A stretch of DNA of 64,000 nt from Aestuariispira insulae (GTDB taxonomy: Bacteria; Pseudomonadota; Alphaproteobacteria; UBA8366; Aestuariispiraceae). Every line of letters begins with the position of its first letter. The first letter of the stretch is position 1. Positions 1 through 64,000 of this stretch are shown here, piece after piece. The position numbers were made by a program, and so were the translations under genes. The stretch is from assembly GCF_003385955.1 (NCBI RefSeq), contig NZ_QRDW01000010.1, forward strand, positions 1 through 64,000, read 5' to 3'. Under the pieces are notes generated by a model. That model did no database searches, was not told where the DNA came from, and saw only the letters and a program-made list of their open reading frames with translations.

Positions 1-87
1 CATGCCCCCATACTGCTTGCAAACAACAACGTAACTGAGCAAAACTTTAACCGACGACTCTGCCTATAGCTGGAGGAACTCTGGGGC

Positions 88-438
88 TCAGGTCATTTTG
101 ACTAAACGATGTTTTCGTACGATGTCAGGCTCCGCGGCCCGATCGTCCATTTTGACTTCGTAATAAACTGAACCCGCACGATATTCGACCAAGACGTCCG
201 GTATGTAGTACCGGTTCTTCATTCCATCTCGATAATCGAGCCTCTCAGGCTGCACTTCGAAACAGATGACTTCCGGATCTAATTCTAGAAGTTTCAAGAA
301 ATCACGTTCTGGCTGCGATTCCCAAGGCAACGATTTTTTGCACTTAAAGCTATGAAAAAGGCCGTTAAATCGATTTCGCCCCCTATTGAGGACAGGTTCT
401 CTAACTCGCATTTCAACCTCCGTACAAAATTTGGACAA
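88..438 (-). CDS. TnsA-like endonuclease N-terminal domain protein, short or truncated
   Basis: The 116-residue product has the PD-(D/E)XK pattern of the TnsA N-terminal domain: an early Glu in SQPERDFL, then FEVQPERLDY, the catalytic Asp in YIPDVLVEY and the EVK motif near residue 95. In Tn7-like elements TnsA cuts the 5' ends of the transposon, working with TnsB. It starts with TTG behind an AGGTGG ribosome-binding site. Family members run on for roughly 80-130 more residues after EVK, whereas this one stops about 20 residues later. No clear continuation is visible in the 87 bases left before the window edge. It is therefore either truncated, frameshifted or a minimal nuclease. The domain call is fairly firm; activity is doubtful. 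Confidence 0.65.
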   Translation of the reverse strand: MSKFCTEVEMRVREPVLNRGRNRFNGLFHSFKCKKSLPWESQPERDFLKLLELDPEVICFEVQPERLDYRDGMKNRYYIPDVLVEYRAGSVYYEVKMDDRAAEPDIVRKHRLVKMT

Positions 439-714
439 AGGCCACCTGCTGCGAGAATCAATCTCGCCTCTTGCCTGGATAAGGAAATGGTGCTAGAGAG
501 GGTATTGCTAAATAGGCCTCTTTAGGCAGACATTGACCGTCCCGGCTTGCTGGTGGCGGTTTTTGTTTCTATTGCTCCTTTTCATTCACAATATGAAACA
601 AAGTAGAGCGAGCCTGGTTCACCGGCAAGTTCCCGCATTCATTTGATTTTGCAGGGGGCACCTCTTCGGATAAATGAGTTTTGTGCGACTTTTTTAACCT
701 AGTGCTTAAGCCAA
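439..714. other. AT-rich non-coding stretch upstream of the TnsA-like gene
   Basis: No open frame here looks like a protein. Composition is clearly more AT-rich than the rest of the window. It holds the TTG start context and presumably the promoter of the TnsA-like gene, but I cannot point to a convincing promoter or terminator. Confidence 0.5.
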
Positions 715-833
715 GCTAATATTTTCACCTATTTTGCTTATATTTTTTTTCATCGATTTTCATAGTCTGAAACTGGTTAAAAATTCCAATAGCAAGTGGC
801 TGCTTATATTTTCGCGATCTTGCTTATATTTTT
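715..833. repeat. AT-rich spaced repeats (GCTTATATTTT)
   Basis: Four copies of GCTWATATTTT start at 715 (GCTAATATTTT), 736, 802 and 822. They form two pairs with 21- and 20-bp internal spacing, i.e. two helical turns, so same-face protein binding is likely. They could be further transposase (TnsB-type) sites inside the element end, or operators for the TnsA-like gene. The motif differs from the GTTRTTTGCA pair nearer the tRNA, so the two sets should not be assumed to bind the same protein. Confidence 0.5.
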
Positions 834-950
834 CCGAGATAAATTTAACTATGAGATCACTCGGAAACTCGGATCAGGCCAAATAAATCTTGTCCGAATA
901 TTTTTTTTCGAAAAATGCACCAAACGCACAGAAAGTGCGATTCACTACAG

Positions 951-970
951 CGCGGTATTATAATACCGCG
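951..970. repeat. Perfect 20-bp palindrome
   Basis: The two arms CGCGGTATTA and TAATACCGCG are exact reverse complements with no loop. No T-run follows on either strand, so it is not a terminator. A dimeric regulator operator or recombinase site is the simplest reading. It sits in the non-coding DNA between the AT-rich repeats and the candidate element terminus. Confidence 0.6.
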
Positions 971-1018
971 AATCGGTGTGATGCTCGTTGCAAGTACGGA
1001 TCAAGTTTGTTTGGGTAA

Positions 1019-1109
1019 AGTCGAGTGCCAGAGACATATCCACATCACATTAGAAAACACTGATGCAAATAACTTTGGCCAGAATTGCAAACAACTGTGG
1101 CACTCGACA
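1019..1109. repeat. 91-bp unit bounded by an inverted repeat at the candidate terminus
   Basis: GTCGAGTGCCA at 1020-1030 is inverted as TGGCACTCGAC at 1098-1108. Extending both arms to 15 bases gives 13 matches. The outer arm begins TGT on the minus strand; the inner arm begins AGT. It may be a terminal repeat plus an internal inverted copy, or a very small inverted-repeat element on its own. Confidence 0.5.
1064..1095 (-). repeat. Two 10-bp direct repeats spaced 22 bp
   Basis: On the minus strand GTTGTTTGCA (1095-1086) is followed by GTTATTTGCA (1073-1064), exactly 22 bp apart and starting 14 bp from the TGT terminus. This spacing is what adjacent TnsB sites show in Tn7-family ends. A further exact copy of the 10-mer complement, TGCAAACAAC, lies at 18-27 inside or just past the TnsA-like gene and may be chance. 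Confidence 0.45.
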
Positions 1110-1116
1110 AGAGAAA

Positions 1117-1193
1117 TGGTGGGCCCGGCAGGAATCGAACCCGCGACCAATCCGTTATGAGCGGACCGCTCTAACCAACTGAGCTACAGGCCC
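1117..1193 (-). tRNA. tRNA with CAU anticodon (Ile-lysidine or elongator Met)
   Basis: The minus strand folds as a full cloverleaf: acceptor GGGCCTG pairs with CGGGCCC, D arm GCTC/GAGC, anticodon stem GTCCG/CGGAT with loop CTCATAA, T arm GCGGG/CCTGC. The CCA end is encoded at 1117-1119. The anticodon is CAU. The stem sequences resemble alphaproteobacterial tRNA-Ile(CAU), modified to lysidine, more than initiator Met; elongator Met is not excluded. Its 3' end faces the accessory DNA on the left. Confidence 0.9.
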
Positions 1194-1285
1194 CACCATG
1201 GACGGGCCAAGTGACCCGCCGCCATTTCCGATTTCTAGCCAAGGGGTCAGGATGTGGCAAGCGGAAAAGGATATGGCCGGCACCA

Positions 1286-3187
1286 TCATTCCGCAGCAGC
1301 CGGCATATAAACCACATTGTCAGCCTCATTGTTGGCCGCCCCCCCGCTTTCCATGCCGACCTTTGGCCTTGCCCCTTCCGGAGCGGCACCTTCGGTGCGG
1401 CTGGCCGCATGCAGGATCCCAAACAATTCTTCGCGCATCCCATTCAGTGCCTGCACAATCCCGCCCATCGCACCGGAAAGCTGGCCCGCCGCCTCGCCGG
1501 ATGTCTCGGCCGAACGCTGGATCGATTGATTGCTGCCCGCCACCTTCTCGGCATTTTCCGCAGAGCTTTTCACATGACCGGCAATTGAGCGTGAGGCCTT
1601 GATCTGGCTTTCGCAGGACCGGGTCAGCTCACCCATGGCGCCATTCACATCGGCGATTCTGTCGTCAATCGTCGCAATGGCCTTGGCCGCGCTTCCTGAA
1701 ACGGACCGGATAGCTTGGATTCGGTTGCTAATCTCCTGAGTTGAACGGGCGGTTTCCGCCGACAGCTTCTTCACTTCCTGGGCAACCACAGCGAAACCGG
1801 ACCCGGCCGACCCGGCGCGGGTGGCCTCAATGGTGGCATTCAGCGCCAATAGATTGGTCTGCCCGGCAATATCCTGGATGATCTGGACAATCTCTTCCAC
1901 CTGATCGGCGGCGCGCTGCAATTCCTCAACCGTTTTCTGCGAGGCCGCCACATCCCGGCTGGCGAGCCCGGTCAAATGGCGCTGTTGATCAACCGCCCGG
2001 CTCATCTGGTCGCCATTGCTGACCAGATTTTCGGAAAGCTGCAGGATCTTGGCGGCGGTTTCCGCATTGGCACCGGCCAGTTGACTGGCCTGATCCGCCT
2101 GGGCCTGGTTGTCATGGGCCAGACGGGTCAGACCGGCTGCCTTATCCGTCATATCATGGGCCCGGTTGGTCAGATCCTTCATGCTGGTCCGCATGCCGCG
2201 CTCAAGACTGTCGGCAACGGCGGTGAGCCTTTCTTCCACCCGGCGCTTGGTTTTCTCCCGCTCCGCATCCCGGCTGGCCCGCAGACGGTTCGCTTCTTTT
2301 TGGGCATCCTGGATCTGATGCAGACCGATCGCCAGGGCACCAATCTCGTCCTTGCGTTCCACCTCACGCAACGACACTTCTTTTTCCGCAGCAATATCCT
2401 TCAAGGCCTGCTTCAGACGCACAAGAGATCTGGTGATCAACATGCGCCCAACCATATAGGCCGCTGAGATCGCCACGAGAATCGCCAACAGGCCACTGCC
2501 CGCCACCAACGTCTTGACCCGTTCCACGAAATCATCCACCGCAGCATCCTTTTGCTTGATCTGGTCAAACTGGAACAAGATCTCCACCCGGCTGTTTTCC
2601 GCCGCCAGCGCCGCATCGGCCAGGCTGGATTTCAACGCACCAATCTTACGCACAATGGCGTCTGCGCCAGCATTGTCAGCGACGATCTTATCCACATCCG
2701 CCTGCAACTGATCCTGGGGGACGCCCTTGAACCGGTATTCCAGAACCACATTCTTAGGCTCACCATTCTCAAACAGACCAAATGAAACGGCACCGCTGCC
2801 GTCATATTCATCCACCACGAAACGGCCCGGTTTGCCGACGTCCCTGCGGACTTTACGCTTTTTATAGCGGGCAACAATGGCATCACGCCCCTCATGCTGA
2901 ACCGGTTTCGCACCCTTTTCCGCCGCCCAACTGCCAAGCGCGGCCACGGGGTTGACCTCCAACTGGTTCGGGATTGCAAGATATTGTTCTTGTAATGCAA
3001 ATACCTGTTCACGCAGGTCATGGTTGGTTTCCGCCAACATCTGGTTCCGGGCGTTCTCTTCATCCAGAACCTGATTGAGCAGGACAATATAACCGCCGAT
3101 CTGTCCGGCCATCACAACGGTCAGGACCAGAGCCAGAATCAGCACGAATTTCACATCAATTTTTTTACGCAGGGCACGAAGCATCAT
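1286..3187 (-). CDS. Methyl-accepting chemotaxis protein
   Basis: A 633-residue inner-membrane chemoreceptor that would control CheA through a cytoplasmic coiled-coil hairpin. It has a transmembrane segment near 13-36, a periplasmic region of about 195 residues with no recognised ligand domain, and a second membrane segment near 233-252. A HAMP region follows, then the signalling domain whose tip contains [17 protein letters not shown] around residues 440-460. There is no CheR/CheB docking pentapeptide at the C-terminus (it ends PAAAE). It starts at the first of two adjacent ATG codons. It stands alone, with no che genes nearby, so the ligand is unknown. Confidence 0.93.
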
Positions 3188-3304
3188 CGTTCAACTTTAT
3201 GCAGGGAGAGGGGCAGCCTTTTGAATTCCGGACCTTCCTAGGCCTGTTCCATGACTCTCCGGTTACATTTGCATAAAAATTGACACGATTTTGCCACAGA
3301 CAAG

Positions 3305-3332
3305 AAAAAACCCGCCATAAAGGCGGGTTTTC
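3305..3332 (-). terminator. Rho-independent terminator of rpoD
   Basis: Hairpin arms CCCGCC and GGCGGG with a 5-base loop. On the minus strand it is followed by a run of six T, about 55 bases past the rpoD stop. The plus-strand side also carries four T, so it may work both ways. Confidence 0.85.
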
Positions 3333-3383
3333 TCATTAGTTATCAGCAAGCTAACCTGTTGACTTATTTTTGCTGTCCAACGA

Positions 3384-5453
3384 TCAATAATCCAGGAAGC
3401 TGCGCAATTTGCGCGAACGGCTCGGATGTTTGAGCTTGCGCAGGGCTTTTGCTTCGATCTGACGGATACGCTCGCGGGTGACCGAGAATTGCTGACCGAC
3501 CTCTTCGAGTGTGTGGTCCGTATTCATGCCAATGCCGAAACGCATGCGTAGCACACGTTCCTCACGCGGGGTCAGGGATGCCAGAACCCGGGTGGTGGTT
3601 TCCCGCAAGTTGGACTGGATCGCCGCATCCGACGGCAGCAACGCATTCTTATCCTCGATGAAATCACCAAGGTGGCTATCTTCCTCATCCCCGATCGGGG
3701 TTTCAAGGGAGATCGGCTCTTTGGCGATCTTCAGGACCTTACGCACTTTTTCCAGCGGCATATGCAGCTTTTCGCCCAGTTCCTCCGGGGTCGGCTCCCG
3801 GCCGATCTCGTGCAGCATCTGGCGCGAGGTCCGGACCAGCTTGTTGATCGTCTCGATCATATGGACCGGAATACGAATGGTGCGGGCCTGATCGGCAATC
3901 GAGCGGGTGATCGCCTGACGGATCCACCAGGTGGCATAGGTGGAGAATTTATAACCGCGGCGATATTCGAACTTATCCACCGCCTTCATCAGGCCGATAT
4001 TGCCCTCCTGGATCAGATCCAGGAATTGCAGGCCACGGTTGGTGTATTTCTTGGCGATTGAAATCACCAGGCGCAGGTTCGCCTCAACCATTTCCTTCTT
4101 GGCCCGGCTGGCTTCACGCTCCCCCTGCTGAACCAGCTGATTGATCCGGCGGAATTCCGGCAGCGGCACGCCGGATTCGGCGACAATATCCCCGATCTGG
4201 CCGCGGATTTTTTCCGCATCCACACCATAGTTGGCAGCAAATTTCGCCCAAGGGTTGGATTTACTGGCCATATCTTCCAACCAGTTGGGATCCAATTCCC
4301 GGCCATAATAATGCTTAAGGAAATCCTCGCGCTTCACCCGGCATTTTGATGCCAAACGGAACAGCTTGCCTTCACAGGACGTCAGGTTCTTGTTGATGGT
4401 ATAGAGCTGCTCCACCAGATCTTCGATCCGGGCATTGTTGAGGCGCACACTGTCCATCAGCTCGATCAGTTCCCGGCGATGCTTTTCATAGGTGCGTTCT
4501 GTCGAACGGGAGGCCTCTTCCCCTTTTTGCAGGCTGACCATCCGCTTGTCCTGAGCCTTCTGCAGCTTGCCGTAGGTCGCGGCAATCTGTTCAAAGGTCT
4601 CAATCACGGAGGGTTTCAGCGCCTGTTCCATGGCGGCGAGAGACATATTATTCTCATCGCTATCACCATCTTCACCGCCTTCACCATTCTCGCCTTCCTC
4701 CCCCTCTTCACCGGAGGCAGCGCCTTCGGCACCGTCCTCGGCGGGCTTGGCTTCGGCAGGCTTGACTTCGACCTTTGGCTCTTCCTTAACCTTGGCGGCC
4801 TTGGCTTCCTCCACCTTGGCCTCTTCCTCCTGATCGGCTTCGTCGGCCAGGATGGTCTCTTCCTCATCCATATCCTCGGAATCCGGTCCGCTGGACATGG
4901 TGGCGTCAAGGTCAATCACGTCGCGCAGCAAGATGCGGCCTTCGACCAACTCATCATGCCAATGGGTGATCGCGCGCATGGTCAGCGGGCTTTCACACAG
5001 CGCGCCGATCATTTTCTCACGGCCGGCCTCGATCCGCTTGGCGATGGCAATCTCACCTTCACGGGACAAAAGCTCGACAGACCCCATTTCGCGCAGATAC
5101 ATCCGCACCGGGTCATCGGTGCGACCGACCTCTTCATCATTCAGATTACCGGAAGGACTGCTTTCCTCTTCCTCGTCGGAGGAATCGTCGGAACTGTCAT
5201 TGTCGCTTTCTTCATTATCGATAACATTGATGCCCATCTCGGAAAGAAGGGTCATCGTGTCTTCGATCTGATCCGTGGAAACCTGATCCTGCGGCAGGGC
5301 GGCATTCAGCTCATCAATCGAGATGAAGCCTCGCTCCTTGCCTTTGGCGATCAGCTTTTTCACCGCCGCCTTGGGATCTTCCAGTACCGGGTTGTCCCCG
5401 CTCTGGTCTTCGGTTTTCTTGGATTCCTTCGCTTCAGCTTGTTTGGTGGACAT
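3384..5453 (-). CDS. rpoD: RNA polymerase sigma factor RpoD (sigma-70)
   Basis: The 689-residue primary sigma factor directs RNA polymerase to housekeeping promoters. Region 1.1 covers about 25-80 and region 1.2 starts at [13 protein letters not shown] near 112. The region 2 block [20 protein letters not shown] recognises the -10 element, and region 4.2 lies in the last 45 residues with [17 protein letters not shown]. Two acidic, low-complexity stretches stand out: 80-100, and a long Glu/Gly/Ala/Lys-rich insert at about 189-270 in the non-conserved region between 1.2 and 2.1. ATG start. It follows dnaG at a distance of 489 bp, as in the macromolecular-synthesis arrangement. Confidence 0.98.
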
Positions 5454-5942
5454 TAAGCCAGCATCCTCAAGTCATGCAAACATGCGGCACGGGCCTCCCG
5501 GCTCAACCGCATTTAATTCTTCAATTCCTTCCCGGCCGCCAGGTGCAGGCCGGTGCCGGAAACCACATCCAACCGATTGAGTCCCGGACCCGGCCTCTGC
5601 AGCGGCTATTCGGGTCCTGCCAACGGTTGTCGCCTGTCGCTTCCAATCGCCCCGTCTCTGATTGCCCGCTCACCCATCAAGGTTCAGGAGCGGTCAATCC
5701 AATCCAGTGCAATGCGCGTCTCCGCAATCGCGGTCACCGGTCCGGCCTCTCTGGCAAGTATCATGACTTGCGGGCTCTGAACCGCTTTCATTTCGCGCGC
5801 TTTCACCATGGAATGAGAAATGGGATTTCACGATCTCGGCGTCAAGGGTTTCCTCATAAGAAACCATCTTTTGGCGAGCAGAGGGAATTTTGTCAAGGTT
5901 TCGATTGGATTTCACAGGAAAGAAGATGGCAAACCACCGGCC
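5454..5942. other. dnaG-rpoD intergenic region
   Basis: This 489-bp stretch contains no open frame with protein-like content on either strand. It is the expected place for rpoD promoters downstream of dnaG, but I see no clear -35/-10 pair or terminator. GC-rich imperfect dyads such as GACCCG near 5587 with CGGGTC near 5610 are present and of uncertain meaning. Confidence 0.5.
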
Positions 5943-7808
5943 TTAATCAAAACTTCGTTCATCTTCGATCCGGCGCAGTGCATCGATTGCCCGCAAAATC
6001 CGCTCCTCACGATCCTGGTTCTTTTCACTCAACCCGGATTTCACCTCCTGCTCCAGGCTGGCCGATGCGTGGGTCCGGTTGAAGATATCGTCCAGAATGT
6101 CGCGCGCATGGCCAAAAGACCGGTCACGCCCCAAACCATAGGTATGAAGCTGCATCGTCGCAAACAGCTTGGCGGTGATTTCCGCGCATTCCCCGTTTCT
6201 GAGCACATTCATCACGGCTTCCGAACTTGGATCCTCGAGAGTTGCATAGGCCCGCAAGATCGTCTGGAATACCCGTTGCAGATCCGGTGCAAACGGGATC
6301 GCCCCCACCTGCTCCTCGAATTCATCCAGAAGATTGGGATGAAATCCAAGGCAGGCCAGAATGGTTTTTTGCTGCATCACCCCAAAGACATTGCCACCGG
6401 TATTTTTTTTCAACACCTGGCCGCGCAATTCCTGGCTATGGGGCGCTGATCCCTCGATCCGGCGATAGGGCTTGGAAAAACGCCTCTGGGGAGCATAACC
6501 GCCGGCCTTCCCGGCGCCGCCATTCCTTTGCTCGCGCATCAGTTGCCAGATCCGGTCGCCAAAGGCCCGGCGATAATATTTCGCCACCACCTCGTCCGGG
6601 ATGGCATCGGCAATCTCGTTAAGACGCACTTCAAGATCCGCGCGCTGCTCCGGCGTGGTCACCGGCTTGGCCCGGCTTTCCCGCTCCCACAGGAATTGGT
6701 CCATAGGCTTGGCACTGTCCATGACCGCCTCAAAGGCTCCGCGCCCCTCGCTTTGGACCAGGCTGTCCGGATCCTGCCCCTCGGGCAGGAAGACAAATTT
6801 CATGGACCGGCCCGCGCCCAGCATCGGTATCGCGCGATCCGCCGCCTTGGCCGCGGCACGGCGGCCCGCCTCATCGCCATCAAAACAGAGATAGGGCAGC
6901 TGATCCATCTGCCAGAGCGCCGTAATCTGGTCTTCGGTCAGGGCGGTCCCAAGAGGGGCAACGCCGCCTTCCAGGCCGGCCTGGGAGAGTGCAATCACAT
7001 CCATATAGCCTTCCGCCACGATCAGGGGCTGTCGGTCATGGGTCGCCTGCCTGGCCTCGGCAAGATTATAAAGGGTGCGTCCCTTGTCAAAGAGCGGCGT
7101 ATCCGGCGAGTTGATATATTTCCCCACCCCGGCCGCCTTGGCATCGCCCATAAAGCGTCCGCCAAAGGCAATGATACGGCCACGCCGGTCGGCAATGGGA
7201 AACAGCACACGGTCGCGGAAAAAGGCATAAGGCGCCCGGCCATCCCGGCCCTGGCGAAACAGCCCGGCCTCGATCAACAGTTTCTGCTCCACCTCCTGGC
7301 CGGTCAGCTCGCGCATCAGGGCACTGCCATCGGCAGGTGCAAAGCCCAAGCGGAAGCGGGCGATGGTTTCATCGGTCAGACCACGCCCTTTGAGATATTC
7401 CAGTGCCTCCGCCCCGGCGGAGGACCGGAGCGCACGCTGATAATGCTGGCAGGCAATTTCCATCACCTCATAGAGGCTATGGCGTTTTTTCTCCCGCGCT
7501 GCCTGTTCCGGGCTGGCTTTTGGCACTTCCAAGCCGGCCTGGTTTGCCAGTTGCTCCACCGCCTCGGGAAAACTCAGGCCCGATGTCTTGATCAGGAAGG
7601 TGAAAATATCGCCATGCTCACCAGTGGCGAAGCAATGATAAAAGCCTTTTTGATCATTGACGGTAAAGCTGGGCGTCTTTTCCGTCTTGAAGGGGCTCAA
7701 ACCTACATATTCATTGCCCCGCCGGGTCAGTTTGACCTTTTGCGAGACAATTTCGGAGACGCGGATACGCGCCCGAACCTCATCCAAAAATCCATGCGGA
7801 TATGCCAT
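5943..7808 (-). CDS. dnaG: DNA primase DnaG with altered zinc-binding residues
   Basis: The 621-residue primase makes RNA primers at the replication fork. The N-terminal CHC2-type domain is recognisable (SPFKTEKTPSFTV and KGFYHCFATGEHG, residues 38-66). However, three of four usual zinc ligands are replaced: Ser38 for Cys, Lys41 for His and Thr62 for Cys, leaving Cys59. The catalytic core and TOPRIM domain are intact, with EGYMD and DGDEAGRRAA around 265-325. The C-terminal helicase-binding part is divergent, as is normal. The gene lies between the YqeY-like gene and rpoD, all on the minus strand. ATG start. Confidence 0.96.
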   Translation of the reverse strand: MAYPHGFLDEVRARIRVSEIVSQKVKLTRRGNEYVGLSPFKTEKTPSFTVNDQKGFYHCFATGEHGDIFTFLIKTSGLSFPEAVEQLANQAGLEVPKASPEQAAREKKRHSLYEVMEIACQHYQRALRSSAGAEALEYLKGRGLTDETIARFRLGFAPADGSALMRELTGQEVEQKLLIEAGLFRQGRDGRAPYAFFRDRVLFPIADRRGRIIAFGGRFMGDAKAAGVGKYINSPDTPLFDKGRTLYNLAEARQATHDRQPLIVAEGYMDVIALSQAGLEGGVAPLGTALTEDQITALWQMDQLPYLCFDGDEAGRRAAAKAADRAIPMLGAGRSMKFVFLPEGQDPDSLVQSEGRGAFEAVMDSAKPMDQFLWERESRAKPVTTPEQRADLEVRLNEIADAIPDEVVAKYYRRAFGDRIWQLMREQRNGGAGKAGGYAPQRRFSKPYRRIEGSAPHSQELRGQVLKKNTGGNVFGVMQQKTILACLGFHPNLLDEFEEQVGAIPFAPDLQRVFQTILRAYATLEDPSSEAVMNVLRNGECAEITAKLFATMQLHTYGLGRDRSFGHARDILDDIFNRTHASASLEQEVKSGLSEKNQDREERILRAIDALRRIEDERSFD

Positions 7809-7888
7809 GACGGAAACTTAACATAAAAACACTGGCGACAATTCACTATATCCCCGGCAAAGGGCCTGTCCAGTGCTCAGATAAAACG

Positions 7889-7911
7889 ATCCCCGGGTCA
7901 GGCCCGGGGAT
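7889..7911. repeat. REP-like palindrome, copy 1
   Basis: Nine-base arms ATCCCCGGG and CCCGGGGAT around a 5-base loop. A near-identical copy lies at 31783-31805, 21 of 23 bases the same. On the minus strand it lies about 60 bases past the YqeY-like stop and is followed by CGTTTTATC, so it could also help end transcription. Confidence 0.65.
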
Positions 7912-7970
7912 ATCAACATCTATACAGCGCTGATCATCATGCCGGATCCGTTCCGGCAATCCGCAAAATG

Positions 7971-8423
7971 TCAGCTCAGCTTCTGCTTCACCAGGCCCGA
8001 CGCCGTGCCAAAATTCATCTGGCCCGCATAGCGGGTGCGCATCTCACTCATGACCCGGCCCATATCCTTGAGGCCCTCGGCGCCCAACTCGGCGATCATC
8101 TCGTCAACCTTGTCAGCAACCTCATCATCGGAAAGCTGCTTGGGCAGGAAACGTTCGATCACATCAATTTCCCGCTGTTCGGATTCGGCCAGCTCAAGAC
8201 GGCCGCCCTGCTCATACATATTGATGCTTTCCCGGCGCTGCTTGACCATGGTCTGCAGCATCATCAGGATTTCCTCTTCCCCGATACCTTCGGCCTGACC
8301 CTTGGAACGCGCGGCAATATCGCGGTCTTTCAAAGCCGCCAGAATCAGACGCAGCGTGGCCAGGGACGCGGTGTCCTTCGCCTTCATTGCCTCTTTCAGC
8401 GCCTTGTTCAGCTCTTCGCGCAC
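7971..8423 (-). CDS. GatB/YqeY domain protein
   Basis: The 150-residue product matches the YqeY family along its whole length (start LNKALKEAMKAKD; conserved ERFLPKQLSDDE and KDMGRVMSEM blocks; C-terminal helices resembling the GatB tail). The family is thought to bind tRNA or assist tRNA-dependent amidation, but its exact role is unsettled. The start is GTG, 5 bases behind a strong GGGAGG site. It is first in the yqeY-dnaG-rpoD order and divergent from carA, a layout common in alphaproteobacteria. Confidence 0.92.
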   Translation of the reverse strand: MREELNKALKEAMKAKDTASLATLRLILAALKDRDIAARSKGQAEGIGEEEILMMLQTMVKQRRESINMYEQGGRLELAESEQREIDVIERFLPKQLSDDEVADKVDEMIAELGAEGLKDMGRVMSEMRTRYAGQMNFGTASGLVKQKLS

Positions 8424-8628
8424 GGTAGCCTCCCTAAAGAAAATTGCAATCAGACCGGGTACCGATTCCGGCCAATCCGGGGACGTTATATAAAATTGCA
8501 GAGAAACGCAACCTTCATATTTTTGCTAAGTGATTGAATATAAACAATTAATTAATTTGAATGATTCTTGACGGATCGCCTCTCTTCCTTTAAAAACCGG
8601 CAAAATCATATGCGAGGATCGCAGTTCC
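8424..8628. promoter_or_regulatory. Divergent promoter region between yqeY-like gene and carA
   Basis: A 205-bp AT-richer gap between two divergent genes, so it must carry both promoters. I see no convincing PyrR/ArgR-type operator or leader peptide; the carA ribosome-binding site is GAGG at 8614-8617. Confidence 0.4.
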
Positions 8629-9798
8629 ATGACAATTGAACTTGAAAATATGACGCCGCCGAAGAACGCGACGGCAGTCGTTGTGCTGGCCGATGGAACC
8701 GTTTTCTGGGGCCGCGGTGTCGGAGCCGTCACCACCAAGGTTGGCGAAGTTTGCTTCAACACATCGCTGACTGGGTATCAGGAAATCCTGACCGACCCCA
8801 GCTATGCCGGGCAGATCATCACCTTCACATTTCCCCATATCGGCAATGTGGGCGCGAATTTCGAAGATGTCGAAACCACCACACCGGCCGCATTGGGCTG
8901 CATCCTGCGCGCGGATATCACAGAGCCCTCCAACTTCCGGGCGGTTTCCCACCTTGATGGCTGGCTGAAATCCCAGGACCTGCCGGGCATCACCGGGGTC
9001 GACACCCGAAAACTGACCCGCTATATCCGCGACAATGGCGCGCCCAATGGGGTGCTGTGCCACAATCCGGAAGGCCAGTTCGATCTGGTTGCCCTGCACA
9101 GCCTGGCAAAAGAATGGCCCGGCCTGGAAGGCATGGATCTGGCCAAGCAGGTTTCCTGTACCCAGGCCTACCAGTGGGAGGAAACCACCTGGAAGCTGGG
9201 TGAAGGTTACGGCCAGCTGACCAACCCTAAATTTCACGTGGTCGCGGTTGATTTCGGCGTTAAACGGAACATCCTGCGTATTCTGGCAGGCCTCGGCTGC
9301 CGCCTGACCGTCGTACCGGCTGAAACCACCGCCGAAGAGATCCTGGCGCTCAATCCCGATGGGGTCTTCCTGTCGAACGGACCTGGCGACCCGGCAGCCA
9401 CCGGCGAATATGCCGTGCCGATGATCCAGGGCGTGATTGAAAGCGGCAAGCCGGTCTTTGGCATCTGCCTCGGCCATCAGATGCTGGCCCTGGCCGTGGG
9501 CGCAAAATCCGAAAAAATGCATCTGGGTCACCGCGGCGCCAACCACCCGATCAAGGACCTGACCACGGACAAGGTGGAAATCACGAGCCAAAACCACGGC
9601 TTTGTGATCAATAAGGACAGCCTGCCGGAGAGCGTCGAAGGCACCCATTATTCGCTCTTTGACGGTAGCCTCGCCGGCATCCGCCTGAAGGATAAACCGG
9701 TCTTTTCGATCCAGTATCATCCGGAAGCCTCACCCGGGCCCCAGGACAGCCACTATCTGTTCAAGCGGTTTGTCGACCTAATGGAAGACCGGATCTGA
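8629..9798 (+). CDS. carA: Carbamoyl-phosphate synthase small subunit
   Basis: The 389-residue glutaminase subunit hydrolyses glutamine and passes ammonia to CarB for carbamoyl phosphate, the precursor of arginine and pyrimidines. The N-terminal CPSase small-chain domain covers about 15-150 (FNTSLTGYQEIL, TFPHIGNVG). The class I amidotransferase domain follows, with nucleophile Cys280 in GICLGHQ and the His-Glu pair in QYHPEASPGP near the C-terminus. carB is not next to it; a terminator follows directly, so carB must be elsewhere, which is common in this class. ATG start. Confidence 0.98.
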   Translation: MTIELENMTPPKNATAVVVLADGTVFWGRGVGAVTTKVGEVCFNTSLTGYQEILTDPSYAGQIITFTFPHIGNVGANFEDVETTTPAALGCILRADITEPSNFRAVSHLDGWLKSQDLPGITGVDTRKLTRYIRDNGAPNGVLCHNPEGQFDLVALHSLAKEWPGLEGMDLAKQVSCTQAYQWEETTWKLGEGYGQLTNPKFHVVAVDFGVKRNILRILAGLGCRLTVVPAETTAEEILALNPDGVFLSNGPGDPAATGEYAVPMIQGVIESGKPVFGICLGHQMLALAVGAKSEKMHLGHRGANHPIKDLTTDKVEITSQNHGFVINKDSLPESVEGTHYSLFDGSLAGIRLKDKPVFSIQYHPEASPGPQDSHYLFKRFVDLMEDRI

Positions 9799-9821
9799 CC
9801 AATAATAGATCCAGACGTGAA

Positions 9822-9856
9822 GGCCCCGCGGCATTGCCTGCGGGGCTTTTTTCTTT
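9822..9856 (+). terminator. Rho-independent terminator of carA
   Basis: Stem GCCCCGCGGCA/TGCCTGCGGGGC (one bulge) followed by six T and a T-rich tail, 25 bases after the carA stop. Confidence 0.9.
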
Positions 9857-9857
9857 C

Positions 9858-10913
9858 CTAGAGCCTGTTCCCATTTTCCGAGAACAAATGATATTGCTCT
9901 GCCGCTACTTGAAAACCGATATTCTCGCCCGTGCGGACGCCGGAAATACCGTTTATCCTAGCGATTCCCCCCTCCATGAAAGCACTGTCAAAATGGACCA
10001 GCGTGTCCGCCCCAAGATGCTCGACCGCCGTCACAACACCACGGAGCCCCCCATCATCCACCGGGGTCATATGTTCAGGCCTGATTCCGGCAAAAACCCG
10101 GCTGCCCGCCGCCCCCTCTGCCGATAAGGCCGTTTGTTCCGACAAACGAATCACCGGATTGCCGCCTGACCGGTCGAGATCAGCGGAAAACACATTCATT
10201 TTCGGCGAGCCGATAAATTCCGCCACAAAAACATTGGCCGGCCTGGAATAAAGCTCCAACGGTGTACCGACCTGCTCGACCTTGCCTTCTCGCATAATCA
10301 CGATCCTGTCGGCCAGTGTCATCGCCTCCACCTGATCATGGGTGACATAGACCATCGTCGCGGCCAACTGCTTATGAAGCCTGGAAAGCTCCATGCGCAT
10401 TTCCAGCCTCAGGGCCGCATCCAGATTGGACAGTGGCTCATCCAGCAACAAGACCTTTGGATCCCTGGCCAACGCGCGCCCGATCGCCACGCGCTGGCGC
10501 TGACCACCGGATAGCTGACCCGGCTTGCGGTCAAACAACGCCCCAAGGCGCAGACTCTCCCCGACCGCCGCCACTTTCTCCGCGATCCTTGCCCTTGGCA
10601 ATTTCGCGAGCTTCAACGGAAACCCGATATTTTCCGCCACAGTCATATGGGGATAGAGCGCATATGACTGGAACACCATGGCAATGTTGCGGGCCGCGGC
10701 CAGCAGTTGGTCCGCACGTTGACCGCCAATCCAGAATTCGCCCGATGTGATATCTTCCAACCCGGCAATCAACCTGAGCAATGTGGATTTCCCACAACCG
10801 GATGGCCCGACAAACACAACCAGCTCGCCGCTGTCAATCGAGAGGTCCACCTCGTGAATAACCGGGAACTCCCCAAACTTCTTATTGACCTGTTTTAGTG
10901 TCAGCCCCGTCAT
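9858..10913 (-). CDS. Sugar ABC transporter ATP-binding protein (MsmK/UgpC type)
   Basis: The 351-residue cytoplasmic ATPase energises the adjacent permeases. Walker A is GPSGCGKST (36-44), the Q-loop is VFQSYALYPHM, the signature is LSGGQRQRVAIGRALA and Walker B is VLLLDEPLSNLD; an H-loop (YVTHDQ) follows. About 110 C-terminal residues form the TOBE region of the carbohydrate subfamily. Its ATG overlaps the PfkB stop by 4 bases. It is the last gene of the five-gene importer operon. Confidence 0.95.
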   Translation of the reverse strand: MTGLTLKQVNKKFGEFPVIHEVDLSIDSGELVVFVGPSGCGKSTLLRLIAGLEDITSGEFWIGGQRADQLLAAARNIAMVFQSYALYPHMTVAENIGFPLKLAKLPRARIAEKVAAVGESLRLGALFDRKPGQLSGGQRQRVAIGRALARDPKVLLLDEPLSNLDAALRLEMRMELSRLHKQLAATMVYVTHDQVEAMTLADRIVIMREGKVEQVGTPLELYSRPANVFVAEFIGSPKMNVFSADLDRSGGNPVIRLSEQTALSAEGAAGSRVFAGIRPEHMTPVDDGGLRGVVTAVEHLGADTLVHFDSAFMEGGIARINGISGVRTGENIGFQVAAEQYHLFSENGNRL

Positions 10914-11941
10914 GCCAATGCGTCCTCTTCCGAAAATTTACCCGCCACCCCCTGATCCAAGCCGATTTCTTCCGCATTCGGATAGCGTCGGGGATCAGAT
11001 GAAATTGCAATTGAAGCGGTTCGAACCGCCAGCTCCAGGCAAGCCTCCATAGGCAGGCCACGGGCAAGCGCCGCCAGGAAGCCGGCATTAAAGCTATCTC
11101 CGGCACCAATCGTATCGACCGGCTGCACCATGGCGGCGTCCACCGAGAGTGGTTCCGCACCCAAGCGATCAATGCGCGCGCCCCTGTCCCCGAGTTTGGT
11201 GACAAATACGGCTCCTTCCGGCATTTGGTAGAGCGCCCGGCTAACATCCGGCAAACCATCGGCTTTCACATCCCCCAACAGGCCTTCGGCTTCAATTTCG
11301 TTCAGCAGAAGGATGGATACCTCTCCCAGCCATCCAAAGACTTCCCGGCGCAGCTCTTCGGTCCAGCCGCCGGTCGGCCATGCTGTATCCAGGGCAACCA
11401 GCCCGCCGCGCGCGCGCACATACCGGAATATCTCCGGCAGGCCTGGGGCCAGGGCCGGCATCAGCGAGGTGCCAACAAAGAGAACGATGACTTCATCCAG
11501 GCCCATGCCCTTCAAGCGGTCCATAACATCCTCGGGCTTGAATACCGCCACATGCCCCGGCGTGCTCAGGAACGTCCGCTCACCGTCCGGATGGGTAATC
11601 CCCACGGTCAATGCCGTGTCGACATCTTCAACGATCCAGTCCTGCGACAGGCCGCCGTAACGCTGCCGCAACCAATCACCAAAAAGGTCCTGGCCGACAT
11701 TGACGATCATCCGCTGGCGGCAGCCAAGCGCCGCCAGAGCCATGGCCGTGATACCCGCACCGCCCCCCTCCCGCAGGCTCGCATTCGGGAGAATGACTTC
11801 CGTACCCGGCGTTGGCCATGGCTCTTGGGGGCCCATGATGAGATCAACATTAACCGTGCCCACCGTCACCACCTCGGCCCGTTCGAGCATTGCCAGGGGA
11901 AAATCACTGTTTTTTCTTTTTTGTGGAATAATCGGTTTCAT
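10910..11941 (-). CDS. PfkB-family carbohydrate kinase inside the sugar importer operon
   Basis: The 343-residue product is a ribokinase-type kinase that phosphorylates a sugar or nucleoside with ATP. It has the N-terminal VDLIMG...GG block, a Gly-rich GGGAGITAMALAALG segment, and the C-terminal anion-hole motif IGAGDSFNAG (279-287) with the catalytic Asp at about 282. It overlaps the upstream permease and downstream ATPase genes by 4 bases each. It is therefore very probably translated with the importer and acts on the imported substrate. The substrate cannot be named from sequence. Confidence 0.9.
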   Translation of the reverse strand: MKPIIPQKRKNSDFPLAMLERAEVVTVGTVNVDLIMGPQEPWPTPGTEVILPNASLREGGGAGITAMALAALGCRQRMIVNVGQDLFGDWLRQRYGGLSQDWIVEDVDTALTVGITHPDGERTFLSTPGHVAVFKPEDVMDRLKGMGLDEVIVLFVGTSLMPALAPGLPEIFRYVRARGGLVALDTAWPTGGWTEELRREVFGWLGEVSILLLNEIEAEGLLGDVKADGLPDVSRALYQMPEGAVFVTKLGDRGARIDRLGAEPLSVDAAMVQPVDTIGAGDSFNAGFLAALARGLPMEACLELAVRTASIAISSDPRRYPNAEEIGLDQGVAGKFSEEDALA

Positions 11942-12789
11942 CCTTTGACACTCCCACTCATCAGGCCGGATACCAGCGATTTTTGCAGAAAATAGGCCAG
12001 CGCCACCGGTGGAATTGTCGCCAGGATTCCAGCCGCCGATATCAGGCCGTAATCCGCCACCCGGCCGGCCGCAAAATCAGCAATTGCAACCGGCAGGGTC
12101 TTGGCCCTGATATCGTTGGTAAAAAGCAGCGCATAGAAAAATTCATCCCAGGCCATCAACACAGCCATCAAGGCAGCTGCACCCAGGGCCGGCTTGGCAA
12201 TCGGGAGCGTCACATGCCAGATCACCTGCAACCGGTTGGCCCCATCAATAATCGGCGCCTCATCGAGATCCATTGGGATGCCATCAAAATTGCTTTTCAA
12301 CAGCCAGGTGGTGAATGGAACCAGGATCCCGCAATAGACCAGAATGAGAGACAGGTGGGTATTCAATAGCCCCAATTCCCCCATCATCGCATAAAGCGGC
12401 AAAACAATGGCCACAGGTGGCATCATGAAAGTCGCAATCGCTACAAACAGCAGCGATTTGCGGCGCCTGCCGGGCAAACGGGAGAAGCTGTAGGCTGCCG
12501 GCACTGCCACAGCCAGGGAAATAGCGGTCGCACTTAACGCCACGATCAGACTGTTGCGCAACGCCGTCAAAAAGCTTTCCGCCACCGTGCTGCCCCCGCC
12601 GCCCAGAAGCTTGGCGTAATTTTCCAGGGATATCGTTTCAGGGATCCAGGTCAGCGGCAGCGCCGTCAGATCCCGGGTTGAACTGACACTCATGATGAAC
12701 AGCCATAAAACCGGCGCGAGCAGAACTGCACCTAACAACAGGGCCAGGCTATAAATCATGATCGTTTGGGAGGGCGATCGACGGGTCAT
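11938..12789 (-). CDS. Sugar ABC transporter permease (MalG/UgpE type)
   Basis: The 283-residue inner-membrane protein has six predicted membrane helices. The cytoplasmic coupling motif is DLDEAPIIDGANRLQVIWHV, a variant of the EAA loop that docks on the ATPase. It pairs with the permease encoded immediately upstream, with a 4-base overlap, to form the channel. ATG start. The CUT1 family usually imports di- or oligosaccharides, glycerol phosphate or polyols. Confidence 0.94.
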   Translation of the reverse strand: MTRRSPSQTIMIYSLALLLGAVLLAPVLWLFIMSVSSTRDLTALPLTWIPETISLENYAKLLGGGGSTVAESFLTALRNSLIVALSATAISLAVAVPAAYSFSRLPGRRRKSLLFVAIATFMMPPVAIVLPLYAMMGELGLLNTHLSLILVYCGILVPFTTWLLKSNFDGIPMDLDEAPIIDGANRLQVIWHVTLPIAKPALGAAALMAVLMAWDEFFYALLFTNDIRAKTLPVAIADFAAGRVADYGLISAAGILATIPPVALAYFLQKSLVSGLMSGSVKG

Positions 12790-13673
12790 GCGGTTTCCCC
12801 CTGTCTTTGCAAAAGCTTGAGATAGACGGCAATCAGCGCCGCACTGATCAGGACCACAATCAACGCATAGGACGCACCTGATCCCACACGCATATAGGCG
12901 AACGCCTCCTGATAGACATGGAAACTGACGGTTTTGGTGCTGCTGGCCGGGCCCCCACGCGTCATCACATAAATAATGTCAAAAACCTTGAAGGCCTCTA
13001 TCGTGCGCAGTACCAAAGCCACACTGACCGGCGCAACGATGGCGGGGAACACAACATGCCAGAAACGCTGCCAGGCATTCGCGCCATCCAGAAGCGCCGC
13101 CTCCAGATGATCCCTTGAGATCGTTTGCAGCGCCGCCAGGGTGATCAATGCCACCAGTGGGAAATTTTTCCAGATATCCGCTAGCGCCACCATTGTGAGG
13201 GCCGAGGACGGATCCCCCAGCCAGCTGCGGTATTCGGCCAGCAGGCCCACCTGGGTTAACAGGGCGTTGAGGGCGCCGAAATCAGGTCCGTAGATCAGAC
13301 GCCACATCATCGCATTGACCACAGTTGGCAGAGCGAGCGGTAAAATCACCAGCGCCCTGAGCAGGGTCCGGCCGTGGAATTCCTGGTTCAGCAACAGCGC
13401 AACCAGCACACCGAGCAGAATTTCCGCACTGACCGAAAACACCACAAAATAGACTGTATTACCGATAGAGGATCGGAATTTCGCATTGCCAAGCGCTTTG
13501 AGGAAATTCGTCAGCCCCACCCATTGATCACTGGTATCGGGTGAAACCAGATGGGCCGCTGTAAAACTGAAATAGACTGTTTTGATCAATGGGTATCCCG
13601 CCACCCCGACGATGATAATCATCATCGGGGCAAGCAGGTACCACGCAACGGTGGTTTTGGACATTTGCGTCAT
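12786..13673 (-). CDS. Sugar ABC transporter permease (MalF/UgpA type)
   Basis: The 295-residue partner permease of the CUT1 importer. An N-terminal membrane helix (about 12-32) is followed by a periplasmic loop and five further helices. The coupling loop is LEAALLDGANAWQRFWHV. Starts with ATG 17 bases downstream of the binding-protein gene and overlaps the next permease by 4 bases. Confidence 0.94.
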   Translation of the reverse strand: MTQMSKTTVAWYLLAPMMIIIVGVAGYPLIKTVYFSFTAAHLVSPDTSDQWVGLTNFLKALGNAKFRSSIGNTVYFVVFSVSAEILLGVLVALLLNQEFHGRTLLRALVILPLALPTVVNAMMWRLIYGPDFGALNALLTQVGLLAEYRSWLGDPSSALTMVALADIWKNFPLVALITLAALQTISRDHLEAALLDGANAWQRFWHVVFPAIVAPVSVALVLRTIEAFKVFDIIYVMTRGGPASSTKTVSFHVYQEAFAYMRVGSGASYALIVVLISAALIAVYLKLLQRQGETA

Positions 13674-13690
13674 TGGAAATCATTTTGCCC

Positions 13691-14935
13691 TTAGTCGAGA
13701 TTGGCAACAGTTTCAGCCGCTTCCCGCAAAGCATCTTCGGGGGATTGATTTCCAAGCAGGGCGTTTTGAATGGCCAATTGTAATGCAGCGGACATTTCCT
13801 GATAAGACGCCTTGGTCGGACGCGGATACATGGCCGCCAAACCAACCTTGGCAGCAACCAGCAGCTCTTCCTGGCCCTTGGCGATTTCAGGATTATCATA
13901 GGACGCCTTCCATACCGGCAGGCTCAGACGGGCAAAGTCTTCCTGCACAGGCATTGAGGTCAGATGCTGGATATATTTCCAGGCCAGGTCCTTGTGTTTG
14001 CTGTTGACCGGAATACCCAGCCCCATGGACCCATTGACCGCAGACGCTTTGCTGATATCGGCCTCCCCCAAAGCAGGCGCGATCCGAACCTGGCCGGCAA
14101 CCGATGATTCCTCCGGATTGTTGGCAAGGCTGTACATATAGGTCCAGTTGAGGGCGAACGCCGCCTGACCGCTGGAAAAGGTGCGGCGCACATCTTCTTC
14201 GGAATATTCCCTGGAGTTGGGATTGGTTAAGCCCGCCTTGATACTGTCCACCATATATTCCAACGCCTTTAACCCGCCGCCAGAATGAAAGACTGGGTTC
14301 TTCTTATCATCCAGAAATTCCCCGCCCATTGCAGACAACAAGGTGGTGTAATCACAAATGACGGCTTCGGATTGCGACCAGCTCCAAACCAGTGGATATT
14401 CCACAACCCCTTTTTCCTTCAGGGTTTTCGCCTGCTGAACCAGCTCGCCCCAGGTCGCCGGCGGACTATCGATTCCCGCCTTTTTCAACATGGCTTCGTT
14501 ATAGAACAGATATTTGGTATCCACGATCCAGGGCATGCCATAATACTGCCCATCATATTCTACAGTAGACCATGCCCCCTCCAGGATTTTCCCCTTGGTC
14601 GTGCTGTCAATCTTGTCACTGACATTCTCCAGCAGCCCATATCGGGCAAATTCCGCCGGCCAGATGACATCAAACAGAACAACATCGTAACCATCCGCAG
14701 CGTTGTGGGATAAAACGATTTTGTCATGCAGCGCCTCGTAGGGCACAAACTCCAATTTGACATCAGTACCGGGGTTTGCCGCTTCGAAAGCTTCTGTCAT
14801 CTGTTCGATATCTTGCTCACTATAGGCCGCCTGGGCCATGAACAAGGCGCTCAATTGGGTGTCCGCCCCCAAGGCAGCGCCAGAAAACACCAGGCTTCCC
14901 AAAGCGGCAGCCAGCCATTTATTTCCCAGTTTCAT
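13691..14935 (-). CDS. Extracellular sugar-binding protein of ABC importer
   Basis: The 414-residue periplasmic protein has a signal peptide ending ALGA near residue 24, then an SBP_bac_1 fold (TEAFEAANPGTDVKLEFVPYEALHDKI; the central block DGQYYGMPWIVDTKYLFYN). It captures the sugar for the two permeases. First gene of the minus-strand operon, with its promoter in the 139-bp gap facing the ROK regulator. The ligand is not predictable from sequence. Confidence 0.94.
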   Translation of the reverse strand: MKLGNKWLAAALGSLVFSGAALGADTQLSALFMAQAAYSEQDIEQMTEAFEAANPGTDVKLEFVPYEALHDKIVLSHNAADGYDVVLFDVIWPAEFARYGLLENVSDKIDSTTKGKILEGAWSTVEYDGQYYGMPWIVDTKYLFYNEAMLKKAGIDSPPATWGELVQQAKTLKEKGVVEYPLVWSWSQSEAVICDYTTLLSAMGGEFLDDKKNPVFHSGGGLKALEYMVDSIKAGLTNPNSREYSEEDVRRTFSSGQAAFALNWTYMYSLANNPEESSVAGQVRIAPALGEADISKASAVNGSMGLGIPVNSKHKDLAWKYIQHLTSMPVQEDFARLSLPVWKASYDNPEIAKGQEELLVAAKVGLAAMYPRPTKASYQEMSAALQLAIQNALLGNQSPEDALREAAETVANLD

Positions 14936-15074
14936 TGTAACCTCCCTGTTTCAAGGTTTGCGCCACCCGACAAATCACTCTTATGTTTGTATCTTATCAC
15001 TGTCTGTGGCAGTTTTAGTCGAGACTCATTTATTAATTCAATTTGATTTAATTAATATAGCGCGGAAGTTTTTG
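14936..15074. promoter_or_regulatory. Divergent regulatory region with candidate ROK operator
   Basis: This gap separates the importer operon from the ROK regulator. It contains an AT-rich dyad at 15032-15056, ATTAATT-11 bases-AATTAAT, close to the ROK gene start. ROK repressors such as NagC and Mlc bind AT-rich palindromes of about this size. Assignment to this regulator is inference. Confidence 0.5.
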
Positions 15075-16292
15075 ATGACAACAAGAATCTCGAAACCGGG
15101 ACAAAACAGGTCTTTCATGCAGGGTGTTTCCGGTACAAATCTGGGCTTTGCCAAGGAACATAATCTCCGCGCGGTCATCGATGCCGTGCGCCGCCACGAT
15201 GCGTTGACCCGCGCTGAAATCACCCGGATCACCGGGCTTTCCGCACAAACCATCTCCAACCTCGTCGGCGAATTGGAAGCACGTGGCCTTCTGGTGGCCG
15301 GCGCGCCGCAAAAAGCCAAACGCGGTCAGCCGGCAAGGCCATACAGCCTCAACCCAAACGGTGGCTATTCCATTGGCATTCAGGTGGATTATCAGATGGC
15401 ACTCGCCACATTGGTCAACCTGTCCGGTCAGGAATGCCACCAGATCAAAAAACAGATTGCGCGCCCTTCCCCGAATGACGGCGTCATCATATTGTCCGAG
15501 ATCATCGACCGGCTTTTGATCGAAAGCGATGTCGCCCGCGAACGGGTATTCGGGGTCGGGGTGGCAATTCCAGGTCCCTTTTGTGTCAGCGGCCCGACCG
15601 GCATCGGCCCGGGCTGGGTCGAGTTTCCCGTGGCTGAACGGCTGAGCGAACGCAGCGGCCTCCCGGTGATAGTGGAAAATGATGCTAATGCCGCCGCAAT
15701 CGCCGAACGGCTGCATGGCGCAGGCCGCAACAACGACAATTTCATTTATATTTTCATCGGCATGGGCCTGGGGGCCGGCCTGTTCATCAACGGACAAATT
15801 TACCGGGGGCTGCGCGGCGCGGCGGGCGAGATCGGCCATATCATCGTGGAACCGGGCGGCAAAATCTGCGAATGCGGCAACAGAGGATGTCTGGAACGCT
15901 ACGTTTCCCTGCGTGCCGCCTACGAAGCCATTGGCGAGGCGGAAGACGATCCAGACAGCCTGGCCAAATTGGAACAAAGGCTCAACGACAATGACCCCGC
16001 CGTGAAGGCCTGGTTGAAGGATGCCGCCGAAAAGCTGAGAATGGGCATTCTGGCTCTGGAAAGCACCCTGGATCCCGAAGCCGTTTTCATCGGTGGCCTG
16101 TTGCCATCCAAACTGGCGGAAGCGCTGATGGCAGAGTTGTTACCCCCCCTGCCATCAGTGACCACCCTACAGGGATCCGGGCAAGGTTCCGGAGAACCTC
16201 ATATCCAGCTCGGCAGAAGCGCCCCTTCCGCGCCGGCCCAAGGTGCTGCCAGCGTCCCGATTTTCAATGAGTTCAACCCGGGGCCGACCTGA
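15075..16292 (+). CDS. ROK-family transcriptional regulator
   Basis: About 405 residues. An N-terminal winged helix-turn-helix (DALTRAEITRITGLSAQTIS, about 38-57) is followed by a ROK sugar-kinase-like domain: GVAIPGP, VENDANAAAIAE, the FIFIGMGLGAG phosphate loop and the zinc motif CECGNRGCLE. It is divergent from the importer operon and probably represses it until the sugar or its phosphate binds. I chose ATG 15075 behind GCGGAAG; the open frame runs further upstream but would overlap the binding-protein gene. The C-terminal 40 residues are Ser/Gly/Pro-rich. Confidence 0.93.
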   Translation: MTTRISKPGQNRSFMQGVSGTNLGFAKEHNLRAVIDAVRRHDALTRAEITRITGLSAQTISNLVGELEARGLLVAGAPQKAKRGQPARPYSLNPNGGYSIGIQVDYQMALATLVNLSGQECHQIKKQIARPSPNDGVIILSEIIDRLLIESDVARERVFGVGVAIPGPFCVSGPTGIGPGWVEFPVAERLSERSGLPVIVENDANAAAIAERLHGAGRNNDNFIYIFIGMGLGAGLFINGQIYRGLRGAAGEIGHIIVEPGGKICECGNRGCLERYVSLRAAYEAIGEAEDDPDSLAKLEQRLNDNDPAVKAWLKDAAEKLRMGILALESTLDPEAVFIGGLLPSKLAEALMAELLPPLPSVTTLQGSGQGSGEPHIQLGRSAPSAPAQGAASVPIFNEFNPGPT

Positions 16293-16327
16293 TCACAAGC
16301 CCCCACCTCCCCACTTCGGCCAGAAGG

Positions 16328-16834
16328 TCAGGTTAGTGCATTATTGCAATCATGGCGATCCGGCGTCCGGCGGAACGTCATGGTCCAGTTCACCTCCCAA
16401 CTCTTTCCTCCATCCGCTGAAAAGGCCTGCTCCCATACCGGGGTCGGGGTTTCCATGCTCCGCCAGCGGAACCGGACCTTGATCGGGCGGCCTTCGAAAA
16501 CATCTTCCGCCAGAAAGATCCCCTCGCCCCCTTCAAATCGGCCGACGACCGGCACATCCATGCCGTGGGGGGACCGTCCGTCCAGCCACCAGATCGCCCA
16601 CTCCCCGCTTCTTTGGTCAAAACTGCGCACCGACATGGCGCGGTAATCCCCCTCGGGCAGCGCCAAGAGATTATCATCCACATTGCCTATCCCGCCCAAG
16701 GTCGGCCAGACAGCGACACACCCGCCAAATTCCTGCCAGTCATCCGCTCCGGCCAGACGGGTTTTCAGCCGCCGATGTGCGACCTCCCATTGACCATGCA
16801 GAAAATCAAACTCCGTTCCTGGCACCACTGTCAT
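16328..16834 (-). CDS. DUF1579-like protein
   Basis: The 168-residue cytosolic protein has no signal peptide. Features: FDFLHGQWEVAHRRLKTRL near the start, a Trp-rich centre (GEWAIWWLDGRSPHGMD) and VFEGRPIKVRFRW, as in the DUF1579/heme-binding-like beta-barrel group. Function is not known. It lies between ROK and the anchored surface gene, facing left, without an operon partner. ATG start. Confidence 0.6.
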   Translation of the reverse strand: MTVVPGTEFDFLHGQWEVAHRRLKTRLAGADDWQEFGGCVAVWPTLGGIGNVDDNLLALPEGDYRAMSVRSFDQRSGEWAIWWLDGRSPHGMDVPVVGRFEGGEGIFLAEDVFEGRPIKVRFRWRSMETPTPVWEQAFSADGGKSWEVNWTMTFRRTPDRHDCNNALT

Positions 16835-17234
16835 TTTGAATGCTTCCCTTTATCTATACCCCTATCCGCCGGTTGCCGGATCAGGATCGTCAGCTGCTCG
16901 TTTCTTTACGGGCCGCACTCTATCTCCGCCCTGCTGACAGGGTCTTGTCAGTAAGGAACGCTCAGACCGATATTTTTTCCGCACAAATTTTTTTGGGCGA
17001 CTGCCGTCTCTTCGATAAATACCAATTTTCGAGTTTGTTGAAAAATCAACAACTTCTGACAAAACCAATGAAATTGGCAGTTTTCTGCAGCTTTGACCGG
17101 AATTTTGCCCCCCGGAAATAGCGCGAATTTATCTTGCATTTTCGGTAATTTCATATCAAAACCGGTCAGGAGACATGGAAATGTCGCGATCAGAATTCCT
17201 GCCCGCATGAGACGGGCAACGGGGGACAGAGATT
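16835..17234. promoter_or_regulatory. 400-bp intergenic region with an inverted repeat
   Basis: No credible gene. An inverted repeat TTGTTGA-AAAA-TCAACAA lies at 17035-17052, upstream of the anchored surface protein gene, in an AT-rich stretch that could hold its promoter. The final 30 bases supply the ribosome-binding region (GGGGGACAGAG). Confidence 0.45.
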
Positions 17235-18062
17235 ATGAAAACCATTTATCGGGCGCTTGGCCTGCTGGCTGTCGGCCTTCTGGCAGCACTGCCTGCTCGG
17301 GCCGGCGTGATCGACCTGGGCACAGCCGATGACTATACGCTGCTGGCGACCGGTTCGGCATGGGGCGGCTCCATGGTGCTGGGTTCCGAAGTGGATATCG
17401 GCGGTAATATCGGTGCGCGTGACAGCGTACTGATCGGTACCGGCTCAACCATTGACGGCAATGTGGATGGCGGCCTCGTTCATTTTGACGCCAGCACCAG
17501 CATCACCGGTGCGGTTCAGACACGCTCCGGCGGCTACTGGGATCAGGTCACCAGTGATCTGAAAAATGCCTCTCTCTTTGCTGCCAACATGGCCGGCAGC
17601 GATAGGGGCAATATCACCGATACCACCATTTTATCCGGCGGCGGTGTTTCGGTTTTCCATCTGGACGGCCTCGCACTGGGCTCCGGCGAGACCCTGTTCC
17701 TGGATGGTGACGCAACCTCTGAATTTGTCATTAATGTCAGCGGCAGTTTCATCATGAATGGCGGGGCGGAAATCGCACTGCTCAATGGTCTGCAGCCCGC
17801 CAATGTCACCTTCAACATCCTGGAAGCATCCCTGATCCAGATGAATAACGCCATTGCGGTTGGCACCTTCATCGCGCCAGAAAGCTATGTCCAGCTGGGC
17901 GATGGCAATATCCTTGAAGCCACCCGCTTCCTGGGCGGCGCCATGCAGGGCAACCTGCAGTCTGTGCGCCCGCCCTCGGTTGTTGATGTACCGGCACCGG
18001 CCATGATCGGCCTGATGTTGATCGCCATTGCCGGCGTTGGAACGATCCGCCGGTCCCGCTAA
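17235..18062 (+). CDS. Secreted beta-helix surface protein with PEP-CTERM-like anchor
   Basis: 275 residues. A signal peptide ends ALPARAG near 24. The body is rich in Gly, Asp, Ser and Thr with repeated short strands (VDIGGNIGARDSVLIGTGS; FVINVSGSFIMNGGAEIALL) like choice-of-anchor-A or ice-binding-like beta-helix domains. The C-terminus has VPAPA, a hydrophobic helix and IRRSR, the layout of a PEP-CTERM-type sorting signal. If that is right it is exported and processed by an exosortase, which is not in this window. Role: probably cell surface or matrix; the exact family is uncertain. Confidence 0.72.
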   Translation: MKTIYRALGLLAVGLLAALPARAGVIDLGTADDYTLLATGSAWGGSMVLGSEVDIGGNIGARDSVLIGTGSTIDGNVDGGLVHFDASTSITGAVQTRSGGYWDQVTSDLKNASLFAANMAGSDRGNITDTTILSGGGVSVFHLDGLALGSGETLFLDGDATSEFVINVSGSFIMNGGAEIALLNGLQPANVTFNILEASLIQMNNAIAVGTFIAPESYVQLGDGNILEATRFLGGAMQGNLQSVRPPSVVDVPAPAMIGLMLIAIAGVGTIRRSR

Positions 18063-18083
18063 ATCAAAGCGACATTCTGTAAG

Positions 18084-18119
18084 AAAAAAGCGCGGCCGGT
18101 TTCCGACCGCGCTTTTTAT
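18084..18119. terminator. Bidirectional terminator
   Basis: Stem GCGCGG-C-CGG / CCG-A-CCGCGC with TTT loop, flanked by six A on the left and five T on the right. It can serve both the surface protein (plus) and amn (minus). Confidence 0.88.
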
Positions 18120-18138
18120 TGCCTCCATCCCTGCGTTT

Positions 18139-19614
18139 TTACCGGAAAGCCGGCTCAGAGAAACTTCTCAGCTTTCGGGAATGCAGCCGGTCGACGCCCT
18201 GTTCCTGCTCGCGGAGCATGCGGATCGCCTCGATTGAGATATCCAGATGCTGGCTGATCCGTTCCTTGTAGAAGGCATTGGCCATGCCGCGCAGCTTGAT
18301 CTCCCCATGCATCGGCTTGTCCGAGACGCAGAGCAAGGTGCCATAGGGCACCCGGAAGCGAAAACCGTTGGCGGCAATGGTGGCGCTTTCCATATCCACC
18401 GCCACAGCGCGGGACTGGCTGAACCGTTTGGAAAGTTCGGAATATTGCAATTCCCAGTTCCGGTTATCCGTGGTGGCCACAGTACCGGTACGCATGGAGA
18501 TCTTGAGGTCCGGACCGGTCAGGCCGGTGACGCTGGCCACCGCCTGTTGCAGGGCCACCTGCACTTCGGCGATCGGCGGCACCGGCACCCAGGTCGGCAG
18601 ATCGTCATCCAGCACATGGTCTTCACGCATATAGGCATGGGCCAGCACGTAATCCCCCAGTGACTGGGTTCGGCGCAGGCCGCCGCAATGGCCGATCATC
18701 AGCCAGCAATGGGGGCGCAGGACAGCGATATGGTCGGTGATTGTCTTGGCGTTGGAGGGCCCAACCCCGATATTAACCAACGTAATACCGTCCCGATCCG
18801 ACCGTTTCAGGTGATAAGCCGGCATCTGCGGCAAGTGATCCAGCGGCCTGCCCGACGGCTTTTCATCGGAATAGCGCGGGTTCGGCGTGATCACATCACC
18901 AGGTTCAACAAAGGCTTCATATTCATCGCCATTCTCCACCTGATCGCGGCTGTATTTAATGAATTCATCCACATAGCGCTGATAGTTGGTGAATAGCACG
19001 AATCGCTGGAAATGGCTGGCATGGGTTGCCGTGTAGTGCGCAAGCCGCATGCAGCTCAGATCAACCCGGACCGCAGAAAAAAGCGACAACGGGAAAGGAT
19101 AGCCCGGTTTGGGTTCAAACGTGCCGTTGGCAATGGAATCATCAATATCCGCCAGGTCCGGCATGGTGAAAATGCGTTGAAGATCCTTCACATCATCGGA
19201 GGTCACATCCGCGGTCGCATGCTCGATCACAAAAGGCAGCGGGATCGGCCGATCGGATATGCCGATCACCACGGATGTACCATGGCTTTTCATCAACAGC
19301 GCGATTTGTTTTTTCAAATAGCCGGTGAACATGTCCGGCTGGGTCAGGGTTGCGCCGTAATGCCCCGGGAAAGAGAGCGTTCCATAAGACATGTTCAGAT
19401 CATGGGCCGGATGCGGGTTATCCACCCGCAGGCCCAAATACGGATAATAGGCCTCCACCGGCTCAATTTCCCGGTTGCCTTTGGAAAACTCATCAAAGGC
19501 GCGATGGATCTTCTCCACCTCTGTTTCATAGAGGCGTTTGATCTCTGCAAAAGCAGAATCCGGATCGGTAAATTCCGTGAGATTACGGGCGTTGCCGTGG
19601 CCAGTTCCTGGCAT
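18139..19614 (-). CDS. amn: AMP nucleosidase
   Basis: The 491-residue product hydrolyses AMP to adenine and ribose 5-phosphate, adjusting the adenylate pool. An N-terminal regulatory region of about 180 residues is followed by a nucleoside-phosphorylase-like catalytic domain with IGVGPSNAKTITDHIA, HCWLMIGHCGGLR and the VDMESATIAANGFRFRVPYG block. Length fits the family (about 480-500). ATG start; monocistronic, sharing a terminator with the gene to its left. Confidence 0.95.
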   Translation of the reverse strand: MPGTGHGNARNLTEFTDPDSAFAEIKRLYETEVEKIHRAFDEFSKGNREIEPVEAYYPYLGLRVDNPHPAHDLNMSYGTLSFPGHYGATLTQPDMFTGYLKKQIALLMKSHGTSVVIGISDRPIPLPFVIEHATADVTSDDVKDLQRIFTMPDLADIDDSIANGTFEPKPGYPFPLSLFSAVRVDLSCMRLAHYTATHASHFQRFVLFTNYQRYVDEFIKYSRDQVENGDEYEAFVEPGDVITPNPRYSDEKPSGRPLDHLPQMPAYHLKRSDRDGITLVNIGVGPSNAKTITDHIAVLRPHCWLMIGHCGGLRRTQSLGDYVLAHAYMREDHVLDDDLPTWVPVPPIAEVQVALQQAVASVTGLTGPDLKISMRTGTVATTDNRNWELQYSELSKRFSQSRAVAVDMESATIAANGFRFRVPYGTLLCVSDKPMHGEIKLRGMANAFYKERISQHLDISIEAIRMLREQEQGVDRLHSRKLRSFSEPAFR

Positions 19615-19792
19615 GATATGTCACCTTATTTTTGTTGTTATTGTGACCCCGCATTCTGTCTTACTTGGCAGGGCGTTACAACCTTCGAAATCAGTAGGGA
19701 ACAATAGAATGATCCTCCGCCTGCCGGGATTGACTTCCCCCCCCGACAGCCGTCAGCCTACCCCCATGGTTCCACAGGAAAGTTCCAGTTTC

Positions 19793-20131
19793 ATGACCGA
19801 CCCGGCCTCTGCCTATCACGCCCATATCTATTTCGACCAGGACAGCCGGGAGGCCGCCTTGACCCTGCGGGAGCAGGTGGCCGCCGCCTTTCCCGATCTG
19901 GAGATCGGCCGGTTTCACGAACGGGAGGTGGGGCCCCATCCGAAATGGAGCTGCCAGATCGCCTTCCCCCTGGAGGCATTTGGCACCCTGATACCCTGGC
20001 TGATGGCCAATCGCGGGTCGCTGACCATATTTTTGCATCCACTGACCGGGGATGATCTGGCCGATCATCGTGACCTAGCCTGCTGGCTGGGCCGGGAAGA
20101 GACATTGAAGCTGGAGATGTTTGGCGCATGA
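19793..20131 (+). CDS. DOPA 4,5-dioxygenase family protein
   Basis: About 112 residues matching the aromatic ring-opening DOPA-dioxygenase-like family: YHAHIYFD, the central RFHEREVGPHPKWSCQIAF, and FLHPLTGDDLADHRDLACWLG, which contain the His residues expected to hold iron. Starts at ATG 19793 behind AGGAAAG; the reading frame is open further upstream but unlike the family. Its stop overlaps the next gene by 4 bases. Substrate unknown. Confidence 0.85.
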   Translation: MTDPASAYHAHIYFDQDSREAALTLREQVAAAFPDLEIGRFHEREVGPHPKWSCQIAFPLEAFGTLIPWLMANRGSLTIFLHPLTGDDLADHRDLACWLGREETLKLEMFGA

Positions 20132-20589
20132 CCACGGAACGCGCACCCTATTCCTACCGGCAGGACCCTGACGTGCCGGACTTTCCCGATGGCAAGCCCA
20201 TCATCATCTTTGACGGGCATTGCGCCTTTTGCTCGGACTGGGCGCGCTTTGTTCTGAAACATGACCGGGAGGGCCGGTTCCGCCTGCTGGCCGCCCAGAC
20301 GGATCTGGGCCGAGCGCTCTATGTCCATTACGGCCTGGACCCGGAACATTACGAAACCAACATCCTGATTGAAAACGGCATGGGATGGTTTAAATCGGAA
20401 GGATCAATCCGCATGGCGGAAGGCCTGGGCTGTCCCTGGTCCCTGGCCGTCATCTTCCGGCTGCTGCCGCTGCCGGCACGTGACTGGCTCTATGAACTGA
20501 TCGCCCGCAACCGATTCAAACTGCGTGGTCGCCTGGAACAATGTTTACTGCCAAGCGAAAAAGAGAAGGCCCGGTTCCTCGGCCTGTAA
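20128..20589 (+). CDS. DCC-family thiol-disulfide oxidoreductase-like protein (DUF393)
   Basis: 153 residues with the family start IIIFDGHCAFCSDWARFVLKH, whose CxxC lies at about 32-35 (DGxCxxC), and the block FRLLAAQTDLGRAL. A thioredoxin-like role is inferred only from the motif. Translationally coupled to the dioxygenase-like gene by a 4-base overlap. ATG start. Confidence 0.88.
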   Translation: MTTERAPYSYRQDPDVPDFPDGKPIIIFDGHCAFCSDWARFVLKHDREGRFRLLAAQTDLGRALYVHYGLDPEHYETNILIENGMGWFKSEGSIRMAEGLGCPWSLAVIFRLLPLPARDWLYELIARNRFKLRGRLEQCLLPSEKEKARFLGL

Positions 20590-20608
20590 TACCAAAGGGT
20601 AGAAAAAA

Positions 20609-20638
20609 CAAAACCCGCAGGTTTCCCTGCGGGTTTTG
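20609..20638. terminator. Bidirectional terminator between DCC gene and tRNA-Ala
   Basis: Stem AAAACCCGCAGG / CCTGCGGGTTTT with a short TT-rich loop, 20 bases after the DCC stop and directly past the tRNA 3' end on the other strand. Confidence 0.88.
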
Positions 20639-20639
20639 A

Positions 20640-20715
20640 TGGTGGAGCCAAGGAGGATCGAACTCCTGACCTCTTCGCTGCCAGCGAAGCGCTCTCCCAG
20701 CTGAGCTATGGCCCC
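20640..20715 (-). tRNA. tRNA-Ala (GGC anticodon)
   Basis: A complete cloverleaf on the minus strand: acceptor GGGGCCA/TGGCTCC, D arm GCTC/GAGC, anticodon stem CTTCG/CGAAG with loop CTGGCAG, T arm AGGAG/CTCCT. The CCA end is encoded. Anticodon GGC reads alanine GCC/GCU. Confidence 0.95.
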
Positions 20716-20826
20716 TTTGCCTTCGGCTTCATCTTGCCGTCGGTGGCGCTTTTTATACGCACCCATTTCCGACTTGCAAGAGGAAAAATTGCCCAAGGCT
20801 ACATTTTTATGACCTATGCCACTTTT

Positions 20827-21159
20827 TTAGGTCTCGTCGCCGTCGCCATCCTTATCGGAAGCCACAACTGCAACACCATCATCATTGTCGAGATCGCTGG
20901 TATCCTCCAGGATATCGTCATCGGAATCATCGATGGCATCATCGTCGGTTTCCAGCAATTCAACGTCGCCGCTGTCCGCTTCCTTCGCAGGCTTGGCACC
21001 CTCGGACATAACACTTCGACCGCGCTTCAGTTTGATGGCCGCTTCCGGATCAAACGGGGAATCGCATTTCGGGCAGTCAATCGGATTACGCTGCAAATCG
21101 TAAAATTTAGCACCACAGCTCAGGCAGGTGCGCTTCAGGCCCCATTCGGGTTTCGCCAC
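20827..21159 (-). CDS. FYDLN-acid domain protein (TIGR02300)
   Basis: 110 residues. The N-terminus carries two CxxC pairs (CLSCGAKFYDL and CPKCDSPFD), likely a zinc ribbon, around the FYDL signature. The last 45 residues are almost wholly acidic with long Asp runs (DDDAIDDSDDDIL). The family is limited mostly to alphaproteobacteria; its role is unknown. GTG start behind GAGGAGAG. Divergent from aroA, its usual neighbour. Confidence 0.92.
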   Translation of the reverse strand: MAKPEWGLKRTCLSCGAKFYDLQRNPIDCPKCDSPFDPEAAIKLKRGRSVMSEGAKPAKEADSGDVELLETDDDAIDDSDDDILEDTSDLDNDDGVAVVASDKDGDGDET

Positions 21160-21476
21160 AGGAACTCTCCTCGGATATCTCTTAAGCCATCCAGGTTTCG
21201 GTCAGCCGCGCGCCAGCCATGCACCATCTAATAAAAACGGCTGGTCTCACGCCTTCGGGCCGACCAAGGCGACCTGGTGAATAAACACGTTGCAGGGCAA
21301 TAGCGAAAATGGCCCCCCTCTGTCAAAAGCATTTTGACGATTCCTCCATTTTTTTGCACGCATATTATCCTGAGATGCCTTTCCCACATCGTTCAGTCAT
21401 GATAATAGCCTCTCTTCCCGCGCCAATGTGAAGCGCAGGGACCACATGAATTTTCTGCCCTCCGGAGACACCCGCC
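21160..21476. promoter_or_regulatory. Divergent region between TIGR02300 gene and aroA
   Basis: A 317-bp gap that must hold promoters for both genes. I see no strong hairpin or recognisable riboswitch. The aroA ribosome-binding site GGAGA is at 21464-21468. Confidence 0.4.
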
Positions 21477-22802
21477 TTGACCTTTCTTCGTGCTTCAAAA
21501 TCACAAAATCTGACCGGTACCGTCACTGTCCCCGGAGACAAATCGATCTCGCACCGGTCCATCATGCTGGGCTCGATGGCCATTGGGCGCACAACGGTCA
21601 AGGGCCTTCTTGAAGGCGAAGACGTCCTCTCCACCGCGGCGGCCTTCCGCGCTATGGGCGCGACAATCGAAAAACATGAAGATGGCACCTGGACCGTGGA
21701 CGGCGTCGGCATCGGCGGTCTGCAGGAACCGGATGATGTGCTGGACATGGGCAATTCCGGCACCTCGGCCCGGCTGATCCTCGGCATTCTGGCCGGTCAT
21801 GACATCACCTGCTTCCTGACCGGGGACGATTCCTTGCGCAAGAGACCCATGGGCCGGGTAATCAACCCGCTCTCCGAAATGGGTGCGACTTTCGAGAGCC
21901 GGGCGGGCGGGCGCCTACCCCTGATGGTGCGGGGCGCGGCCGATGTTTTGCCGATCACCTATGAATTGCCCATGGCATCGGCCCAGGTGAAATCCGCTGT
22001 CCTGCTGGCCGGTTTGAGCGCCCGTGGCAAAACCACTGTGATAGAGAATAAGCCGACCCGGGATCACACCGAACGCATGCTGACCCATTTCGGCGGGGAA
22101 ATCACCGTCGAACCGATCGAAGGCGGCGGCAATAAAATCACCGTCACCGGCCAACCGGAACTAACCGCGGCCGATCTGGTGGTGCCGAGCGACCCGTCTT
22201 CGGCCGCCTTCCCGGCGGTGGCGGCCGCCATCACGCCCGGTTCCGAGGTGGTGCTGCCGGCGATTGGCATGAACCCGACCCGGTCCGGCATTTTCCAAAC
22301 CCTCAAGGATATGGGCGCCGACCTAACTCTTTCCAACGAGCGGATCGAAGGCGGCGAACCGGTTGCCGACATCACCATCCGCCACGCACAGCTCACCGGC
22401 ATTGAAGTGCCGGAAGAGCGCGCGCCCTCCATGATTGATGAATATCCGGTTTTGGCCGTCGCCGCCGCACAGGCCAGCGGCAAGACCGTTATGCGCGGCA
22501 TCGGCGAATTAAGGGTGAAGGAATCCGACCGCCTGGCAGTTGTCGCCGAAGGCCTGCGCGCCAACGGCATCACGGTGGAAGAAGGCGAGGATTGGATGAT
22601 CGTCCATGGCACCGGCGGCAAGATCCCGGGCGGCGGCACTGTCACCACTCATCTGGATCACCGCATCTCCATGTCCTTCCTGGTCATGGGGTTGGTCTCC
22701 GAAAAACCGGTCACCATCGACGACGGCCAGCCGATCGAGACCAGTTTCCCCAATTTCCTGGAATTGATGACGGGTTTGGGCGCAGATATTGCGCCTCTTT
22801 GA
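21477..22802 (+). CDS. aroA: 3-phosphoshikimate 1-carboxyvinyltransferase (EPSP synthase), class II type
   Basis: The 441-residue enzyme joins shikimate 3-phosphate and PEP in the pathway to aromatic amino acids. It has VPGDKSISHRS near residue 20, GNSGTSARL, KRPMGRVINPL and the late block RVKESDRLAVVAEGL. The overall pattern is closer to class II enzymes of alphaproteobacteria than to the E. coli type. The position that is Ala in the CP4 enzyme is Gly here (NSGTS). TTG start, 8 bases after GGAGA. First gene of aroA-cmk-rpsA. Confidence 0.96.
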   Translation: MTFLRASKSQNLTGTVTVPGDKSISHRSIMLGSMAIGRTTVKGLLEGEDVLSTAAAFRAMGATIEKHEDGTWTVDGVGIGGLQEPDDVLDMGNSGTSARLILGILAGHDITCFLTGDDSLRKRPMGRVINPLSEMGATFESRAGGRLPLMVRGAADVLPITYELPMASAQVKSAVLLAGLSARGKTTVIENKPTRDHTERMLTHFGGEITVEPIEGGGNKITVTGQPELTAADLVVPSDPSSAAFPAVAAAITPGSEVVLPAIGMNPTRSGIFQTLKDMGADLTLSNERIEGGEPVADITIRHAQLTGIEVPEERAPSMIDEYPVLAVAAAQASGKTVMRGIGELRVKESDRLAVVAEGLRANGITVEEGEDWMIVHGTGGKIPGGGTVTTHLDHRISMSFLVMGLVSEKPVTIDDGQPIETSFPNFLELMTGLGADIAPL

Positions 22803-22832
22803 GGCGAACCGAGCAACAAAGGACGAGAGACC

Positions 22833-23483
22833 ATGATCATCGCCATCGACGGACCCGCCGCCAGCGGCAAGGGCACCCTTGCCCGCCGCCTTGCTGAGTA
22901 TTTCGATTTTGCCTATCTGGATACGGGCAAGCTTTATCGCGCGGTCGGGCTCGGCGTCTTGCGCATCGGCGGTGATCCGGAAGACGAGGATCAGGCCCTG
23001 GATGTGGCACAGAACCTTGATCCGGCACAGCTGGATGACCCGGACCTGAAAGGCGATGATGCCGCACAGGCCGCTTCCAAGGTTGCCGCAATCCAGTCCG
23101 TGCGCGCCGCCCTTCTGGATTTCCAAAAGACCCTCGCAGCCCACCCGCCGGGCGGCAAGGCAGGGGCTATTCTCGATGGCCGCGATATCGGCACCGTGGT
23201 CTGCCCGGAAGCAGAAGCGAAGCTTTTTGTCACCGCCAGCGTGGAAGAACGGGCGAATCGGCGACACAAAGAGTTGCTAGATCGGGGAGAAACCTCTATA
23301 TACGAGCGCGTTCTGGCAGATTTGAAGGAACGTGACGCAAGGGACAGCAGCCGGGCGGTTGCCCCGCTGAAACCCGCGGATGATGCCACTGTCATTGATA
23401 CTTCGCAGATGAATGCTGACGAAGCCTTTGATAAAGCAGTAGAAATCATCCAACCGATCTATTCGGCAAGCGCACGGGATTAA
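22833..23483 (+). CDS. cmk: Cytidylate kinase
   Basis: The 216-residue kinase phosphorylates CMP and dCMP. The P-loop is GPAASGKGTLA (7-17), followed by YLDTGKLYRAVGL for nucleotide-monophosphate binding and the DGRDIGTVVCPEA and RANRRHKELL blocks. ATG start, 30 bases after aroA and 134 bases before rpsA, the usual cmk-rpsA pairing. Confidence 0.97.
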   Translation: MIIAIDGPAASGKGTLARRLAEYFDFAYLDTGKLYRAVGLGVLRIGGDPEDEDQALDVAQNLDPAQLDDPDLKGDDAAQAASKVAAIQSVRAALLDFQKTLAAHPPGGKAGAILDGRDIGTVVCPEAEAKLFVTASVEERANRRHKELLDRGETSIYERVLADLKERDARDSSRAVAPLKPADDATVIDTSQMNADEAFDKAVEIIQPIYSASARD

Positions 23484-23617
23484 TTTTCAGAACGGAAACT
23501 CCTGGGAGTTTAAATGCCAGCGTCAGAGCCTCAACACGCTGACATCATGAATGAGGTGAGACCGCCGGAAACAACCGGACGGCCGGATAAAACTGAATAT
23601 CGAAAGGTTTATTAACA
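23484..23617 (+). promoter_or_regulatory. rpsA leader
   Basis: The 134-bp cmk-rpsA gap carries a perfect hairpin AAACTCC-TG-GGAGTTT (23496-23511) and a second possible stem, CAGCGT/ACGCTG, around 23519-23542. S1 represses its own translation in other proteobacteria through leader structure. A similar role here is inference. Confidence 0.45.
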
Positions 23618-25300
<1,683 letters not shown>

Positions 25301-25361
25301 GGCTTAAGGAATATACCGCTGGATCCGGCCTCATGGGGCTTTGATCAGGCGGTTCCGGCCA

Positions 25362-25402
25362 CGGGCCGGCAGCTGTTCCCAGCTGCCGGCCCGTTTCTTT
25401 TT
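25362..25402 (+). terminator. Strong terminator of rpsA
   Basis: Stem of 13 bp, CGGGCCGGCAGCT / AGCTGCCGGCCCG, with a 6-base loop and a T-rich tail, 60 bases after the rpsA stop. Confidence 0.93.
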
Positions 25403-25625
25403 CTGCCGCCAATTCCCAACCATCTGCGCTAACCTGCTGATCCGATTCTGAAATTTTCCCTCAAATCGCCCTTAAGCCCTTGACCTGAAACTATTGTAAT
25501 GGCAAGCTTTTACGGCATCTAAGCATTCTAGGCAGCTAGGCCTAACGGGAATATGGCCCGGCAGATGCGAGAATTGGAGCGGGCGCCCTTTGGTGCCTTT
25601 TGGATCATTATCTGGGGGCTCGAAA
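25403..25625 (+). promoter_or_regulatory. ihfB upstream region
   Basis: Non-coding, 223 bp. TTGACC at 25480-25485 could be a -35 element, but no well-spaced -10 is clear. The ribosome-binding site is GGGGGC just before the ATG. Confidence 0.35.
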
Positions 25626-25904
25626 ATGACGCGTTCGGAACTGATTGCACGCATCGCACAGCAGAACCCGCATCTCTATCATCGCGATGTTGAGCGCATT
25701 GTCGCAACCATCTTTGAAGAGATCTCTTCCGCGCTGGCCGCTGGTGATCGTGTGGAACTGCGTGGGTTTGGTGCTTTTTCCGTAAAACATCGAGATGCAC
25801 GCGTCGGCCGGAACCCGAGAACGGGCGAGTCCGTTTCCGTGGAAGCCAAAGCGGTACCGTTCTTCAAGACCGGGAAGCTTTTGCGCGAACGGTTGAATAA
25901 GTGA
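25626..25904 (+). CDS. ihfB: Integration host factor subunit beta
   Basis: The 92-residue DNA-bending protein pairs with IhfA. It starts MTRSELI, the usual IhfB start, after GGGGGC; a longer open frame upstream lacks homology. The beta-arm motif GRNPRTGE with its intercalating Pro and the C-terminal [15 protein letters not shown] are present. It lies downstream of rpsA as in most proteobacteria. Confidence 0.96.
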
Positions 25905-25909
25905 GCATG

Positions 25910-25936
25910 GCCCCTGTTCAGGGGCTCTTGTATTTT
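25910..25936 (+). terminator. Weak terminator after ihfB
   Basis: Stem GCCCCT/AGGGGC with loop GTTC followed by TCTTGTATTTT, immediately past the ihfB stop. The interrupted T-run makes it only moderately convincing. Confidence 0.55.
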
Positions 25937-25978
25937 GTGGCATATCGTTTTCAGACTTAACAGTAGAACGCTTCACCC

Positions 25979-26326
25979 ATGCGCCTGATCAATTGGCTTG
26001 TTGCACTGCCGGTGACCCTGCTGGCAATTTCCTTTGCCGCGTCCAATCTGGAACGGGTCGAATTCAAATTGTGGCCGTTGCCCATGACGTTCGATCCCCA
26101 TCTGCCACTTTTTACTTTTTGCGTCTTGCTGATCGGATTCTTACTTGGGGCCGTAACGACCTGGGTGGGCGCCAGCAGGACCCGCAGCCGCGCCCGGCAG
26201 GCCGAACGCAAGAGCCAGCAGCAAGCGCGCGAAATCAATGATCTTGAGCGCAAGGTCAACGAAAATAAGCCAGACCAGGCCCTGCTCAAGCCTCAACAGG
26301 ACAAAACCGTCCTGCCCCCTCAATAA
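25979..26326 (+). CDS. LapA-domain inner-membrane protein
   Basis: 115 residues with two membrane helices (about 5-22 and 43-63) enclosing a periplasmic loop with the family phrase NLERVEFKLWPLP. A charged cytoplasmic coiled coil of about 45 residues follows. Related to E. coli LapA, which helps control lipopolysaccharide synthesis; that role here is inferred. No lapB (TPR partner) is adjacent. ATG start with a weak ribosome site. Confidence 0.85.
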   Translation: MRLINWLVALPVTLLAISFAASNLERVEFKLWPLPMTFDPHLPLFTFCVLLIGFLLGAVTTWVGASRTRSRARQAERKSQQQAREINDLERKVNENKPDQALLKPQQDKTVLPPQ

Positions 26327-26348
26327 CAGCGTATGATGGGGCAGACCA

Positions 26349-27299
26349 TTGGCTGAGATCGCAGCAGTCATTCCCTGTTATAAAGTCACCGATCAGGTCC
26401 TCGATGTCCTGGCGGCCATTCCCGACTGCTTCACCAGAATCTATTGTGTCGATGATGATTGCCCCGATCATAGCGGTGATCTGATCGAAAAAGAAAACCG
26501 GGATCCCCGGGTCGTGGTCCTGCGCAATGATCGCAACCTGGGTGTTGGTGGTGCCGTTAAACATGGCTATCGAAAAGCTCTGGAAGAGGGCGCAGAGATC
26601 ATTCTGAAGATCGATGGTGACGGCCAGATGGATCCCAGGCTAGCCCATAAATTTATCGAGCCGATCCTCTCCGGTCGGGCCGACTATACTAAGGGCAACC
26701 GCTTCTTCGATCCCCATAATATCAAGGATATGCCCGCCATCCGCCTGTTTGGAAACGCGATCCTAAGCTTCATGAACAAGTTTTCCAGCGGCTATTGGCA
26801 TGTATTTGATCCCAATAACGGCTATACCGCTATCCATGCAAAGGTTTTACGGCTGCTGCCGCTGGATAAACTCTCGGACCGCTATTTCTTTGAAACCGAT
26901 ATGCTGTTCCGCCTGAATACGGTGCGCGCCATGGTGCAGGATATCCCGATGGATGCGGTTTACGGCGACGAGATCAGCAATTTGAACATCCGCAAGGTCA
27001 TAGGCAGCTTTTTCGGCGGCCATATCCGGAATTTCGGCAAGCGTGTGCTCTATAACTATTTCCTGCGGGACTTCCATGCCGCCTCGGCCCAGCTTGTCCT
27101 GGGCCTGCTTCTTTTCCCATTTGGCGTCGCCTACGGCACCATCCATTGGATCGAAGCCCTGGCCACCGGCCAGCTCACCCCCACCGGTATCATCATGGTC
27201 GCGGCCCTGCCGATCATCATCGGCGTGCAGATGCTGCTCTCAGTGCTTCAATTTGATGTTGAGAACACGCCAAAGACGGTGATTCACCCGCTTCTGTAG
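26349..27299 (+). CDS. Glycosyltransferase family 2, membrane anchored
   Basis: 316 residues. The N-terminal GT-A domain has AAVIPCYKVTDQVLDVL, VDDDCPDHS and the DGDGQMDP metal-binding motif. Two hydrophobic helices lie near the C-terminus (about 240-300). This resembles polyprenyl-phosphate hexosyltransferases that make lipid-linked sugar donors. TTG start behind GGGG. Reads in the same direction as the LapA-like gene, 22 bases away, so possibly co-transcribed. Acceptor and donor unknown. Confidence 0.87.
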   Translation: MAEIAAVIPCYKVTDQVLDVLAAIPDCFTRIYCVDDDCPDHSGDLIEKENRDPRVVVLRNDRNLGVGGAVKHGYRKALEEGAEIILKIDGDGQMDPRLAHKFIEPILSGRADYTKGNRFFDPHNIKDMPAIRLFGNAILSFMNKFSSGYWHVFDPNNGYTAIHAKVLRLLPLDKLSDRYFFETDMLFRLNTVRAMVQDIPMDAVYGDEISNLNIRKVIGSFFGGHIRNFGKRVLYNYFLRDFHAASAQLVLGLLLFPFGVAYGTIHWIEALATGQLTPTGIIMVAALPIIIGVQMLLSVLQFDVENTPKTVIHPLL

Positions 27300-27300
27300 G

Positions 27301-27545
27301 TGACCCGTTGCGCTTCGATTCCAAGACCGACGCGCGCACCAACCCAGGCCAGCGGATGATCCCTGCGCAATTCGCTGACAAGCTCTTCAACGCCTGCAGC
27401 AACGGTCTCCAGACAGAACAAGAACAATCATCATCCGACAGTTCAATGGCCATTTTCACGGTCCCCGTGCCATAGCAGTCACAGCTTAGCTGAAAGGATT
27501 GAGGCTCCTCGGGCAGAGCAATCTCGAACCTGCAACGATCCCCCT
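27301..27545 (-). pseudogene. Probable frameshifted remnant of a small unknown gene
   Basis: Between the GT2 stop and the polA stop, the minus strand reads protein-like text in one frame (FEIALPEEPQSFQLSCDCYG, then TVKMAIELSDDD) up to about 27415. It then continues in another frame as ETVAAGVEELVSELRRDHPL with AWVGARVGLGIEAQRVTYRS and a stop at 27298-27300. The change falls in the repeated TTGTTCTTGTTC. No start codon is visible for the first part. I do not recognise the family. A chance open frame cannot be excluded. Confidence 0.4.
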
Positions 27546-27558
27546 CTGGAGACTGCGC

Positions 27559-30318
27559 TTAGTGCGCCTCGCGCCAATTGTCGGCGATTCCCCCATCCAC
27601 CACCAACGGCACGGAAAGGTCATATACCGGCCTGGCTGCATTTTCCATGATGTCGCGCACCACCGGCACAACGGCTTCCGCCTTATCTTCCGGCGCCTCA
27701 AAGATCAATTCATCATGGACCTGCAGCAGCATTTTGACATCCGTCATCCCGGCCTTTTCCAAGGCTCCCGGAATACGGATCATGGCGCGTTTGATGATAT
27801 CGGCCGCCGTCCCCTGGATCGGTGCGTTGATCGCCTGCCGTTCGGCATAATTGCGCTTCATCGGGTTCTTGTCATTGATCGAGCCCAGATGGATGCGCCG
27901 CCCAAACAGGGTTTCCACATATCCCTTGGCCCGACAGCCCTCGACCACATCATCCATAAAACGGCGGATACCTGAGAATCTCTCAAAATAAGCTTCGATA
28001 AAGGCTTTGGCATCGCCCCGGCTGACGCCCAGCTGGTTTGCCAGGCCAAAGGCGGAGATGCCATAGATGATGCCGAAATTCACCGCCTTGGCCTGGCGGC
28101 GCACAATCGGGTCCATGCCTTCAAGCGGCACGCCGAACACCTCTGACGCGGTCATGGCATGAATGTCGATATCGTTGCGGAAGGCTTCACGCATGGTTTC
28201 AAGCCCAGCGATCTCTGCCACCAGGCGCAGCTCGATCTGCGAATAATCCAGACTGATCAGCTTATGGCCGGGCTTGGCGATGAAGGCTTCGCGGATCTTG
28301 CGCCCTTCTTCCGTCCGGACCGGGATATTCTGCAGGTTCGGATCGGTTGAAGACAGCCGCCCGGTCTGTGCGCCGGTCATCATATAGCTGGTATGGACCC
28401 GTCCGGTTTCCGGATTGATGTCTTTAAGCAGCGCATCGGTATAGGTGGAACGCAGCTTGGACAGGGTCCGCCATTCCAGGATCTTGGCGACAATGGCGTG
28501 CTCATGGGCCAGCCCTTCCAGCACCTCGGCATTGGTGGAATAGCCGCCGGTCTTGGTTTTCTTGCCCCCCGGCAGCCCCAGATCCCCGAACAGCACCTCG
28601 CCCAGCTGCTTGGGGGAACCGACATTAAATTCCTTGCCGGCCATTTCGTGGATCTCGCCCTGCAGTTCCTCGATCCGTTTGGAGAAATCCTCGGACAGCT
28701 GTTTCAGCGTTGCCGGGTCCACCAAAATGCCTTCCCGCTCCATGGCGGAAAGCACCGGTGCCAGCGGCCGCTCTATGGTTTCATAAATGGTGGAGAGGCG
28801 TTCGGAAAGAAGCTCAGGCTTCAGTTTCTGCCAGAGGCGCAAGGTGATATCGGCATCTTCCGCCGCATAGTCACGGGCCTTGTCCAGATCCACATAATCA
28901 AAAGTGACCTGGGATTTCCCCTTACCCGCCACTTCTTCAAACTTGATCGGCTTGATATCGAGATGAAGCTCGGACAACTCGTCCATGCCATGGCCGTGGG
29001 AACCGCCTTCCAGCACGAAACTGATCAGCATGGTATCGTCGATGGGGGCCACATTGATCCCGTTACGGGCCAGAACGGTCATATCATATTTGATATTCTG
29101 CCCGATTTTCAAAACAGACGGATCTTCCAGCATGGGTTTCAGGATTTCAATCGCCCGGGCAAAAGGGATCTGTTCCGGCGCTTCTTCGCCACCCCCCAGC
29201 AAATCCCCCTGGGCCGCGGTCGATTTATGGGCCAGCGGGATATAGCAGGCCGTGCCTGCCTCCACGCATAAAGAAACCCCGACCAGCTCCGCCCGGTTCT
29301 GGTCGACGCTGGTGGTTTCCGTATCCACCGCCACGGTGCCCTTCAATGTCGCCTCACGGACCCAGCGGATCAGATCCTCTTCTTTCTGGACCAGCTGATA
29401 GTCGGTTTTTTCCGGCACCTTGGGCGCGCCATCCCCTGCATCCCCGTTCAAAGCTGCCTCTTCCGCCTCAAATTTTGCGATCAGGCGTTTGAACCCTTGC
29501 TCTTTCAGGAAGGTCAGCAATTTCCCATGATCGATCTCACGGCGTTCCAGCCCGGTCAGTGGCGTTTCAACCTCGATATCCTGGCGCAGGGTCACCAGCT
29601 CTTTGGATACGCGGGCCATATCCGCTTGGCCGGTCAGCCGTTCCCGGCGTTTGGGCTGTTTAATCTCACCCGCTCGCTCTAAAAGGGTTTCCAGATCACC
29701 ATATTCATTGATCAACTGGGCTGCGGTCTTGATGCCGATCCCCTCGACACCCGGCACATTATCAGCCGTATCGCCTGCCAGCGCCTGGACGTCGACCACC
29801 CGTTCCGGGCCGACACCAAACTTCTCCCGCACCTCGTCCGGCCCGATGGTCTTATTCTTCATCGGGTCCCACATATTGATCCCGTCGCCGACCAGCTGCA
29901 TCAGATCCTTATCGGAAGATACGATGGTCACTTCCGCTCCGGCTTCGCGGGCCTGCCTGGCATAGGTCGCAATCAGATCGTCTGCCTCGAACCCATCCAT
30001 ATCGATACCGGGCAGGTTGAAGGCTTCGACCGCCTCACGGATCAGGGGAAATTGCGGCACCAGATCCTCCGGTGCCGGCGGACGGTGGGATTTATAGTCA
30101 GGATAAATATCGTTACGGAAACTTTGCCGGGCCTTGTCAAAAATCACGCCGACATAATCCGCATCCGTTTCCTCCACCAGTTTGAACACCATGGTGCAAA
30201 AACCGAAAACCGCGTTGGTCGGCGTGCCATCCGGCCGGTTCATCGGCGGCAGGCCGAAGAAAGCGCGGAAAATATAGCTGGAGCCGTCAATAAGGTAGAC
30301 GTGACGCGGTGCCGACAT
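27559..30318 (-). CDS. polA: DNA polymerase I
   Basis: 919 residues with all three domains. The 5'-3' exonuclease covers about 1-290 (YLIDGSSYIFRAF; SDKDLMQLV). The 3'-5' exonuclease keeps its metal ligands (AVDTETTSVDQ near 330). The polymerase domain carries SLDYSQIELR and the QVHDELIFE catalytic Asp. It fills gaps in repair and removes Okazaki primers. Monocistronic, ATG start. Confidence 0.98.
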   Translation of the reverse strand: MSAPRHVYLIDGSSYIFRAFFGLPPMNRPDGTPTNAVFGFCTMVFKLVEETDADYVGVIFDKARQSFRNDIYPDYKSHRPPAPEDLVPQFPLIREAVEAFNLPGIDMDGFEADDLIATYARQAREAGAEVTIVSSDKDLMQLVGDGINMWDPMKNKTIGPDEVREKFGVGPERVVDVQALAGDTADNVPGVEGIGIKTAAQLINEYGDLETLLERAGEIKQPKRRERLTGQADMARVSKELVTLRQDIEVETPLTGLERREIDHGKLLTFLKEQGFKRLIAKFEAEEAALNGDAGDGAPKVPEKTDYQLVQKEEDLIRWVREATLKGTVAVDTETTSVDQNRAELVGVSLCVEAGTACYIPLAHKSTAAQGDLLGGGEEAPEQIPFARAIEILKPMLEDPSVLKIGQNIKYDMTVLARNGINVAPIDDTMLISFVLEGGSHGHGMDELSELHLDIKPIKFEEVAGKGKSQVTFDYVDLDKARDYAAEDADITLRLWQKLKPELLSERLSTIYETIERPLAPVLSAMEREGILVDPATLKQLSEDFSKRIEELQGEIHEMAGKEFNVGSPKQLGEVLFGDLGLPGGKKTKTGGYSTNAEVLEGLAHEHAIVAKILEWRTLSKLRSTYTDALLKDINPETGRVHTSYMMTGAQTGRLSSTDPNLQNIPVRTEEGRKIREAFIAKPGHKLISLDYSQIELRLVAEIAGLETMREAFRNDIDIHAMTASEVFGVPLEGMDPIVRRQAKAVNFGIIYGISAFGLANQLGVSRGDAKAFIEAYFERFSGIRRFMDDVVEGCRAKGYVETLFGRRIHLGSINDKNPMKRNYAERQAINAPIQGTAADIIKRAMIRIPGALEKAGMTDVKMLLQVHDELIFEAPEDKAEAVVPVVRDIMENAARPVYDLSVPLVVDGGIADNWREAH

Positions 30319-30407
30319 GGATTTGCAGCCTTGTTAGATCAGAGTGAAGGTCAGAAGGCGATCAGGCCCCGGATATACCGGGGCGCATTGATCAATGATA
30401 GCCGGGA

Positions 30408-30626
30408 TCAATGATGGCCTGAGATTTTGGCCCCTTCCTTCAGCACGAAACGGCGGTCGCAATACTGGCATTCGACATAATTGGATTTGGCCGGATCGAT
30501 GGTGAGGTATACGCGCGGGTGGCCCATGGCGCCGCCATCGCCATCACAGGCAATTTTCAGCGTTTCCACCTCAACGATTTCCGGGTTGTTATTGGCTTCA
30601 GCACCCATGATCTCATACTCTTCCAT
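30408..30626 (-). CDS. CHCC zinc-finger protein (NDUFS6-like)
   Basis: 72 residues. The C-terminal half has Cys-x8-His-x14-Cys-x2-Cys (ACDGDGGAMGHPRVYL; VECQYCDRRFVL), the zf-CHCC domain shared with the mitochondrial complex I subunit NDUFS6. In alphaproteobacteria such small proteins are common and may serve complex I, but no nuo genes are here. ATG start; an alternative start lies six codons later. Confidence 0.88.
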   Translation of the reverse strand: MEEYEIMGAEANNNPEIVEVETLKIACDGDGGAMGHPRVYLTIDPAKSNYVECQYCDRRFVLKEGAKISGHH

Positions 30627-30662
30627 TGTTTAAAGCGATTTGCGCCCTATATAAACGCAAGG

Positions 30663-30681
30663 CCCGCAGTTCTTCTGCGGG
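30663..30681 (+). other. Hairpin in the leader of the ABC ATPase gene
   Basis: Perfect stem CCCGCAG / CTGCGGG with loop TTCTT, 34 bases before the ATG at 30715. No T-run follows, so it is not a normal terminator; it may affect translation. Confidence 0.5.
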
Positions 30682-30714
30682 TCGATCCCTTCTATTTAAA
30701 CGCTTGGATGATAG

Positions 30715-31722
30715 ATGTCAGCCCAGACCGACAATTTTTCTCACCCTGAATTTGCCATCGAGATCGAGGGGCTGTCCAAGACATATAAACCGAGCGGAAA
30801 TGCTGAGCCCAAAGTGGCCCTTTCCAACGTGGATCTCAAAATCCCGCGCGGCAGCCTGTTTGGCCTGCTGGGACCCAATGGCGCCGGGAAATCCACCATG
30901 ATTAACATTATGGCAGGCCTGGTGATCAAAACCGCCGGCACCGTCAAAATCTGGGATATGGATATTGATACGGATGGCCGAAATGCCAAAGCGGCCATCG
31001 GCATCGTGCCGCAGGAACTTAACATCGATCCTTTCTTCACCCCCCGTGAGGCACTGGAGATCCAGGCCGGCATGTATGGGGTGAAAAAGTCGGAACGCCA
31101 GACCGAAGAGATATTGAAAACCATTGGCCTTTGGGACAAGCGGGATTCCTATGCCCGGACCTTGTCGGGTGGGATGCGGCGGCGCATGCTGATCGGCAAG
31201 GCAATGGTCCATAACCCGCCGATCCTGGTGCTGGATGAACCAACCGCCGGTGTCGATATCGAACTGCGCCAGCAGCTCTGGGAAAATGTCGTCGAGCTGA
31301 ACAAACGCGGCACCACTGTCCTGCTGACCACCCATTATCTGGAAGAGGCGGAAGAGCTGTGCGACCGGATCGCCATCATCAACCATGGCCAGGTGGTCGC
31401 CCATGATGAGAAAAAGCGTTTACTCGGTCGGCTGGATGCAAAAACGGTTAAGCTCAGTGTCAAGGAAAGTATGGACCGTGTGCCCGATACCCTGAAACAT
31501 CTGGATCCGGCGATCAGCACCGACATGGACGGCCTGACCTGGCTGACCATTTCCTACCGCCCCTCCAACATCAATGCCGGCGACATTATCCAGGCGGTGA
31601 ATGCCGCCAGCCTATCGATCCTGGACCTTACCACGGAAGAGACTGACCTGGAGGATATCTTCCTGCAGCTGACTTCTTCAAAGACTGGCGCAGTGGATAA
31701 ACGAGACGAGCAGGCGGCATAA
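30715..31722 (+). CDS. ABC transporter ATP-binding protein (YadG/CcmA type)
   Basis: 335 residues. Walker A GPNGAGKST (about 60-68), signature LSGGMRRRMLIGKAM, Walker B ILVLDEPTAGVD, H-loop LTTHYLEEAEE. The C-terminal 100 residues match the ABC-2 exporter ATPases such as YadG and DrrA. The ABC-2 permease normally encoded next to it is missing; the next gene is the oppositely oriented hpt. The partner must be elsewhere or lost. In E. coli yadGH also lies close to hpt. ATG start. Confidence 0.92.
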   Translation: MSAQTDNFSHPEFAIEIEGLSKTYKPSGNAEPKVALSNVDLKIPRGSLFGLLGPNGAGKSTMINIMAGLVIKTAGTVKIWDMDIDTDGRNAKAAIGIVPQELNIDPFFTPREALEIQAGMYGVKKSERQTEEILKTIGLWDKRDSYARTLSGGMRRRMLIGKAMVHNPPILVLDEPTAGVDIELRQQLWENVVELNKRGTTVLLTTHYLEEAEELCDRIAIINHGQVVAHDEKKRLLGRLDAKTVKLSVKESMDRVPDTLKHLDPAISTDMDGLTWLTISYRPSNINAGDIIQAVNAASLSILDLTTEETDLEDIFLQLTSSKTGAVDKRDEQAA

Positions 31723-31782
31723 CGGATTGCCCGGTCAAACCCAGCAATGGCAAAACCATCAAGTTATAGGGGTTGAGTGGTT

Positions 31783-31805
31783 ATCCCCGGGTCTGCCCCG
31801 GGGAT
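31783..31805. repeat. REP-like palindrome, copy 2
   Basis: Arms ATCCCCGGG / CCCGGGGAT around TCTGC, nearly identical to 7889-7911. It lies between the convergent ABC ATPase and hpt genes. Confidence 0.65.
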
Positions 31806-31818
31806 TTACCTAAAGACC

Positions 31819-32340
31819 TCAGTCCACGGTGCCGACATAGGGCAGATGACGGAATTTCTGTGCATAGTCGATCCCGTAACCGACCACGAACAAATCATCG
31901 ATCTTGAAACCGACATAGTCGGCTTGGCTATCCACTTCACGTCGGCTGGGTTTATCCAGCAAAACACAGGTTGTAACTTTGGCGGCACCCCGCTCCAGGA
32001 ACATATTTTTGGCAAAGGCCAGCGACCTGCCGGAATCGAGAATATCATCCAGAACCAGAAGATGCTTACCTTCCACATCGCTGGGAATGTTGCCGGAAAC
32101 CAGCACCTCGCCGCTGCTCTCCTTTGAATTGCCGTAGGAAGAAAGACGCAGGAATTCGATCTGGGGTTCCATACCGGCCTTATCCAGCGCGCGATACATA
32201 TCGGCAGTGAAAACAAACGCCCCTTTCAAAAGACCGATCACCAAAACATCATTTGGCAGGTCCCGGGCAATCTCAGCGGCCATCTCTTCAACGCGGGCAT
32301 GAATGTCCGCTTCATCGATCAGTTTGGTCACCGTGGTCAT
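31819..32340 (-). CDS. hpt: Hypoxanthine phosphoribosyltransferase
   Basis: 173 residues from the ATG at 32340. It salvages hypoxanthine and guanine with PRPP. The PRPP-binding motif LLVLDDILDSGRSL is near residue 100, preceded by VLVIGLLKGAFVFTADMYRAL. The open frame extends 53 codons upstream, but that part lacks homology and the family starts here; AAGGATC precedes this ATG. Confidence 0.95.
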   Translation of the reverse strand: MTTVTKLIDEADIHARVEEMAAEIARDLPNDVLVIGLLKGAFVFTADMYRALDKAGMEPQIEFLRLSSYGNSKESSGEVLVSGNIPSDVEGKHLLVLDDILDSGRSLAFAKNMFLERGAAKVTTCVLLDKPSRREVDSQADYVGFKIDDLFVVGYGIDYAQKFRHLPYVGTVD

Positions 32341-32565
32341 GTTCGTGCGATCCTTCTCAATCCGGCAGTTATCTAAAATGATTTCCTTGTCCCGTGCCGT
32401 GTTGAAGCCTTGAGCAGGCATATCGCCTCTTTCACCGGGCGATCCGTTGGCCCGCGCAATGTGGCCAAAAACGACAGCAAAGGCAAGCACGCCCATCAAT
32501 ATAGCTTGCTATACTGATTTCCTTCCGGTATTTACATTCCATGCTATATAAATGAGGGGAAAGAA

Positions 32566-33102
32566 ATGCCGAAAACCATCAAACTATTTCACATCCTGGG
32601 GCTGGTCCTGTTTTTTGGAACCGTGCCGGTTCACATTCTGCTGGGCCAAATCGCGCTCAGCTACTTCGAAAATGGAGATACCAGCCTTGCGGCCACCTAT
32701 CGCATGATCCTGGTCCAAGTTATCCAGATGCTGACCCTGCCGGGCCTTGCCTTGTTATGGCTGAGCGGGCTGTTCTCGGTATTTCGGTCCAAAGGCAGAA
32801 TACTTAGGCAGAAATGGATCCTCATGAAGCTGGCGCTCGTCTTTTTGGTAAGCGTGAACGGAGTGGTCATCCTGACATCACTCGCCAAAGAACTGGCCTT
32901 TCACTATGGCATGGCCGCCGCCACAGGGGAGATCGCGGAAGAAATCACAGCTCTAACCACCCAGGAAGATTTGTTTGGAACACTAAATTTGCTAATGATT
33001 TTGGCGATTTGCGCGCTTGCATGCTATAAGCCGGGACGGATAGGAAAAACCGCCACTATTAAGCATCCGGAACAAAAGGTTGAGCAAATTACCGCGACGT
33101 GA
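32566..33102 (+). CDS. Membrane protein, DUF2269-like
   Basis: 178 residues with about four membrane helices (8-28, 52-72, 83-103, 140-158). The pattern FHILGLVLFFGTVPVHI and LLWLSGLFSVFRSKGRIL, followed by LRQKWILMKLALV, resembles the DUF2269 group. Function unknown. Its end overlaps the MarR gene by 23 bases, so the two are co-translated. ATG start behind GGGGAAAGAA. Confidence 0.7.
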   Translation: MPKTIKLFHILGLVLFFGTVPVHILLGQIALSYFENGDTSLAATYRMILVQVIQMLTLPGLALLWLSGLFSVFRSKGRILRQKWILMKLALVFLVSVNGVVILTSLAKELAFHYGMAAATGEIAEEITALTTQEDLFGTLNLLMILAICALACYKPGRIGKTATIKHPEQKVEQITAT

Positions 33103-33523
33103 ATCCTTCGGCTATCAGGTCAATCATCTGGGCCGGCTTTTTGCCAGGGCGCTGGACCGAAAGATCCAGCCCCTGGGCGTATCAACCGGACAGATGCCGA
33201 CCCTGCTGGCGCTGTTCGAACAGGACGGCCTGAGCCAGAAAGAGTTGATTGCCAGGGTTCAGGTGGAACAGCCGACCCTGGCCAATACACTAAACCGTAT
33301 GGAGCGGGATGGTTTGGTCCAGCGGGAGAGCGACGACCAGGACAAGCGCAGCAGCCGGTTTTTCCTGACCGAAAAGGCCAGGGATATTCAATCCCCGCTG
33401 ATCGCGTCGGCGCGCGCCATCAACGCATTGGCCGTAACCGGTTTTGCGGAGCAGGAACAACAACAGCTGCTGGATCTGTTGACCCGCATGATCGGAAACC
33501 TTCAAACCGGCGGCCATACATGA
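33080..33523 (+). CDS. MarR-family transcriptional regulator
   Basis: 147 residues. A winged helix-turn-helix spans about 45-105 (GLSQKELIARVQVEQPTLAN; the wing RESDDQDKRSSRFFLTEKA). Flanking helices form the dimer. The DQDKRS Asp-Arg pair typical of MarR is kept. TTG start inside the end of the upstream membrane gene; its stop overlaps the hydrolase gene by 4 bases. It probably controls this three-gene unit in response to a small ligand. Confidence 0.92.
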   Translation: MSKLPRRESFGYQVNHLGRLFARALDRKIQPLGVSTGQMPTLLALFEQDGLSQKELIARVQVEQPTLANTLNRMERDGLVQRESDDQDKRSSRFFLTEKARDIQSPLIASARAINALAVTGFAEQEQQQLLDLLTRMIGNLQTGGHT

Positions 33524-34491
33524 TTCGCGCAGTCTTTTTGCGCACAAGCTGCCTTCTCCTTCTTCTTTCCATCGTGGCCTGCGCACCGAGAGTGGAACCG
33601 GCTGGCCCGTCGATTCAATCGCCCGCTATGGCGGCGCAGAGCTTTGTGATGGCCGATGCGGCGGTACTTCCTTTCCAACGATGGGGGAATGAGTTGGCAC
33701 CGCCCAAAGCCATCCTGCTCGCCCTGCATGGATTTAACGACTATTCCAATGCCTATGATGCCCCGGCAAAATACTGGGCGGCACAGGGTATCATGACCTA
33801 TGCCTATGACCAGCGGGGCTTTGGACAAGCCCCCAATCGAGGGCTTTGGCCGGGCAGCGAGACCCTGCGCCGGGATTTGACCGAAATCGTCACACTGCTG
33901 CGCCATCGCCATCCGGGTATTCCATTGGTTCTGATCGGAGAAAGCATGGGCGGTGCTGTCTGCCTGACCGCCCTGACCAGCGATGACCCGCCGGACGTGG
34001 ATCGGACAATCTTGAGCGCCCCCGCCGTTTGGGGCAAACAGGTTCTGCCATTATACATGAAGGCCCCTTTCTGGTTTTTCGCCCATACCATTCCTTGGCT
34101 GGAAGTGCGCCCGCGGGTTGATATCCAACCCTCGGACAATATTGAGATGCTCCGCGCGCTGGGGCGAGATCCCCTGATCATCAAACGTACCCGCATCGAT
34201 GCCGCCTGGGGATTGCTAAACCTAATGACCGACGCCCATGATGCAGGCGCCAGGCTCGACAAACCAACGCTCATCCTGTTTGGCCTGAAAGAGGAATTAA
34301 TCCCGGAACAAGCCCGTCAGGGGTTTTTAGCCAAGCTGCCGGCGAGCAATGGCAAAAGTTGGGCCTTACGCGAATATGAAGACGGGTATCATATGTTAAT
34401 GCGTGATCTGAACGCTGAACCGGTTTGGCAGGATATTGCGGATTTTATCCTGGATGATACTGTCCAATCATCATTTGCAGACGGTTCCTAA
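33520..34491 (+). CDS. Lipoprotein alpha/beta hydrolase (lysophospholipase-like)
   Basis: 323 residues. A lipoprotein signal with lipobox SIVAC puts the mature protein on a membrane from about Cys21. The hydrolase fold has LHGFNDYSNAYD, YAYDQRGFG and the nucleophile elbow GESMGG near residue 147. The acid that is usually Asp in GxKDxxxP is Glu here (GLKEELIP), and the catalytic His is in DGYHML. It resembles monoglyceride lipases and lysophospholipases. Last of the DUF2269-MarR-hydrolase unit. ATG start. Confidence 0.88.
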   Translation: MIRAVFLRTSCLLLLLSIVACAPRVEPAGPSIQSPAMAAQSFVMADAAVLPFQRWGNELAPPKAILLALHGFNDYSNAYDAPAKYWAAQGIMTYAYDQRGFGQAPNRGLWPGSETLRRDLTEIVTLLRHRHPGIPLVLIGESMGGAVCLTALTSDDPPDVDRTILSAPAVWGKQVLPLYMKAPFWFFAHTIPWLEVRPRVDIQPSDNIEMLRALGRDPLIIKRTRIDAAWGLLNLMTDAHDAGARLDKPTLILFGLKEELIPEQARQGFLAKLPASNGKSWALREYEDGYHMLMRDLNAEPVWQDIADFILDDTVQSSFADGS

Positions 34492-34614
34492 TATCCCGAT
34501 ACCGGAAGCGCGGGATCTTCTTGAAAATTTAAGGTAATTGTTAACCCTGTCGGATAAGAATGTTAGGTTGTCACCCCAGGTGATCTGAGGCGACCTATCT
34601 TTCCGAGGGGATGA

Positions 34615-36954
34615 ATGACTGAACCGAAAGGGAAAATCACAACGGAACTACTGGCGCTGGTCGCGAAACATTCCAGCACCGCCGTGATTATTCTCGACAG
34701 GCAGGATCGGATCCTCTGGGCCAATGATGCCTATGAGAAGCTGACCGGTTGGCCGGTTCATGAAATCACCGGCAAAGCGCCTTACGAGTTTCTCAATGCC
34801 GAGGGTACGGATCCTGAAGCAATCAAACGCCTGGCAAATGCCGTTCGAGATGGCACAGCGGCTTACGAAACCATCCGGAACAAACATCGGGACGGGCACG
34901 CCTTTTGGATGCGGATCGAAAAAGAACCGGTTACGGATGAAACCGGCTTTGTTACCCATTTCATCTCTATCGAGCGCGACGTTACCGATGTCATGGAACA
35001 GCGCAATGCGCTGGCCCATAGTGAGCGGATCCTCAAAGATGCCATAGAAGCCCTGGCGGACGGGTTTGTGATTTACGACGCGGATGACCGCCTTGTGGTC
35101 TGCAATGAACGCTATCGCGAAATCTATCAGACTTCTGCGGATCTGATGGTTGAGGGCGCCTATTTTCCCGACATCATCCGGGAAGGGGTCCGACGCGGCC
35201 AATATCAGGATTTCACCGATGAAGCAGAGGCGGAGGAGTGGATTAAAGAGCGGCTGGACCGGCATAACAATCCTAGCAACGAACCGGTTGAATATGAAAC
35301 AGATGACGGGCGCTGGATCCAGATCCGGGAATGCAAAACCGACAATGGCGAAATAGTCGGAATCCGGACCGATGTCACCCAATTAAAACAGGCGCAGCTG
35401 GATGCGGAGGCCAGCAGCAAGGCCAAATCGGATTTCCTGGCCCATATGAGCCATGAACTGCGCTCGCCGCTCAATGCCATACTGGGCTATGCGGAACTGA
35501 CGCTCAATCCAGAGATTGCAGGTTCTTTGCCCGCAGAAGCACGGCATTATGTGGAAACCATTCAGAAATCCGGCCAGCATCTGATGGGCCTGATCGGGGA
35601 CATCCTGGATCTCTCCAAGATTGAGGCCGGACAACTCAGTCTGGAACGAGTACCGTTTGACCTGCGCCATATGATGGAAGAACTGGTCAGCATGATGACC
35701 CTGCCCGCGCGGGAAAACAACAACCGCCTGGAATTGGAAATGCCTGACGATCTGAACTATTGGATCACCGGCGACCCGGTACGCGTTCGCCAGATTGTCA
35801 TGAATTACATTTCCAATGCCGTCAAATTCACCCGGGATGGGCTGATCCGGGTTTGCCTGAAATGCATAGAGGAAAGCCGCAAGGAAGTCCTTCTGAGATT
35901 TTCCGTCATCGATAACGGCATTGGCATCCCGCCGGAAAAGCAGGCCCAGCTGTTCGATGCTTTCATCCAGGCTGATGGCTCCACCACCCGGGAATATGGC
36001 GGCACCGGGCTTGGCCTGGCGATTAACCGGAAACTGGCTGAGGCCATGTCCGGCACTGTAGGCCTAGATAGCCGAGAACATGAAGGCAGCAGTTTTCATT
36101 TCGAGGCCCGTTTCCGCAAGGCACGCCAGCCGGTCCGCAAGGCTGACGGCAAGGGATTGGCCAATTTGCCCTCCATGCGGCTGCTGCTGGTGGAGGATAT
36201 CGAAATCAACCGGGAGATGGCCAAACGGATGCTGGAGCATCAGGGCCATGTCATCACCCCGGCCGGAAACGGCCTGGAAGCGGTCCAGGCAGTGCGCGAA
36301 AATGATTTTGACGCGGTTCTGATGGATATTCATATGCCGATGATGGACGGCATCGAAGCCACCAACCGGATCAGAATGCTGGATGATCCTGCCCGGCGGG
36401 CGGTGCCGATCATTGCGCTGACGGCGGATATCGCGGCATCAAACCTTGAGGAATATCTGAAGGCCGGTATGAATGACTGCTGTTCCAAACCAGTGGACCT
36501 GAAAAACCTGTCACAGGTGCTGCAAAAATATGCGCCAGTACCCGGCATGGCCGCCACGACCTTCATTAAAGCCGATATCCCACCCCCCAAACCCGCCAGT
36601 GCGGGCAACCCGAACCTGCTGGACCGGAGCCGCCTGCTGGAGGTATTGCGCCATATTCCCGATTGTCTGGCCCTGTTCGAGAGCCAGTCGGAAAAGAATA
36701 TCTCCGCCTTCAAGCTGGATCTGGCCAATTTTGAAATGGGAAAACTGAGGGCTCATGCCCATGCGCTCAAAGGGTCGTCACTGAACCTGGGATTCAAGGC
36801 CATGTCGGGCTGTTGTGCGGAGATTGAAACCATGCTGAAGGATGAGAACCAATCGGCCGCCGTTCTTGAAGAACGGATCCGGGAGTTGGAAACCCTTGCC
36901 CAGGCGACACTGGCTGCGGCCCGCAAGACGGCTGATGAAAATCATAACCCTTAA
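34615..36954 (+). CDS. Cytosolic PAS hybrid sensor histidine kinase with receiver and HPt domains
   Basis: 779 residues without membrane segments. Two PAS domains lie at about 15-120 and 140-255. The HisKA domain has the phosphorylated His280 in HMSHELRSPLN, and the HATPase has DNGIGIP and GGTGLGLAI. The receiver keeps Asp571 (LMDIHMPMMDG) and the C-terminal HPt has His716 in HALKGSS. All four steps of a phosphorelay are in one chain; the output regulator is not nearby. ATG start behind GAGGGG. Confidence 0.95.
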   Translation: MTEPKGKITTELLALVAKHSSTAVIILDRQDRILWANDAYEKLTGWPVHEITGKAPYEFLNAEGTDPEAIKRLANAVRDGTAAYETIRNKHRDGHAFWMRIEKEPVTDETGFVTHFISIERDVTDVMEQRNALAHSERILKDAIEALADGFVIYDADDRLVVCNERYREIYQTSADLMVEGAYFPDIIREGVRRGQYQDFTDEAEAEEWIKERLDRHNNPSNEPVEYETDDGRWIQIRECKTDNGEIVGIRTDVTQLKQAQLDAEASSKAKSDFLAHMSHELRSPLNAILGYAELTLNPEIAGSLPAEARHYVETIQKSGQHLMGLIGDILDLSKIEAGQLSLERVPFDLRHMMEELVSMMTLPARENNNRLELEMPDDLNYWITGDPVRVRQIVMNYISNAVKFTRDGLIRVCLKCIEESRKEVLLRFSVIDNGIGIPPEKQAQLFDAFIQADGSTTREYGGTGLGLAINRKLAEAMSGTVGLDSREHEGSSFHFEARFRKARQPVRKADGKGLANLPSMRLLLVEDIEINREMAKRMLEHQGHVITPAGNGLEAVQAVRENDFDAVLMDIHMPMMDGIEATNRIRMLDDPARRAVPIIALTADIAASNLEEYLKAGMNDCCSKPVDLKNLSQVLQKYAPVPGMAATTFIKADIPPPKPASAGNPNLLDRSRLLEVLRHIPDCLALFESQSEKNISAFKLDLANFEMGKLRAHAHALKGSSLNLGFKAMSGCCAEIETMLKDENQSAAVLEERIRELETLAQATLAAARKTADENHNP

Positions 36955-37095
36955 GGACCTTTCAGCCCCGGCGGGGTGATTTTCTTTTGACGCGCAAGGG
37001 GATATCTGCAAAATATAAGGAACTGCTGATTCAGCAATAGAACGTTCATGGCGCGACCGTTGTAGCGGGCGTCTGGTTGACCAAACGAGGAACCG

Positions 37096-37689
37096 ATGAT
37101 CAAGAAACTCCTGCCTGCCGGCGGCATTTTGCTGGCGCTTTCCTCTCCGGCTTATGCCCATCTCAATCCTGCGGAACACGGTTCTTTCATGGCTGGTGCC
37201 ACCCATCCGCTGTTCGGCCTGGACCATCTTCTGGTCATGGTAGCCGTCGGTCTTTGGGCCGCCCAGGAAGGCCGGAAAGCGATCGTTGCGCTGCCGGCAA
37301 GCTTTGTCGCCATGATGCTTTTAGGATTCGGCCTGGCCTTGACCGGCATGGCCCTGCCTTATGTTGAACCGGTCATCCTGTCATCCGTGGTCGGCCTGGG
37401 CCTGCTGGTTGCTCTGGCAATTCGTCTGCCGATCGGTGCCTGCATGATGATTGTTGGTACCTTCGCCCTGTTCCACGGCCATGCCCATGGCGGCGAGATC
37501 GGTTCTGCCGGTGCCCTGGCCTATGGGGCCGGATTTGCGCTGGCCACTGCCCTGCTGCATGGCTGCGGAATTGTCATCGGCCGTTATGCACGGGCAAGCC
37601 GGAATTCCGAAAGCCCGCTTCACCAGATGATCAGCCGTGCGCTGGGCGGTTTGACCGTTTTGGCCGGGGCGGCTTTGATCCTCGGCTGA
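37096..37689 (+). CDS. HupE/UreJ-family membrane protein
   Basis: 197 residues: a signal-like first helix ending AYAHL, then about six membrane helices. The family start HLNPAEHGSFMAGATHPLFG is followed by LDHLLVMVAVGLWA, with His/Asp residues thought to bind nickel or another metal. HupE members import nickel for hydrogenase or urease; neither enzyme is nearby, so the metal is open. ATG start after GAGGA. Confidence 0.9.
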   Translation: MIKKLLPAGGILLALSSPAYAHLNPAEHGSFMAGATHPLFGLDHLLVMVAVGLWAAQEGRKAIVALPASFVAMMLLGFGLALTGMALPYVEPVILSSVVGLGLLVALAIRLPIGACMMIVGTFALFHGHAHGGEIGSAGALAYGAGFALATALLHGCGIVIGRYARASRNSESPLHQMISRALGGLTVLAGAALILG

Positions 37690-37713
37690 TCAGGCGAACC
37701 TGATTATTTGAAA

Positions 37714-37740
37714 GAGCGGGCCTATTGGCCCGCTTTTTTA
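37714..37740 (+). terminator. Terminator of the HupE gene
   Basis: Stem GCGGGCC / GGCCCGC with TATT loop and seven T, 27 bases after the stop. Confidence 0.92.
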
Positions 37741-37840
37741 TTGGCGACTGGCTGACGGATTTTTGTGGCTTTGCTCCTGGTATGGCGATTAACCTGACCA
37801 AAGAGTCAGAACAATATCAACTTACAGGGATACATCACCC

Positions 37841-38128
37841 ATGCCCAAGGCCTATTGGATCGCCCATGTCACGGTCACAGACCCGGATCAATATAAGCTC
37901 TATGCCGATGCCGCACCCAACGCATTCAAGAAATACAATGCCCGCATCCTAGCGCGCGGCGGCACCCATGAACATCTGGAAGGCGAAGGCCGCCCCCGCA
38001 ATGTGGTGATCGAATTCAACAGCCAGCAAGATGCCCTGGATTGTTACCATTCCGAGGAATATCAGGCGGCAAAGGCCCATCGCAAAAACGCCGGGATCGC
38101 CGACATCGTCATCGTTGAAGGTGTTTGA
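37841..38128 (+). CDS. DUF1330 protein
   Basis: 95 residues forming a ferredoxin-like alpha/beta barrel monomer. It has the family phrases KAYWIAHVTVTDPDQYKLYA, RILARGG, VVIEFNSQQDALDCYHSEEY and YQAAKAHRK. The biochemical role is unknown. ATG start; a single gene. Confidence 0.92.
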   Translation: MPKAYWIAHVTVTDPDQYKLYADAAPNAFKKYNARILARGGTHEHLEGEGRPRNVVIEFNSQQDALDCYHSEEYQAAKAHRKNAGIADIVIVEGV

Positions 38129-38182
38129 TCCCATTCTATCCACAGTGTAGCCTCCGGCCATCACCCATTGCCGGAGGATCTC

Positions 38183-38575
38183 ATGACCATCACCGCCCTT
38201 TATGCCAGTTTGTTTGCCCTCATCTTCTTTGCGCTCTCGGTGCGGGTGATCACAGTGCGCCATGCGACCAGGATCGGGGTTGGTGACGGCGGTGACAATC
38301 TGTTGAAACGGCGCATGCGCGCCCAAGCCAATTGCGCGGAGTATGGCCCCCTCATCCTAATCCTGATGGGGCTTTCCGAACATTTGACCGTTTCCGCCTG
38401 GGCGCTTCACGGCCTGGGGATTGCCTTCCTGGCGGGACGCGCATTGCATGGTTTCAACATTGCCCGCGATCGGGAGGTCATCCGGCTGCGTATCTTTGCC
38501 ATGGGCCTGACCTTCACCGCCCTTCTTGGCTTCAGCCTGCTCAATCTGATCCAATTGGCGCGCGTTTGGATCTGA
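38183..38575 (+). CDS. MAPEG-family membrane protein
   Basis: 130 residues with four membrane helices and the MAPEG signature (RRMRAQANCAEYGPLILILM). The family includes glutathione-dependent enzymes. The start is ATG 38183, 6 bases after CGGAGG; an in-frame TTG five codons upstream is less likely. Its 3' end overlaps the convergent EamA gene by 35 bases. Confidence 0.88.
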   Translation: MTITALYASLFALIFFALSVRVITVRHATRIGVGDGGDNLLKRRMRAQANCAEYGPLILILMGLSEHLTVSAWALHGLGIAFLAGRALHGFNIARDREVIRLRIFAMGLTFTALLGFSLLNLIQLARVWI

Positions 38576-39461
38576 ACCAGTTGCCGCGGCTGTTGATCAG
38601 CATCACCCCGATGAGGGCGGCGGCTAGGCCGATGCCCTGTTCGGCGGTGATGGTCTCGCCAAGAAACAGCATACCCAGGACCACCCCGACACCAGCGCGC
38701 AGATAGGCCTGGCTGGCAACCCCCAAGGGTCCCAGCGTATGGACAAGCCGGTAATAGATCAGCAATGCCACGCCTGTGCAGCCGATCGAGAGAAAACCCG
38801 CAGCCGCCATCGCCCCCAAAGAAGGGGAAAGTGTCCAGGGACGTTCCAAAATCAGGCTGGCCGGGACCAGAGCAATGGTTGCCCAGATCATGACCCCTGC
38901 CGCCGAAACCGCGCTTGGCAAATGGGAAAGACGCCGACCATAGAGCGCGGCACAGCCATAGAGCGCCGCGCCGCCCAAAATAGCCAGCTGGGCCCAAACC
39001 TGTTCACCAAGCCCATTCAGGGCGCCGAACCCGACAATCAGCGCAACCCCCGCCAATCCCAGCGCCGCGCCCAGGATTTTCCGGATGGCGGGGCGGTCGG
39101 ATAGCGCAAGCATGCTGCCGATCAGGACAACAAAGATGGGCGAAGTGGAATTGAGCACGCTGGCCAAGGCACTGTCCACATATTGCTGGCCCCAGACCAG
39201 CAACAGCCAGGCCCCGATGCTGTTAAAAAAGGATTGCAGCAGCAAACGCGCCCAGTCCCGGCGGTCTCTGGGCAGGCGCAGCCCCCGGAGAAAGAGGACA
39301 ATCAAAAGAAAACAGGCCGCACCCGACACCCGGACCGCCACCAAGGTGACCGGCGGGATTTCATCAACCGCCAAACCAATGAAGAGGTAGGAAGACCCCC
39401 ATAACAAAGCCAGCAGCCCAAGCAGGCCATATTCCAGTTTATGATCGGTCATTGCTTTCAT
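38541..39461 (-). CDS. DMT-superfamily transporter (EamA)
   Basis: 306 residues with ten membrane helices in two EamA repeats (about 12-140 and 155-295). The second contains RLVHTLGPLGVASQAYLRAG and LFLGETITAEQGIG. Likely a metabolite exporter of unknown substrate. Starts at the first of two ATGs (39461), behind GGACGGAA. Convergent and overlapping with the MAPEG gene. Confidence 0.92.
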   Translation of the reverse strand: MKAMTDHKLEYGLLGLLALLWGSSYLFIGLAVDEIPPVTLVAVRVSGAACFLLIVLFLRGLRLPRDRRDWARLLLQSFFNSIGAWLLLVWGQQYVDSALASVLNSTSPIFVVLIGSMLALSDRPAIRKILGAALGLAGVALIVGFGALNGLGEQVWAQLAILGGAALYGCAALYGRRLSHLPSAVSAAGVMIWATIALVPASLILERPWTLSPSLGAMAAAGFLSIGCTGVALLIYYRLVHTLGPLGVASQAYLRAGVGVVLGMLFLGETITAEQGIGLAAALIGVMLINSRGNWFRSKRAPIGSD

Positions 39462-39649
39462 TTCCGTCCTGTCATCAACATTATCTGGCCGAATTCCTAC
39501 TTCCGATCATCGGACAAATGCTTCGATCCCGGTCGAAGCACCATTGGATTTGATCCACCGGATGACGGTCGCAGCCATCATTTTGGCGTGCAAACGATAG
39601 TGCATGCTCCCGCTTTGCGGCTTGATCCCCCGAGCCAAGGAGTTGCCCC

Positions 39650-40576
39650 ATGATCGTTCGAGACCGCCCCAGCCCCCTGCGTCTGTTTTTTGTTATGCAG
39701 GGTTCTATCGTACCGCGTATTGCGCCCCAGATCATCTGCATCTTTATTCTGGGCTGCCTGGATCTCCTCCTGCATCGTTATTATCCCGCCTTCTTCTCCG
39801 GGCTAACGGCTGCGCCCTTCGCCCTGATGGGGCTGGCCCTGTCGATCTTTCTCGGCTTCCGCAACAGCGCCAGTTATGACCGATGGTGGGAGGCTCGGAA
39901 ACAATGGGGGCAATTGGTCATTGATACCCGCTCACTGGCCCGGCAGGTCAACAGCCTGATGCCGGAAAAGGGCGAAACCGGCAGTTTGGCGGCCCGGAAG
40001 ATCACCCGTCTTTCCATTGCCTTCACCCATGCCCTGCGCCATCATCTGCGCGGCACGGATGCCTGGTCCGACATCGGGGATTTTCTGGATCATGGGATGA
40101 TCGATGATCTGAAACGCAGCCGGAACCTGCCCGATGCACTATTGCGACAGATTGGCCAGGAGCTGGGGCGCGCGGTTCATAGCGGCCTGATCAGCGATGT
40201 GCTTTACCGTCCGATGGAAGAACGTCTGACCTCCATGGCCTCTGTCCAGGCGGCATGTGAACGCATTCATACCACACCGCTTCCCTTTGCCTATAATCTG
40301 TTGCTGCACCGGACCGCCTATCTTTATTGTTTCCTGCTGCCATTCGGCCTTGCCAGCACATTGGGACTGCTGACCCCGCTGGTGTCGGCCATCATCGCCT
40401 ATACCCTTTTTGGCCTGGATGCCCTGAGCGAGGAATTGGAAGGGCCGTTCGGCACCTCCGCCCACGACCTGGCGCTTTCCGCGATCAGCCGGACAGTTGA
40501 GGTGAATTTGCGTGAGACTTTGGACGAACAGGACCTCCCCGCAGACCTGACGCCGGATAATTTTCATTTATGCTGA
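39650..40576 (+). CDS. Bestrophin-family (UPF0187) membrane protein
   Basis: 308 residues. It matches the bacterial bestrophin-like channels: FLGFRNSASYDRWWEARKQW, then HRTAYLYCFLLPFGLAST and LDALSEELEGPFG, which forms the conserved acidic/Pro motif. These form pentameric ion channels. Substrate ion unknown. ATG start; tail overlaps the PAS_5 gene by 9 bases in convergent orientation. Confidence 0.92.
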   Translation: MIVRDRPSPLRLFFVMQGSIVPRIAPQIICIFILGCLDLLLHRYYPAFFSGLTAAPFALMGLALSIFLGFRNSASYDRWWEARKQWGQLVIDTRSLARQVNSLMPEKGETGSLAARKITRLSIAFTHALRHHLRGTDAWSDIGDFLDHGMIDDLKRSRNLPDALLRQIGQELGRAVHSGLISDVLYRPMEERLTSMASVQAACERIHTTPLPFAYNLLLHRTAYLYCFLLPFGLASTLGLLTPLVSAIIAYTLFGLDALSEELEGPFGTSAHDLALSAISRTVEVNLRETLDEQDLPADLTPDNFHLC

Positions 40577-41140
40577 GGAAATACCGATCTCAGATTTTTC
40601 CTGCTCGTCATGCCGGAAATGCAGCGCATTGACGATCTTATGGCTGATATCGTTCCGTCCGTGGATGAAAGGCAGGAATAAGACCGTGTAAACGGTTTTG
40701 CGAATGGCTTCTTCCTCCTGTTCCCGCCATTCCATGGTTTTGGACACCAGATGAGGCTCTTCGCAATCCCGGACCCAATCCAGTCGGCCTTTTACATCAT
40801 CGTAGTTTTCAGGCGGCATAAATTCACGCAGGCTTTTGGGGGTTGCCGGGATCTGAAGCGCGTTTTTGCAGCTATTGCCGACAACACTGACAAAATAGTC
40901 GCCATTGTTCAGCGCATCATAAAGCAGGATATCGGGCAGGACGTTCGGCACCTCTACTGGGTCAAACTCTGACCAGACAGGCATGAGCCGGTTCCCACGC
41001 AAATCATTCCAATAGCGAAACAGCCCCTGCATCGACGGACAGGGAATATTGTCTTCACATACATCCAACACCGTCGCAAAAGGACTATGCGGCAAACCAG
41101 CCTTTGCCTTTCGATAAGAATCCATCTTCTCTGTCCGCAT
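40568..41140 (-). CDS. PAS_5-family protein
   Basis: 190 residues. The core (LFRYWNDLRGNRLMPVWSEF then DILLYDAL, FVSVVGNSC, REFMPPENYDDVKGRL, YTVLFLPF) matches the PAS_5 family, found mainly in alphaproteobacteria. A single sensory PAS fold without an output domain; no function known. ATG start. Confidence 0.9.
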   Translation of the reverse strand: MRTEKMDSYRKAKAGLPHSPFATVLDVCEDNIPCPSMQGLFRYWNDLRGNRLMPVWSEFDPVEVPNVLPDILLYDALNNGDYFVSVVGNSCKNALQIPATPKSLREFMPPENYDDVKGRLDWVRDCEEPHLVSKTMEWREQEEEAIRKTVYTVLFLPFIHGRNDISHKIVNALHFRHDEQEKSEIGISSA

Positions 41141-41347
41141 CCCAATTTATCTTTTGCCCTATTATTCCATAGAAAGTTAACAAAATCATCAACGGTGGCG
41201 GGAATTCGGCATTTCCGTGTCTATCTAACACTTTTTCCCCTTCCAAGAACGCCCTCGCCGCCCGATATGTCTTCAACCGGTTAGCAGATGACATTACCTG
41301 CCAGGCTGATATTGTGCGCCAAATGCCTCCTTGCTTGGAATGATCGG

Positions 41348-41965
41348 ATGACCGGACTGGAAACCTTCCTGATCGCATCCCTGGCGCTGAATATCACGCC
41401 GGGCGCGGATATGATCTTTGTCCTGGCCACCGCGCTGGCCCAGGGGCGCAGAACCGGCATGGTTGCCGCCTTGGGCATCGGGGTCGGCGGGCTTGGCCAT
41501 ACGGCTGCCGCTACCGTGGGGCTGTCCGCCCTGTTGAGCCTGTCTGCGGAGGCTTTCACCCTGCTTAAGATTATCGGCGCGGCCTATCTTGTCTGGCTCG
41601 CGGTTCAGACCTTGCGGGGATCCGGCGGACTGTCTTTTGCCGATGGCCGTCCGGTAAGGAAGAAAAAACGCATTTTTCTGGATGCGGCTTTGGTCAATCT
41701 GCTGAATCCGAAGGTGGCGCTCTTCATGCTGGCATTCCTGCCGCAATTTGTGGATACAGCCGCCCCCAACCCGGCCCTACAGGTCATGTTCCTGGGCGCG
41801 CTTTTCTGTTTCACCGGAACAGTCACGCTCTGCCTGGTGGCCTGGTTTGCCGCACCGCTCGGCCAGGCCGTGCGCAAGAGCGCGCGCACGCAGCGTATCA
41901 TGCGCTGGGCTACCGCCGGAATTCTGGCGGGGTTGGGCGTGCGACTCGGGCTGACCCAACCGTAA
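41348..41965 (+). CDS. LysE-family translocator
   Basis: 205 residues with about six membrane helices. The family signature NITPGADMIFVLATALAQGR is near the start, and LVNLLNPKVALFMLAFLPQF is in the middle. Probably exports an amino acid or similar metabolite. Start at ATG 41348, which gives the normal family N-terminus; the frame is open 20 codons further up. Confidence 0.92.
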   Translation: MTGLETFLIASLALNITPGADMIFVLATALAQGRRTGMVAALGIGVGGLGHTAAATVGLSALLSLSAEAFTLLKIIGAAYLVWLAVQTLRGSGGLSFADGRPVRKKKRIFLDAALVNLLNPKVALFMLAFLPQFVDTAAPNPALQVMFLGALFCFTGTVTLCLVAWFAAPLGQAVRKSARTQRIMRWATAGILAGLGVRLGLTQP

Positions 41966-42068
41966 TATCCGACGATATTCCCGTTGGTTTGCGGGTGCTT
42001 TGGCCCCCGGAAATTCTCGTTATATGTCCGATTTATGTCATAAATTGCAATTGGGTTACAAATCCGTA

Positions 42069-42094
42069 ACAGGCGGGTGATAAATCCCGCCTGT
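42069..42094 (+). other. Strong hairpin upstream of the phosphoesterase gene
   Basis: Perfect 9-bp stem ACAGGCGGG / CCCGCCTGT with an 8-base loop, 104 bases after the LysE stop and 87 before the next ATG. No T-run follows. It could be a leader structure, an attenuator, or a factor-assisted terminator for the LysE gene. Confidence 0.55.
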
Positions 42095-42181
42095 CGCAAT
42101 TGTTTAACAATCATACATATGCCTTCCATGATAGGCACAACCCGTTCGTTTCTCTTATCCCGGAGAATGAAAGGACGGGAG

Positions 42182-42985
42182 ATGATGCTCGATACCGCCA
42201 CAGCCAAATACCGCGCCATATGGATTTCTGACATCCATTTGGGTACCAAAGGGTGTCAGGCCGGTAAGCTATTGGACTTTCTTAAAAAGAATGAAAGCGA
42301 CTACCTGTATCTGGTCGGTGATATCATCGATGGCTGGCGCTTGAAGAAATCCTGGTACTGGCCGCAAGAGCATAACGATGTTGTGCAAAAGATCCTGCGC
42401 AAGGTGCGCAAAGGGTGCAAGGTCACCTATGTGCCCGGCAATCATGATGAATTTGCCCGTGAATATGTCGACCATCATTTCGGTGGCGTTGAGGTTGTCG
42501 ACAAGGCCATTCATGAGACCGCCGCCGGTCGGCGCCTGCTGATCCTGCACGGCGATGAATTTGATGTGGTCGTGCGGTATGCCAAATGGTTAGCCCTGCT
42601 GGGCGACGGTGCCTATACGGTTCTGCTGGTATTGAACAACTGGCTGAACCGGATCCGGGAAAAGCTGGGCTATCCTTATTGGTCGCTCTCCTCCTATCTC
42701 AAACTCAAGGTGAAGAACGCGGTCCAGTTTATCGCCGAATATGAGACCGCCATCGCCAAGGCAGCCGCCCATGAAGGGGTGGACGGCGTTGTATGCGGCC
42801 ATATCCATCACGCGGAGATGCGCGAGATCGATGGCATCCTTTATTGCAATGACGGTGATTGGGTCGAAAGCTGCTCTGCCCTGGTCGAACATTATGACGG
42901 GCGTCTTGAACTGGTTTATTGGGCCCATCAACCGGCAACACAGTCTGATTCACAAAAGAAGGCCGAAATCGCGTGCGTATATTAA
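42182..42985 (+). CDS. Metallophosphoesterase, UDP-2,3-diacylglucosamine diphosphatase family
   Basis: 267 residues with all calcineurin-type metal motifs: SDIHLGTKG, GDIIDGW, GNHDE, and GHIHHA near residue 200. The family includes LpxH and relatives that cleave UDP-diacylglucosamine in lipid A synthesis. This subgroup, found with a GT4 gene, may instead act on another glycolipid precursor. Start at the ATG pair (42182/42185) behind GGACGGGAG. The end overlaps the GT4 gene by 13 bases. Confidence 0.88.
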   Translation: MMLDTATAKYRAIWISDIHLGTKGCQAGKLLDFLKKNESDYLYLVGDIIDGWRLKKSWYWPQEHNDVVQKILRKVRKGCKVTYVPGNHDEFAREYVDHHFGGVEVVDKAIHETAAGRRLLILHGDEFDVVVRYAKWLALLGDGAYTVLLVLNNWLNRIREKLGYPYWSLSSYLKLKVKNAVQFIAEYETAIAKAAAHEGVDGVVCGHIHHAEMREIDGILYCNDGDWVESCSALVEHYDGRLELVYWAHQPATQSDSQKKAEIACVY

Positions 42986-44031
42986 TAGTGACCGACGCCT
43001 GGTATCCGCAGATCAATGGTGTCGTTAGAACCCTGACGGCCATGCGGGACGAACTTACCCGCGCCGGGGACGAGGTCCATATGCTGACGCCGGAAGGTTT
43101 CCGGTCCATGCCCTGCCCGACCTATCCGGAAATTCCCTTGAGCCTGGTAACCGCCCGGAATGTTGAAAAAGTGGTGCGGCAGTTCCTGCCCTGTGCCATC
43201 CATATCGCCACCGAGGGACCTCTCGGTCTTGCGGCAAGACGGTTTTGCCGCAAACTGGACATTCCCTATACCACCGCTTTCCATACCCGGTTTCCGGAAT
43301 ATATCGAAGCGCGGTTCCGCATTCCCGCCAATTGGGTTTACCCGGCCATGCGCTGGTTTCACGGACATTCCAGTTCAGTAATGGCCCCGACCCCCACCGT
43401 GGTTGAAAGTCTGAAGGACCGGAAATTCCGCAATGTGAAACTTTGGGGCCGCGGGGTTGATATTGACCTGTTCAAACCCGGCCCGAAAGCAGAGATCCCC
43501 GGCGCAAAAGACGGGCCGGTCCTGTTATCGGTCGGTCGCATCGCCGTTGAGAAAAACATCGGTGCCTTTTTGGAATTGGAAGCGGAAGGCACCAAAGTGG
43601 TTGTCGGTGATGGCCCGCAGATCGGCGAATTGCGCAAGAAATACCCCGATGTGGTTTTTGTCGGTGCCAAACATGGTGAAGAACTGGTTTCCTACTACAA
43701 CGCGGCTGATGTTTTTGTCTTTCCCAGCCTGACCGACACATTCGGACTGGTGATGCTAGAAGCCATGGCCTGCGGTGTGCCCGTTGCCGCCTACCCCGTT
43801 ATGGGGCCGAAGGATGTGGTCACAGACGAAAAAGTCGGCAGCCTGCATGACGAGCTGGGCGTCGCAGTCAACCGGGCCTTGGGATTGAAACGAGCCGACT
43901 GCCGTGCTTTCGCCGTGGAACGGTCCTGGGAAAACTGCGCTAAAACCTTCCGCTCCTACCTGCATGAATTCGACCCCGCCATGATCCATGGCACCTTGGT
44001 CGACCGGGATATGAACCGCGAAACTATCTGA
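42973..44031 (+). CDS. Glycosyltransferase family 4
   Basis: 352 residues with a GT-B fold. N-terminal VTDAWYPQINGVVRTLTAM and the acceptor-side EGPLGLAARRFC; C-terminal nucleotide-sugar part with LSVGRIAVEKNI and the EX7E-like block PSLTDTFGLVMLEAMACG. It resembles alpha-mannosyl and sulfoquinovosyl/diacylglycerol transferases. GTG start within the end of the phosphoesterase gene, so they are translationally coupled and probably act in one glycolipid pathway. Donor and acceptor unproven. Confidence 0.9.
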   Translation: MRILIVTDAWYPQINGVVRTLTAMRDELTRAGDEVHMLTPEGFRSMPCPTYPEIPLSLVTARNVEKVVRQFLPCAIHIATEGPLGLAARRFCRKLDIPYTTAFHTRFPEYIEARFRIPANWVYPAMRWFHGHSSSVMAPTPTVVESLKDRKFRNVKLWGRGVDIDLFKPGPKAEIPGAKDGPVLLSVGRIAVEKNIGAFLELEAEGTKVVVGDGPQIGELRKKYPDVVFVGAKHGEELVSYYNAADVFVFPSLTDTFGLVMLEAMACGVPVAAYPVMGPKDVVTDEKVGSLHDELGVAVNRALGLKRADCRAFAVERSWENCAKTFRSYLHEFDPAMIHGTLVDRDMNRETI

Positions 44032-44114
44032 TCAGGAACGCCAGATTATAGGCCTGTTAACGATTCATCGATAGAATAACGCTTGCTGGGAAATAAACCG
44101 AAAGCAGCATTCTA

Positions 44115-44912
44115 TTGATAAGATATTTGTTCACGGCGCTCTCTGTCAGCTGGTTGCTTGTCCCGCTTATGGCCGCATCCAATGCCAACGCGACAGGCAT
44201 TGGCCTCAGAATTGCGGGATATCAAAATGAAATCCTGCTGCCAGCGGACAAATCCGGCCCCTATAGCCGGATTATCACCGCCATCGGGGATGAGGCCGGC
44301 ATTCCCCTCACCATGGAAATCCTGCCTGCAAAACGGGCCTGGCGACGCATGCATGGCCCCAAACCGGAAGTGCATTGCGAATTTCCAAGTGCGCTGGCGC
44401 ACCTGCCCGTGGATAGGCTGGATGTAACCGACTATATCCAGGCAAAGGCCATCAATAATGTGAGGGTCTATGCGGTGGCCAGGGAAGGGAGGGCACCGAT
44501 CGGATCTGTTTCAGAACTTGAAGGACTGCGCCTGGCCTATAATCGCGGCTATGGATACGGCCCAGAGCTTTCCCCGATCCTGAGAAAGGAAAAACCGTTT
44601 CCGGCACAGCTATTCCCGGTGGAAAACGACATGCAGGGGCTGCGCATGTTATTGGTCTATGATCGGACCGACGTGATGGTGAGCTATTACCCGGAGTTAT
44701 TGAGTTACCTGCAAAGAGAAAAACTGCCAACGCCTGTTTACGATCTGAACAAGCCGCTTTGGCAGGTTGAAGACGCCATTTTATGCCGCCGCAGTGCGCG
44801 GGTCTCCAGCTTGCTGCGGGATCTGAATGGCGCCATTGATGCCCTGCTCCAACGGGGCGTGATACAGGCCATTCTCGGGGATCTTTACCTGCCTGCCCCC
44901 CGCAACAAATAA
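44115..44912 (+). CDS. Orphan solute-binding protein (SBP_bac_3-like)
   Basis: 265 residues. A signal peptide ends near NANATG (about 27). The mature part has the two-lobed pattern of family 3 binding proteins (LPAKRAWRRMHGPKPEVHC; ELEGLRLAYNRGYGYG). No permease or ATPase is near, so it may act in sensing rather than import. TTG start; the ribosome site is weak. Compare the second such gene at 61831. Confidence 0.8.
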   Translation: MIRYLFTALSVSWLLVPLMAASNANATGIGLRIAGYQNEILLPADKSGPYSRIITAIGDEAGIPLTMEILPAKRAWRRMHGPKPEVHCEFPSALAHLPVDRLDVTDYIQAKAINNVRVYAVAREGRAPIGSVSELEGLRLAYNRGYGYGPELSPILRKEKPFPAQLFPVENDMQGLRMLLVYDRTDVMVSYYPELLSYLQREKLPTPVYDLNKPLWQVEDAILCRRSARVSSLLRDLNGAIDALLQRGVIQAILGDLYLPAPRNK

Positions 44913-44916
44913 CAGC

Positions 44917-45696
44917 CTAGCGCACCCGTTCGGTATTGCCGTCTACGGCAATAATCTGGCCGGAGACATAGCGGCTGGCCGGGTCCGCCAGAAACAGCGC
45001 CATGTTGGCAATATCGTCCTTTTCCACAAAACACCCCATGGAGACAGCGGATTCATAACCATCCCTGATGGTGCCCTCTGACCGGCCGGTGGCTTTTGCC
45101 TCAGCGGCAATCACCCGATCCATCCGATCGCCGGCAACAGCACCCGGACAAATCGCATTGACCCGAATCCCATCCATACCCACCTCGCCGGCCAGGCTTT
45201 TTGTCAATCCGACAACGGCCCATTTGGCCGCGGCATAAGGGGTGCGCATGGGATACCCCCAAGTACCGGCCGTTGACGCCAGATTGATGATTGCCCCTGC
45301 CCCCGCCTGTTTCATCACCGGCAATGCGTATTTCAGACACAGGAACATGCCATCGACACCAACTTCGAGACAACCGCGCCAATCCGCCAGCGCCATATCT
45401 TCCAGATAACCGCTGGGGCCTGCGATCCCGGCATTATTCACCAAGACGTCAATGCCGCCCATCCGGTCCAATACCCGGGTGAAGAAGGCGGATACCGCCG
45501 GTTCATCGGTCACATCAACAACCTCGGCCAGGGCCTCTGGATGCTGTTTACGGAATTCCGTAACCGCCGCCTCCGAGAGATCGAAAATCGCAACCTGTGC
45601 GCCTTTTCGCAAGAAAGCCTCCGCAATAGCCCGCCCGATACCGTCCGCCGCCGCCGAAACCACGACCCTAAGCGCAGCCTGCTGGTCCTTGGTCAT
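44917..45696 (-). CDS. SDR-family oxidoreductase
   Basis: 259 residues. Rossmann motif AAADGIGRAIAEAF (a variant of TGxxxGxG), NNAG at about 90, catalytic Ser in NLASTAG, and Tyr/Lys in YAAAK near 155. The late SGQIIAVDG motif points to NAD(H)-dependent classical SDRs. Substrate unknown. Convergent with the binding protein gene, 4 bases apart. ATG start. Confidence 0.93.
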   Translation of the reverse strand: MTKDQQAALRVVVSAAADGIGRAIAEAFLRKGAQVAIFDLSEAAVTEFRKQHPEALAEVVDVTDEPAVSAFFTRVLDRMGGIDVLVNNAGIAGPSGYLEDMALADWRGCLEVGVDGMFLCLKYALPVMKQAGAGAIINLASTAGTWGYPMRTPYAAAKWAVVGLTKSLAGEVGMDGIRVNAICPGAVAGDRMDRVIAAEAKATGRSEGTIRDGYESAVSMGCFVEKDDIANMALFLADPASRYVSGQIIAVDGNTERVR

Positions 45697-45916
45697 GATT
45701 GATCACTCCCTATTTCTTTTTTTATACGGTGCGCGCCTATTATGGAAAGAACCTTCCCAAATTCGACAATTAGTTTCATAAATCCGTCCGAAATCAGATC
45801 CTTGATCCAATTGATAAATGAATGGCTTACCCTCGGAATAGAATGTTAGACTCAGCTGCCGAAACCATTTGTCCGCCGACAACGGTTTTCCGCCTGATGA
45901 AAGAACGGAGAAGTTC

Positions 45917-46561
45917 ATGAGCGAAAACGCGCCCCATTCCGAATTGGTCAGTTCGCAATTTGGCAAGCTCTATACCGCCCTGATGATCAAACAGCTGAAT
46001 GAACGCGGTTTTGTCACGCGGATGATGGACGTGGGGACCGGACATGGCGGCTATCATGATCTGCTGAAAGATCATGTGCCGGATATGGAGTGGGTCGGCG
46101 TCGAGGTATGGGAGCCCTATGTCCGGGATTTCAAACTGCATGAAAAATATCCGGAAATGTATAACGAGGATGTCCGGACCCTGGATTTCAATAAGATCAA
46201 GAAAGTCGACCTGACCCTGTTCGGTGATATCCTGGAACATATGACCAAGGAAGAAGCCCAGGCTGTGATGGACAAGACCCTGGCCATGTCGCGCCTGGTG
46301 CTGGTTTCCATCCCAATCGTCCATTACCCGCAGGAAGAATTCGAAGGCAACCCCTATCAGCGCCATGTGAAGGATGATTGGTCCCATGGGGAATTTTGCA
46401 CCAGTTTCCCCGGCCTCCTGACCGGTTTTGTCCATGATCATATCGGCGTTTATTTCCTCTCGCTCGATGAGGAGGCATCTGAGCTGATCAAGCTGCTGCA
46501 TCCCGCGGTCAGCAGCCTGGTCGAACAAAAACTCCCCAACGACCAGATCAAATGGGGGTGA
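45917..46561 (+). CDS. Class I SAM-dependent methyltransferase-like protein
   Basis: 214 residues. The SAM-binding glycine loop is MMDVGTGHGGYHDLL, followed by VGVEVWEPYV and the motif LTLFGDILEHM with VLVSIPIVHYPQ, as in small-molecule or glycan methyltransferases. ATG 45917 follows CGGAGAAG; a start 16 codons earlier is possible. Overlaps the next gene by about 10 bases, so it is coupled to the CgeB-like gene. Confidence 0.82.
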   Translation: MSENAPHSELVSSQFGKLYTALMIKQLNERGFVTRMMDVGTGHGGYHDLLKDHVPDMEWVGVEVWEPYVRDFKLHEKYPEMYNEDVRTLDFNKIKKVDLTLFGDILEHMTKEEAQAVMDKTLAMSRLVLVSIPIVHYPQEEFEGNPYQRHVKDDWSHGEFCTSFPGLLTGFVHDHIGVYFLSLDEEASELIKLLHPAVSSLVEQKLPNDQIKWG

Positions 46562-47745
46562 TGCAGATGACTATGCCGCAATGCCTGGTGGAAGCGACAC
46601 ACACACCCTATGCGGCTATTCATGTGATGATGGAAGACATCGCCTATGCGTTGAAAACCGCCGGGGTCGGGGTCACCCATTATCTGTTTCATCCCGAAAT
46701 GCAAACGGACCTTTATACCCTCCTGCTGAAGGAGCTGGCGGCCTTTGACGCGCCCAGAATACTGTTTGATATCAACGGCAAGACCAACCCGGCACAGCGT
46801 GCCACCCATGACGGCGGCCATCTGCTGGACCATCTCGGCATCCGCCAGATCACCTTCCTGGTCGATAATCCGATGCAGCATGTGGAGAATCTAAAGAAGG
46901 GGTCGGAAAACGGTATATTGCTCTATCTGGACCGGGACTTCGCGCCACTGCTCGACAGTTTGGACCTGCCTTATGAAACCCGGCTTTTCTTTCCCCATGG
47001 CGGGCCGGATATTCTGGCCAAGGCTCCGCCGTTGCCGGACCGGCCCATGGATCTTCTTTATGTGGGGAATATCTTTTGCCCGCCTGCTTTCCCTGACTGG
47101 CTGGCCGCTAACGGCATCGGCGACGAGATGATGGCGGGTGCCCTCGATCGGGCGGCGGAACGGGTATTGATGCAGTCTGACCCGATCCATGACGCGCTGT
47201 TAGGGGAATTGACCGAATGCGGGTTTGAGCTGGCCCTGGCGCAGCGGGCCGCCCTGAACACGGCCCTGGAGCATTTCGTGAATGGCAAATACCGCTGGGA
47301 GATGATCCATAACCTGCAGGAGGCTAACTTAACCGTTTGCGGGGATATTCATGCCGGTGCCCACCTGCCCAGTGATAAGATCCAGGTTTTGGGGCCGACA
47401 CTTTTTAGGACGTTCCTGGATCTTACCGCTCAATCTAAGTTCCTGCTGAACCCGGTTCCGGTATACCGGAACGGGGCGCATGAGCGGGTTTTTTACGGCA
47501 TGAACCGGGGCACGGTCATCTTGAACAGCCATTCCCGGTATCTGGAGCCTGAGGCGGAACAGGGCCTTGGGGTTGCCATGATACCCAACGATTTCCGCAA
47601 TCTCGGTGAATGGTACCAGGACCAGCTGGCGGCTATTCCGGCTTTTGAGGATAGACGCGAGGACACCCTCGGACATTTCCTGGACCATCACAGCTGGAGT
47701 AAGAGACTTGAGCCCGTATTGGCAGCCGCCGGGCTGACCGATTAA
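46552..47745 (+). CDS. CgeB-like glycosyltransferase
   Basis: 397 residues, cytosolic. The second half shows FVNGKYRWEMIHNLQEANLT with GDIHAG, then ILGPT-like and FLLNPVPVYRNGAHERVFYG. This is the pattern of spore-maturation (CgeB)/Glyco_trans_1_2 proteins, where a tip motif ending in HERVF/ER precedes the C-terminal helix. The first half (about 1-200) is less conserved. Start either ATG 46552 or ATG 46567, the latter behind GGGGGTG. Convergent, 4-base overlap with GSCFA. Confidence 0.7.
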   Translation: MGVMQMTMPQCLVEATHTPYAAIHVMMEDIAYALKTAGVGVTHYLFHPEMQTDLYTLLLKELAAFDAPRILFDINGKTNPAQRATHDGGHLLDHLGIRQITFLVDNPMQHVENLKKGSENGILLYLDRDFAPLLDSLDLPYETRLFFPHGGPDILAKAPPLPDRPMDLLYVGNIFCPPAFPDWLAANGIGDEMMAGALDRAAERVLMQSDPIHDALLGELTECGFELALAQRAALNTALEHFVNGKYRWEMIHNLQEANLTVCGDIHAGAHLPSDKIQVLGPTLFRTFLDLTAQSKFLLNPVPVYRNGAHERVFYGMNRGTVILNSHSRYLEPEAEQGLGVAMIPNDFRNLGEWYQDQLAAIPAFEDRREDTLGHFLDHHSWSKRLEPVLAAAGLTD

Positions 47746-49022
47746 GCGCCGATAACAAACATCTGATTAAACATTTCCATGACCCGGTCCACCGCCTCCC
47801 TGGTCACATGGCGGCGATCCCCGGTCCATGGTGCCTCCAGACAGGCGGTGATCAACTCATAGCTGGGGAAATAGAAACAATCCTTGTTGCGGGCGACGAC
47901 TTCTTCCACTGCAACCCGCAAAACCGCCTTGGAATGGCTGTTGGCTGAGACCACGTGATGATCTTGCGCCCGCCAGGTGGCCAGGAACGGAATGGGCGAG
48001 AGGCTGATGATGAACTTAATATCCCGGTTATGATGCCGCACGATATCAATGAAACGCTGCAGGGCCGTGATATTTTCCTCAACCGTCAGGACCCTGGGTT
48101 TGGCCATCACCTGGGCGGCCCAGCCCCGCGGATTGCGTGAAAAATAGGTGCCGTCATCCAGAAACTGCCAGCATTCGTTCAGGCCCGGCGTGATCGTGAA
48201 CACTTTACATTCCTCCAGCGCCCGCCTCACCGCAGGAATATGGCGTTTCAGATCCGCCAGATAACTTTCCGGATCGGCGAAAAACACCCCTTCACGATAG
48301 GGATCTGAGAAAAACTTCTGGCCGCCAGGCCCATCTTCCCGGATCAGCTTTTTTCCAAAATCCCGCTCGCCAAACGCTCGTTCCGCCAGTTGGGCAAAGC
48401 TTGGTGCATTGAACAGCAAGCCCCAATGGGCGCAGAAATCGACCAGTTCACCGCCTTCACGGCCTACATCGGCCCAAACGCCGTCACTGCCATCGGGCAC
48501 CGGTTCGGTCACCACATAATTATAACCTTTACGCTGCATGGCATGGCTAAGCTCAAAGGCAAAGCAACTGCCCGCGGTGCCAAGCGGGGTATCTTTTTCC
48601 AGGATCGGATGGCGATGCACGAACGGCAGGATGTCACGCAGGTCCATTCCGCCATCGCGTTCGGGATTGGGCCAAAACACCGCATGGCTATCTGGTTTAT
48701 TGCCTTTGTGATAGACCTGGGTAACCCACTGGGAATGCTGAATGAAAAGCTGTAGTGATCGTTCATGCGCCTGGGCGCGGGTCGCCATTTCCTTATCCCC
48801 GGAGGCTTTCAGCGCGTCAATAAATTGCTGGCAGAGACCGAGGATATCAGAAGATCCCTGGATTGAGAGATCCGCTTTCTCAATCTGCTCCAGCACCAAA
48901 CCGGTAAACCCTTCATCCCGGAAAATACAGTCCAGGAAAGCCCGTTGCGTGGCCCGGTCGGCCCAGCCCGACCGTCCGCCCCAGATGATCACTGATTCCT
49001 CTGTCATTTCCGGTCCATCCAT
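47742..49022 (-). CDS. GSCFA-domain protein
   Basis: 426 residues. It carries the eponymous GSCFAFELSHAMQRKGYN near residue 150, then NECWQFLDDGTYFSRNPRGW and an SGNH-like tail (ISLSPIPFLATW). GSCFA proteins are related to SGNH/GDSL esterases and are often found near glycan genes; none has a firmly known substrate. The N-terminal 130 residues are helical and unlike the core. ATG start behind GGAGAACCCC. Probably the second gene after the 83-residue gene. Confidence 0.85.
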   Translation of the reverse strand: MDGPEMTEESVIIWGGRSGWADRATQRAFLDCIFRDEGFTGLVLEQIEKADLSIQGSSDILGLCQQFIDALKASGDKEMATRAQAHERSLQLFIQHSQWVTQVYHKGNKPDSHAVFWPNPERDGGMDLRDILPFVHRHPILEKDTPLGTAGSCFAFELSHAMQRKGYNYVVTEPVPDGSDGVWADVGREGGELVDFCAHWGLLFNAPSFAQLAERAFGERDFGKKLIREDGPGGQKFFSDPYREGVFFADPESYLADLKRHIPAVRRALEECKVFTITPGLNECWQFLDDGTYFSRNPRGWAAQVMAKPRVLTVEENITALQRFIDIVRHHNRDIKFIISLSPIPFLATWRAQDHHVVSANSHSKAVLRVAVEEVVARNKDCFYFPSYELITACLEAPWTGDRRHVTREAVDRVMEMFNQMFVIGA

Positions 49023-49051
49023 GGGGTTCTCCTGCCCAGTCGAAGCGGGCT

Positions 49052-49303
49052 TTATTTATCGGCTGCTCCGACCATCACCGCGTATAGTTTGGAAACCACT
49101 TCGGAAGGTTTGTAACGCCCTGTGGTCAGGGCCTCGCGGCCGGCTTCCACCTGCGCCTCGGTCGCTTCCGCCTCGACAATGACAAATCCCTTTGCCCGGA
49201 TCGCCTGCAAAACTGCGTCCGCCTGTTTCGAATAGTTTTCGTTGAACCAGGAACTGTCCGCATCCTTGATCGCTTTCGCGATCGCTTTTTTTAGTTTCTG
49301 CAT
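49052..49303 (-). CDS. Small hypothetical protein upstream of GSCFA
   Basis: 83 residues, mostly helical, Ala/Glu/Lys-rich, no Cys, no membrane segment. It reads away from the methylmalonyl-CoA mutase promoter region and stops 29 bases before the GSCFA ATG, so an operon is likely. Not recognised. The coding-like composition and ATG start are the only support besides position; the ribosome site (ACAGGT) is weak. Confidence 0.6.
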   Translation of the reverse strand: MQKLKKAIAKAIKDADSSWFNENYSKQADAVLQAIRAKGFVIVEAEATEAQVEAGREALTTGRYKPSEVVSKLYAVMVGAADK

Positions 49304-49525
49304 ACCTGTTTTTTTACGCCTCCCGATTGATCCCCCATCATCATACAGTGCTTCGCCTCTGCATAGCTTTTTAAAATATGGTAATCTGTCAGTATCTTAG
49401 CGCAAGTAGATTTCCACCATACGCTACCGTATGGACAAATGACATGACTGCGCATAAACTGCGCGCCGTAACAGGGTATCCGGCAAACCGGATGAAAACT
49501 GCGTATCGAATATGGATCGGAATCG
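49304..49525. promoter_or_regulatory. Divergent region with palindromic operator candidate
   Basis: A perfect dyad CCATACG-CTAC-CGTATGG lies at 49417-49434, about 92 bases before the methylmalonyl-CoA mutase ATG. TetR-type repressors often bind sites of this form. The region must contain promoters for the mutase and probably the small gene on the other side. Confidence 0.55.
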
Positions 49526-51685
49526 ATGACGGATAAGAACCCCCTTCAGGATTGGCAAGATCTGGCTGCCAAGGAATTGCGCGGCGCAAATGCTGAGACT
49601 TTGGTCTGGCAAACACCCGAGGGCATTCCCGTCAAACCGCTCTATACCGCGGCAGATCTGGAAGGCCTGCCCCATTTGAGCGGCAATAACCTACCGGGTT
49701 TCTTCCCCTTCGTACGTGGTCCGCGCGCCACCATGTATACAGGCCGCCCCTGGACGGTGAGGCAATATGCCGGATTCTCCACCGCCGAAGCCTCCAATGC
49801 TTTTTACCGGCGTAATTTGGCGGCAGGCCAGAAGGGCCTGTCGGTTGCTTTCGATCTGGCCACTCATCGGGGTTATGATTCCGACCATCCCCGTGTGGTC
49901 GGCGATGTGGGCAAGGCCGGTGTCGCCATCGACAGCGTTGAGGATATGAAGATCCTGTTCGATGGCATCCCCTTGGATGAGATGTCGGTCTCCATGACCA
50001 TGAATGGTGCAGTGCTGCCGGTCATGGCGGGCTATATCGTCGCCGCCGAAGAACAGGGTGTCACCCCGGACCAGCTTTCAGGTACGATCCAAAATGACAT
50101 CCTCAAGGAATTCATGGTGCGGAACACCTATATCTATCCGCCCGAACCTTCCATGCGGATTGTATCCGACATTATTGGTTACACTGCCGAACATATGCCG
50201 CGCTTCAACTCCATTTCCATTTCCGGCTATCACATGCAGGAAGCGGGCGCGACCCAGGTCCAGGAACTGGCCTTCACCATCGCCGACGGCCTGGAATATG
50301 TTCGCGCCGCCAAGGCAAAAGGGCTGGATGTGGACAAATTCGCGCCGCGGCTTTCCTTCTTCTTTGCCATTGGCATGAATTTCTTCATGGAAGTGGCCAA
50401 GCTGCGTGCCGCCCGTTATCTCTGGGCGACCCTGATGGAAAAACATTTTGCCCCCAAAGACCCGCGCTCGCTCATACTGCGCACCCATTGCCAAACTTCG
50501 GGCGTCAGCCTGACCGAACAGGATCCCTATAACAATGTGATCCGCACTACGGTTGAAGCCATGGCGGCAGCCCTTGGCGGCACCCAGTCGCTGCATACCA
50601 ATGCTCTCGATGAGGCCGTTGCCCTGCCAACTGATTTTTCTGCCCGCATAGCCCGTAACACACAGTTGGTGTTGCAGGAAGAGACCGGCATCACCAACAC
50701 GGTCGACCCGCTGGCCGGATCCTATTATGTGGAGAACCTGACAGCCCAGCTGATCGAGGAAGCCAGTAAACTGATCGATGAGGTCGAGGAAATGGGCGGC
50801 ATGACCAAGGCGGTGGCCGCCGGCATGCCGAAACTGAAAATCGAAGAAAGTGCCGCACGACGCCAGGCCCGCATTGACCGGGGCGAAGAAGTGATTGTCG
50901 GTGTCAATAAATACCGTCTGGAAAAAGAGGATGAGATCGAGATTCTCGAAGTCGACAACACGGCGGTGCGCGAATCCCAGATCAAGCGTCTCAACGATAT
51001 CCGGGACACCCGTGATCAGGCTGCCTGCGATGCCGCGCTGGAATCGCTGCGCGCCTCGGCCGAGAGCGGCGAGGGCAACCTGTTGGATCTATGTGTGAAA
51101 GCGGCGCGCGCCCGTGCCACTGTTGGGGAGATGTCGGAAGCCATGGAACGAGTCTTTACCCGCCACCGGGCAGAAACCATGTCCATCAGCGGGGTTTATG
51201 CCGCCGCCTACGAAGGGGACGCCGGTTTTGAAAAAATCTGTTCCGACGTGAATGCCTTTGCCGAAAGGCAGGGCCGCCGGCCGCGCATGCTGGTGGTGAA
51301 AATGGGCCAGGACGGTCATGATCGCGGGGCCAAAATCATCGCCACCGCCTTTGCCGATATCGGATTTGATGTGGATATCGGGCCTTTGTTCCAAACCCCG
51401 GAAGAGGCCGCCCGACAAGCGATTGAAGCAGATGTCCACGTGATCGGGGTCTCTTCCCAGGTGGCCGGTCATAAAACCCTGGTGCCAAAACTGATTGAGT
51501 CCCTGAAGGCAGAGGGTGCCGGGGATATTCTGGTAATCTGCGGCGGCGTGATCCCTTCCCAGGATTATGATTACCTGAAGCAAGCAGGCGTCGCCGGTAT
51601 TTATGGCCCCGGGACCAACATCCCCGCGGCCGCCGCCGAGATATTGGCAATGATCAATGACGGGACAGCCGCCGCTGCCGAGTAA
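49526..51685 (+). CDS. scpA: Methylmalonyl-CoA mutase
   Basis: The 719-residue B12 enzyme interconverts methylmalonyl-CoA and succinyl-CoA, a step in propionate use. The substrate barrel covers about 1-560 ([34 protein letters not shown]). The C-terminal cobalamin domain has the axial-ligand His598 in [10 protein letters not shown]. It is the one-chain catalytic form. No small subunit, MeaB or epimerase gene is adjacent. ATG start, weak ribosome site. Confidence 0.97.
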
Positions 51686-51705
51686 TCCCCAGGCCGGTCG
51701 TGGAA

Positions 51706-52065
51706 TTACTGTTCCACCCGTTTCGACAGATCCTTGATGCGCTGGGTGAGATAAGTCACCCAGTAACGCATGAATTCATCTACCCCATCCAGCTGTCGCT
51801 CGATATCCTCGGGCCGGACAATCACCACTTCGCATTGTTCAAGCGCAATAGCGGTCGCGCTGCGCGGGGACCCGTCCAATAGGGCCAGTTCCCCAAACAG
51901 CTGGTTGGGCATAACTGTGGTCAGCAACACCACCTCGCCCTCCTTTGTCGTCGTGATCCGCACCTTGCCCGATTTCAGCAAATAGGCCTTATTGCCGACA
52001 TCGCCTTCATGAAAAATCACGCTGTTCGCCGGGATGATTTTTCGGTTCATTACAGGTTTTGCCAT
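51706..52065 (-). CDS. Stand-alone cyclic-nucleotide-binding protein
   Basis: About 119 residues, only a cNMP-binding barrel (NSVIFHEGDVGNKAYLLKSG; LFGELALLDGSPRSATAIAL with the phosphate-binding pattern FGE...RSATA). No DNA-binding domain follows. It would bind cAMP or cGMP. Divergent from the class III cyclase at 52182 with a 117-bp gap; the pair may form a small signalling unit. Starts at ATG 52065 or the preceding TTG. Confidence 0.88.
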   Translation of the reverse strand: MAKPVMNRKIIPANSVIFHEGDVGNKAYLLKSGKVRITTTKEGEVVLLTTVMPNQLFGELALLDGSPRSATAIALEQCEVVIVRPEDIERQLDGVDEFMRYWVTYLTQRIKDLSKRVEQ

Positions 52066-52181
52066 CAATGCCGCCTTCCGGTCTCGCCGCTGCCTGTCTG
52101 TGCTAGCATATGATAATATTGTATCTTTTGGTGAAACAGGGATAATTTTTCATATCCGGTGAATTCGAGGGATAGGAAGCC

Positions 52182-53855
52182 ATGCGCCTGAATATCGCCC
52201 ATAAGATCTTCGGCATTGCCGTGGTAATCCTGGTCTTGATGATCTGCGTTGCCGTGCTATCCGGTCGCCTGACGGCGCGGATCAGCGCCGAATTGAACAA
52301 TATCGCTTACAAGCAGTTGCCGCTTTCCAATGAAATTGGCGAATTGAACGTGCGTATCCTGGAACAGGGGCTGTTGATCCAGCGCCTGTTTGCCCTGCCC
52401 GGGGATCCGGCTGACTCCCTTGACCGGATTAAGGAATTGGGCGCCGAGATTGATCACGACTTCAAAGAGAATTTCGAGTTGTTCGAACGCGAGGAGCAAA
52501 GCGCCAATCCCCCGCCCGGCATTTTTGAGCTGCACAAGGCCCTGAAACGGGTTGAAGGCGAATATCGCAAGCTGCAACGGGACGGGCTGGAGCTGGTGCG
52601 GCTGCATGCCAACAAGGATTCGGAACGTTTCCATGCCTTGCTGGTGGATTTCAACCAGGAACAAAATGCCGTTGACCAGGAAGTGGCCGCGCTTCGGGAA
52701 TATATGGAGAAAATTGCCGAAGATGCGGTCAAACGGTCAGATCGGGATGAAAGGTTCCTGCTCTATTTCAACAGCGGCCTCACCGGATTGGCAGTGATCC
52801 TGGGGATCGGCTTTTCCTCTCTGGTCACTTATATCCTGGTCCGGAATGTCCGGATACTCGTGCGCGCCGCCGAAGCGGTTGAAGAAGGCAACCTGGATAC
52901 CGAGGTCCCGCCGCTTTCCCGCGATGAAATCGGCCGGCTGGGCCTTTCCTTCAACGATATGGTCGACGGTTTGCGGCTGAAGGAACGGATCAAGGACATG
53001 TTCGGAAAATATATGGATCCACGCATTGTTTCCAGGCTTCTGGAAAATCCGGAATTCGCACGCATGGGCGGCACGCGCCAGGAAATGACGGTTATGTTCA
53101 TTGACCTGAAAGGCTATACCACCTTGTCGGAAAATCTGGAGCCGCCAGAGCTTTTGGATGTAATCAACCTGTTCCTGTCCAGCATGACCCAAGCGGTTTC
53201 CAACCGAAATGGCGTGATCAACGATTTCCTGGGCGATGCGGTCATGGCGTTCTGGGGGCCGCCTTTCACAAAGCCGGACGAACATGCAGCCCTTGCCTGT
53301 GACGCCGCCAGGGATGCCATCCTTCAATTCCAGTCATTCCGGGACCAGGTTCGGGAAAAACTGGGCGCGCGTGCCGATCATCTGGATCTCGACATGCGGA
53401 TCGGCATTTCAACGGGCGAGATGATTGCCGGTAATATCGGCTCGCTTGCCAGCAAGAAATATTCCGTGATCGGTGACCCGGTCAATCTGGGCGCGCGTTT
53501 GGAAGGAGCCAACAAGGTTTACGGCACCCGGATCATGGCGAGCAATCGCACCCGGGAACTGGCTTTGGATCGCTTCAAGGGCCGGGAACTGGACTTGATC
53601 AAGGTAAAGGGGAAATCGGCCCCGACCCGTGTTTACGAACTGTTTGAGCCGGATCTCCTGCGCCCGGATCTCAGTCATGCGCTGGCCGCTTACCGCCGCC
53701 AGGACTGGACCGGTGCCAACGCCGCGTTTGAGCAGGTTCTGGCACAAGATCCAGACGACCCGGTGGCTCAGGTTTTCCTATTCAGGACTGCACAACTGCA
53801 AGCAAAACCGCCAGAGGCAGACTGGGATGGTGTTTGGGAATTGCAGGAGAAATAA
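52182..53855 (+). CDS. Membrane class III adenylate/guanylate cyclase
   Basis: 557 residues. TM1 at about 7-28, a periplasmic helical sensor of about 150 residues, TM2 near 195-215, then HAMP (about 216-270). The catalytic domain (about 300-480) has VMFIDLKGYT with the metal-binding Asp and GDAVMAFWG. The C-terminus (about 490-557) looks like a single TPR-like helix pair (ALAAYRRQDWTGANAAFEQV). It makes cAMP or cGMP. ATG start. The neighbouring cNMP-binding gene suggests a local output. Confidence 0.93.
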   Translation: MRLNIAHKIFGIAVVILVLMICVAVLSGRLTARISAELNNIAYKQLPLSNEIGELNVRILEQGLLIQRLFALPGDPADSLDRIKELGAEIDHDFKENFELFEREEQSANPPPGIFELHKALKRVEGEYRKLQRDGLELVRLHANKDSERFHALLVDFNQEQNAVDQEVAALREYMEKIAEDAVKRSDRDERFLLYFNSGLTGLAVILGIGFSSLVTYILVRNVRILVRAAEAVEEGNLDTEVPPLSRDEIGRLGLSFNDMVDGLRLKERIKDMFGKYMDPRIVSRLLENPEFARMGGTRQEMTVMFIDLKGYTTLSENLEPPELLDVINLFLSSMTQAVSNRNGVINDFLGDAVMAFWGPPFTKPDEHAALACDAARDAILQFQSFRDQVREKLGARADHLDLDMRIGISTGEMIAGNIGSLASKKYSVIGDPVNLGARLEGANKVYGTRIMASNRTRELALDRFKGRELDLIKVKGKSAPTRVYELFEPDLLRPDLSHALAAYRRQDWTGANAAFEQVLAQDPDDPVAQVFLFRTAQLQAKPPEADWDGVWELQEK

Positions 53856-53861
53856 CCTTTG

Positions 53862-54356
53862 CTACAGCACTTTCGCCATTAAAACTTCGTCAATCAGGCG
53901 ATCGCCCACTTTCAGGGCTGCCGGTTCACGGCCATAGGCCTCAAAACCAAGGCTTTCATAGAGCCCTTTTGCAGCCTCATTCTCTGCCGTGACAGTCAGA
54001 TAAAGATGACTAACCCCCATTGCGCCGGCTTGCTCCATCAGGCCATTCATCAGGATCCGGGAGAGGCCGCGCCCTCTTGCATGTGGGCTGACATAAACAC
54101 CGAATATACTGGCCTTGTGCCGGCATTTTTTCTTTTCCTGGCGCATCAGGATGCCCGATGCAATCAAGTCATCCAGCTCCCAATAGCCAAGCGTGAGCCA
54201 ATCTGCGCCCGGGCTGAGACGCCGGATGAAGAAATCGAGCGGTTTCCTGGCTTCTTCCGCATAATCGGCTCCAAAGGCCTGCGGCTCATCTTTGCGCGCC
54301 CTCAGGCGGTTGCGCCGGTAAATAGCTGCATCAGCAGGGGTGAGTGGCCTCAGCAT
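53862..54356 (-). CDS. GNAT-family acetyltransferase
   Basis: 164 residues. The acetyl-CoA motif A is HARGRGLSRILMNGLMEQA; the late block SHLYLTVTAENEAAKGLYESL and LGFEAYGREP complete the fold. Substrate unknown. ATG start only 6 bases after the stop of the oxygenase gene, so co-transcribed with it. Confidence 0.92.
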   Translation of the reverse strand: MLRPLTPADAAIYRRNRLRARKDEPQAFGADYAEEARKPLDFFIRRLSPGADWLTLGYWELDDLIASGILMRQEKKKCRHKASIFGVYVSPHARGRGLSRILMNGLMEQAGAMGVSHLYLTVTAENEAAKGLYESLGFEAYGREPAALKVGDRLIDEVLMAKVL

Positions 54357-54362
54357 CCCGGA

Positions 54363-55415
54363 TCAGCCCTTAAAGGTGCCGCCGCGCTGGCGGATCATCT
54401 GCATCTCCGGTTCACCGAAGATAAAGGCCAGCAGGACAAAGCGTTCACCCGCGGATACAGGCAACACTTCATGCAGCATGGAACAGCTGAAAACCGCTGC
54501 CTCCCCGGCGCGGGGCTTGATCGGAGCATGGGTGTATTCGGGAAAGCGCAGTTGGCCGCCGTCATAATCCTCATTCAAACATAATGTCATGGCAAAACGC
54601 CGATGGGCGGCGGCTTTGCTCAGATTATCCCGATGCGGGCGGAAATGGCCCGAGCTTTCGCCATCATAGCGGCAGATCTTCAATTCCTCGAAATAGCGCA
54701 AATCATTGGCCAGCGCCTTGGCCACTTCCGGAAACACCCGGCGCGAAAGGATGTGGATCAATTCCTGCTGGATCTTCGGATCAGAGATTCCGTGATCCCG
54801 GCGCACTTTCACATTGGCATCCTGCACTTCAACATAAGTCCCGCCCTGATTGGCATAATGGCCCGACTGCCGGTTATCGGTCGCCCAGAGGTCGATCAAT
54901 TTTTGGCACCAATCCGGATCCAGAACCCGCGGAATCGTCAGGACAGGTGGAAATCCGGTTTGCAGGCTGGTCATACTGCCTCCAACCAACGCCTGGACCT
55001 GATGGGCCAGATCCTTGGCATTGAGCGGCATGTCCGCCAGCAGCCTGGAATTGGGATCCGTGACATAAAGCTGCGGTGCGCTGCCCGACATGCCAAGCCG
55101 CGCTTCCGCCTCGCCGTCCTGATCAATGCCCAGTTTCAAGGTTGGATGGGCTGTTTCCAGATCCGCCAGCTTCTCAAATTCGGATTCGTTGCGCACCAGC
55201 GCAAAGACCTGGGCGTCCGGAATCACCAGCAATTCTTCCAACCTGGCACGAAATTCCTTGAGCTTGCTAGATCGTTTGAAGGCCAGCAGGGTCGGCAGCC
55301 CGATCACATCCACATAATAATGCATCATGGTCCGGCCCGGCCGGTGACCGCCAAAATCAAGCACCCGGTCACCGGGCAGAGGTTTAGGTAAAACGGGTTG
55401 AGCGGATTTGGCCAT
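54363..55415 (-). CDS. 2OG-Fe(II) oxygenase with N-terminal redoxin-like domain
   Basis: 350 residues. The C-terminal half is a prolyl-4-hydroxylase-type oxygenase: iron ligands His261 and Asp263 in FRPHRDN, His315 in MLHEV and the oxoglutarate-binding Arg325 in GERF. The first 150 residues follow a peroxiredoxin/thioredoxin-like pattern (PGDRVLDFGG; QLYVTDPNSRLLADMP) but contain no cysteine at all before residue 170, so no peroxidase or thiol chemistry there. A substrate-protein hydroxylase is possible. ATG start; followed by the GNAT gene. Confidence 0.88.
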   Translation of the reverse strand: MAKSAQPVLPKPLPGDRVLDFGGHRPGRTMMHYYVDVIGLPTLLAFKRSSKLKEFRARLEELLVIPDAQVFALVRNESEFEKLADLETAHPTLKLGIDQDGEAEARLGMSGSAPQLYVTDPNSRLLADMPLNAKDLAHQVQALVGGSMTSLQTGFPPVLTIPRVLDPDWCQKLIDLWATDNRQSGHYANQGGTYVEVQDANVKVRRDHGISDPKIQQELIHILSRRVFPEVAKALANDLRYFEELKICRYDGESSGHFRPHRDNLSKAAAHRRFAMTLCLNEDYDGGQLRFPEYTHAPIKPRAGEAAVFSCSMLHEVLPVSAGERFVLLAFIFGEPEMQMIRQRGGTFKG

Positions 55416-55491
55416 ATCTTTTCACTATTCGGATGATCGCAATCTCATGCGCAGAGACTAGAGAAAGCCGCATGCCCCAGCAAGAAGATGG

Positions 55492-56661
55492 TTATTCGAA
55501 ATTGCCCTTGCGGACAATGGCTCCGTCTTCCATCCAGCTTTCACCTGCGGCAAAGACCCATTGCAGGTTCAAATCCGCGTCCAGCAACAGGAAATCGGCA
55601 TCCTTGCCAACCGCGATCCCGCCTTTGCCGTCGAGTTTCAGAACCCGGGCCGGGTTGCTGGTCACCAGTTTCAACGCCTGGTCCAGGGGCAGCACATCCT
55701 CCCGCACCATCTGACGGATATTGGCGAACAGGGCGGCAGGCAGGCCCATCTTGATCCCGATCAGATTGCCGTCCCCATCGTAATCAGGCAGGGAGCCACA
55801 GCCATCCGAACTCATAGTGATATGCTCGATCGGCGCCCCGCCTTCTAGCAGGGTTCTCACCGCTTCGCCCGGTGCCACATGGGTTGTTTCCAACTCACCC
55901 GGCATGGTGGCAGCCGTAATATCCACCGGGATCTGTTTTGCCAGCGCCACCGCTTCCTTGATGATGCGGGGATTGCGGTTCACATGAGTCGGATAGAATT
56001 TCGAAATCGGCAGATCGCTTTCCTCAGCCGCCCGGTAGATCAGCTCAAACGGATTATCCGCATTGCCCATATGCAGATGGATGACACCGGCTTTTGAACC
56101 CAAGAGGCCGCCTACCAGCGTCGCCTTGCCCAGCTTGACCAGCTCGGTCAGGGTCGGCGAGGAAGAGCGGATATCGGCGATGGCGGTTTCCCCCACCCCG
56201 ATGATTTCATCGATAAGCGCCAGATCCTGCGCCACCTCCCCGGTCAAGGTCGGGGCCGGCACCTGATAAGACCCGGTATAGACCCAGGCGGACAAGCCCT
56301 GCTCCCGGATCGCTTTTGCCTTCATCACCAGGGAGGCTGTTGTGCGGGTATGGCCATCAGTACCGATACAGCCCACCGCCGTGGTCGTGCCGCCCGCCAC
56401 CAGCTGCTGCAACTGCACTTCCGGGGTCCGTGTCGCAGGTCCGCCATCACCGCCGCCACCGGCGATATGCACATGCACATCCACCAGGCCCGGGGTGAGT
56501 TTCAGACCGTTGGCATCAATAACCCGGCAATCAAGGTCTTCAGGCGCATTGATCTTGCCTTCAATGGCAATGATCTTGCCCCCGGCCACCAAGACATCCT
56601 TGGAACCCAGAAAGTCCGGCGCATAAACGTCAGCGCCTCTGATCAACAGCATCACGGACAT
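55492..56661 (-). CDS. iadA: Beta-aspartyl-peptidase (isoaspartyl dipeptidase)
   Basis: 389 residues of the amidohydrolase superfamily. Zinc-binding HVHIAGGGGDGG at about 67-78, then FYPTHVNRNPR and the late catalytic Asp in MSSDGCGSLPDYD. It removes isoaspartyl dipeptides formed by protein ageing. Length matches IadA (about 390). ATG start; a second ATG three codons later is possible. Single gene. Confidence 0.93.
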   Translation of the reverse strand: MSVMLLIRGADVYAPDFLGSKDVLVAGGKIIAIEGKINAPEDLDCRVIDANGLKLTPGLVDVHVHIAGGGGDGGPATRTPEVQLQQLVAGGTTTAVGCIGTDGHTRTTASLVMKAKAIREQGLSAWVYTGSYQVPAPTLTGEVAQDLALIDEIIGVGETAIADIRSSSPTLTELVKLGKATLVGGLLGSKAGVIHLHMGNADNPFELIYRAAEESDLPISKFYPTHVNRNPRIIKEAVALAKQIPVDITAATMPGELETTHVAPGEAVRTLLEGGAPIEHITMSSDGCGSLPDYDGDGNLIGIKMGLPAALFANIRQMVREDVLPLDQALKLVTSNPARVLKLDGKGGIAVGKDADFLLLDADLNLQWVFAAGESWMEDGAIVRKGNFE

Positions 56662-56787
56662 GACTTCAACCTATCAAAATGAATATTCCAAGCAGGCCCC
56701 TGCCCGCCTCACTGATATATTTCACTCTCCTCAGTGCCTCAATTGGCAATCCGCTCCCAAGAGAGCGCCGTATTAGTTGCCCATTGA

Positions 56788-57852
56788 TCAGCGGACAACC
56801 ACTGCGCTTGAAAACAGAGGCTTAACTGTTTTATCGATCAAGCCGGCCTCACGGACAAAGTTCGGCTTCTTTTTATCATCCTGCCATTCATAACTAACCA
56901 GATAGAGCGCTTCCGTAGACGCCAGGATCTTGAAAGCAAATATGCTGTTACGCCGGGCATGGATTTTCTCTGGCACCTTCGCCAAATCCCGATCCGTGCA
57001 ATAGGCGATCCTATTCGTTGATTGTTTCTCAATGCGCGGTGCGATACTGCCAAAAACATACCCCCCGCAATGTTCAACATACGCCGCCATCGACCGGTCC
57101 AGCAGTCCTGTTTCCGCAACAACCAGATACTCATCAATAGGCTCAGGGCGCGCCAGCTTACGAATTGTAATCATTTCCCGCCAGTTATCGGTGGTCTGGT
57201 CCTGGGGCAAATATTCCCATAAAACCTCCCGGTCATTGGCATGAATCCAGTTGGTCTTGAAGCCTTCAGGCAAGGAGATTTCCAATCCCTTTTGCGCCGG
57301 CGACGGCTGGCTGCGATAAACCTCCGAAAGATCCAGCCGGTCCATCATCAATTTCAAATTGCCAACGTCACCGCCATTTTCGTAGACGAAACGGATATCG
57401 TCCCGCGCCACCTCAAGATTGCCGATACTTTCATTGCTGATCGCACGGGCATAGCGGACTCTCAGATCCATCGGTTGGATCGCAACAAGCCTGTCAAATA
57501 AAGGAACCGCCTTTTTAAACTCTTCCTGACCGAAGTAATAGGAAGACAGGTTGATCAACTCAACCTCAGTTTCTTTGATCTTATGGGCCTCAATGAAATG
57601 CGGTCCTGCCTTTTCATTCTGATTTAGATACCCAAGTGAAACACCGATATTGCGATGGGCAATGCGGCGATTTAGATCCGAAGTTCCCGCATGTTCCAGG
57701 CAATCGGAGAAATGATCAAAAGCCAGTTGATGACGACCGTCATTTTGAGCTTCCAATCCATCACGACATGCCTGATTCAGCTCAGCCAATCGATTGCTTT
57801 CGCATGCGGACAAAAAAAGGCCCGCACTAATCAACGCTACAAACGCTTTCAT
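56788..57852 (-). CDS. TPR-repeat lipoprotein of unknown function
   Basis: 354 residues from ATG 57852, placed 2 bases after GGGGGAAAA. Lipobox FLSAC gives a lipid-anchored Cys at 17. TPR-like helical repeats fill about 20-170 (FDHFSDCLEHAG; NIGVSLGYLNQNEKAGPHFIEAH; AVPLFDRLVAIQP). The second half (about 185-354) is a beta-rich domain with Cys residues near 265 and 285. I do not recognise that domain. Possibly an envelope assembly or stress protein; no operon partner visible. Confidence 0.72.
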   Translation of the reverse strand: MKAFVALISAGLFLSACESNRLAELNQACRDGLEAQNDGRHQLAFDHFSDCLEHAGTSDLNRRIAHRNIGVSLGYLNQNEKAGPHFIEAHKIKETEVELINLSSYYFGQEEFKKAVPLFDRLVAIQPMDLRVRYARAISNESIGNLEVARDDIRFVYENGGDVGNLKLMMDRLDLSEVYRSQPSPAQKGLEISLPEGFKTNWIHANDREVLWEYLPQDQTTDNWREMITIRKLARPEPIDEYLVVAETGLLDRSMAAYVEHCGGYVFGSIAPRIEKQSTNRIAYCTDRDLAKVPEKIHARRNSIFAFKILASTEALYLVSYEWQDDKKKPNFVREAGLIDKTVKPLFSSAVVVR

Positions 57853-57914
57853 TTTTCCCCCTAAAGACAATTGAAATTGCTGTTGCCTGTTTGAAACAGC
57901 AAAGAATGGCAGAA

Positions 57915-58586
57915 TTAGGGCGCGGTTGATGGATCAACCACCCAGACCTGGGCATTGCGCAAATCGCTGTCTTCCATGATCGATGTGGTGGGCGCATGAT
58001 ATTTGGCGATCTGGCGCAGGCCCAGTTTCGGCAGGTAAAACCGGCCCGGATCACCGACCAGGATATCGGTGCCGTTTTTCGCCATGTCATGGATCCAGGG
58101 GATCACCGTATCAGCAATCTCCTTGTCGTAACAAACATCCCCGACCAGGACCACATCCCACTGGCTTTCCTGGCCGACCAGGTCTTCGGTGGTGATGTCG
58201 AAATAGACGTCATTGGCCTCTGCATTCATGCGCATTACCTCAGCCGCCAAAGGATCAATATCCGCCGCGGTCACATCCCAGGCTCCGGCCTTGACCGCCG
58301 CGATTGCCACCATGCCGGACCCGGCCCCGAAATCCAGCACTCGTTTGCCCCGGACCGCCTCCGGGTTTTCCAACAGATACCGGCTTAGGGCCTGGCCACC
58401 GGCCCAGGCAAAGGCCCAGAAAGGCGTGGTCCAGCCCATCTCGTAAAGCTCATCCTCGCCCATGCGCCAGATGGGCAGGTCCTCCATCGCCAGATGCAGC
58501 CGGATTTCCGGCAGCAGGCGTGGGCTGTCGAGCCTGGTATTTTCCATAACGGTGGTTTCAAAATCGCCAGGTTGGATAGCGTACAT
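57915..58586 (-). CDS. Class I methyltransferase (ETFB lysine/nicotinamide methyltransferase-like)
   Basis: 223 residues from ATG 58586, 8 bases after GGAGG. SAM-binding motif VLDFGAGSGMVAIAAVKAGA, then AADIDPLAAEVMRMN and the VVLVGDVCYD box that marks the METTL20/ETFB-lysine methyltransferase group. Its likely target in bacteria is electron-transfer flavoprotein, by inference. The ATG lies just upstream of and overlaps the ubiA stop, so co-transcribed with ubiA. Confidence 0.86.
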   Translation of the reverse strand: MYAIQPGDFETTVMENTRLDSPRLLPEIRLHLAMEDLPIWRMGEDELYEMGWTTPFWAFAWAGGQALSRYLLENPEAVRGKRVLDFGAGSGMVAIAAVKAGAWDVTAADIDPLAAEVMRMNAEANDVYFDITTEDLVGQESQWDVVLVGDVCYDKEIADTVIPWIHDMAKNGTDILVGDPGRFYLPKLGLRQIAKYHAPTTSIMEDSDLRNAQVWVVDPSTAP

Positions 58587-58587
58587 G

Positions 58588-59505
58588 TTAGATTCCTCCG
58601 GCCAGCAGGCCCGCAAAAATGATGAAACCAAAATCCCGGTTGGATTTGAACAGGCGCAGGCAAAGATCGGGATCATCAATATCGAGCCGTCGGATCTGCC
58701 AGGCCAGATGGATCGCCGCAACCGCCAGCAGCGGCCAGAACCACACGGCAAGGCCCGCCAGATAGGCGCTGGCTGCAATCAGGATAATGGTGAGGCTATA
58801 AAACCCGATCAGCCACCGACCGGTTGCCGCCCCTAAGCGCAGAGCCGTTGATTTCACCCCGACCAGGGCATCATCTTCCTTATCCTGATGGGCGTAGATC
58901 GTGTCATAGCCAAGGGTCCAGAAAAAACCCGCCGCATAAAGCAACAGGGGCGCCAGGGACAATTCCTGTTTCATTGAGGTCCAGCCGACCAGCGCACCCC
59001 AGTTAAAAGTCAGGCCCAGCCAGGCCTGCGGCCAATAGGTCACCCGCTTCATGAATGGATAGGCCATCACCAGCAGCAGGGCCGAGGCCCCGACCATCCG
59101 GGTGAAATCATTAAACTGCCAGAGAATCGCCAGGCCGATCAGCAGTTGCACGGCCAGGAAAACCAGGGCCTGCCTGACCGTGACCTCACCCGCCGGGATC
59201 GGTCGGGTGGCGGTACGCGCCACCTTGCCGTCGAAATCCCGGTCCGTGATATCGTTCCACGTGCAGCCCGCCCCGCGCATCACCAGCGCGCCAATGGCAA
59301 ACAACAGGATATACCAGGGGCTTGGAAGAGCGAGTGCCGGATGATCCGCATTGGCCAGCGCCAATCCCCACCAACAAGGCAGCAGCAGCAGCCAGGTGCC
59401 GATCGGTCGATCGAGCCTGGCCAGCCGCGCATAGGGTTGCAGCCCCCCGGGCAAGACGCTATTCACCCAGCTCCCCTGGGGGATGTCACTTGCATCCTGA
59501 CGCAT
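58588..59505 (-). CDS. ubiA: 4-hydroxybenzoate octaprenyltransferase
   Basis: 305 residues from ATG 59505 behind GAGGG. Integral membrane prenyltransferase with about eight helices. Aspartate-rich motif 1 is NDITDRDFDGKVARTATRP and motif 2 is YDTIYAHQDKEDD. It attaches the polyprenyl tail to 4-hydroxybenzoate in ubiquinone synthesis. An in-frame TTG 6 codons upstream is less likely. Divergent from rsmE. Confidence 0.95.
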   Translation of the reverse strand: MRQDASDIPQGSWVNSVLPGGLQPYARLARLDRPIGTWLLLLPCWWGLALANADHPALALPSPWYILLFAIGALVMRGAGCTWNDITDRDFDGKVARTATRPIPAGEVTVRQALVFLAVQLLIGLAILWQFNDFTRMVGASALLLVMAYPFMKRVTYWPQAWLGLTFNWGALVGWTSMKQELSLAPLLLYAAGFFWTLGYDTIYAHQDKEDDALVGVKSTALRLGAATGRWLIGFYSLTIILIAASAYLAGLAVWFWPLLAVAAIHLAWQIRRLDIDDPDLCLRLFKSNRDFGFIIFAGLLAGGI

Positions 59506-59629
59506 GATTTCCCTCGCCTTCAACTCAAACCGCCTGTACCTGGAAAGGCGGCTCAGCTATTGTTGCTCATTACCGCTTGGTATTACCCAATCACAGCGCC
59601 GCGGCCAAGAGAGTCCTGAAAAACACCCC

Positions 59630-60400
59630 ATGAATATCATTTCCAAGACCCGCCTTTATGTAACCGAAGCCTTGAAAGAAGGGGCAGTGGTCGGCTGTTC
59701 CAGCAATCAGGCCCATTATCTACGTTCGGTGTTACGCCTTCAGGCCGGTGATCCGGTGACTCTGTTCAATGGCGAGGATGGCGAATGGCTGGGCTCGATA
59801 GACGGGGTTGGCAAGGGCTGGGCCTCGGTCAGCCTGGAACGGAAGCTGAGGGACCAGGCAGCCTCGCCTGATCTATGGCTGCTTTTTTCACCGCTCAAAC
59901 GCTCAGCGACCGATCTGGTGATCCAGAAGGCAACAGAACTGGGCGCAAGCCGGATCGTGCCTGTCTTGACCCAGCGCACCAATACGGAGCGGCTGAAACA
60001 GGACCGCGCCCATGCCACGGCAATCGAAGCGGCCGAGCAATGCGAGCGCCTTGATGTGCCGGAAGTGACAGAGATACAAAAACTGACCACCTTCCTATCC
60101 GACTGGAACGAAGAACGCCTGCTCTACGTCTGTGCCGAGGCCGGCATTGCTGACGCGGTGTCAAAAGTGTTTGCCGCCCATCAAATGGACCGGCCCGCTG
60201 CCATTCTGATAGGACCGGAAGGCGGCTTCACGGAAAAGGAACTTGCATTTTTGAATGATCGTTCCTTTATTACGCCGGTAAGCTTGGGGCCGCGTATCTT
60301 GCGGGCGGAAACCGCGGCGCTTGCCGCGCTGGCTTGCTGGCAGTCGATTTGCGGGGATTGGGCGGACCGCCCGCCGCATCGGCAGGGTGTAACGGATTAA
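59630..60400 (+). CDS. rsmE: 16S rRNA (uracil1498-N3)-methyltransferase
   Basis: 256 residues from ATG 59630. N-terminal PUA-like domain (KTRLYVTEAL, HYLRSVLRLQAGD) and C-terminal trefoil-knot SPOUT domain with the SAM-binding tail GPEGGFTEKEL and LGPRILRAETAALAAL. Modifies U1498 of 16S rRNA in the small subunit. The open frame reaches further upstream into the ubiA side, without homology. Followed by gshA after 21 bases. Confidence 0.95.
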   Translation: MNIISKTRLYVTEALKEGAVVGCSSNQAHYLRSVLRLQAGDPVTLFNGEDGEWLGSIDGVGKGWASVSLERKLRDQAASPDLWLLFSPLKRSATDLVIQKATELGASRIVPVLTQRTNTERLKQDRAHATAIEAAEQCERLDVPEVTEIQKLTTFLSDWNEERLLYVCAEAGIADAVSKVFAAHQMDRPAAILIGPEGGFTEKELAFLNDRSFITPVSLGPRILRAETAALAALACWQSICGDWADRPPHRQGVTD

Positions 60401-60421
60401 AACATATTAGGGGATACTGCC

Positions 60422-61795
60422 ATGGCGGCTGCCTCATCCAAGGACCAGGAACTGATCACCTCAAAGGATCAGTTGATCCACTCCCTCGCCAAAGGCTGCA
60501 AGCCGAAGGATCAATGGCGGATCGGCACCGAGCATGAAAAGTTTGTCTATGATCTGAACAATCACAAACGTCTGCCCTATTTCGACACACCGGGCATCAA
60601 GGCCCTGCTGGAAGCCATCGGCGAAGGGGCCGGTTGGGAGCCGGTCATGGAAGGCGAGCATATCATCGCGCTCAAATGCGGAGAGACCGGTGCTTCCATC
60701 AGCCTGGAACCGGGCGGCCAGTTTGAACTGTCCGGCGCGCCTCTGGAAACCATCCACCAGACCTGTTCAGAAGTGAACCGGCATCTGAAGCTGACCAAAG
60801 AGATTTGCGACAATATGGGGGCCGGCATGATCGGCCTCGGCTTTGATCCGCAATGGGCACGTGACGACATCACCTGGATGCCCAAGGGCCGCTACAAAAT
60901 CATGCGGGAATACATGCCCAAAAAAGGCAGCATGGGCCTGGATATGATGATCCGCACCTGCACCGTGCAGGTAAACCTGGATTTCGATTCCGAAGCCGAC
61001 ATGATCCGCAAAATGCGTGTTTCCGTTGCCTTGCAGCCAATCGCCACCGCACTTTTTGCCAACTCGCCCTTCAAGGAAGGCAAACTGTCCGGCTTGAAAA
61101 GCCTGCGCAGCCATGTCTGGACCGATACCGATCCTGACCGTTGCGGCATGCTGCCCTTTGTTTTTGATGAGGGTTTTGGATTTGAGCGCTGGGTCGATTA
61201 CATGCTGGATGTGCCGATGTATTTCATTCATCGCGGCAACGATTATCTGGATGTGTCGGGCAAGAGCTTCCGCAGTTATATGAAAGGTGAGCTGGCAGGC
61301 TTCGAAGGCCAGATCCCGACCATGACTGACTGGGAAGACCACCTGACAACGGCCTTCCCCGAAGTGCGCCTGAAAAGCTTCATTGAAATGCGCGGGGCTG
61401 ATGGCGGCCCCTGGCGCAATCTCTGTGCCCTGCCCGCCTTTTGGGTCGGGCTGCTCTATGATTCTCAAGCCCTGAATGAGGCGGAAGCCTTGATTGCCGA
61501 CTGGACGGTCGAGGAAATGGCCAAATTGCGGGATGACGCCCCGGCCAAGGCATTGGATGCGGAAATCAGGGGCCGGACCATCCGGGAGATTTCACGCGAA
61601 ATCCTGGAGATTGCCCGCGGCGGCCTGAAGCGGCGTGGCAAGTTGAACAGTGATGGTGACACGGAAGAGCATTTCCTTAACCCACTGCAGGATATCGTGG
61701 AAACCGGACGCACCAATGCTGATGAGCTGATTGAGATCTACGAAAAGGAATGGATGGGCGATATCAGCCGCATCTATGACGCCTTCAGCTATTAA
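60422..61795 (+). CDS. gshA: Glutamate--cysteine ligase (plant/alphaproteobacterial type)
   Basis: 457 residues. It makes gamma-glutamylcysteine, the first step of glutathione. The GCS2-like pattern is clear: WRIGTEHEKFVYDLNNHKRL, SLEPGGQFELSGAPLETIHQ, GLGFDPQWARDDITWMPKGRY and a late FIEMRGADGGPWRNLCALP. Similar in length to the plant enzyme group rather than E. coli GshA. ATG start; probably co-transcribed with rsmE. Confidence 0.95.
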   Translation: MAAASSKDQELITSKDQLIHSLAKGCKPKDQWRIGTEHEKFVYDLNNHKRLPYFDTPGIKALLEAIGEGAGWEPVMEGEHIIALKCGETGASISLEPGGQFELSGAPLETIHQTCSEVNRHLKLTKEICDNMGAGMIGLGFDPQWARDDITWMPKGRYKIMREYMPKKGSMGLDMMIRTCTVQVNLDFDSEADMIRKMRVSVALQPIATALFANSPFKEGKLSGLKSLRSHVWTDTDPDRCGMLPFVFDEGFGFERWVDYMLDVPMYFIHRGNDYLDVSGKSFRSYMKGELAGFEGQIPTMTDWEDHLTTAFPEVRLKSFIEMRGADGGPWRNLCALPAFWVGLLYDSQALNEAEALIADWTVEEMAKLRDDAPAKALDAEIRGRTIREISREILEIARGGLKRRGKLNSDGDTEEHFLNPLQDIVETGRTNADELIEIYEKEWMGDISRIYDAFSY

Positions 61796-61830
61796 GGATT
61801 ATTTTAGCATGGTTCGCTTACTATGGAGCC

Positions 61831-62631
61831 ATGAGACACCCATTCTGGAAATGCTTCTGCCTGCTGGTTGTCCTGGCGGCCAAACCTGTCTTTGCCGGTG
61901 ATCCGGTCGCGATTTGTGACGACCAGGCCGAATGGCCGCCCTACACCTATTATGCGCGAACAGCAGACGGCATTGACAAGACAAGGATACAAGGCGCGAC
62001 GGCAGAGCTTGTCGCAGCAATATTCGACCGCATCGGCCTGAAATACAGTTACGATCTGCTGCCCTGGAACCGCTGCATGTATCAGGTGGCGAATTTCGCT
62101 GATCTGGGCCGGTATGAAATTGTCGCCAACGCCTCCTATAACAAGGAGCGCGCCAAACTTTATTACGCCTCCACCCCGCTATATCAGACACGCTATGGCG
62201 TTGCTTTCACGCTGGCGCGTTTTCCCAACGGCCCAAAAATCGATCGCTTGGAAAAGCTGCGCAAATTCCATCTCTGTGCACCAAGCGGCTATAACATCGC
62301 CATGTATGACCTGACCCCGGCCCAAGTCAGCAGTTCCAACCGGTCCTACCGGGAAATCCTGAACAGAGTGTCTCATGCGAGATGCGATCTGGGCCTGGTC
62401 AGCATTGGCGTGGTCCGGGGATTGGCACAGATTGAAGATTGGTCCGTTCCTGAAAATGTTATTTTGGAACCGCTGCGTCAGATCAAACCCATTACGTTCC
62501 ACTTGCTGATTTCAAGAACATCACCGCGCGCCCAGCAACTGTCTGTCAGCATCAATGAAGCGATCATTGACTTGCAGCAAGATGGCACCGCAGGTCGGAT
62601 TCTCGAGGCCCACACCCGTATCCAATATTAG
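61831..62631 (+). CDS. Orphan solute-binding protein (SBP_bac_3-like), second copy
   Basis: 266 residues. Signal peptide ends PVFAG near 23. The mature part starts with AEWPPYTYYA and has LPWNRCMYQVANFADLGRYE, the shape of family 3 periplasmic proteins. There are Cys residues at about 29, 75 and elsewhere, possibly a disulfide. No transport genes are near. Similar in size and style to the protein at 44115 but distinct. ATG start behind GGAG. Confidence 0.82.
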   Translation: MRHPFWKCFCLLVVLAAKPVFAGDPVAICDDQAEWPPYTYYARTADGIDKTRIQGATAELVAAIFDRIGLKYSYDLLPWNRCMYQVANFADLGRYEIVANASYNKERAKLYYASTPLYQTRYGVAFTLARFPNGPKIDRLEKLRKFHLCAPSGYNIAMYDLTPAQVSSSNRSYREILNRVSHARCDLGLVSIGVVRGLAQIEDWSVPENVILEPLRQIKPITFHLLISRTSPRAQQLSVSINEAIIDLQQDGTAGRILEAHTRIQY

Positions 62632-62637
62632 CCACGT

Positions 62638-63102
62638 TCAGTTTCCAGACCAAATCCGGCGCCAGGAAGGCAACTCTCCATGCTTTAAATCTTCATGCAG
62701 TTTTTTTACCGCTTGGCGATGGCCGTTGAACGGCAACAGATCATCCGCCTCATCGAACGTAACCCACCGGTAATCCGTATGTTCCCTATTCAGGGAAATT
62801 TCAGCCTCAACAGGGACATTCGCGACAAATAACGGGACAATTTCAACCCTGTCCTCGGCCGGATTATAAAAATGATCGCAATAGTCGGCCGTATACAGAC
62901 ATTCCGGCACCAGTGCGGTCTCCTCATGCAATTCCCGCAGCGCCGCCTGCCACAGGGTTTCATCCCCATCCGGCCGACCGGTCACTTGTGCCCAAGCCCC
63001 CTTTAGAAAGCCTGCCGAACGTTTCAGCAATAGCACTTTCCGGTCAGCACGCAGGACAATCACAGCAACCGCATCACAGGCCACATTGGTGCCGTTGGAC
63101 AT
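62638..63102 (-). CDS. Nudix hydrolase
   Basis: 154 residues. Complete Nudix box GRPDGDETLWQAALRELHEE (G-x5-E-x7-RE-x2-EE) at about 42-61. The preceding FLKGAWAQVTG and overall length fit the NudB-like (dihydroneopterin triphosphate diphosphatase) group, but other diphosphate substrates are possible. ATG start behind GGGGGAA, 11 bases after the DUF3137 stop. Confidence 0.92.
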   Translation of the reverse strand: MSNGTNVACDAVAVIVLRADRKVLLLKRSAGFLKGAWAQVTGRPDGDETLWQAALRELHEETALVPECLYTADYCDHFYNPAEDRVEIVPLFVANVPVEAEISLNREHTDYRWVTFDEADDLLPFNGHRQAVKKLHEDLKHGELPSWRRIWSGN

Positions 63103-63113
63103 GAGATTCCCCC

Positions 63114-64000
63114 TCAGACCTTGCTTGTGCTCTCCAGGTTCAAAATATCGATAATGTCCAGGATAATGCGGATCTCCGCCAGGGTCTCAGCCACATATTT
63201 TGTGTCGGTAAGATCGGAAAAGACAGACCCGGCCTCGAACATATTCTCGCGCTTGGGCCCTGCCAGATACAGGCGATCCTGGTCAAAGGCCAGTTGCAGG
63301 CCGCGGTCGAAATGGCGGCTGAGATCCACCAGGCGTTCCATGAAACGCGGGGTGAGCAGATAGCGGGCCTCCACCTGATCCGAGGAGAAAACTTCAAAAA
63401 TGCGTTCGAATTCTGGATCTTCCAGGGAGACCCGGTCCCCCTGAATGCCCCAGGATTTGAATTTGTTGAAAATCTTGCCGCTGTCCTGGGTGATGATGGT
63501 GCGCGCCTTCACGCGCTTGGGAAAGGTAAACTCCGCCAACAGCCCTCTAAAAACCGTGTGGTAACTGGTTTTCCTGTTGCCCTTGCTGTCGGTAGTGGTG
63601 CGCTTGTCCTGCAGGCGTGCCTCGACCAGATGCAGTTCAATATCACCGATCCGACCGGATATCTCGTCTTCCAGGTCCGATTTGTCATAGGACGGAATCA
63701 ATGACAGTTCCCGGAACCGGGCCAGCGGGCTGAAGCGGCACTGTCTGGTATAATCCAGTTCCAGAAAACGGCAAATCGAACCGGCCACATGGGTGTCAAA
63801 ACCGCTTTTAACCTTGGAAATCTGGTAATAACCAAAACCCACACCCGCCGCCAAGCAGGCAAGGCCACCAAACAGCCAGCCCTGCCAATCCCCGTCCCCG
63901 TGCATCTGCCAAGCCCGGAACAAGAGATAGGCCGCCGGAACCGCCAAAACGGCGATCGCAATCTGGCCCTGCCGCAAGGCCGAACGGCGCGCGCCCTCCA
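63114..64000 (-). CDS. DUF3137 protein, 5' end outside the window
   Basis: At least 295 residues visible. Two adjacent membrane helices near the visible start (about 12-30 and 38-55) are followed by a cytosolic domain with SLIPSYDKSDLEDEISGRIG, FRGLLAEFTFPKRVKARTII and FEVFSSDQVEARYLLTPRFM, the DUF3137 (Galanin-like) pattern. The frame runs open to the window edge with no stop, and an in-frame TTG at 63977 is unlikely to be the true start. Function unknown. Confidence 0.85.
   Translation of the reverse strand, partial: EGARRSALRQGQIAIAVLAVPAAYLLFRAWQMHGDGDWQGWLFGGLACLAAGVGFGYYQISKVKSGFDTHVAGSICRFLELDYTRQCRFSPLARFRELSLIPSYDKSDLEDEISGRIGDIELHLVEARLQDKRTTTDSKGNRKTSYHTVFRGLLAEFTFPKRVKARTIITQDSGKIFNKFKSWGIQGDRVSLEDPEFERIFEVFSSDQVEARYLLTPRFMERLVDLSRHFDRGLQLAFDQDRLYLAGPKRENMFEAGSVFSDLTDTKYVAETLAEIRIILDIIDILNLESTSKV

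Follow-up and report, generated by a model that had tools for sequence, protein, structure and literature searches.

A probable Tn7-like transposon right end behind a CAU tRNA gene in Aestuariispira insulae

Excerpts of three papers (PMC8649781, PMC11406308, PMC10293859) describe Tn7-like transposons for which tRNA genes serve, by way of TnsD/TniQ proteins, as attachment sites, and there the elements lie downstream of an intact tRNA gene, as does the element described here. By the same partial accounts, one type I-D CAST inserted about 30-33 nt behind a tRNA-Leu gene, whereas the present element and its Thalassospira relatives sit 7-12 bp behind a CAU tRNA gene, and the I-D/I-B2 branch has fused TnsA-TnsB (PMC11406308), whereas the relatives possess separate tnsA and tnsB genes. 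Tn6022-type elements, so far as the excerpts describe them, encode TnsA, TnsB, TnsC and TniQ and target comM through TnsF with TniQ; the target here is a tRNA gene. Among the literature matches listed, none was recognised as treating this CAU tRNA as a Tn7-like site, and no paper in the library searched joins Tn7-like elements and Thalassospira.

Here, we describe the start of a 64,000-nucleotide stretch of the Aestuariispira insulae genome (hereafter, the window), which forms the opening 64 kb of C10, one of the 49 contigs in a draft assembly, its first base being the contig start. At a probability of about 0.93, positions 1-1109 comprise the right end and the beginning of tnsA from a Tn7-like cut-and-paste transposon, which was inserted 7 bp beyond the point where a CAU tRNA gene has its 3' end. 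This type of insertion is familiar, and the window element is a further Tn7-like transposon behind a tRNA gene. The reading accounts both for the contig end and for a broken nuclease gene, which an annotator would otherwise label hypothetical, and it points to an attachment site common to different alphaproteobacterial lineages, the CAU tRNA near rpoD.

Architecture of the right end and its target tRNA gene

The features of the window's first 1,193 bases are as follows.

1..95, no strand: end of a multicopy IS3-like insertion sequence (assigned by contig-end identity), truncating tnsA; also the assembly break
96..438, minus strand: 5' part of a tnsA-type endonuclease gene, about 114 codons, IS-interrupted (PF08722, E 6e-7)
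715..833, minus strand: four AAATATAAGC-like motif copies in two pairs 20-21 bp apart, upstream of tnsA (repeat family D2)
951..970, no strand: perfect 20-bp palindrome CGCGGTATTATAATACCGCG between the right end and tnsA (I16)
1019..1030, plus strand: inverted terminus copy AGTCGAGTGCCA, 11/12 bases, its far end about 90 bp inside the element
1064..1073, minus strand (reads 1073-1064): second putative TnsB-binding site GTTATTTGCA, 22 bp from the first
1086..1095, minus strand (reads 1095-1086): first putative TnsB-binding site GTTGTTTGCA, from spacing and repeat
1097..1109, minus strand (reads 1109-1097): right terminus TGTCGAGTGCCAC, 13 bp identical to the right end of a complete Thalassospira lucentensis element
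1110..1116, no strand: 7-bp gap between terminus and tRNA gene (7-12 bp in relatives), with AGAGA at 1110-1114 as the would-be target duplication
1117..1193, minus strand: intact tRNA gene with CAU anticodon and encoded CCA (ARAGORN tRNA-Met(CAU), and sequence)

An earlier note, made from the DNA letters and their open reading frames, had placed a TnsA-like nuclease gene here, reading away from a terminus at 1109, with two repeats 22 bp apart just inside that terminus and with the terminus itself 7 bp from the 3' end of a tRNA gene; each of these points was borne out. The ORF at 88-438 (minus strand) matches the TnsA N-terminal domain PF08722 at E 6e-7, above the curated cut-off, and the NCBIfam TnsA-like model NF033179 at E 2e-13, below the cut-off of that model. 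It is the gene nearest to the right end, starts about 0.67 kb inside it, and is oriented inward, away from the terminus. When the fragment was aligned with six full-length TnsA proteins, E44 and D81 were invariant, as were E94 and K96 in a smaller alignment; we take these four residues to be the counterparts of the catalytic residues of Tn7 TnsA. The fragment contains no stop codon ahead of the insertion sequence.

On the minus strand, the tRNA gene (placed by ARAGORN at 1117-1193) is followed by the 7-bp gap and then by TGTCGAGTGCCACAGTTGTTTGCAATTCTGGCCAAAGTTATTTGCATCAG. The two putative TnsB-binding sites are embedded in a 16-nt direct repeat, 14/16 bases identical (88%), with a spacing of 22 bp. 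The window contains 1,259 TGT triplets, both strands counted, and only the one at this terminus has a repeat of 14/16 bases or better, spaced 20-23 bp, in the next 75 bp; none of 300 dinucleotide shuffles of bases 439-1109 gave any such repeat; a chance origin of the repeats was ruled out by these two results. Both an exact search with TGTCGAGTGCCAC and a search with 24 bases of the terminus at up to 3 mismatches returned a single match in the A. insulae contigs searched. The AAATATAAGC-like motifs upstream of tnsA may be regulatory or outlying TnsB sites.

In the window, the gene order is dnaG, rpoD, an MCP-like gene, and the tRNA gene, the MCP-like gene thus standing between rpoD and the tRNA. 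DNA matching the rpoD region was found on the same side of the tRNA in four genomes of the window's family (G001, G004, G012 and G013). The C4-G69 and C5-G68 pairs of the target tRNA presumably favour its identity as tRNA-Ile2 over elongator tRNA-Met. A candidate second CAU tRNA gene of the genome, at C1:115898, proved to be tRNA-Asp.

Related elements behind the same tRNA gene

One genome per species, 84,980 species in all, was scanned with a profile built from three TnsA sequences, which yielded 41 loci; an earlier genome scan with the window TnsA alone had given 31 candidate stretches, none of which was confirmed. Five of the 41 TnsA loci contain a tRNA gene, in every case with a CAU anticodon, located upstream of tnsA in two (L146 and L151) and downstream in three. 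In L151, from Thalassospira lucentensis, TGTCGAGTGCCACAAAAGTTG starts 9 bp behind the tRNA gene, and in L146, from Thalassospira sp. MCCC 1A01148, TGTCACGTGCCACAAAAGTTG starts 11 bp behind it. The order dnaG-rpoD-tRNA-element is found at both loci, DnaG having been checked in L151 and RpoD in both. Searching the two genomes for the terminus supplied the left ends and delimited two complete elements.

Thalassospira lucentensis (G423), C2:500146-519176: complete element of 19,031 bp, right end at 500146 and left end at 519176, TTCGA on both sides, 9 bp behind the tRNA gene
Thalassospira sp. 1A01148 (G424), C20:354574-386182: complete element of 31,609 bp, ends at 386182 and 354574, ATTAT on both sides, 11 bp behind the tRNA gene

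Both elements have TGTC...GACA ends and perfect 5-bp duplications and encode TnsA (PF08722), TnsB (Mu-transpos_C, with rve under the cut-off), TniB, and TniQ, the two TniQ proteins measuring 541 and 520 residues and each matching HTH_17 close to the cut-off. They share with the window the site behind the CAU tRNA gene after rpoD, the orientation, the TGTC terminus, the position of tnsA nearest to the right end, and sites about 21-22 bp apart; in G423, 13 bp of the terminus are identical and an inverted terminus copy likewise lies inside the right end. They differ in possessing their own tnsB, tniB, tniQ, left end, and 5-bp duplication, and in the sequence of the repeat units; their TnsA proteins are 34% (G423) and 38% (G424) identical to that of the window over the matched stretch, and the window tnsA, unlike theirs, is truncated by an insertion sequence. 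The defence cargo suggested in the earlier note has a counterpart in the relatives but none in the window: among five selected cargo proteins scanned, three of the G424 element match CBASS cyclase, E1-E2, and JAB models, and two of the G423 element match HerA and SIR2 models; the CRISPR cargo also raised in that note was not noticed.

How often the site is occupied was assessed in a census of the 29 genomes in the genus of G424 (Thalassospira), all of which have the tRNA gene. The 3' flank was readable in 28 of them; in the remaining one the contig ends within the tRNA gene (L249), and one of those counted offers only 36 bases behind it (L233). A TGTC end was present 7-12 bp behind the tRNA gene in 7 of the 28 readable genomes, six of these ends being called by a pattern with at most one mismatch and the seventh (L246) by eye and by a 3-mismatch match. 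Four genomes (G423-G426) had entered the census for their TnsA, and among the other 25 the site was occupied in four (G446, G433, G448, and G442). In the other 21 readable genomes no such end was found behind the tRNA gene, and in several of them a hairpin was seen there by eye; the earlier note had proposed a comparison with relatives lacking the insertion at this tRNA, and those compared here belong to genera other than Aestuariispira. The central proposal of the note, a Tn7-like right end beside a CAU tRNA gene, is upheld by the related elements, two of them complete, at the corresponding site in Thalassospira.

A different account of the window would make the nuclease gene a piece of cargo, a tnsA-like nuclease serving restriction or defence and carried by a different island at the tRNA gene, with the terminus and repeats being coincidental. 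Two TnsA homologues do weakly match the restriction endonuclease model NF046055, and many kinds of mobile elements are attracted to tRNA genes, according to an excerpt of one paper (PMC11406308). However, the 13 bp of the terminus recur at the end of a complete element, one that lies beside the corresponding tRNA gene between the two copies of a 5-bp duplication, the position and orientation agree with those in seven other genomes, and a repeat of this kind accompanies just one of the 1,259 TGT sites, which makes this account highly improbable. The narrower proposal that the TnsA is a stray defence nuclease was rejected on the terminus identity with Thalassospira and on the site census.

Closer to A. 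insulae, a PF08722 match was found in 5 of the 14 genomes of the window's family, its own genome included. Two of these (G004 and G013) carry tnsA-tnsB-tnsC-tniQ behind the same tRNA gene and on the same strand; TniQ of G004 was named by Pfam, whereas tnsB and tnsC were named by eye, TnsB also by BLAST. Their common right end, TGTCGGATTTCACTAA, is a TGTCG end with sites 22 bp apart and lies 120 and 122 bp from the tRNA gene. A third (G012) encodes TnsA on the contig of the tRNA gene but on the opposite side of the tRNA and was left out of the count, and in G001 TnsA is located elsewhere in the chromosome, with no such end in the 70 bases behind its tRNA gene. An attempt to recognise an empty site through gene order in G001 was abandoned, the neighbour of its tRNA gene matching the A. 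insulae genome weakly (28-32% over parts).

In G013, a further element of 4,536 bp (G013:C16, oriented 13679-18214) contains a 1276-aa gene between TGTCGGATTTCA ends, with no tns genes seen. It has the same ends as the neighbouring tnsABC-tniQ element and a 5-bp duplication, ACCAG, and it interrupts DNA that is continuous in G004. To judge by its ends, it was perhaps moved in trans.

Small elements of this sort bear on the inverted terminus copy at 1019-1030. Extended to 15 bases, this copy matches the terminus at 13, where the best of 1,000 shuffles reached 11. Copies of 11-12/12 bases lie inside the right ends of the window, L227, L235 (G423:C2), and G423:C20 (727); L240 has the same first 12 terminus bases with an inner match of 8/12, and eight other ends compared reach 7-9/12. 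The inner copy thus occurs in four of the five ends that begin with TGTCGAGTGCCA, starting 46-79 bp inside the right end. The unit at 1019-1109 might on these grounds be a separate, MITE-like mini-element and not the right end of the tnsA-bearing element, its 11/12 inverted bases forming a pair of ends as in the small G013 element that is devoid of tns genes. Against this, the unit is not flanked by matching 5-bp sequences (ggtaa on one side, agaga on the other), and the 19-kb element of G423 has a like inner copy, yet its TTCGA duplication agrees with the outer terminus as the element's end rather than with that copy. No genome was noticed in which such a unit, bounded by a 5-bp duplication, stands at the tRNA gene with no tnsA beyond it. 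We therefore regard a separate mini-element as unlikely and retain 1109 as the outer end of the Tn7-like transposon.

The interrupted tnsA gene and the missing remainder of the element

Bases 1-95 are 100% identical to the ends of contigs C30, C34, C15, and C3, and the sequences beyond them differ; because the identity recurs at four other contig ends with differing flanks, these bases constitute one end of a repeated element, which interrupts the tnsA frame at 95/96 and leaves about 114 codons of it. The outer end of the insertion sequence, TGACCTGAGCCC, pairs as an inverted repeat with TGACGTGAGCCC, which stands at seven other contig ends and which we take to be the other end of the same insertion sequence. 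The end that bears TGACGTGAGCCC shows 81% identity over 97 bp with one end of a G004 element, the first gene of which, orfA, matches HTH_Tnp_1. IS3 family elements have TGA...-type terminal inverted repeats and an orfA with HTH_Tnp_1, and the repeated element at 1-95 is accordingly best described as IS3-like, judging from sequence similarity.

The bases outside the insertion sequence in the window are TTT, and among the seven opposite IS ends read there was no AAA partner or matching duplication. Inspection by eye for the rest of TnsA at those seven ends revealed none that leads back into tnsA, tblastn with three TnsA proteins gave no match among the contig ends searched, and neither IS end was present at nine further contig ends read. 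At the end of contig C3 (L012:17654-19255), a reverse-transcriptase gene, with Drt6 as the best PADLOC model, stops at the same IS end as tnsA.

Since tnsA is broken by the IS3-like element, the window copy is probably unable to excise by itself now, and its mobility is doubtful. If this copy behaved like the intact relatives, its insertion would have begun with recognition of the tRNA gene's end by a TniQ/TnsD-type selector and recruitment of TnsC and TnsAB, by which the element would have been pasted with its right end beside the tRNA, leaving the tRNA intact; the IS3-like element would have broken tnsA later. The window copy presumably once possessed tnsB, tnsC, tniQ, and a left end.

Counting against the main reading, neither a left end with its copy of the duplication nor TnsB, TnsC, or TniQ assignable to the window copy was found in the A. 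insulae contigs searched, a set that comprised the assembly without 15 contigs (27.1 kb in all). The single TniQ match of the genome belongs to another element, on C12. Within the Tn7-like reading, the locus could therefore be a remnant in which a lone right end and a tnsA pseudogene persist, the other parts having been deleted or scattered long ago by IS activity. The interruption of tnsA and the missing left end and partner genes speak for it, as does the fact that two other Tn7-like loci of the genome also end at repeated, IS-like contig ends (tnsB on C34, tnsC on C11). The tnsA fragment, however, contains no stop ahead of the insertion sequence, and the absence of the left part is weak evidence because the assembly breaks exactly here and the 15 contigs stood outside the search. 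We put the chance of such a remnant at a little under even.

Three other Tn7-like loci of the genome were observed. At C12:8165-20557 (L051, L052), tniQ-tnsA-tnsB-tniB adjoins SspA/SspB/SspC-like genes; the locus has a TGTCAGACTTC terminus with repeats about 21 bp apart, 65 bp behind a tRNA-Ser(GGA) gene, and no convincing left end was seen within the 40 kb read. At C11:129802-133253 (L053), tnsA-tnsB-tnsC' breaks off at an IS-like contig end common to other contigs, and on C34 (L010) 'tnsB-tniB-NOV_C protein does likewise. As the missing part of the window element, the C11 genes were discarded as a separate locus that ends at another repeated contig end; repeats upstream of its tnsA, picked by eye as TnsB sites, were dropped because they may be Fur boxes, which they resemble in what we assume to be the Fur motif. 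C34 was considered since it carries the same IS end as the window, and it stays an unassigned candidate. Its TnsB is 71% identical to that of C12, and the window TnsA is 39% identical to the C12 TnsA over 83 residues and was missed by tblastn with the latter.

Kinship of TnsA and TniQ and element-borne tRNA genes

The window TnsA is 32-37% identical to the six full-length TnsA proteins, three of which head annotated tnsA-tnsB-tniB-tniQ runs on plasmids, and its relatives include Acinetobacter plasmid records (8 of 21 records). Nearest by identity is a Magnetospirillum protein (47%), in whose 12-kb locus no tRNA gene was found. In a TnsA tree, the window row was placed nowhere firmly and did not group with the TnsAs of the elements inserted at tRNA genes in Thalassospira. 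Because of this and the 34% identity to the TnsA of G423, both of which count against the main reading, the 13-bp terminus common to both elements could have outlived an exchange of transposase genes.

The TniQ proteins of G423, G424, G425 (L159), G426 (L164), and G004, all from elements that are inserted behind the CAU tRNA gene or carry such a gene themselves, show 22-65% identity in mutual alignments of 487-533 residues. The TniQ of C12, which lies near tRNA-Ser, aligns with four of the five over only 51-64 residues and with that of G004 over 174 residues at 24%. This contrast supports a TniQ that would select the tRNA gene, a pattern to which closer kinship alone could also give rise; by analogy with the intact relatives, we infer that TniQ reads the tRNA gene through DNA contact. 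Because the site is empty in some genomes and occupied in several others, and because two elements are complete, targeting of the tRNA gene by TniQ becomes testable with elements in which no CRISPR part was noticed.

Some of these elements are accompanied by a CAU tRNA gene of their own. In G424, one is located downstream of tniQ at C20:377089-377165, 9.0 kb inside the delimited element, and a 78-base CAU tRNA gene lies downstream of tniQ at three loci, identical in all of them (G425:C7:44495-44572 (L159), L150:6255-6332, and L164:5641-5718), two of these loci being in G425 and one in G426. All four copies are 91% identical to the chromosomal tRNA of G424 that served as the query. Only those of G424 and G425:C7 were seen between two ends, and the element of G423 has no copy. 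The elements might carry their own landing site past tniQ, either as a portable attachment site for stacking or as insurance for an essential tRNA with a disturbed 3' flank, the inner terminus copy then being part of end recognition or of a limit on stacking; we consider this doubtful. A further extra CAU tRNA copy, 89% identical, is present at G451:C1:82571.
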